Positions 1 through 32,849 of a stretch of 32,849 nt of DNA are shown here, in pieces; within the stretch, counting starts at the first letter, position 1; each line of letters opens with the position of its first letter. Location of the stretch: the NCBI GenBank assembly GCA_024635555.1, contig JAGXIO010000168.1:1-32849 (forward strand), read 5' to 3'. The notes below the pieces were generated by a model. It made no database searches and had not been told where the DNA came from. It saw only the letters and a program-made list of their open reading frames with translations. Source of the DNA: Saccharicrinis sp. (GTDB lineage: Bacteria; Bacteroidota; Bacteroidia; Bacteroidales; Marinilabiliaceae). A program made the position numbers and the translations under genes.

Positions 1-870
1 ATTTGCCAGTACATGATCGATGCGGGATTCTAAATTTGAAGGTAAGGAGATGTTGTCGTTTCCAGCAGCTTCTAAAATTAAGGTAGCTTGCTCGGTGGCA
101 TTAAGCATATCAACCGGTCTTTCAATATCGCCTATACCGTAATAGGTATTAAACGAAAAAATAGGTTTGGAATCTATTTTTCCGGATTTTGTAGTTACAA
201 TGATAACGCCATTTGCACCTTTATTACCATAAATAGCGGTAGAGGAGGCATCTTTTAAAATTTCGATGCTTTCAATGTCCTCAGGCGCTACATGCTCCAT
301 GTCGCTACCAGAAGGAATTCCATCTATTACATATAAAGGGTCAGAGTTATTTGTACTTCCGATACCACGGATTCTTACTTTGATGCCCGCACCTGGTTCA
401 CCCGAAGTTTTAGTAATGTTAACCCCTGCAACTCTACCCGCAATGGCTTCCATGGGCCTGTTACCCGCGGCTTTATCAAGCACCTCGCCCGATATGGAAG
501 CAACCGAACCTGTAAGGTCACTCTTTTTCATGGTGCCGTAACCTACAACCACTACTTCGTCTAAGCCCAAGATTTCATCTTTTAACATAACCGTTACGGT
601 TTTTTTGCCTTCTAAGGGTACTTCGTCTGTTACAAAGCCGATAAAAGAGAATTCCAAAACGGAATTTGGGTTGCTCACCGTAAGTGTGAATTCACCATCG
701 AAATTGGTAACGGTCCCATTAAGCGTGCCCTTTTCTATTACGTTTACACCGGGCAATGGGTCCTTCATCGTATCCATCACCTTACCGGATACGGCTATTT
801 CTTGACCAAAAGCCCCAACCGAGCAAAATAGAAAAGAAATGACTAAAAAAAATAGATTACACTTTTTCAT
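1..870 (-). CDS. SusC/RagA family TonB-linked outer membrane receptor, N-terminal part (runs off left edge)
   Basis: Outer membrane receptor that, with a SusD-type lipoprotein, imports oligosaccharides or other large nutrients using TonB energy. Reading the minus strand from the ATG at 870 gives 290 uninterrupted residues to the window edge. It begins with a signal peptide (MKKCNLFFLVISFLFCSVGAFGQ), followed by a carboxypeptidase-regulatory-like domain (about 25-105, GKVMDTMKDPLPGVNVIEKG) and the TonB plug (about 115-230). The family signature VVVGYGTMKKSDLTGSV lies at about 106-122, and GIGSTNNSDPLYVIDGIP and EILKDASSTAIYG are in the plug. The beta-barrel is outside the window. A full gene would be about 1000 residues, and a susD gene is expected next, beyond the left edge. 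The substrate cannot be read from this part; the upstream GH26 fragment hints at mannan. Confidence 0.93.
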   Translation of the reverse strand, partial: MKKCNLFFLVISFLFCSVGAFGQEIAVSGKVMDTMKDPLPGVNVIEKGTLNGTVTNFDGEFTLTVSNPNSVLEFSFIGFVTDEVPLEGKKTVTVMLKDEILGLDEVVVVGYGTMKKSDLTGSVASISGEVLDKAAGNRPMEAIAGRVAGVNITKTSGEPGAGIKVRIRGIGSTNNSDPLYVIDGIPSGSDMEHVAPEDIESIEILKDASSTAIYGNKGANGVIIVTTKSGKIDSKPIFSFNTYYGIGDIERPVDMLNATEQATLILEAAGNDNISLPSNLESRIDHVLAN

Positions 871-1278
871 AAAATTTAAATATTAAAATCAATTTTTCAC
901 TTTAAAAATATGGTTACAAACATACGTATGAGTCTATTAAGTTGCAAATGATATTATATCAATATAAGATACAATTTTGTCATTTATTAATGGATGCTGG
1001 TGAATATTTATAGATAATTATGCCTTGTGCGATACGCTTAATTTTACAACAGTCTCATAAATAAATACTTAACTAAGGCTTTATTTGTTGGTTTGGCTTT
1101 TGTTTTTATTTTAAATTGCAGGCCTTAGGCGTGTAGTAAAATGTCAATTTGTGATGCTATTGCTTCGTGAAATTGTTTATAAAGTTTGATTCCTGTTGAT
1201 GTATCAACCAAAAGTATTTGTGGTATAGTGTCATTTTTTTCACTTCCTTTGCTTTTATTTTGCAATAAATGACACTTT
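871..1278. other. Non-coding stretch between the GH26-like gene and SusC
   Basis: Holds the SusC promoter and, next to the GH26 stop codon, a 10-bp inverted repeat (AGTGTCATTT at 1227-1236, AAATGACACT at 1267-1276, 30 nt spacer). On the plus strand the right arm is followed by five T. No ORF or remaining GH26 sequence was recognised here. Confidence 0.5.
917..948 (-). promoter_or_regulatory. Bacteroidota-type promoter for the SusC gene
   Basis: On the minus strand the -7 element TATGTTTG (917-924) fits TAnnTTTG exactly, and a TTTG (945-948) lies 20 nt upstream, the usual spacing. The inferred leader is about 40 nt to the ATG at 870, so SusC appears to be transcribed independently of the GH26-like gene upstream. 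Confidence 0.65.
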
Positions 1279-1887
1279 TTAATCTATTAGCATCGGATAG
1301 TGTACCCGTGGATTATCAGTTTTTGCCCAGGGTAGGTTTTTTAATTTGATGGTGGCATACTTTAGTTGTTTTAAAAACCAGGCTATTACGTCCACCTGCG
1401 ATTTCCACCTTTCGTTAAGGTGAGTACCTTCGGTAACAAGTTCCTGCCATTGTTCTTGGGTTAAATGGTTGTCGCTTCCTTGGGTGAGGACGCCCGGTTT
1501 AAAGTTAACTGGCTCGTCTAGGGTAGGAACTACCGCATGCCACATTAACGTAATGATAAACCCCTGCTCATGGCGGATAATCGCTTCATCCACAATGCGC
1601 TGGCGAAAGTTTGCGCCATCCCAATAGCCAGGATAACTAAACCCAAAGTCCTGGCCAAATAACGCCGGGTAGTTTTGGGTATTCCGATGTATTACGGATA
1701 AAGGAATCGAATTCATGAGCGGAGCCGCATGCTGTCCAGTCAGTATTTGCTTGCCCGAAATACTGTAGATATAATTGAGTAAAGCTATTGCTTCGGGACT
1801 TGCTTTCAGGTTAACTGGAGCCTGAGCCCGGATGTAAGGTGTGCATAGGAATAAGCAGATTGAAAGGATTAATGCTATTTTATTCAT
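1279..1887 (-). CDS. Truncated GH26 beta-mannanase-like protein (probable degenerate gene)
   Basis: A 202-residue secreted protein resembling the first half of GH26 endo-mannanases. It has a signal peptide (residues 1-21, ending IRAQ), then GKQILTGQHA (about 45-54), a GFSYPGYWDGANFRQRIVDE segment, GFIITLMWHAVVP and a helix ending AWFLKQLKYA. In GH26 enzymes the next segment carries the acid/base glutamate (WRPxHEMNG-like), and the nucleophile lies further on. Both are absent: the reading frame goes straight into about 23 residues ending VHYPMLID and stops. Family members need about 280-350 residues, so catalysis is unlikely. LKNLPWA could be a downstream GH26 segment joined by an internal deletion, but that is only a guess. 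A good promoter lies upstream. It may be a pseudogene or a binding-only remnant. Confidence 0.65.
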   Translation of the reverse strand: MNKIALILSICLFLCTPYIRAQAPVNLKASPEAIALLNYIYSISGKQILTGQHAAPLMNSIPLSVIHRNTQNYPALFGQDFGFSYPGYWDGANFRQRIVDEAIIRHEQGFIITLMWHAVVPTLDEPVNFKPGVLTQGSDNHLTQEQWQELVTEGTHLNERWKSQVDVIAWFLKQLKYATIKLKNLPWAKTDNPRVHYPMLID

Positions 1888-1915
1888 GCCGGTTTCTTAT
1901 AAAATATTATGCCAA

Positions 1916-1946
1916 CAAATCTATGTGGGTAGTTAGTGTGTCGCAA
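1916..1946 (-). promoter_or_regulatory. Bacteroidota-type promoter for the GH26-like gene
   Basis: The minus strand reads TTG (1944-1946), 20 nt, then TAGATTTG (1916-1923), matching TTG-N20-TAnnTTTG. The leader to the ATG at 1887 would be about 20-25 nt. The promoter looks intact even though the gene appears truncated. Confidence 0.6.
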
Positions 1947-2085
1947 GTGATATTCTATCATTTTATTGTATTATTCAATCATATGAAAGCTTCTTTTGTC
2001 TGGCTGTGGACTTGTTTAAAATAAATTAATATGGCAATCGTAAAACCAATTTTGATTTATATCTGAATGTAGGCCTTTACTTTGA

Positions 2086-2100
2086 GCGCTTTAAAAGCGC
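2086..2100. promoter_or_regulatory. 15-bp palindrome upstream of the AraC-type regulator
   Basis: GCGCTTTAAAAGCGC is a 7-bp perfect inverted repeat around one A, in the divergent region between the GH26-like gene and the AraC-type gene. It could be an operator or a short hairpin; nothing else supports a role. Confidence 0.3.
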
Positions 2101-2193
2101 AACTTACTTTTTTATGTAGCACTAAAATAAATATTTAATAATGTTATTTAGTTATTTATTTCGCGTAATGCATAGGTATTATTTTATCAAACA

Positions 2194-2226
2194 TTTGTTT
2201 TTGTGCTTAAAAAAATGGTAGCTTTG
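2194..2226 (+). promoter_or_regulatory. Possible promoter for the AraC-type regulator, implying a very short leader
   Basis: TTTG (2194-2197), 21 nt, then TAGCTTTG (2219-2226). Both elements fit the consensus. If used, transcription would start around 2231-2233, only a few bases before the ATG at 2236. A chance match is possible. Confidence 0.35.
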
Positions 2227-2235
2227 AAACAAAAA

Positions 2236-3111
2236 ATGAGTAAAATTCATAGAGAGATAACTCCCTTAACGGAAAATGATTGTTTTTTGGTTATGGACAG
2301 AGAAAGGCATTCGTTTACTTTCCCCATACACTTTCATCCCGAATTCGAAATTAACTACATCTGCAATGCCGCAGGAGCAAAACGGGTGGTTGGCGACCAT
2401 GTTGGCGAAATAGGGGAGAGGGAGCTTGTGATGGTGGGTTCCAACGTTTACCACGGTTGGGAAAATGATAAGAACAATCAAAATGTGTTGTTACATGAAA
2501 TTACCATCCAATTCCCGAAAGAACTTTTTACGGAATCTACGCTAAATAAAAATATTCTTAGCCCAATTAAAAAATTGTTTAAAAATGCAGAACAAGGCAT
2601 TCTTTTTTCGCCGGAAACTATGCGTATTCTGGAGCCGAAATTATTTGAGTTGAGTAAGAAAAGTGGATTTGATAATTTCTTAGCATTTCAGTCGTTGTTA
2701 TATGATTTAGCCATTTCCAGAGACCAAAAATTTCTAACCAACATCTCACTCGAAGCCAAAGATAGCTTCCATAACAGTAAAAGGATCGAGACTGTTTATA
2801 ATTATATCAAAAAGAATTTTAAAGAAGAGCTGCGAATTAATGATATAGCTGCTCTCATCAATATGCCCGTGGTGTCGTTTAGCAGACTGATTAAGAAAAG
2901 AACCGGTAAAACCTTCGTTGAGTTTGTAAATGAAGTCCGTTTAGGATACGCAACATGGAATTTAATCGAAACAAACAAAAGTGTTTCGGAAATATGTTTT
3001 GAGTGTGGGTTCAATAATATTTCTAATTTTAATCGTGCTTTTAAAAAACGCCAAAATTGCACGCCATCCGAATTTCGCGAAAATTTTAATGGTGTAAAAA
3101 ACGTATATTAA
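2236..3111 (+). CDS. AraC family transcriptional regulator
   Basis: A DNA-binding regulator of 291 residues. The N-terminal cupin-like sensing domain (about 1-170) contains REITPLTENDCF and the metal/ligand-pocket-like stretch FPIHFHPEFEINYI. The C-terminal double helix-turn-helix AraC domain (about 185-285) contains DIAALINMPVVSFSRLIKKR, SVSEICFECGFNNISNFNRAFKK and CTPSEFRENF, the last being the usual end of the family. GTG (2203) and ATG (2215) are possible earlier starts; ATG 2236 is preferred because homologues of this type begin close to the REITPLT motif. It is divergent from the GH26-like and SusC genes, the common arrangement for a local carbohydrate-responsive activator, so it probably controls them. 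The ligand is unknown. Confidence 0.9.
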   Translation: MSKIHREITPLTENDCFLVMDRERHSFTFPIHFHPEFEINYICNAAGAKRVVGDHVGEIGERELVMVGSNVYHGWENDKNNQNVLLHEITIQFPKELFTESTLNKNILSPIKKLFKNAEQGILFSPETMRILEPKLFELSKKSGFDNFLAFQSLLYDLAISRDQKFLTNISLEAKDSFHNSKRIETVYNYIKKNFKEELRINDIAALINMPVVSFSRLIKKRTGKTFVEFVNEVRLGYATWNLIETNKSVSEICFECGFNNISNFNRAFKKRQNCTPSEFRENFNGVKNVY

Positions 3112-3516
3112 TTGTAATGGAATCCGCCATTCAATAGCCGCTTAACACCAACGATTGCTCTCGTATACCACTATATCTACATGCATTGTTGTGTGCGCAA
3201 TGGGCGTGGCACAATTTAGTTGGAGTCCATCTTCTACTTAATAGTTTATTTCTCCTATAATAAATTTTTTCCACGATATTTCACTTTAGTTTTATTGTAT
3301 TTAGTTATGTAAAATAGTTTGGATACTATTCAAAAGGAATGTAGTAATCGGAACTAAATCTTATGTCCATCTTTTAAAAATACAATAATAGTATGAATTA
3401 AATTAAGACGGTTTATTTTGGTGCAATGTTCATTGAATAAGGATTTTATGATTTTTAATATTGTATAAATAAAACGTAATCATACTAAAAAAGTAGGTTA
3501 ATGAATGCGCGCTCTA

Positions 3517-3547
3517 TTGTACGATTAAAACACAAACTTTAAGTTTG
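3517..3547 (+). promoter_or_regulatory. Bacteroidota-type promoter of cysK
   Basis: TTG (3517-3519), 20 nt, then TAAGTTTG (3540-3547), a full match to the Bacteroidota -33/-7 pattern. The leader to the ATG at 3590 would be about 35 nt. Confidence 0.65.
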
Positions 3548-3548
3548 T
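3532..3548. promoter_or_regulatory. 17-bp palindrome covering the cysK -7 element (candidate operator)
   Basis: ACAAACTTTAAGTTTGT consists of two perfect 8-bp arms around one T. It spans the whole -7 element (3540-3547), a position where bound protein would block RNA polymerase. Seen directly; the operator role is inference, as no sulfur regulator is encoded in the window. Confidence 0.45.
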
Positions 3549-3589
3549 ATCCATAAATAGATAGTTTATTGCACCCAAAATTATAGGCC

Positions 3590-4507
3590 ATGAGTAAAAT
3601 TGCTAATAGTATAATCGAATTAATAGGGAAAACTCCTTTGGTGCAAATTAACCGTTTAAATGACGGTGGAGCACAAATTGTTGCAAAACTCGAATATTTT
3701 AATCCCGCAGGTTCGGTAAAAGACCGTATTGCTTTGGCTATGATTGAAGATGCAGAGCGTACCGGTAAACTGGATAAGGATACGGTAATTATAGAGCCTA
3801 CCAGCGGAAATACGGGTGTAGGACTGGCATTTGTGGCTGCGGTAAAAGGATACCGTCTGATTTTAACTATGCCGGAGAGTATGAGCATTGAGCGACGTAA
3901 GTTATTAAAGAAATTTGGAGCAGAACTGGTGCTTACACCGGCTGCTCAAGGTATGAAAGGAGCCATTTCGCAGGCTCAAGGTATAGCTGATGAATACGGA
4001 AATGCATTTATTCCGCAGCAATTTAATAACCCTGCAAATCCGTCCATACACCGATGCACTACCGCTCAGGAAATATGGAACGATACCGATGGAATTGTAG
4101 ATGTTTTTGTGGCTGGCGTGGGCACGGGTGGAACGATTACTGGAGTGGGCGAGGAGTTAAAATCAAAAAATTCAAACGTGAAAATTATTGCTGTCGAACC
4201 AGTGGATTCACCCGTTATATCCGGCGGAAAGGCGGGCTCTCATAAAATTCAGGGCATTGGTGCCGGATTTATCCCTCCTAACTTAAATACCCAGGTTATC
4301 GACGAAATTATACTGGTAAGCAACGAAGATGCCGTGAATACTGCAAACAGGGCTGCTACCGAAGATGGTTTGTTATGCGGTTATTCCTCCGGGGCTGCGC
4401 TATGGGCAGCAAACGAAGTGTCAAAACGTCCCGAATATGCAGGCAAACGTATCGTTGTGTTGTTGCCCGATACCGGCGAGAGATACCTAAGTAGTTTCGA
4501 GTTGTAG
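3590..4507 (+). CDS. cysK: Cysteine synthase A (O-acetylserine sulfhydrylase)
   Basis: A cytoplasmic PLP enzyme making cysteine from O-acetylserine and sulfide, the last step of sulfate assimilation. At 305 residues it has normal CysK length. NPAGSVKDR contains the PLP lysine (K44), TSGNTG (71-76) is the substrate-binding loop, [12 protein letters not shown] (around 180) binds the PLP phosphate, and [10 protein letters not shown] is the typical end. The start fits the family N-terminus ([13 protein letters not shown]). It lies 165 bp ahead of cysJ on the same strand, so the sulfide made by CysJI can be used directly. CysM (isozyme B) is the alternative, but the sequence reads as the CysK type. 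Confidence 0.95.
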
Positions 4508-4672
4508 TAATTAGCCCAGGTCAAATTCACCCAAGGAATAGTATTGTCAAGGTAGATTATGCAATTCGGGTTTGTCACCCTCCAATAAGTATTCAATTAA
4601 ATAATTGTAGTTTAAGTGATTAGCTTTTGCTTGGTAAGTTAAAATGAAATTATAATGTCAATATTTTAATAT

Positions 4673-6460
4673 ATGATTCAAGGATTCAATAGTATTTTTA
4701 CAGAGGAACAGATAACGGGAGCAAAAAAACTGTATGCTTCCCTGTCCGCCAATCAGCGACTTTGGATGTCGGGCTATTTGGCCGGATTAAATGGATCCGG
4801 AAGCTTACTCGAGGATCTTCCTCTTAACGGAACCTCGCAACCTATGGTGGCAGAAGTTGAGCAGATTCATCTCACTATTTTGTACGGAACCCATACGGGC
4901 AATTCAAAAATTTTGGCCGAACAGACCAAGGAGTTGGCGCAGAGTTACGGGATTGAAGTGGGATTAACGAGTTTGCAAGAGTACAAGGTGCGAAAGCTCA
5001 AAGAAGAAACAAATTTATTGGTTATCGTTTCTACACATGGCGAAGGGGATCCACCAGTTTCGGCAGAGGAGTTTTATGCCTATATTTTCGGTAAAAAAGC
5101 GCCTCAGTCAAGCCATTTGAACTTTGCGGTTATTGGGTTGGGCGATAGTAGTTATGCCAAGTTTTGCCAAACAGGAAAAGATATTTATCAGCAGCTCAAT
5201 GTACTGGGTGCTAAGGCTGTTCATGAAATGATTGAATTGGATGTTGACTACAAAGATAGCATTGCGGCCGTCCTACCTGCTTTGGTGGCTAAATTTGGTG
5301 CTAAGCTTAATGGCAATGCAAGTGTGCCCACAGTGTTACTGCAAACTGCCGTGTCTGTCGACGAATGGGTTGAAGCGGAGGTTTTGGAGAAAATACTTTT
5401 AAATGGCACCGGTTCTGCAAAGGAAACCTATCATATCGAATTAGATATTGAAGGTAGTGGCCTACAATATCTTCCGGGCGATGCACTCGAGGTGATGGCT
5501 AAAAATAGCCCTGGATTGGTAAAGGAGGTGTTGGCCAAGCTCAATATAGACCAAAACAACAGCGTAAAGTTGGGCGATGCCACCTTGACCATAGAAGAGG
5601 CACTGATTTCTAAGTTTGAATTAACGGTGGTTACCAATCCCGTGATTAAAAAGTATGCCGAAAAAGCTGGCAACAAGCAACTTGATGAATTAATAGCTGA
5701 TGACCCAAAACTGCAAGAGTATTTATACGGCGCTGATTTTCTGGATGTAATTAACGATTTTCCGACACCTTTGGATGCAGATGCTTTGGTGTCCTTATTA
5801 CGAAAGTTGCCCACACGTCTGTATTCCATATCATCAAGTTACGCCTATAACCCCGATGAGGTACATGTTACAGTGGGGGCGGTTCGATACCAGCGCAACA
5901 ATAGGGAGCATCATGGGGTCTGTTCGGGTTATCTGGCCGATACGATAAATGAAGGCGACACGATATTGGTGAGGGTTAAAAGTAATGTGAGTTTTAAACT
6001 TCCTACAGATAACGATGTACGTATAGTTATGGTGGGACCCGGAACTGGTATTGCGCCATTCCGTTCCTTCCTTCAGGAGCGAGAAGCTTTAGACGCAGGA
6101 GGTAAAAATTGGCTATTCTTCGGCGATCAACACTTCGAAACAGATTTTCTGTATCAAACAGAATTGCTTGCCTACCGAAAAAATGGGGTGGTTGATAAAC
6201 TGGATGTGGCTTTTTCGCGCGACCAACACGAAAAGGTGTATGTACAGGATCGAATGCGCGAAAGCGGAGAGGAGCTTTACAACTGGCTGAACGAAGGGGC
6301 GCATTTTTATGTTTGCGGAGATATGAAACGAATGGCCAAAGATGTAAAGGATACTTTGTTGCAGATTATAAAAAAATATGGTAATCTCTCGGATGAGCAA
6401 GCACAGGAGTATTTTAAAAATTTAAAGTCAACAGGGCGTTTCCAGGAAGATGTATACTAA
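4673..6460 (+). CDS. cysJ: Assimilatory sulfite reductase (NADPH) flavoprotein, alpha subunit
   Basis: Passes electrons from NADPH through FAD and FMN to the CysI hemoprotein, which reduces sulfite to sulfide. The 595 residues are close to the roughly 600 of enterobacterial CysJ. The FMN-binding flavodoxin domain (about 65-205) shows LYGTHTGNSKILAEQ, STHGEGDPP and VIGLGDSSYAKFC. The FAD-binding domain shows RLYSISSSY (about 382-390) and CSGYLAD. The NADPH domain shows GPGTGIAPFRSFLQERE and YVCGDMKRMAKDV, ending GRFQEDVY. No strong promoter is visible in the 165-bp gap after cysK, where only a 4-bp hairpin (GGGT...ACCC near 4568) was seen. The next gene is cysI, separated by a palindromic repeat. 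Confidence 0.95.
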   Translation: MIQGFNSIFTEEQITGAKKLYASLSANQRLWMSGYLAGLNGSGSLLEDLPLNGTSQPMVAEVEQIHLTILYGTHTGNSKILAEQTKELAQSYGIEVGLTSLQEYKVRKLKEETNLLVIVSTHGEGDPPVSAEEFYAYIFGKKAPQSSHLNFAVIGLGDSSYAKFCQTGKDIYQQLNVLGAKAVHEMIELDVDYKDSIAAVLPALVAKFGAKLNGNASVPTVLLQTAVSVDEWVEAEVLEKILLNGTGSAKETYHIELDIEGSGLQYLPGDALEVMAKNSPGLVKEVLAKLNIDQNNSVKLGDATLTIEEALISKFELTVVTNPVIKKYAEKAGNKQLDELIADDPKLQEYLYGADFLDVINDFPTPLDADALVSLLRKLPTRLYSISSSYAYNPDEVHVTVGAVRYQRNNREHHGVCSGYLADTINEGDTILVRVKSNVSFKLPTDNDVRIVMVGPGTGIAPFRSFLQEREALDAGGKNWLFFGDQHFETDFLYQTELLAYRKNGVVDKLDVAFSRDQHEKVYVQDRMRESGEELYNWLNEGAHFYVCGDMKRMAKDVKDTLLQIIKKYGNLSDEQAQEYFKNLKSTGRFQEDVY

Positions 6461-6482
6461 AAACTATAGTGGTTAGGAGGAA

Positions 6483-6665
6483 TACCCCGGGATTCCACGT
6501 GTCGCCATAGCTTTACCGCGTTCGCATAAAGCTTTAGCGGTTGAGAAGCGGAGGAGCAAATCCCGGGTCTAGTCAAGACCGTTTTAAACAAAACAACTTT
6601 TTATAACTAGGCACGGCATTCATGCCGTTTAAAATTACACAGTGTTTTTCGGTTTTAACCGAAAC
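6483..6665 (+). repeat. Intergenic multi-palindrome repeat, copy A (between cysJ and cysI)
   Basis: Shares ordered blocks with the copy at 11994-12131: TACCCCGGGAT ... AATCCCGGGTCTAGT, then AACTAGGCACGGCAT-(T/C)ATGCCGT, then TCGGTTTTAACCGAAAC, on the same strand. Each block is an inverted repeat: CCCGGGAT/ATCCCGGG type arms, ACGGCAT/ATGCCGT at about 6613-6628, and TTTCGGTT-TT-AACCGAAA at 6647-6664. Here the first palindrome is opened by about 60 extra bases that contain their own arms (AGCTTTA/TAAAGCT). The repeat ends 18 nt before the cysI ATG. Confidence 0.8.
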
Positions 6666-6683
6666 TCTAAAAAACTAAAAATA

Positions 6684-8417
<1,734 letters not shown>

Positions 8418-8447
8418 TGTCCTAAATCTTAAACTTACAGGAATACG

Positions 8448-8678
8448 ATGAAAGAAAAACGCTATAGAACATTACTGAAGACCGTTTCCTGGAGGCTGAC
8501 GGGTACAATCGATACTTTTTTGATATCATATTTAATCACGGGGAAAATTGCTTTGGCTCTTTCTATCAGTGGGGTAGAGGTTTTTACAAAAATGATATTG
8601 TATTATTTTCACGAAAGAACTTGGAACAGGGTTAAGTATGGCACGGAAGAAATAAAGCGTCCCGAGTATTATATTTAA
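8448..8678 (+). CDS. DUF2061 family small membrane protein
   Basis: A 76-residue protein with the DUF2061 pattern: basic start (MKEKRYRTLLKTVSWRLTGTIDT), hydrophobic segment FLISYLITGKIALALSISGVEV, FTKMILYYFHERTWNRVKYG, and a polar end. Probably one or two membrane spans. The family has no assigned reaction, but its members are often found within or fused to sulfate-assimilation genes. Here it sits 30 bp after cysI and 10 bp before the siroheme synthase start, clearly inside the operon. A role in sulfite/sulfate handling at the membrane is inference. Confidence 0.85.
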   Translation: MKEKRYRTLLKTVSWRLTGTIDTFLISYLITGKIALALSISGVEVFTKMILYYFHERTWNRVKYGTEEIKRPEYYI

Positions 8679-8688
8679 ATAAATGCTT

Positions 8689-9165
8689 ATGAATTTTTTA
8701 CCTATTTCTATAAATGTGCTGAACGAGCAGATCTTAATTGTGGGGGGAGGTAAATTGGCGCACAGCAAGGTGCTTTTGCTCAAAAGGTTTACCCATAGTT
8801 TTAAAATTATTGCACCTGCAATAGTTGACGACTTAAAGCAATTAGATGGCGTTGTTTGTGTTGAGCGTCAATACAGGGCAACGGACCTCGATGGGCATCT
8901 TTTGGTTTATGCGGCTACCGATGACCATCAACTGAATCACCAAATACAGGTTGATGCTAAAAACTACCGTTGTTTGGTTAGTGTGGCCGATGATCGGAAG
9001 GCCAGCGATTTTGTTTCGCCCGCTATTTATAAACAAGGCTACATGACTGTTTCGGTGGGTTCTAACGGTGAAAACTTGGGTGCATCCATATTATTGCGAG
9101 ATAAAATTAAAGCTTTTTTGGAGGCCGATCCTTTTTGTCCGCCCCTAAAAGAGGTGAAAATTTAA
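8689..9165 (+). CDS. Precorrin-2 dehydrogenase / sirohydrochlorin ferrochelatase (Met8/CysG N-domain type)
   Basis: Converts precorrin-2 to sirohydrochlorin with NAD and inserts iron to give siroheme, the CysI cofactor. It has 158 residues. It begins MNFLPISINVLNEQILIVGGGKLAHSK, with the Rossmann NAD loop GGGKLAHSK, followed by ATDDHQLN and VSVADDRKASDFVSPAIYKQGYMTVSVGSNGEN, all hallmarks of the CysG N-terminal domain. It is shorter than the CysG N-domain (about 215) because the C-terminal helical part is minimal; compact versions seem normal in Bacteroidota. ATG 8683 is two codons upstream in frame; 8689 fits the family better. The methyltransferase that makes precorrin-2 is in the next gene. 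Confidence 0.9.
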   Translation: MNFLPISINVLNEQILIVGGGKLAHSKVLLLKRFTHSFKIIAPAIVDDLKQLDGVVCVERQYRATDLDGHLLVYAATDDHQLNHQIQVDAKNYRCLVSVADDRKASDFVSPAIYKQGYMTVSVGSNGENLGASILLRDKIKAFLEADPFCPPLKEVKI

Positions 9166-9278
9166 ACAATTACAGCAGATTGACCAAAGTATTATTCTTT
9201 GTTAAAAATCAAACTGCTGCGCTGCAAAAAAAAACAGCATTCAGGGAAAAAAATATTCACATTGATTATTATAAACAT

Positions 9279-11063
9279 ATGGCAGATATTAGGATAATCA
9301 TTCAGGAAAGGTACCAAAGGTTTATTGCTTTGGATGAATTAAATCAAAGACTTGATCCAACTGAGGATAAATTGGTGTTTGAGGTTTACGGAGATAAGGA
9401 GAGATTAAGAATTTTGTTGCCGGATGAGGAGCTAGATTCATGGTACGATATTATGGAAGAGTCTATTTCTTCTGGCAAAGCCGATGCTTTTGTATGGCCA
9501 GCCGATGAATTGCCTTATCCGCTAAATCCGCAATTGGATGTGTTGGCTTTATGTGTTAAACAGCATGCAAGGGATAAAAATACCGTTCTCGCAAAAGAAA
9601 ATATCCAAGCCAGTCACCCGCTTAGTGGGTATGTGGCCATTGTGGGTAAACGTGAAAATAAGGATTTGTTGAGCAGATTTGAGCGCTATGATGTAAAGGC
9701 TAATTGGGGCAAGGTGGCACTAGCAGGGTTTGGTCCCGGTGATCATGAACTGATAACCAAAAAAGCTGCACATCAACTGGAAACCTGCGACGTTATTTTT
9801 TACGATGATTTGGTGAATGAAGACTATTTACAAAATTTTGCTGCTGAAAAAATATATGTGGGCAAACGGAAAGGTCAGCATAAATTCGACCAGGAAATTA
9901 TTAATGAACTGATGTACCGAGAGGCACTTAAGGGAAGGAATGTGGTTAGGATAAAAGGAGGTGATCCATTGATATTTGGACGGGGTGCCGAGGAATATCA
10001 TTACTTGCAAAGCCGCATGATACAAACCACTATTATTCCCGGAATATCCAGTGCTTTTGCAGCTGCGGCCCATGCCGTTATACCTTTTACGGAACGTTCT
10101 CTGTCATCTTCGGTTGTTTTGCTTTCAGGACACGATATACATAAGTTAAGGATACCGCAGGCAGATACCCTGGTATTTTATATGGGTGCATCCAATCAAA
10201 AGGAATTGGCTAGGGAGATTATTGTACAGGGATGGCCCGACAGTACACCCGTTGGTGTGGTGTATAATGTGAGCAATCCCGGCCAGCAGATTTATCGTGG
10301 TACTTTGGAAGATTTAATGCAAAACGGATCAGGGTTGCCATCGCCTTCTATTATCATCGTTGGCAAAACGGCGGGATATTATTCATCATCAGATAAAAAA
10401 TGGCTTTATACAGGTGCTTCTATCGATGAGGTTAAATTGCGTGGGCATTTGGTGCACACACCGTTGATTTCCATAGAGGCTGCCACATTGGATGAAAACG
10501 TTAAAACCGTAATTGAAAACTTATCGTCCTATCAAAGGATAATTTTTACAAACAGATATGCAGTAAACCATTTTTTCGACAAACTTTGCGAATTGGGTAT
10601 GGACGTGCGCAATTTGCATGGTATCCGTATCGACTCCATAGGTAAAACAACGTCAAAAGCTTTAAAAAGTATTGGTTTGGTAGTGCCGCCTTTGTCCGAA
10701 AATGAGTCGGTAGATGGAATGTTAGATATGTATGGTAAAGAGCGGACTAGCGGTGAGAATATTATTATACCTTGCTCCAATCAATCTTCTAAGGTGCTTC
10801 AAAATGGATTGTATGGCATGGGTAACAAAGTCGAATCGTTACAAGTGTATGCTGTTGTAAAAAACAAAGCCATCATCAAACAAAATCTAACACGCTTTCA
10901 AGGGCTCGTATTTTCGTCCCCAGCAACGGTAGAGGCTTTTTTAGAAATTTATGGCGAAATTCCAACCCATCTGCAGGTGAAATGTGTGGGGGCATTAACC
11001 AAAAAAGCGGTTCACAACGCATTGGGAAATACAAGTGAAGTAAGTTCGCGCAGGGCGGTTTAA
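9279..11063 (+). CDS. Fusion: degenerate HemC-like domain + uroporphyrinogen-III C-methyltransferase (SUMT/CobA) + uroporphyrinogen-III synthase (HemD)
   Basis: 594 residues in three parts. Residues 1-~140 resemble domain 1 of hydroxymethylbilane synthase (SSGKADAFVWPADELPYPLN matches the HemC stretch around its catalytic aspartate), but the KD pair is changed to DE and the cofactor-binding Cys domain is missing. Residues ~143-385 are SUMT: KVALAGFGPGDHELITKKA, VVRIKGGDPLIFGRGAEE, PGISSAFAAAAHAVIPFTERS, LLSGH. Residues ~390-594 are HemD-like: HTPLISIEA, RIIFTNRYAVNHFF, GKTTSKAL, LVFSSPATVEAFL. Together HemD closes the tetrapyrrole ring and SUMT methylates it to precorrin-2 for the preceding gene. 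The start at ATG 9279 removes 48 residues that a longer frame (TTG 9135) would take from inside the siroheme gene. Confidence 0.88.
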   Translation: MADIRIIIQERYQRFIALDELNQRLDPTEDKLVFEVYGDKERLRILLPDEELDSWYDIMEESISSGKADAFVWPADELPYPLNPQLDVLALCVKQHARDKNTVLAKENIQASHPLSGYVAIVGKRENKDLLSRFERYDVKANWGKVALAGFGPGDHELITKKAAHQLETCDVIFYDDLVNEDYLQNFAAEKIYVGKRKGQHKFDQEIINELMYREALKGRNVVRIKGGDPLIFGRGAEEYHYLQSRMIQTTIIPGISSAFAAAAHAVIPFTERSLSSSVVLLSGHDIHKLRIPQADTLVFYMGASNQKELAREIIVQGWPDSTPVGVVYNVSNPGQQIYRGTLEDLMQNGSGLPSPSIIIVGKTAGYYSSSDKKWLYTGASIDEVKLRGHLVHTPLISIEAATLDENVKTVIENLSSYQRIIFTNRYAVNHFFDKLCELGMDVRNLHGIRIDSIGKTTSKALKSIGLVVPPLSENESVDGMLDMYGKERTSGENIIIPCSNQSSKVLQNGLYGMGNKVESLQVYAVVKNKAIIKQNLTRFQGLVFSSPATVEAFLEIYGEIPTHLQVKCVGALTKKAVHNALGNTSEVSSRRAV

Positions 11064-11115
11064 ATAAATAACACGGGATATTAAAATATAGGATAATAAA
11101 AAACCAGAATAATAG

Positions 11116-11157
11116 AAAACACAAAAGGTACAATTACAATTGTACCTTTTGTGTTTT
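11116..11157. terminator. Strong bidirectional rho-independent terminator
   Basis: A perfect 20-bp inverted repeat with only two central bases. The left arm begins AAAACACAAAAGG and the right arm ends CCTTTTGTGTTTT, so both strands end a stem in a T run. It lies between the convergent HemD-fusion gene (plus) and the cold-shock gene (minus), ending both transcripts. Confidence 0.9.
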
Positions 11158-11238
11158 TATCGTAAAGCGGATAAGGTTAAGAATAGGATATGCGATGATT
11201 TACGCTTGCAGCCTCAAATGACGATTCGTAGGCTACTA

Positions 11239-11682
11239 CTATATTTTTTTCACACGCACCGCATTCATCCCTTTAAGTCCTCTTTCAAGTTCGAAATTGA
11301 CTTTGTTGCCTTCAACTATCTTATCCAGCAAGCCATGAACATGCACAAAAAATTTCTCTTGCGTATCTAAATCTTTGATAAATCCATATCCTTTGTCGTC
11401 GTTAAAAAACTCAACACGACCGGTGCGGATAGGTTCTTCTATATCTTCTTTTTTAGGAACCGAAATTTCAATGTTCTCTGCTTTAATCTTAATTTTTTTA
11501 GTCACATCAGGCGGCGTATCGGATAATCGTCCGTTTTCGTCCACGTACGCAATCATCGAATCTAAACTTCCATCCGAAGTAGTTGATTTGCGCGTGTCTT
11601 TACGTTTCGCCTTGTCCTGACGCTTTTTCATTCGTTTTTGCTCTTTGTCTTTTTTGCCAAAGGTTTCTTGAGATCTCCCCAT
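11239..11682 (-). CDS. Cold-shock domain protein with basic N-terminal extension
   Basis: An RNA/single-strand-DNA-binding protein of 147 residues. The C-terminal cold-shock domain (about 85-147) shows RTGRVEFFNDDKGYGFIKD, including the RNP1-like KGYGFIKD, then FFVHVHGL (RNP2-like), GNKVNFELERGLKGMNAVRVKKI. Residues 1-35 are extremely basic and low in complexity (KKDKEQKRMKKRQDKAKRKD), probably binding RNA nonspecifically. The middle is a linker. This long form is common in Bacteroidota beside the 65-residue CspA type. A possible -7 element (TACTTTTG, minus strand, 11822-11829) would give a leader of about 130 nt, as in many cold-shock mRNAs. Confidence 0.9.
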   Translation of the reverse strand: MGRSQETFGKKDKEQKRMKKRQDKAKRKDTRKSTTSDGSLDSMIAYVDENGRLSDTPPDVTKKIKIKAENIEISVPKKEDIEEPIRTGRVEFFNDDKGYGFIKDLDTQEKFFVHVHGLLDKIVEGNKVNFELERGLKGMNAVRVKKI

Positions 11683-12212
11683 TCATATATTTTTAATGAT
11701 AACAACTATTTAATAACGAGGAAACAAATACGGTAGATAAAGTGAACAAACAAGCGCCTGAAGGTGAGTGTGATTGAACAGAATATTACTTGCAAAGGGT
11801 ATTTATTGCCTATTACTGGGACAAAAGTAGTAATAATTAAGGAATTTTTAAAATGATTTTTGCTTGCTTCTAAAAAACTCACATTCTCCTCTTATATTCG
11901 AATAATATAATGCTGGGTATTGACATGATGTGTTTAGCTAATTTCATACTAACTTTAATTATAAAATTTCATAATCATACTAAGTGTAAAGTTGGGCTAA
12001 AGCCCGATGTGGGTTCGATAAAGTACCCCGGGATAAATCCCGGGTCTAGTTAAAAGTATTGGTTTTTTTTAACTAGGCACGGCATTTATGCCGTGCATTA
12101 TTACGTAGCGAAAATCGGTTTTAACCGAAACATAAAATTGAAATTTTCTTAATACGCCATTTGCTGAGTCAATTATTAGGTTCTAAATGGGATTTGACCT
12201 TTCAATTAATCT
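11683..12212. other. Non-coding stretch between larE and the cold-shock gene
   Basis: 530 bp. Holds copy B of the palindromic repeat (11994-12131) and probably the cold-shock leader with a candidate -7 element TACTTTTG on the minus strand (11822-11829; no convincing -33 partner found). Otherwise AT-rich with nothing recognised. Confidence 0.5.
11994..12131 (+). repeat. Intergenic multi-palindrome repeat, copy B (between larE and the cold-shock gene)
   Basis: Compact version of the element at 6483-6665. In order: GGGCTAAAGCCC (11994-12005); CCCGGGATAAATCCCGGG (12027-12044, 8-bp arms, AA loop); CTAGTT (12046-12051) pairing with AACTAG (12071-12076); GCACGGCAT-TT-ATGCCGTGC (12077-12096); TCGGTTTTAACCGA (12115-12128). 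It lies antisense to both flanking minus-strand genes. No ORF is inside; it is the right size for a REP/MITE-like element. Confidence 0.8.
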
Positions 12213-13031
12213 TTATTTTGTAGATATTGTTCGGTTTAGCTTTCCCGAAACCAGACCTTCCTCGTCAATCTCGGCACTCTTAAAACCAAAATCCGAAAAT
12301 TTATTTTCGAACTCAGTACTAAATATCGATTTTAATGCAGTAATTTCTTTATTGGGCACTTCGATGCTGGCTGCGCCATTTTTATATCTTACCCTAACCT
12401 CGCCAAAGCCTTTCGTGTTGAGGTAATCCTCGGCCTTTTCTACCATCAAAAGCTTGCTGGCAGTAATTTCTTCGCCATAAGGAAAACGGCTGCTTAGGCA
12501 AGGGCTGGCCGGTTTGTCCCAAACATTTAAATCAAAATGCTTGCTTATTTGTCGTATGCTATCCTTGTTTATTTTGCACTCCAATAAGGGGCTATAAATC
12601 TTAAATTCATCCGCCGCCTGCATGCCCGGACGGTAATCGCCCAAGTCGTCGAAATTGTTGCCGTTTATAATTATAAAATCAGGGTATGCATCACGGGCTA
12701 ATTCCTGTATCGATTGATAAAGGTTAGTTTTGCAAAAATAGCAACGGTTAACCGGATTAGCGCTGTAGTTGCTGTCGTTAATTTCGTTGGCATCAATTTC
12801 GAGTAATTGTATATCGTATCGGCTCGCAAATTCACGCGCATCCAATAAATCCTTATTTTTTAAACTTGCCGAGTTACTTATTACTGCTATCGCATTTTCC
12901 TTACCTAGTTGCTTACGTGCCATAAAAGCAGTTAAGCACGAATCTACCCCGCCCGACAAGGCGATGAGTACCTTGGGGTGTTTTTTAAACCAAGTGTTAA
13001 TTATTTCGATATTGGCGATTGTATCATTCAT
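12213..13031 (-). CDS. larE: LarE-type ATP-dependent sulfur transferase (PP-loop), three-cysteine form
   Basis: 272 residues of the LarE family, which adenylates and thiolates the carboxylates of a nicotinic-acid-derived cofactor (NPN route to the nickel pincer of lactate racemase). The PP-loop ATP site SGGVDS is at 26-31. C178 in KPASPCLSSRFPYG aligns with the sacrificial cysteine of Lactiplantibacillus LarE. C97 and C100 (NRCYFC) add a CxxC, the pattern of family members that hold a [4Fe-4S] cluster and act catalytically rather than losing their own sulfur. No larA, larB or larC is present here, so the true substrate is unproven; another thiolation reaction is possible. It is 80 bp downstream of aconitase on the same strand with a hairpin between. 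Confidence 0.88.
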   Translation of the reverse strand: MNDTIANIEIINTWFKKHPKVLIALSGGVDSCLTAFMARKQLGKENAIAVISNSASLKNKDLLDAREFASRYDIQLLEIDANEINDSNYSANPVNRCYFCKTNLYQSIQELARDAYPDFIIINGNNFDDLGDYRPGMQAADEFKIYSPLLECKINKDSIRQISKHFDLNVWDKPASPCLSSRFPYGEEITASKLLMVEKAEDYLNTKGFGEVRVRYKNGAASIEVPNKEITALKSIFSTEFENKFSDFGFKSAEIDEEGLVSGKLNRTISTK

Positions 13032-13068
13032 ATTTGACTAAGTTTAAAGAGTTAAATACTACAAATTG

Positions 13069-13093
13069 CCCTGCCCGCAAATGACGGGCAGGG
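13069..13093 (-). terminator. GC-rich hairpin between aconitase and larE
   Basis: CCCTGCCCG (13069-13077) and CGGGCAGGG (13085-13093) form a perfect 9-bp stem with a 7-nt loop, 18 bp after the aconitase stop codon. On the minus strand it is followed only by a short T-rich stretch, so it may end or only dampen aconitase transcription before larE. Confidence 0.6.
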
Positions 13094-13111
13094 TAAGCAG
13101 TATTTCGCGAA

Positions 13112-15379
13112 TTAAATTTTGTGATTCTGCTTTTTAATCAAATTTAGGGCACTACCATTTTTAAACCATTCAATCTGTTGTTGATTGTAGGTATGGTTTG
13201 CTTTTATTTGTTCGGGGATGCCCGTAGCATGTGTCAATTCAATAGTTAGTTGCTTGCCTGGTGCAAAATCCTTTAAATCAATAAAGTTAAAGGTGTCGTC
13301 TTCCTGGATCTTATCGTAATCGGCCTCGTTGGCAAAGGTAATTCCCAGCATACCCTGCTTTTTGAGATTTGTTTCGTGAATACGGGCAAAGCTTTTTACC
13401 AAAACTACTTTTACGCCCAAATGCCGTGGTTCCATGGCTGCATGTTCACGCGAGGAGCCTTCGCCATAATTATGGTCGCCCACTACCACCGTTGGTATGC
13501 CCACGGCTCTGTAGGCTCGTTGCGTGGCAGGCACTTCGCCATATAAACCTGTGAGTTGGGATTTTACTTTGTTGGTTTCGCCATTAAATTTGTTTACCGC
13601 GCCAATCAACATATTATTAGAGATGTTGTCCAGATGTCCTCTGTATTTTAACCATGGTCCAGCCATCGAAATATGGTCGGTGGTACATTTGCCTTCGGCT
13701 TTAATCAATAGCTTGGCACCCACTATGTTTTGTCCGTCCCAAGGTTCAAAGGGAGCTAGTAGTTGTAGTCTGTCGCTTTGGGGCGAAACAATAATATTTA
13801 TACCGGAGGGGTCTTTTGCCGGGGCTTGATAACCTGGATCTTCCACGTCAAAACCTTTTGGGGGCAACTCATCACCATGTGGTGGAGCAAGGGCAACCTG
13901 CTCTCCTTTGCTGTTTGTTAATTTATCTTTGAGGGGGTTAAAGCCCAAGTCGCCGGCTATGGCCAAGGCGGTAACCAACTCGGGTGAGCCCACAAAAGCA
14001 AATGTATTGGGGTTGCCGTCGGCACGTTTGGCAAAGTTGCGGTTAAAAGAGTGTACGATGGTGTTCTTCTCTTGTTTTTCGGCACCCATGCGTGCCCACA
14101 TACCTATGCATGGCCCACAGGCATTGGCAAAAACAACCCCGTCAATCTTTTTAAATATATCTACCATGCCGTCGCGGTCGATGGTGTAGCGCACCTGCTC
14201 GCTGCCTGGTGTGATGGAGAATTCGGCCTTGGCTTTCAATCCCTTTCTCACCGCATCTTCAGCCACAGAGGCCGCTCTCGAAATATCTTCATAGGAGGAG
14301 TTGGTGCATGATCCTATCAATCCCACCTCAATTTTGGTTGGCCATCCGTTCTTCTTGGCCTCCTCGCGCATTTGGCTAATTGGAGTCGCTTTGTCGGGGG
14401 TGAAAGGGCCGTTCAAATGAGGTTCTAATTGGTTCAGGTCGATTTCTATTACCTGGTCGAAATATTTTTCGGGCTGCTGGTAAACTTCAACATCTGCTGT
14501 AAGCAAGCTTTTTACCTCATTGGCTACATCGGCCACATCGTGGCGGTTGGTGGCTCTCAGGTAACGCTCCATCGAAAAGTCGTAGCCAAAAGTAGAGGTG
14601 GTAGCACCAATTTCGGCTCCCATGTTGCAAATGGTTCCTTTACCCGTGCAGGAAAGCGATTTGGCTCCTTCGCCAAAATATTCTACAATGCAACCCGTTC
14701 CACCTTTGACGGTAAGTATACCGGCTACCTTCAGAATAATATCTTTGGGTGCAGTCCATCCACTTAATTTACCTGTTAGTTTAATACCTATCAGCTTGGG
14801 AAATTTGAGCTCCCAGGGCATTCCTGCCATCACGTCAACTGCATCGGCACCGCCCACGCCAATGGCAATCATGCCTAATCCCCCGGCGTTAACGGTGTGC
14901 GAATCGGTTCCTATCATCATCCCACCCGGGAAAGCATAATTTTCAAGCACAACTTGGTGGATGATGCCAGCGCCCGGTTTCCAAAATCCGATGCCGTATT
15001 TGCTGGTTACAGAGCTTAAAAAATCGTACACCTCTTTGTTGGTCGATTTTGCCGTAGCTAGGTCTTTTACAGCTTCTACCTTTGCTTGTATCAGGTGGTC
15101 GGCATGTACGGTAGATGGTACTGCCACCGTGCTTTTTCCGGCTTGCATAAATTGTAGCAAGGCCATTTGTGCTGTGGCATCCTGCATGGCCACCCTGTCG
15201 GGAGCGAAGTTTACGTATGATCCCCCCCTCACAAAAGCTTCGCTGGGGCTCTCGTCTAAATGGGCATAAAGAATTTTTTCGGTTAACGTCAAGGGTTTAT
15301 TAAGGATAGAACGTGCTTTATCGACTTTAGCTCCCATTTGAGCATACACCTTCTTAATCATTTCAATGTCGAATGCCAT
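13112..15379 (-). CDS. Aconitate hydratase (mitochondrial-type aconitase)
   Basis: A TCA-cycle [4Fe-4S] enzyme interconverting citrate and isocitrate, cytoplasmic, 755 residues, matching the mitochondrial ACO2-like aconitases common in Bacteroidota rather than AcnB or the roughly 890-residue AcnA. Cluster cysteines appear in [13 protein letters not shown] and [13 protein letters not shown]. Substrate residues are in [23 protein letters not shown] and the swivel domain [17 protein letters not shown]. The N-terminus ([16 protein letters not shown]) fits the family. It stands in a divergent pair with the FtsX-type permease gene. A candidate -7 element CAAAATTA on the plus strand (TAATTTTG on the minus, 15507-15514) has no clear -33 partner. 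Confidence 0.96.
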
Positions 15380-15736
15380 AATTATTTAATTATTTTAGTT
15401 TATTTTGCCTGTTGAACATGATAGTTATAACAGAAAACCTTAGGTATTTTTAGTTACATTTTGCTGCTTTATCTATCGTTTTTTTTTAGAATGAATTAAA
15501 AACCAACAAAATTAGTAAAAAATAGAAACAAACCGGATTTTGTAATATGTAAGTTGTAACAAACACTTCTATATATAAGTTTAGAATGGGGTGATGTGCT
15601 TTGTTTTCTTGCTGTGTTTTTATAAAAATGCCTGCTTTATTTTGATGGAACCGGAAGTGCTAAAAGGAGCTTTATTGCATCATCTAAAAAAAAATGAAAA
15701 CTAATTGCCTATCTTTATTTTCTAATTAAAAATTAT
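15380..15736. other. Divergent intergenic region, aconitase / FtsX-type permease
   Basis: 357 bp, AT-rich. It must hold promoters for both directions; only a weak -7 candidate for aconitase (15507-15514, minus) was found. No palindrome or RNA gene recognised. Confidence 0.35.
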
Positions 15737-16981
15737 ATGATTTCAAAACTCTTTATTGAAAACATTTATGTTGCCGGCGGAGCCATCTGGTCAAATAAGC
15801 TACGCACCATTCTAACCATTGTCATCATCACTATAGGAATAATGGCTCTCATTGGAATTATAACTTCAGTTCAAGCTATAGAATCGTCCATATCTTCAAA
15901 CTTTACCGGTATGGGCGCCAATTCTTTCACCATCGAAAATCGCGGACAAGATATTCAAATCGGAAAGGAACGCAGTAAGACCAAGGATTATGGTTATATA
16001 TCGTATAAGGAGGCACAAGAATTTAAGGAAAAATTTGGTTTCCCGGCCATCGTAACTATTTCGCATCAGGCATCGGGCGGGGCTACCATTAAATTTGGTT
16101 CGGTAAAAACCAATCCTAATGTGAGCGTTTTTGGGGTAGATGAAGATTTTATTGTGTCGAGCGGTCATACGCTTAAAACGGGCCGGAACTTTTCGTTAAA
16201 CGATATTAAAGACGGTAAACAGGTGGCTATTTTGGGATCGGCCTTATATAAAAAGCTGTTTACTACAAAGCAAAGGGCACTTGATAAAGTGGTTTCGTTG
16301 GCCTCGGGTAAATACAAAGTGATAGGTGTTTTGGAGGAGAAAGGAGCTGGCTTTGGCGGGCAGAGCGACAATGTATTGTTACTTCCGGTGAGCAATGTGC
16401 GTCAGTATTTTAGTCAACCCAATATGTCCTATAAAATTGAGATAATGGCCAATGATGCGTCTCAGGTAGAAGCTGCCGTGAGCGAGGCAACGGGTGCTTT
16501 TAGGTTGGTGCGCCGATTAAAGGCCGGCGACGAGAATAATTTTAACATTGTAAAAAGCGACAATCTATCCAAGATGCTGCTCGAAAATTTGTCCAGCGTA
16601 ACCCTCATTGCCAATGCCATTGGTTTTATTACCTTGTTTGGGGCCGCCATCGGTTTGATGAATATTATGTTGGTAGCCGTAGCCGAGCGAACACGGGAAA
16701 TAGGTATCCGAAAGGCAACCGGGGCAACACGCAAAGCCATTCGCGACCAATTTTTATTGGAGTCGGTTATGATAGGTTTGATAGGTGGAGCCTGTGGCGT
16801 GGTTTTAGGTATTTTAGTGGGCAATATACTTTCTATGGTGCTAAAATCGGGCTTCGTAGTACCATGGGATTGGATTGCGATAAGCCTAGTGCTTTGCCTG
16901 CTGGTGGGGCTGTTATCGGGATTGATGCCAGCGATCAAGGCCTCCAAGCTTGATCCCATTGAATCTCTTCGTTACGAATAA
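15737..16981 (+). CDS. MacB/FtsX-type ABC transporter permease
   Basis: An inner-membrane permease of 414 residues with the MacB topology: first span at about 20-45 (LRTILTIVIITIGIMALIGI), a large periplasmic MacB_PCD domain (about 46-275, GADENNFNIV-type end, FGVDEDF), then three spans in the FtsX domain (about 285-405) with the conserved cytoplasmic loop AERTREIGIRKATGATRKAI and the ending PAIKASKLDPIESLRYE. Such proteins drive mechanical export or release of peptides, lipoproteins or drugs with a separate ATPase; none is in this window. The next gene, a glucosaminidase, starts 10 bp on, suggesting co-expression. The substrate is unknown. Confidence 0.9.
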   Translation: MISKLFIENIYVAGGAIWSNKLRTILTIVIITIGIMALIGIITSVQAIESSISSNFTGMGANSFTIENRGQDIQIGKERSKTKDYGYISYKEAQEFKEKFGFPAIVTISHQASGGATIKFGSVKTNPNVSVFGVDEDFIVSSGHTLKTGRNFSLNDIKDGKQVAILGSALYKKLFTTKQRALDKVVSLASGKYKVIGVLEEKGAGFGGQSDNVLLLPVSNVRQYFSQPNMSYKIEIMANDASQVEAAVSEATGAFRLVRRLKAGDENNFNIVKSDNLSKMLLENLSSVTLIANAIGFITLFGAAIGLMNIMLVAVAERTREIGIRKATGATRKAIRDQFLLESVMIGLIGGACGVVLGILVGNILSMVLKSGFVVPWDWIAISLVLCLLVGLLSGLMPAIKASKLDPIESLRYE

Positions 16982-16991
16982 ATTAGATAGG

Positions 16992-17879
16992 ATGATAAAA
17001 GAAAAATTTCAAGAATTAACAGATTTTTTGTCGCGACGAACGCTGCTAGCCATTTTGATAGTCTTTGCTATTGGCATGGCTATTAACTTGATATTACCGA
17101 GCATAAAAACAAAGGACCGTACGGTGTTTATTCGTGTTTGCAACAGCACAAGTGTGGATTCTATTGTTGTGGTGCAGGACAGTGTGGTAATGCCGGTGCT
17201 ATATCAAATGGCACCCAATTTATCGGATATGGATTACAAGGAACGGATGCAAAAATTTATCGATATGATGCTTCCGTCTGTTTTAATGGCTCGCGAAAAG
17301 ATAATACAACAACGTTATAAGGTGTTGGAAAAAAATGCTCTTGTTCGTTCGGGTAAGGCCTCGGCGCAGGATTCTTTGTATCTGGAAGAAATGAAAAAAA
17401 TGTTTAAAACAAAAAGGGTGAGTGATGTGATCCAGCGTTTGCATCCACATCCTGTTTCTATCGTGCTGGCGCAGGCAGCTATCGAAAGCGGCTGGGGGAC
17501 ATCAAGGTTTTTTAGAGAGGCCAACAATATATTTGGTATTTGGTCCTATAATTCAAACGAAAAGCGAATTAAGGCGGGAGGCTCACGAGGCCAAACCAAT
17601 GTTTACCTGAGAAAATACGATTCTCTTTTCGAATCCATTTATGATTATTATCTCACTATTGCCAAGGTCAGTGCCTATAAAGAGTTTCGCGAAGCACGCT
17701 TGCACACCGATAACCCTTACAGGTTAATATGGCATTTGAGCCGTTATTCCGAAAAGCGATACGAGTATGTGCGTTCGTTGCGCAATGTTATTGAGTTTAA
17801 CGATTTACATAGCTATGATGATTATACATTGGCAAAAATTAATAAGAATGATAAAGTGTGGCAGAGATTATTGCAGTAA
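16992..17879 (+). CDS. Bax-type N-acetylglucosaminidase, membrane anchored
   Basis: 295 residues. An N-terminal membrane anchor (about 18-38, LLAILIVFAIGMAINLILP) is followed by a periplasmic domain of the Bax/FlgJ-like (GH73) glucosaminidase group. AAIESGWGTSRFFREANNIFGIW (about 170-192) carries the probable catalytic glutamate, followed by YDSLFESIYDYYLTI. The likely substrate is peptidoglycan or a related GlcNAc polymer. ATG 16992 is preferred over a frame start at 16950 that overlaps the permease gene. Its 3' end overlaps the deacetylase start by 32 bp, so translation of the two is probably coupled. Confidence 0.87.
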   Translation: MIKEKFQELTDFLSRRTLLAILIVFAIGMAINLILPSIKTKDRTVFIRVCNSTSVDSIVVVQDSVVMPVLYQMAPNLSDMDYKERMQKFIDMMLPSVLMAREKIIQQRYKVLEKNALVRSGKASAQDSLYLEEMKKMFKTKRVSDVIQRLHPHPVSIVLAQAAIESGWGTSRFFREANNIFGIWSYNSNEKRIKAGGSRGQTNVYLRKYDSLFESIYDYYLTIAKVSAYKEFREARLHTDNPYRLIWHLSRYSEKRYEYVRSLRNVIEFNDLHSYDDYTLAKINKNDKVWQRLLQ

Positions 17880-18933
17880 ATGGCTTATTATTTTTTTGAT
17901 ACTTATTGCTCCATCCTGCAAAGCTGGAGCAAATAAAAATTCTGAGGATAATTCCCAATCGGAATATCAGCAATCGAAATTACCCAAGGATTTTTCTGCG
18001 GTGGGCTTGGTGTATCATCGTTTTGGCGATAACCGCTATCCTAGTACCAACACGCCGTTAGATAAATTTGAGGAGCAGCTAAAATATCTTACCGAAAATG
18101 GTTTTAAAACCTTCACGGTGTCCGATTTGTATCGTAATCCAAATGGAAAACAAAAAAATATTTTCATTACCGTTGACGACGGATTAAAATCATTTTATAC
18201 CCATGGTTGGCCTTTATTACAAAAATATAATTGTAAAGCCACCTTGTTTGTGAATACCGAAAGTGTGGGTTGGGGCGATTATCTGACCTGGACTCAGTTG
18301 CGGCAACTGCTTAAGGAGGGGGTGGAAATTGGGTCGCACTCACACAAGCATACTTATTTTTTAAATGTTCCTAATGATAAAAGACTTGAGGCTTTTGCGG
18401 CAGATTTAGATGTATCGGAACAGCTTTTTAAGGATAGCCTGGGTTTGGTTCCAAAAACATATGCCTATCCGTATGGTGAGTTTGATGGGCAAATGGCTGC
18501 GCTGTTGAAGCGCAGGGGATATGCGTTGGCTTTTGCACAAAACTCGGGCGTGTGGGGGAGTGGAACCCATCCTTTTGCTATACCAAGGTTTCCAACAGCC
18601 GGCAATTTTGTGGAATTACAAGCGTTTAAAGAAAAAGTAAATATGAAACCGTTTCTTGTTCATGGTTTATCTGATTTCCCTTTGGAGATGAAAGACGGCG
18701 ATTCCCTAACTAAAGTGCTATCAATCGATTCAATATATGATATTAACAACATAAACTGCTTCTTTAATAATTCGCAAAATAATTATGTTGCCAAGTTGCA
18801 ACGCGACTCTATTCAAATTAATCTTTCCATGCCCCCTAATTCTCGCAGGGTTTTACTTACGCTTACTACCAAGGATACTTCGGGACAGTGGTTATGGTGG
18901 AGTAAATTATTGGTGAACATTCAGGAGAAATAA
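17848..18933 (+). CDS. NodB-type polysaccharide deacetylase lipoprotein
   Basis: 361 residues. The start at ATG 17848 gives a lipoprotein signal (WLIIFLILIAPSC, lipobox cysteine about residue 24), which longer starts would spoil. The carbohydrate esterase 4 / NodB domain shows VGLVYHRFG, the metal/base motif ITVDDGLKSF (two Asp), the HxxxH-type EIGSHSHKHTYF, and TYAYPYGEFD. It probably removes N-acetyl groups from GlcNAc polymers, as PgaB/IcaB or peptidoglycan deacetylases do. Residues after about 265 are an extra beta-rich C-terminal region not recognised. The overlap with the glucosaminidase gene suggests both modify the same wall or matrix polymer. Confidence 0.88.
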   Translation: MIKCGRDYCSKWLIIFLILIAPSCKAGANKNSEDNSQSEYQQSKLPKDFSAVGLVYHRFGDNRYPSTNTPLDKFEEQLKYLTENGFKTFTVSDLYRNPNGKQKNIFITVDDGLKSFYTHGWPLLQKYNCKATLFVNTESVGWGDYLTWTQLRQLLKEGVEIGSHSHKHTYFLNVPNDKRLEAFAADLDVSEQLFKDSLGLVPKTYAYPYGEFDGQMAALLKRRGYALAFAQNSGVWGSGTHPFAIPRFPTAGNFVELQAFKEKVNMKPFLVHGLSDFPLEMKDGDSLTKVLSIDSIYDINNINCFFNNSQNNYVAKLQRDSIQINLSMPPNSRRVLLTLTTKDTSGQWLWWSKLLVNIQEK

Positions 18934-19289
18934 AGAATACTCATCCTACTTATTTAAACCTTCGTCAAAAATAAATCGAAACCTTTTTTTACTTTTCTCG
19001 TACATAATAATTGTTTTAAGGAGGGAGCTTAATGCTCTAACTTGATGGAGGTAAAGTACCAATGAAAGCATCGTATATGTTGCTTATTTATACGCTTCCA
19101 TCCTAATTAATGGACGATTTGAAATAGAAGATTAAAAAGTTAATCTTCTATCGAAGAACAAAATGGTTTTGAGGAATGAAAAACTTTTTACACTAATATT
19201 CTTGTGAATGTTATTTCTGAAGCAAATCATTTTTCTAGACATGGTTTATCACTAAAATAAAATTTTTATCGAACTAACATTTACGACTA
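18934..19289. other. Non-coding stretch upstream of the giant T9SS cargo gene
   Basis: 356 bp, AT-rich. Contains a perfect 12-bp stem hairpin at 19124-19151; no consensus promoter or terminator with a T run was found. Confidence 0.4.
19124..19151. promoter_or_regulatory. Perfect 12-bp inverted repeat, about 140 nt before the giant cargo start
   Basis: ATAGAAGATTAA (19124-19135), loop AAAG, TTAATCTTCTAT (19140-19151). Neither side has a T run, which argues against a simple terminator. It could be an operator or a leader hairpin. Confidence 0.4.
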
Positions 19290-22200
19290 ATGAAGTTTCT
19301 TCCTCGCGCTGTATTATTTTTCGCAGCTATTTTGTGTTTGAACCTAAACGCTCAAACAGGTACAAAGTTTTGGTTTGTGGCTCCTGATGCCTACCAAGGT
19401 CACGGCGATAAACCATTGTATTTTAGGATAACCACTTTCGAAAAGTCTGCTTCAGTTACTATTTCGATGCCTGCAAATAGTAGTTTTACGCCAAAAACCG
19501 AAAATATAGGTGCAAATATGTTTGCAACTATTGAAGTGGATAAAAAGGATGTAGAAAATCAACCAGCAAACAGTGTAAATAGCAAAGGAATATTAATTGA
19601 GTCCTCTGCACCTATTACTGTTTATTATGAAATAGCAAATGTTGGCAATCCAGATAAGTTTACTTTAAAAGGAGATAATGCATTGGGTAAGGAATTCTAC
19701 ATTCCTTCACAAAATGTTTATGCTAACATGGCTAAATATTCCGGCAATGCGAATGAAAAAGTAGATATCGTAGCTACCGAGGATAATACCACTGTTACCA
19801 TTGTTCCCACCGTTGATGTTACTGGACATAGCAAAGGTGTGCCGTACGATATTAATTTAAATTTAGGCGAAACGTACAGCATTGAATACAGGGATATTTC
19901 AGCTTCAGCCTCAATGGCGGGAACTTATATCACATCAAACAATCCAATCGCTTTAACTATTACCGACGATTCAATTAATGAAACCGATCACCCACATGAT
20001 ATTATTGGCGATCAAATGATACCCACTTCCATAATTGGTACGGAATATATTGCGGTAAGAACCAGTACGGATACAAATGCCGCTCAAAAAGTGTTTGTTT
20101 TAGCAACAGAAGACGATACCTATGTATTTATAAATAATGATAATAATTTGGTTCGCCATCTCAAACGAGGAGAACTTAGCGGTTTTGATATTACGGATAA
20201 TGCCATATATATAAACGCAACTAAGCCAGTGTATGCCTACCAGGTATCAGGCCTTGCGAATATTAACGCCAAGGATAATGCCAATGAATTAGGTTCGGCG
20301 CTTTTGCCCACTATTGAATGTACAGGATCGATAAGAGTTGCTTTTACCCGTGTCTTTGCTCGTAATTTTTGGGTTCAAATCCTTACTCAAAGTAAGAATA
20401 GAGACAGCTTTGTAATGTACGATAATAATAAAAGCAAGGTTGACTACATCGATAATTTGCAGTGGATTAAAGTTAAAGGAACAGATACTGGCAATCCTGA
20501 TGAAACATGGTATTCAGCAATTATAAATATGAATGTTTCAACGGGAGTGCCTTATACAATTGAAAATACCAAAGGGCTTTTTCATTTAAGCGTACTCGAC
20601 GAAAACGATCCGAAAACTTCTGTTGGTAGTGTGAGCTACGGTTATTTTTCATCCTATGGTAGAATGCGTGTCGAGGGTCCGTCGCAAGAGTGTGATGGCA
20701 AAGAGATTGTATTATCCACCAGTATAAATATGAGTAGTTATCTCTGGTTCTCAAAATCTACTGGTAACTCGGTTTTATCAACAGATAGAGAGTTCCGTGC
20801 TAATCGATCAGATACTTATTGGGTAACAGCCCAAATGCTGCACGGAGGTTGTGTTATTACAGATAGTTTGGATGTAGAGTTTGTTATGCCAAAAATATCA
20901 TTGGGTAATGATACAATCGTATGCCCGGGAGAGATTGTAAAATACGATTTACCAACAGGCTACCCTAGCTATGTATGGAGTAATTCAAATACAAATAATA
21001 GTGCTTCTATAAGTGTGGGTGAGGGTTTTGCAGAAAACCTGTCGGTTACCGTAACTGATGAGTTTGGATGTGAAGCTGATGCTGATGTTAGGATTGAGGC
21101 TTTTGATGTGCCAAAAATTAACTTGAATAAAACCGCAGTATGCCAAGGACAGAAAATAATAAATACAACTACGTTTCAAAAATATCAGTGGGAATTTAAA
21201 GGCAATATATTGAATGCTGATCCTACGAAAAATTTTATTATTCCTGCGGAATCCGGAAAATATACCCTGACCGTATGGAGTGTTAACGGATGCGAACAAT
21301 CAAAAGAATTTGACATCGTAGTAAATGAATTGCCAGCATTCACCTTAAGTGATGAATGGTCGTGCGACAATAGTTCCAAACGCATCAATGGGCCAATTGG
21401 TACAGGGTATAAATACCTGTGGAGCACGGGTGCAACAACTTCGCACATCGATTTAACAAGTCCTGCCGACTATGCACTTCAAGTAACCGATGCCAATGGT
21501 TGTGTAGATTCAGCCAAGGCACATTTTGATTGGTACGATTTACAAGCTATTGATTTAGGTGAGGATAGAGAAGAGTGTGTAGGTATTACCCTAGATATTG
21601 AAGGATCAGCAACACACACCAACTTTGTGTGGAAGTATAAAAAAACTCCTGTCGACAACGAAGTAATTCTTCCCACACCCAGCCCTGATGAGAATATCTA
21701 TCAAATTACAAATGCTGTTGTTGGTAATTCAGGTATTTATATGGTAGAGGCCATGGATAAAAACGGATGCCCGGTGACCGATACGGTTAACGTAAATTTT
21801 TATAGTGCTAATCCTCCGGTTTTGAAGATAGAGCGAGATTTGTGTAAAGGAGATACAATACAAATATTTGCCTCCAATGGTTACGATACGTATAAATGGT
21901 TACATAATGATGCCGCTTTGCCTCTGCCAAGTTCACAAGAATCTATTGAGGTATCCTTAGGAGGTATATATAAACTTGAGGCTAGTTATGGTACATGTCT
22001 TAAAAAAAATGAGATAAACGTTACATCTTACAAACTTCCAACTGTAAAAGTATCCGATGATTTTTCAATTTGTCAGGATGATGCTGGTACGATAAGTATG
22101 GTATCCTTTTCGTCTCCTGATGGTTATGATTTCGATTATTTGACATGGAATAATCAGGATAAAAAGCACTTTGATCCAAATTCGGTTTATAAAGTAACAG

Positions 22201-23840
22201 AAGCTGGGAACTACACTATTACAGCCTATGATGAACATGGCTGTTCAGCAAGCGATCAGGTTGATGTAGGTATTTTTGCACCTACTGTTATGGCACAAAT
22301 ACCACCTGTTAAAGCCTGTGAGAATATTGGTGTTACACTAACGAATCCTTTGCTAAATGCATTGTCGTATCAATGGTATAAAATGGATGCTGTTGCAGAT
22401 GTTTTAGTATCAGATAGCGCGCCATGGCCAGTTACCCAATCCGGTACCTATGGTTTAAAGGTGATTGACGCCAATGGTTGCCCAAGCCAAACGGAAAGGG
22501 TTGTGAGTATTTTACCTGTTCCCACTTTAAATTTGGGTTCGGATGTTGATTTATGTGAGGGTGAATCGGCCATATTAAAGTCCCCCGAAGTCTATGCCGA
22601 GTATCAATGGAACGGAAATCCGATGCTAAATACTCCAAGTATAACGGTGCAGTCAACCGGAACATATACTTTATTGGTTAAGAATGTTGAGGGCTGCGAA
22701 ACCCAGGATCAGATTAATGTAACATTGCGCCCATCACCAGTATTTAATTTGCCTGATGAACAGGTTTGTCCCGGCACATACGTTTCGTTAACCGTACCTG
22801 CTGGCATTTCCGATTTTGAATGGTCCACTGGTGAAACCACCCCAACGATAAATGTGGGCAAAGGAAATTATTGGTTAAAAGCAAAAAATAATTTTGGTTG
22901 CGTCGCAGTAGATACTGCCAGAGTAATTTGGTATCCAGTTCCCAATGTAAGTTTGGGTACAGATACACTTATTTGTCCCTTGGATCATTTGCAATTGGAT
23001 GCTGGTGTTGGTTTTGCTTCATATAAATGGCACAACGGTGCTAACGCACAACAAATTATAGCGCAGATGCAAGACACCATTAATCTCGTTCAGGTGCAAA
23101 ACGAACATGGATGCTATGGTTTTGATACTAAAACAGTTCGATTTTTATTCCGACCAGATGTAAATCTATGTTCCGATACATCTGTATGTAAAAAAGACAC
23201 TTTTGATATTGATGCCGGGGCAAATTTTATCACTTACTTATGGAATGATAATGATTCCCTCACAGACCAAAGCATACGCGTTTCCGAACCAGGTAGATAT
23301 TGGGTAGAGGTTACAGATGGTTGTATGATTTTTAGGGATACAGCAAGTATTGTGTATCACGAACTTCCTATGATTACCCGTTTAGATACCACAATATATG
23401 CAAGGGTAGCAGTATTAGTTGAAGGAGGCAAAGGCCCCTATACATACAGCATCAACAATTCTTTTCAAGGAAATGATAATGTATTCAATAACCTCAAGGC
23501 CGGTGAACATATTATTGAAATAGAAGATTATTACGGTTGTAAAGCATTAGCCACAGTATTTTTAAGTGAGGATTTTGAGGTAGTGATACCCCCATTTTTC
23601 ACACCTAATAATGATGGAATTAACGACAGATGGGAAATAGAAGGTATAGAGAAGTTTCCCGATACCATTATCAAAATTTATGATCGTTACGGAAAGCTTT
23701 TGATAAAATATTTAGCCTCCGATCCGGGATGGGATGGACGTTATCAGGGTCAGCCTGTACCTACAGACGACTACTGGTATGTTGTTGAATCTCCAGTAAA
23801 CAGTAAAAAACACAAAGGGCATATTACCTTAAAAAGGTAA
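19290..23840 (+). CDS. Giant secreted multi-Ig-like protein with T9SS type B sorting domain
   Basis: 1516 residues. Signal peptide 1-21 (ending LNLNAQ). Residues about 22-450 resemble the IgGFc-binding N-terminal domain (GTKFWFVAPDAYQGHG, PITVYYEIANVG, ALGKEFYIPSQNVYAN). Then about 11 Ig/PKD-like repeats of 75-90 residues, each with a start such as LGNDTIVCPGE or LGSDVDLCEGE, a W/Y core (YVWSN, YQWNG) and an end like VTDANGCVDS, giving one likely disulfide per repeat. The last ~85 residues are a CHU_C/type B C-terminal domain: FFTPNNDGINDRWEIEG, IKIYDRYGKLL, WDGRYQGQPVPTDDYWYVV, HKGHITLKR. It is exported by T9SS and probably attached at the cell surface as an adhesin. The PorP/SprF partner follows 52 bp downstream. 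Confidence 0.92.
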   Translation: MKFLPRAVLFFAAILCLNLNAQTGTKFWFVAPDAYQGHGDKPLYFRITTFEKSASVTISMPANSSFTPKTENIGANMFATIEVDKKDVENQPANSVNSKGILIESSAPITVYYEIANVGNPDKFTLKGDNALGKEFYIPSQNVYANMAKYSGNANEKVDIVATEDNTTVTIVPTVDVTGHSKGVPYDINLNLGETYSIEYRDISASASMAGTYITSNNPIALTITDDSINETDHPHDIIGDQMIPTSIIGTEYIAVRTSTDTNAAQKVFVLATEDDTYVFINNDNNLVRHLKRGELSGFDITDNAIYINATKPVYAYQVSGLANINAKDNANELGSALLPTIECTGSIRVAFTRVFARNFWVQILTQSKNRDSFVMYDNNKSKVDYIDNLQWIKVKGTDTGNPDETWYSAIINMNVSTGVPYTIENTKGLFHLSVLDENDPKTSVGSVSYGYFSSYGRMRVEGPSQECDGKEIVLSTSINMSSYLWFSKSTGNSVLSTDREFRANRSDTYWVTAQMLHGGCVITDSLDVEFVMPKISLGNDTIVCPGEIVKYDLPTGYPSYVWSNSNTNNSASISVGEGFAENLSVTVTDEFGCEADADVRIEAFDVPKINLNKTAVCQGQKIINTTTFQKYQWEFKGNILNADPTKNFIIPAESGKYTLTVWSVNGCEQSKEFDIVVNELPAFTLSDEWSCDNSSKRINGPIGTGYKYLWSTGATTSHIDLTSPADYALQVTDANGCVDSAKAHFDWYDLQAIDLGEDREECVGITLDIEGSATHTNFVWKYKKTPVDNEVILPTPSPDENIYQITNAVVGNSGIYMVEAMDKNGCPVTDTVNVNFYSANPPVLKIERDLCKGDTIQIFASNGYDTYKWLHNDAALPLPSSQESIEVSLGGIYKLEASYGTCLKKNEINVTSYKLPTVKVSDDFSICQDDAGTISMVSFSSPDGYDFDYLTWNNQDKKHFDPNSVYKVTEAGNYTITAYDEHGCSASDQVDVGIFAPTVMAQIPPVKACENIGVTLTNPLLNALSYQWYKMDAVADVLVSDSAPWPVTQSGTYGLKVIDANGCPSQTERVVSILPVPTLNLGSDVDLCEGESAILKSPEVYAEYQWNGNPMLNTPSITVQSTGTYTLLVKNVEGCETQDQINVTLRPSPVFNLPDEQVCPGTYVSLTVPAGISDFEWSTGETTPTINVGKGNYWLKAKNNFGCVAVDTARVIWYPVPNVSLGTDTLICPLDHLQLDAGVGFASYKWHNGANAQQIIAQMQDTINLVQVQNEHGCYGFDTKTVRFLFRPDVNLCSDTSVCKKDTFDIDAGANFITYLWNDNDSLTDQSIRVSEPGRYWVEVTDGCMIFRDTASIVYHELPMITRLDTTIYARVAVLVEGGKGPYTYSINNSFQGNDNVFNNLKAGEHIIEIEDYYGCKALATVFLSEDFEVVIPPFFTPNNDGINDRWEIEGIEKFPDTIIKIYDRYGKLLIKYLASDPGWDGRYQGQPVPTDDYWYVVESPVNSKKHKGHITLKR

Positions 23841-23892
23841 CTAACCTGTATGATCAGATAAAATCATTAACTAAAATCAAAATATTAAATTA

Positions 23893-24903
23893 ATGAAAAG
23901 ATTCCTGGCCATATGTTTTGTACTAGGGTTGTTAAATAGTGTTGGGGCACAAAGATATTACGTAACCAATTTGTATATTTACGATACCTTTTTGATGAAT
24001 CCGGCCGCTGCGGGCAAGGACAAGTCATGCTACAGTTTTGGCGCCAATTATCAAAACCAATGGATGGGCATGGATAAGTCGCCAACCACTCAAATGCTTA
24101 ACTTTCAGGGGCCATTAACCCAAACTTTAGGAATGGGAAGCTACATCTATAACGATCGTAACGGAAACATGAATCAATTTGGTTTGCATCAAGCTTTTTC
24201 GCACGAAGTAGTTCTTAAAAAATCCCGTCGACAAGTAATAACAATGGCTTTTGGTTTAGGTTTAACGGTAGAGCAAGTCCGCATTGATGAGAGTGATTTA
24301 AATACACCGTCTGGTATTTTAGATCCTGCAATAAGTGGTGGAATATCTTCAGGATGGGGGATGAATGTGAATTCGGGCGTAATATTTAAGTATAACGATT
24401 ATGAGTTGGGATTTTCATTAAACAATATGATAGACCAAGTTAATCCTATTTATTTGAATGATGATGAACCTGGTTTAGCAACCGACTATCATCTCCATCT
24501 ATCCTCATTATATAAATTAGTGGATCGGGATATTTACCTAGAGCCACTCATCATGTTCCGTAGAAATAGTAACAACGATAACAGACTTGATCTAACGCTC
24601 AAAGGCACCTTTCCTACCCCCAGCCCAAATTATGCAATGTGGGGTATGGTTTCGTACAGACGAAACGTAGATCATAGATTAGGGAAAAGCCTTGGACTTG
24701 GAACGACTGTAGGCGTAAATTATCAGCGGTGGAGTTTTGGGATGGAATTTCAATTGGGTTTAACGGGCGCACAGTATGATTATGGAAGTGCATATAAGGT
24801 TGTAACAAGATACACCATATGTAATAATTTAAAAAACAAAGCTATACCTTGTTCCGAAGCACGAAAAAACAAGCGTTCGAGGTATGAAGGATTAAGTTGG
24901 TAA
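23893..24903 (+). CDS. PorP/SprF family T9SS outer membrane protein (first copy)
   Basis: 336 residues. Signal peptide 1-19 (ending SVGAQ), then the family hallmark near the N-terminus YDTFLMNPAAAGKDKSCYSF and NQWMGMDKSPTTQMLNFQGPL, followed by a beta-barrel with alternating strands (GMGSYIYNDRNGNMNQFGL, GFSLNNMIDQ). SprF-type proteins are needed for secretion or surface attachment of their neighbouring type B cargo. Here it follows the giant cargo by 52 bp and is 3 bp from the next, smaller cargo, so it probably serves one or both. Confidence 0.93.
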   Translation: MKRFLAICFVLGLLNSVGAQRYYVTNLYIYDTFLMNPAAAGKDKSCYSFGANYQNQWMGMDKSPTTQMLNFQGPLTQTLGMGSYIYNDRNGNMNQFGLHQAFSHEVVLKKSRRQVITMAFGLGLTVEQVRIDESDLNTPSGILDPAISGGISSGWGMNVNSGVIFKYNDYELGFSLNNMIDQVNPIYLNDDEPGLATDYHLHLSSLYKLVDRDIYLEPLIMFRRNSNNDNRLDLTLKGTFPTPSPNYAMWGMVSYRRNVDHRLGKSLGLGTTVGVNYQRWSFGMEFQLGLTGAQYDYGSAYKVVTRYTICNNLKNKAIPCSEARKNKRSRYEGLSW

Positions 24904-24906
24904 TAG

Positions 24907-25848
24907 ATGATACGAATGAATTGGTTTAATGTAATAGTTGTTTTTATTTTGATGTGGTTGGGGATCAATGATAATTGTGCCGGCTCAAACCGCAATGCAA
25001 TTGTCTCACAGGAAATAAAAGCATATTCCGATTTTGTTACGGGGGATGAGGGGCAAGTATTTATTATCTATGTATTAAATAATGATCAGGGCATCTCAGC
25101 CGGCATTAGCTCCTTAGAAATAATACAACAGCCAAAGCTAGGCGTTGCAGAAGTGGTGGATGCATTTGCCATAAAATACACGCCTGCTCCCGGTAAGGTA
25201 GGAGCGGATGAGCTTTGGTATAAGGTATGTGGCAAGGATGAATCCTGCGATGAGGCAAAAGTTATCATCCAAGTTCTCGATTATGATTTTATCCCCATAG
25301 CTAATAATGATACTGTTTTTATTGAGCCGGGAGAGAAGAGCGAAGTGAACGTGTTAACAAACGATAGCAATCTATTTGACCTTCCCTTACAACTAAGCAT
25401 TGTTACGTACTTAAAAAATGGAGATAGCAATTTAGATTCTCTTGGGTTGCTAACAAGTACTTTCAACGAAACATACCGTGGAATGGATTCCTTACAGTAT
25501 CAGGTTATCGACAAAGAAGGAGACTACAACAGCGCATGGGTGTTTTTTCAAATCAATGGGGGTGAGAATGATAAAATTTTCATCCCACAAGGCATTTCTC
25601 CTAACGGGGATGGACTCAATGATGTGTTTACTATTCCGGATTTACAGGGCAACACAATGGAAATAAAAGTTTTTGATGTTCTTGGTCAGTTGGTCTATTC
25701 AGAAGCAAATTATGCCAACAATTGGGATGCAAGAGGCAATACGGGAAAATACGCAGGAAGGACATGCGATAATGGGACGTATTATTTTTTATTAAAAGTA
25801 AAAGGTTTTAAAAAGGATTTTTCAGGCTTTTTACACATAAATAAATAG
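24907..25848 (+). CDS. Small T9SS type B cargo with cadherin-like/Big_9-type repeats
   Basis: 313 residues. Signal peptide about 1-25 (VIVVFILMWLGINDNCAG). Two repeats of the tandem-95/Big_9 kind follow: VTGDEGQVFIIYVLNNDQG..LEIIQQPKLGVAEVVDAFAIKYTPAPGKVGADELWYKV and IANNDTVFIEPGEKSEVNVLTND. The last ~90 residues are a type B CHU_C sorting domain: FIPQGISPNGDGLNDVF, MEIKVFDVLGQLVY, NNWDARGN, NGTYYFLLKVKG, FSGFLHINK. It is a short surface protein, perhaps an anchor or cap for the giant one. It sits between two PorP/SprF genes with gaps of 3 and 11 bp, so all are likely translated from one mRNA. Confidence 0.9.
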   Translation: MIRMNWFNVIVVFILMWLGINDNCAGSNRNAIVSQEIKAYSDFVTGDEGQVFIIYVLNNDQGISAGISSLEIIQQPKLGVAEVVDAFAIKYTPAPGKVGADELWYKVCGKDESCDEAKVIIQVLDYDFIPIANNDTVFIEPGEKSEVNVLTNDSNLFDLPLQLSIVTYLKNGDSNLDSLGLLTSTFNETYRGMDSLQYQVIDKEGDYNSAWVFFQINGGENDKIFIPQGISPNGDGLNDVFTIPDLQGNTMEIKVFDVLGQLVYSEANYANNWDARGNTGKYAGRTCDNGTYYFLLKVKGFKKDFSGFLHINK

Positions 25849-25859
25849 GATTACTGGGG

Positions 25860-26852
25860 ATGAAACGATGGAAACGGTTAATGATAAGGACAGTTTTGGG
25901 TGCATTAGCATGTTTCGCCGGAAAAGGTGTATTTGCTCAATACGAAACTTCCTCTGCACGATATATGCACTCTCAGTATTTTATTAACCCCGCGTATTCG
26001 GCCACTTCAAATGTGATGACAGCTAATTTGATGGCGCGTAAACAATGGTTTGGTATTGAGGGTTCTCCTTCGGGCTATCGTGTTGCACTGTATTCACCCA
26101 TAAACAAAACTTTAATGTCAGTTGGGGGGGGAGTGAGTTTGGAGCAGCACGGAATCAACAAAGTATATGTAGGAACATTGAGTTATGCATATTTGGTAAA
26201 GTTATCACCCGTAACATTTTTATCGCTAGGTATTAGTGCAAATGCAGGAAGCCATCAAATAGCATTTAATGATCTTAACCTCACGCACAATAATGATCCC
26301 AGCTTTTCTTCTACTACAGAAAGTCAAACTATTTTAAATGCAGCCGGTGGTGCTTATTTATACTCACGAAGTTTCTATATGGGCTTATCCGTATCCAATT
26401 TAATAGCATTGCAAAATGACGATCAGCAGTTTGAATTGAGCCCTATGCTGCGAAAAAGACAGTATTACATGGCAACCGGATATAATTTCAATCCCGATGG
26501 ATTTTTTAGTGTGAAGCCTTCTGTTTTGTGTAGGTACGAAAGTGAGGATAGATACAATGTGAGTGGGGGTATTCAGCTTTTATTTAATGAATTATTCTGG
26601 GTGGGAGCCACCTACGGAAACGACGGATGGATGTCGAGCATGCTCAATGTAAGGGTAAACAAAAACCTTGAAGCAGGGTATATTTTCGATTTTGCATCAG
26701 GCATCAACATGATAAATCGTTCTAGCCACGAAATTGTTATCACATACAGTTTAGATTCCTTTATGAAAAACAATAAAAATCGTGCATTCGGTGTACGCAA
26801 GGCAAAAAAAGATAAAACTCTGAATAGTATAAAATCAATGCGAAACTTTTAA
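25860..26852 (+). CDS. PorP/SprF family T9SS outer membrane protein (second copy)
   Basis: 330 residues. Signal peptide ends near GVFAQ (about residue 27). The family start MHSQYFINPAYSATSNVMTANLMARKQWFGIEGSP is clear, followed by a beta-barrel (PINKTLMSVGGGVSLEQHG, YVGTLSYAYLVKLSP, LNAAGGAYLYSRSFYMGLSVSN). It ends with a basic tail. It is 11 bp after the small cargo, completing a cargo-SprF-cargo-SprF unit, which suggests each cargo has its own partner. The two SprF-like proteins differ clearly, so this is not a recent tandem duplication. Confidence 0.93.
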   Translation: MKRWKRLMIRTVLGALACFAGKGVFAQYETSSARYMHSQYFINPAYSATSNVMTANLMARKQWFGIEGSPSGYRVALYSPINKTLMSVGGGVSLEQHGINKVYVGTLSYAYLVKLSPVTFLSLGISANAGSHQIAFNDLNLTHNNDPSFSSTTESQTILNAAGGAYLYSRSFYMGLSVSNLIALQNDDQQFELSPMLRKRQYYMATGYNFNPDGFFSVKPSVLCRYESEDRYNVSGGIQLLFNELFWVGATYGNDGWMSSMLNVRVNKNLEAGYIFDFASGINMINRSSHEIVITYSLDSFMKNNKNRAFGVRKAKKDKTLNSIKSMRNF

Positions 26853-26883
26853 TTTTGTATGTTTAAACAAAATTTTAATCGCA

Positions 26884-28146
26884 ATGAAATCCAAGATACT
26901 CGTTTCTGCTTTAATATTGTTGGTCGTATTTTTTACCGGTAACTGGATATATGGCAACATATCGGCCAAAAAACTTGATTTATACTTACAGCAATTTCCC
27001 ATTAACTCCAGGCCATATTATACCGATCTTAAGGTTAATCCGCTCTGTTCAAAAATCACATTCAAAAATTTTTCCCTGGTTTATCCTAACTCAAATTTTA
27101 AAATAGAAAGTGATGTGTTATATGTAAAAATAAAGCATAGCGAAGCCATGGAGATATCCAAAACGCGAAGGGTGGATAAACTTACCGGTTTAGCTTTGGA
27201 TTTTGAGAATGCAAAGCTTAGCGGAAATGATGAGGCTATTTTTGCAGGCAAAAACGTAAAAATTAATTTTGATGGAGATATGAGTAGCCAAAAGTACCAG
27301 GCGATGAATGTGAACTTTCCCGATGAAAAACAACAACTAAGTTTAAAAATTGAGGAAGGCGCATGGATGCAGAACCCCACGAAAGATAACTGGCTCACCC
27401 GGTTTTTAATAGGATCAAATAAAATTGAGTATGCTGATATTCAAATAGTATTGAATCATGGCGAACACACAATTGATTTTGATAAAGTTAAGATAAACAC
27501 TGGAACGTTACAAATGGAAGGGAATGCAAAGGTGTATTATGCCGGGCAAGGACTCAATGATTTTGTTCCCTACCAAATAAACATGAAATACGATTTGCGG
27601 TCTAACGATCAATTCAATTGGGGCGAAAGTAATGCTGGCGGAAAGTATAGCTTGCAGTCCTTCAATTCTACTTTTGACGGTGAGCTAAAACTGGACGAAA
27701 ACTACGATTTAAAGTCGTCCTTTTCCAAAATGAAATTTAGCCTGAATTTAAAAGATTTGAATGTGGAATATGATGGAGAATCAGGCTCTGGCATGGAAGC
27801 TCAGCTAATGATGTTGGGGCTCAAACCAGAGGATCTGAGGGTGGATGAGCTGGTATTCAATACCCAAATAAATGACGGTAGATGTATCGTAGATAATGCG
27901 AAGCTGGTTTTGCCAGTGCTGGTGGCCACCTTAAACGCCGATATAAAAATGCACGGTGTTAATATGGATAGCACAGAAATTGAAACAATGGAAATGCGTA
28001 TCGCTAACATCGAACCAAACTTACAATCTTCGTTAGTAAGCTTTGAACGAACATTCGGTTTTAGAATTCCACGCGATGGTGATGATATTCTGCTGCAAAT
28101 AAAAGGTTCGTTAGGGCACCCACAGATTAAGGGGATTCATTATTAA
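26884..28146 (+). CDS. Membrane-anchored periplasmic protein of unknown function, AsmA/YdgA-like
   Basis: 420 residues. One N-terminal membrane anchor (about 4-24, ILVSALILLVVFFTGNWIYG), then a beta-rich periplasmic part with repeated paired strands (KITFKNFSLVYPNSNFKIESDVLYVKI, FDGELKLDENYDLKSSFSKM, VDELVFNTQINDGRCIVDNAKLVLPVL) and the end GDDILLQIKGSLGHPQIKG. This pattern resembles AsmA-like and DUF945/YdgA-like proteins, some of which act in lipid transport or envelope assembly, but no family match is certain. It follows the second PorP/SprF gene by 31 bp on the same strand. The gap contains TATGTTTA, close to a -7 element, so it may also have its own promoter. Confidence 0.55.
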   Translation: MKSKILVSALILLVVFFTGNWIYGNISAKKLDLYLQQFPINSRPYYTDLKVNPLCSKITFKNFSLVYPNSNFKIESDVLYVKIKHSEAMEISKTRRVDKLTGLALDFENAKLSGNDEAIFAGKNVKINFDGDMSSQKYQAMNVNFPDEKQQLSLKIEEGAWMQNPTKDNWLTRFLIGSNKIEYADIQIVLNHGEHTIDFDKVKINTGTLQMEGNAKVYYAGQGLNDFVPYQINMKYDLRSNDQFNWGESNAGGKYSLQSFNSTFDGELKLDENYDLKSSFSKMKFSLNLKDLNVEYDGESGSGMEAQLMMLGLKPEDLRVDELVFNTQINDGRCIVDNAKLVLPVLVATLNADIKMHGVNMDSTEIETMEMRIANIEPNLQSSLVSFERTFGFRIPRDGDDILLQIKGSLGHPQIKGIHY

Positions 28147-28250
28147 ATTCCTAGATTCTTACCAAATGACTTACCACTCAGATAATCCTTGTTTTCTTAT
28201 TATTTTTCTGTCGGCAATGGCTCATAAACCTATTTGTTCGCAAGGTATAG

Positions 28251-28285
28251 ATTTTGCCGATGTCGCCACATGAGTTCGGCAAAAT
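28251..28285 (+). terminator. Hairpin downstream of the AsmA/YdgA-like gene (possible terminator)
   Basis: ATTTTGCCGA (28251-28260) and TCGGCAAAAT (28276-28285): perfect 10-bp arms, 15-nt loop, about 105 bp after the stop codon. A T-rich run follows only about 10 bp later, so termination is plausible but not certain. Confidence 0.4.
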
Positions 28286-28465
28286 GGTAAATTTACTTTT
28301 TGGCTAGCACGATTGTATTATATTATTAATTTATAGCGTAACTAATTTACGGTAATTGCGTACCAAATAGATCAGTGGCGTAATGTTTAAACTTGTTGCT
28401 AATTTGATTGTATTTATAACAAGGTACGTTTTTAACCCTCGAAAAAGATTTCTTAACTTTTTCGG

Positions 28466-28511
28466 CTTTCCGCTTAAGATAGCGGAAAGTGAAAAATGCA
28501 TGCATTTTTCA
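28466..28511. promoter_or_regulatory. Two abutting inverted repeats upstream of the propeller-MCP sensor
   Basis: CTTTCCGCT/AGCGGAAAG (28466-28474 and 28481-28489, 6-nt loop) is followed without a gap by a perfect 22-bp palindrome (28490-28511: TGAAAAATGCA then its reverse complement). They end 34 nt before the preferred start codon. They could be operator sites or leader hairpins. Confidence 0.5.
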
Positions 28512-28545
28512 GGATAAATAAAATATGTGTGTTTTAAAAGGGCGG

Positions 28546-31500
28546 ATGGATATGAGAGGGTTAAAATTACATCGTTTATTGGATACAAGTATTTGGATCA
28601 AATTACTTGTAATTTTTTTTCTTTTTTCTTCTACGTTAGATGCTCAAATAAAGAACTTGCATTTTAACATGCTTACCAGTGATGACGGCCTAGTATCAAA
28701 TGGAATTAACTACGTTTTTGAGGATAATGTGGGTTTTATTTGGTTTGGAACCAACGCAGGGCTGAATAAATATTCTGGTTACGATTTTAAACTGTATGTG
28801 CATATCCCTAACGATAGCAACAGTTTGATCAATAATAATATACTGGCAATTGTTGAAGAAAAATCAAGTGGTAATCTTTTTGTGGGTACCAAAGAAGGTT
28901 TATCTTATTTTGATCAATCAGTCGAGCGCTTCATCAATTTTAAACAAATGTCAGGGTTTTCTATAAATGCCCTAAAGTATGATCAAAATAACAATTTATG
29001 GATTGGCTCTACACAAGGCCTTTTCAGAATGAATAAAGATGGATCCTTTAAACATTTTCCGCAGAGTGATAGTAACGATGGAAGTATTCTTAATGAGTCA
29101 GTTAATAGTATTGAGATTCAGGATTCGAAAAACTTATGGATTGGGACGCTTAAAGGCTTGTATCGCTTTGATATGGATAGTGGAACCTTTACTCATCACA
29201 CAAAAACACCCAATGTTGTTAACGTGATCAGTTTAACCAAAGACTCGAAGAATAACTTGTGGGTTGCAAGCGATTTATGGGGACTGTATTTAATGAAACC
29301 AAATGGCTTTGAGGAGGAAATGACCAAATACTCCAAAGAAAATGGCTATTTATTGAACAATAGAATTCATGGGATATCAGAAGATGTAAATGGAGGTTTA
29401 TACCTAGCCGACAGAGACGGAGGATTGATTTATTTTGATCCCATGAAAAATAAAGTATCTTTTTTTGTGCCCGATTTGTATAATACACAAAGTCTAAGCA
29501 ATAAAGCACTAACATCTATTGTTTTAACATCTAAAAATATATTATGGCTCGGAACTTTTAATGGAGGTGTTAATTATGTAGATTTCAATAGGAAGCAGTT
29601 CGAACATTATAAATTTAATTTTAAAGCGGATGGTATTTTTAATAATAATATTCGTTCAGCTTTTCAAGATAGCGAAGGGATTATCTGGATAGGTACAAAA
29701 GAAAGTGGAGGACTTAGCCGATTTAATCGGGAGAAAGGAACGTTCAAAAATTATAAAACCATTAAGAATGATGCCTCTAGCTTTCAAGATGAGTACGTGT
29801 TTTCAATTAATGAATTGGACAAAAACAATTTGCTAATAGGCACATTTAAAAAAGGCCTAGCTATTTTTAATAAGAAAACAGAACGCTTTCGTCATTTTAT
29901 GATGAATGAAAACGATTCCAATGCCATTGTGAGTAACAGGGTTTATGCCATCCATAAAGATAAGCAGGGTACTTTTTGGATTGGCATCTCTAATTCGTCT
30001 AAGGAATCGGGTGTGGTAAGCACATTTAATCCGCAAAACTATAAATTTACACCTGTGCCTGGTATCGAAATGGTGAGGTGTTTTTATGATGAGAACGACG
30101 AGTTGTTGTGGATGGGTACAATGAATAATGGACTTTATCTTTACAATACAGTAACTGGCCAAAAACAACATTTTCTGTCTAATCTAAAGGACTCAACCTC
30201 AATTGGCAGTAATAGTATTACGGGCTTAGTTAAGAATAATCAAGGGAATTTGTGGATTGCTACCGATGGTGGAGGTTTATCCGTAATGGATAAAAAAACT
30301 CGAAAGTGTAAAGTGTTCAATACCGAAAATTACTTGCCTACAGATCGGATTTTCGGTTTGCAGATCGACAATGCTCAAAATGTTTGGTTAAGTACCGATA
30401 TTGGACTAATCCGTTTTAACCCTTCAGATAAAGAAGTTTTGGTATATGATGCCTCTGATGGGCTTCAAGGAAAGGAATTTTCAAGTTATGTATCGTTAAA
30501 AACAGACAATGGGGAGATGTTGTTTGGAGGAAACAATGGATTTAATCTGTTTAATCCTGAACTCATTAGTAAAAATACTTTTAAGCCTAATGTGGTGTTA
30601 ACTGATTTTAAACTATTTAATAAATCGGTTGAAATCGGGAAAGAAGGATCCCCCTTAACCAAGTCCATTTCTCAGACTGACAAAATTGTTTTAAATCATA
30701 AGCAGAGTGTAATAAGATTTGAATTTACAGCCTTAAATTTTACATCTTCCGAAAAAAATAGCTACACTTACCGTCTGGAAGGTTTTGATGAAGACTGGAT
30801 TTATGTTGGAAATAAAAAAGAAGCAGGATATACAAATCTTCCAGCTGGGGATTATGTTTTTAGGGTCAAAGCCGCTAATAACGATAATGTTTGGAATAAC
30901 GAAGGAGCTTCTATTGTAGTTATTGTAAAAGCTGCATGGTACAATACCTGGCTTTTTCGCATTTTGGCAATCTTCTTTGTCTTAGCGATCTTTATTAATT
31001 TTTATCGCAGAAGAACTAAAGTTTTGAAGAAAAATCAGCGCATTCTTGAGCAAAAAGTGGAGGAAGCTGTCAATGCTGTTAAATTGCGAAATGAAAAGTT
31101 AGAAGAGGCGAGGCAAAAAAATGCAAGTATCATTACGGATGTTAAATCTAAATTAGGTCAGGCATCTGTGGAGTTGCTTGAGGCCACCAATAGCCAGGCT
31201 TCAACAATAGAAGAAATATCGGCCTCGATGAAGCAAATGGCTGACGTTATCAATCTCAATGCAAAAAGTGCCGAGGATATGTATGCCAATGCAAACAGTG
31301 TGAAAACTGATGCGCAGACGAGCGTTGATATTGTAAAGAAAACAGCTGGTTCGATTGAGAAAATAACACAAGGCCTTGGTTTTGTAACTAATTTTGCACG
31401 TATTACCAATTTACTATCCTTAAACGCAGCAGTAGAAGCAGCACGAGCAGGTGAACATGGAAGATCGTTTGCGGTTGTAGCCAATGAAGTGAAAAAGCTT

Positions 31501-31779
31501 GCTGATCAATCTCGTGATGTAACGGTAAGTATTTTGAAGGATACAAATTCTGGAATGGAATTGTCGAAAGAGGCCAATGAAAAAATGATGGAACTACAGG
31601 TTTACATCGCTAGTATTGTGGATTTGATTTATAAAATTAGGCAATCCAGTCAGGAGCAGTCGTCCGAAGCCACAAGTGTAAATAATGCCATCCAGCAAGT
31701 GTCGGTTTATATCAATCAAACAGCTCAGTTAGCCGAGAAGTTAGATTCTGCTATTAAGGCTTTGTCGGTAGATGATTAG
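28546..31779 (+). CDS. Periplasmic two-propeller (Reg_prop/Y_Y_Y) sensor fused to a methyl-accepting chemotaxis (MCP) signalling domain
   Basis: 1077 residues. Signal peptide or first span near 15-32 ([18 protein letters not shown]). About 14 Reg_prop motifs follow (such as [45 protein letters not shown]), enough for two seven-bladed propellers. A Y_Y_Y domain (about 715-795, [17 protein letters not shown]) precedes a membrane span (about 800-820, [18 protein letters not shown]) and a coiled coil. Hybrid two-component sensors of this architecture normally continue with a histidine kinase; here the output is an MCP signalling domain with the hairpin tip [37 protein letters not shown] (about 952-988). 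No HAMP and no H/N/G1 kinase boxes are seen. It probably signals through CheW/CheA encoded elsewhere. Starts at 28525 or 28552 are also possible. Confidence 0.92.
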
Positions 31780-31828
31780 TAAAAAATACTTTTAGGTATC
31801 GCTATTTCAGGACTAGAAATTCTATAAC

Positions 31829-31863
31829 AAAAAAGGCTCGCCAAATTTAGCGAGCCTTTTTTT
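31829..31863. terminator. Bidirectional rho-independent terminator
   Basis: GGCTCGC (31835-31841) and GCGAGCC (31850-31856) with an 8-nt loop, flanked by an A run on the left and a T run on the right. It lies between the convergent sensor gene and gapA and can stop both transcripts. Confidence 0.92.
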
Positions 31864-31883
31864 ATTATATTTAAAATCTGTAA

Positions 31884-32849
<966 letters not shown>

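What the first reader, a model, noticed from the sequence alone, without database searches (positions are those of the whole stretch)
28546..31779. Propeller/Y_Y_Y sensor with a chemoreceptor output instead of a histidine kinase
Reg_prop-Y_Y_Y proteins in Bacteroidota usually end in a histidine kinase, often with a response regulator and AraC domain, and respond to glycans. Here the same sensory half (14 blades, Y_Y_Y, one span) is joined through a coiled coil to a well-conserved MCP hairpin tip ([11 protein letters not shown]). No kinase boxes or HAMP are present. This would couple glycan sensing directly to a CheA/CheW-type array, possibly to steer gliding, and it lies next to T9SS surface-protein genes.
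Basis: partly seen in the sequence, partly recalled or inferred. Interest (0 to 1): 0.75.

Follow-up and report, generated by a model that had tools for sequence, protein, structure and literature searches.

The report
Chemoreceptor with a carbohydrate-sensor head
This gene joins the kind of outer sensor that gut and marine bacteria use to switch on carbohydrate-digestion genes to the inner half of a chemotaxis receptor, so the cell may be able to steer by complex carbohydrates rather than only change gene expression.

Summary
The gene (28525, more likely 28546, to 31779, +) encodes Reg_prop propellers, Y_Y_Y, one membrane span and an MCPsignal domain (86 bits, cut-off 34.6); no kinase or HAMP was found. 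A profile of the sensor and its relatives matches the BT4663 heparin sensor end to end (604 bits). The hairpin matches Tsr apart from a 7-residue gap in each arm and carries a consensus methylation site. The genome has CheA, CheW, CheR, CheB, CheD, GldL and GldJ; FliG gave no match.

It is a recurrent type: 14 spanning matches in 10 of 71 family genomes. One relative lies downstream of cheY-cheA-cheW; three in one genome lie near polysaccharide-degradation genes. Output halves form one clade; sensor halves do not (AU p 0.0015 and 0.00005). The window's sensor groups with kinase-linked sensors of its own genus.

Best reading: a carbohydrate-sensing chemoreceptor made by moving a regulator's sensor onto an MCP output. 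Ligand, array membership and control of gliding are untested. The T9SS neighbourhood is kept only in the sister species.

The parts
28525..31779 (+). Reg_prop - Y_Y_Y - TM - MCPsignal gene (start probably 28546)
   Evidence: start compared with sister protein
28546..28644 (+). N-terminal hydrophobic export signal (inferred from sequence)
   Evidence: translation; helix 10-42 of the model
28645..30732 (+). double beta-propeller (Reg_prop), BT4663-like periplasmic sensor
   Evidence: Pfam Reg_prop; 4a2l alignment; Foldseek
30736..30930 (+). Y_Y_Y domain (residues 738-802)
   Evidence: Pfam 69.5 bits
30949..31005 (+). single transmembrane helix (about residues 809-827, read from sequence)
   Evidence: sequence; start of long helix 809-906 in model
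31006..31164 (+). coiled-coil linker, no HAMP hit; region where likeness switches from regulators to MCP fusions
   Evidence: Pfam; identity profile
31198..31227 (+). methylation-consensus site [10 protein letters not shown] (residues 892-901)
   Evidence: pattern search; alignment
31267..31704 (+). MCPsignal domain (residues 915-1060)
   Evidence: 86.1 bits; 82.3 bits
31408..31479 (+). hairpin tip region around [16 protein letters not shown] (expected CheA/CheW-contact module)
31829..31862 (+). terminator-like hairpin after the gene
   Evidence: 4 terminator-like sites found in the region, 2.1 expected by shuffling
19290..28146 (+). context: CHU_C / PorP-SprF surface-protein cluster; syntenic only in the sister species among loci examined

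Best explanation
It is a transmembrane chemoreceptor whose ligand-binding part is the periplasmic carbohydrate sensor otherwise found on histidine-kinase regulators (above all hybrid two-component systems, HTCS). Inferred chain: a poly- or oligosaccharide binds the propeller/Y_Y_Y dimer; its closing moves the single membrane helix; a coiled coil without HAMP carries the movement into the MCP hairpin; the tip controls CheA through CheW; CheY-P carries the output; CheR/CheB/CheD adjust the receptor at the [10 protein letters not shown] site. The protein arose by exchanging a regulator's sensor onto an MCP output half that is shared by a recurrent set of Marinilabiliaceae-type proteins. Shown here: architecture, homologies, the che genes, the length of the arms relative to other receptors of the genome, the mosaic ancestry and the relatives' gene context. 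Inferred: ligand class, membership of a CheA/CheW array, and an effect on gliding through the T9SS motor.
For: Pfam architecture (relatives). Sensor like BT4663 by sequence and fold. MCP half matches Tsr at 107-111 bits with a 7-residue gap in each arm, about the same distance from the tip. Of 11 other MCP-type frames of the genome, 6 align to the fusion profile with no gap and 5 show some insertion or deletion. Methylation consensus exact in 14 of 16 fusions, 75 residues before the tip match in those 14. CheA x2, CheW x3, CheR x2, CheB, CheD in the genome. In G435 the fusion follows cheY-cheA-cheW on the same strand after a gap of about 440 bases; in G039 a cheA-cheW-MCP-cheR-cheB cluster lies about 2 kb away. 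All 6 fusion-bearing genomes seen in the order sample have CheW, against 119 of 393 overall. Three fusions in G022 lie near lambda-carrageenase, GH1, GH2, sulfatase, rhamnosidase, GH88 and alginate-lyase-family genes. Mosaic ancestry.
Against: No ligand, binding residue or phenotype was tested. The window locus has no polysaccharide gene cluster among the genes scanned beside it. No HAMP hit, whereas 6 of 9 other MCPs scanned in the genome have one. The MCP part of the model has low confidence (mostly about 40-55 pLDDT). In the family, CheW is nearly universal (58 of 60), so co-occurrence there says nothing; three of the six che-positive fusion genomes in the order sample are of one family, so 6 of 6 is not six independent events. 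L138 and L139 lack the exact methylation consensus. The MCP-half tree is a quick one without bootstrap. The best NCBIfam match of the whole protein is T9SS PorZ, far below its cut-off (111.4 against 260).
Confidence: 0.78

Rival explanations
1. The protein is a chemoreceptor, but its CheA pathway controls something other than movement (for example adhesion, secretion or a second messenger), so it is not a taxis receptor.
For: The main che operon also holds a YfiR/HmsC-like protein, a STAS-like protein (below its Pfam cut-off) and a HATPase protein. The G435 operon adds another response regulator and 600-aa and 101-aa proteins without a Pfam hit at 1e-5. No FliG match. No CheY target in gliding Bacteroidota with chemotaxis genes was stated in the passages I read.
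Against: GldL and GldJ are present. The CheY-like domain of PorX binds GldL in F. johnsoniae, and a substitution that blocks phosphorylation prevents it (PMC10951265, passages), so a receiver-to-gliding-motor link is possible.
Confidence: 0.35
2. The sensor recognises something other than carbohydrate (envelope state, peptide, surface contact); only the fold is shared with BT4663.
For: The window sensor is 27-28% identical to BT4663 in the structural alignments. The window locus lies beside surface-protein genes and GAPDH, not a polysaccharide locus. PorZ, a T9SS component, also matches weakly.
Against: The closest sensors outside the sister species, L177 and L034, belong to complete HTCS proteins beside SusC/SusD, GH16 and sulfatase genes (L177) or GH88-family, SASA and sulfatase genes (L034). 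Three related fusions lie near polysaccharide genes. Studied HTCS with this sensor family bind oligosaccharides (PMC3878776, passages).
Confidence: 0.2
3. The C-terminal part is a chance coiled coil or a non-functional remnant.
For: Low AlphaFold confidence there.
Against: 86 bits to MCPsignal, tip kept across 13 proteins, dN/dS about 0.16.
Confidence: 0.02

Closest known systems
Hybrid two-component systems (HTCS) with Reg_prop/Y_Y_Y sensor, e.g. BT4663 (PDB 4a2l/4a2m)
   Same: Whole periplasmic half: double propeller plus Y_Y_Y
   Different: HTCS end in HisKA, HATPase, receiver and AraC-type domains (as in L177 and L034); this ends in an MCP hairpin
Methyl-accepting chemotaxis proteins, e.g. 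Tsr (PDB 1qu7, 6s1k)
   Same: Hairpin tip, methylation-type site, two arms
   Different: No HAMP hit; the sensor is a roughly 760-residue double propeller instead of the four-helix-bundle or Cache domain that Pfam names in 3 of 9 other MCPs of this genome scanned; 7 residues shorter per arm than Tsr
Laboratory NarX-Tar and Trg-EnvZ chimeras (seen only as reference titles in PMC3404733)
   Same: Sensor of one kind on the output of the other
   Different: Those were engineered; this is natural and recurrent
Other propeller/Y_Y_Y proteins of the order ending in SpoIIE-like phosphatase or other outputs (outputs assigned by motif only)
   Same: Same sensor, exchanged output
   Different: Output is not a chemoreceptor

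Membership tests
Methyl-accepting chemotaxis protein | MCPsignal domain above curated cut-off | tested here: met
   86.1 bits against 34.6
Methyl-accepting chemotaxis protein | Conserved hairpin tip | tested here: met
   [16 protein letters not shown] kept; alignment with Tsr and own MCPs
Methyl-accepting chemotaxis protein | Two antiparallel arms of matched length | tested here: met
   7-residue gap in each arm against Tsr; this rests on sequence alignment, the model's helices there have low confidence
Methyl-accepting chemotaxis protein | Methylation site (consensus recalled from general knowledge) | tested here: met
   [10 protein letters not shown] at 892, single match in the protein; methylation itself not tested
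Methyl-accepting chemotaxis protein | CheA/CheW partners available | tested here: met
   neighbouring in G435
Methyl-accepting chemotaxis protein | HAMP domain (usual, not defining) | tested here: not met
   no HAMP in Pfam scan
Methyl-accepting chemotaxis protein | Controls CheA in a receptor array | not testable with these tools
   needs biochemistry or cryo-ET
Hybrid two-component system (HTCS) | Reg_prop/Y_Y_Y periplasmic sensor | tested here: met
Hybrid two-component system (HTCS) | Histidine kinase, receiver and AraC domains | tested here: not met
   none found; it is therefore not an HTCS

The most novel reading that the evidence does not exclude
HTCS-type regulators and chemoreceptors of Marinilabiliaceae-type bacteria draw on one exchangeable pool of carbohydrate sensors: sensors that normally switch on polysaccharide-digestion genes have been moved repeatedly onto a dedicated chemoreceptor output, giving cells that glide toward specific (often sulfated algal) polysaccharides using the same recognition modules with which they regulate digestion.
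Probability: 0.35. Interest if true: 0.8.

Novelty: new variant of a known kind. Interest (0 to 1): 0.62.

Why it matters
If right, it offers a candidate receptor for direct sensing of complex carbohydrates by chemotaxis, in gliding-type bacteria without a detected flagellar motor, and shows that kinase-linked carbohydrate sensors and chemoreceptors are naturally interchangeable. It makes the question of what the che genes of Bacteroidota control directly testable, because ligand candidates can be read from the neighbouring degradation genes of relatives.

Tried and rejected
F373-equivalent Arg at the hairpin tip looked unusual (R in 15 of 16 fusions, 0 of 10 own MCP rows), but R occurs in 71 of 87 other MCP rows, so it is not notable. 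The residue number is recalled.

T9SS adjacency as a functional clue: homologues of the five upstream genes were found in 1 of 12 other fusion loci (L048, the sister species), and none at the G435 and G377 loci. Rejected as strong evidence.

Co-occurrence with CheW inside the family is uninformative: 58 of 60 genomes have it. The order-level sample is better but not phylogenetically independent.

The phylum sample gave a spanning match only in G000 of 395, with at most 4 candidates scored per genome. The order sample scored at most 2 per genome and its match list was cut. The family search scored at most 27 per genome. Absence in these is weak.

Sensor trees: the first (quick, 46 rows) had long branches L047 and L044, which I left out later. 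The second (32 rows) kept 18 of 35 non-fusion rows, because a filter (an N-terminal motif) had dropped 13 of the 18 newly fetched loci and I then dropped 17 rows more. On checking I put the 13 back: third tree (46 rows, 32 of 48 non-fusion rows). One clade of the 13 fusions is rejected more strongly there (p-AU 0.00005 against 0.0015); window + L177 + L034 has 99/97, but L177 alone as the nearest relative falls from 97/84 to 90/50, and that bootstrap had not settled. The MCP label was fixed by output before the trees; the 7-row test was chosen after seeing the first tree. Output labels HK/SpoIIE/other come from motifs in my scripts; only L177, L034 and L035 were checked by Pfam, and L035 is a GAF-containing histidine kinase without receiver or AraC hits, not an HTCS.

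L139 (G386) is a fusion with a different MCP half, outside the clade of 15: apparently a separate origin; its match runs over a TAG near its end. L047 (G036) has Y_Y_Y and MCP but no Reg_prop hit.

Full report
What is there. The frame 28525..31779 (+) encodes 1084 aa. Pfam gives Reg_prop, Y_Y_Y and MCPsignal, all above cut-off, and no kinase or HAMP. NCBIfam matches to chemoreceptor models cover the C-terminus but stay below their curated cut-offs, as does the best match overall, T9SS PorZ.

Sensor half. A profile of 13 relatives aligns to the BT4663 periplasmic domain over nearly its whole length (4a2l, 603.9 bits), then to 3v9f (BT3049) and 3ott (BT4673). The AlphaFold model has mean pLDDT 72, with most of the sensor at 70-95, and Foldseek ranks ten BT4663 chains first. 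BT4663 is described as heparin-sensing, and studied HTCS of this sensor family bind oligosaccharides (PMC3878776, passages only).

Output half. It aligns to Tsr at 107-111 bits with one 7-residue gap in each arm, about equally far from the tip, the pattern expected of a shorter heptad class (heptad classes are recalled, not tested). Of 11 other MCP-type frames in the genome, 6 align to the fusion profile without any gap; 5 have gaps, among them frames cut by contig ends. The methylation consensus (recalled) occurs once in the protein, at 892, and exactly in 14 of 16 fusions, in each of those 75 residues before the tip match.

Chemotaxis genes. The genome (5.33 Mb, 259 contigs, 100% complete, 2.35% contamination) has five CheW-domain places (two CheA, three CheW) and 18 MCPsignal matches, several of them fragments and two below cut-off. 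One operon reads YfiR-like, MCP, STAS-like, receiver, Hpt-like, CheA, CheW, CheW, CheR, HATPase, CheD, CheB (STAS and Hpt below their Pfam cut-offs). A second cluster, cut by the contig end, has CheA, CheW, MCP and CheR. GldL and GldJ exceed their cut-offs and FliG_C has no match.

A recurrent type. In the 71 genomes of the family, 14 matches reach from the Y_Y_Y region to the end of the MCP half, in 10 genomes (at most 27 candidates scored per genome). Twelve start at or near the profile start; those in G036 and G837 start at position 23. The G036 protein has no Reg_prop hit, and the G837 frame (778 aa) was not examined. Pfam confirmed Reg_prop + Y_Y_Y + MCPsignal in the window protein and six relatives scanned (L044, L045, L050, L137, L138, L139); the others rest on alignment. 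Named relatives are Saccharicrinis, Carboxylicivirga and Alkalitalea, which I take as Marinilabiliaceae (Carboxylicivirga: PMC12325347, passages; the other two recalled). In the order sample (393 genomes, at most 2 candidates scored each, list cut) 6 genomes showed fusions; all 6 have CheW, against 119 of 393 (hypergeometric 0.0007 if independent, which they are not). In the phylum sample only the window's genome showed one.

Linkage. In G435 the fusion lies downstream of receiver, CheA and CheW on the same strand, with about 440 bases between cheW and the fusion, so co-transcription is possible but not shown. In G039 a CheA, CheW, MCP, CheR, CheB cluster lies about 2 kb from the fusion on the other strand. 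In G022 the three fusions lie near lambda-carrageenase, GH1, GH2, a sodium:solute symporter, LacI and sulfatase (L044/L172); a SASA esterase and a GLAA-B barrel protein (L045); sulfatases, rhamnosidase, GH88 and an alginate-lyase-family protein (L052/L176). The window's own neighbourhood has no such cluster among the genes scanned. Apart from the che genes of G435 and G039, I did not scan the neighbours of the other fusion loci by Pfam.

Origin. The MCP halves of 15 fusions form one clade among 109 rows (SH-aLRT 98, quick tree without bootstrap), and L139 stands apart. The sensor halves do not: a single clade of the 13 fusions tested is rejected (p-AU 0.0015 in 32 rows; 0.00005 in 46 rows), and so is the window with the five-member fusion clade (p 0.0005; this set was chosen after a first tree). 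In the larger tree the window and its sister group with L177 and L034 of their genus (99/97), then with L035 and L178 (99/99); the five-member clade joins L188 and the four-member clade joins L186, neither labelled MCP by motif. L177 and L034 are complete HTCS with HisKA, HATPase, receiver and AraC-type domains; L035 is a GAF-containing histidine kinase. L177 lies beside SusC/SusD, GH16 and sulfatase genes, L034 beside GH88-family, SASA and sulfatase genes. Identity with L177 is 31-40% in the propellers and 17-23% after residue 850; with the fusion L045 it is 23-26% in the propellers and 66% at 881-915. The junction therefore lies near the membrane helix and linker. The direction of exchange (regulator to receptor or back) is inferred, not tested.

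What is inferred. That the tip drives CheA, that the ligand is a carbohydrate, and that the result is steering of gliding. A CheY-like domain binds GldL in F. johnsoniae (PMC10951265, passages), and motor direction changes when the GldJ C-terminus is deleted (PMC12239597, passages); neither shows chemotaxis control.

In print. Searches for Reg_prop with MCPsignal (0 papers), Y_Y_Y with methyl-accepting chemotaxis (1 paper, passages unrelated), two component regulator propeller with chemotaxis, chemoreceptor with beta-propeller, sensor domain and Bacteroidetes, and HTCS with chemotaxis terms (89 papers hold at least 3 of 4 terms, 15 listed, passages of two read) found no description. The library holds only open-licence papers, so an earlier report may exist.

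Noticed in passing
L139 (G386): A Reg_prop/Y_Y_Y protein fused to a different MCP half, outside the clade of the other 15 fusions: an apparently separate origin of the same architecture.
   Followed up: partly
L047 (G036:C42) and G837:C50: Y_Y_Y plus MCP; in L047 no Reg_prop hit in the N-terminal part, so another sensor may precede Y_Y_Y. G837 not examined.
   Followed up: partly
L140-L163: Propeller/Y_Y_Y sensors of the order also carry SpoIIE-like phosphatase and other outputs (by motif only).
   Followed up: partly
L015:6488-16338 (G000:C205): Che operon with a YfiR/HmsC-like protein, STAS-like protein and a HATPase protein; its output is unknown.
   Followed up: no
window 19290-23840: 1516-aa IgGFc_binding / Ig-like / CHU_C surface protein, followed by two PorP/SprF genes.
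   Followed up: partly
window 26884-28146: 420-aa protein with no Pfam or NCBIfam hit at 0.001, 86% identical in the sister species.
   Followed up: no
window 4673-11063: Flavodoxin-type reductase, nitrite/sulfite reductase and tetrapyrrole methylase/HemD genes: apparent assimilatory sulfite reduction and siroheme cluster.
   Followed up: no
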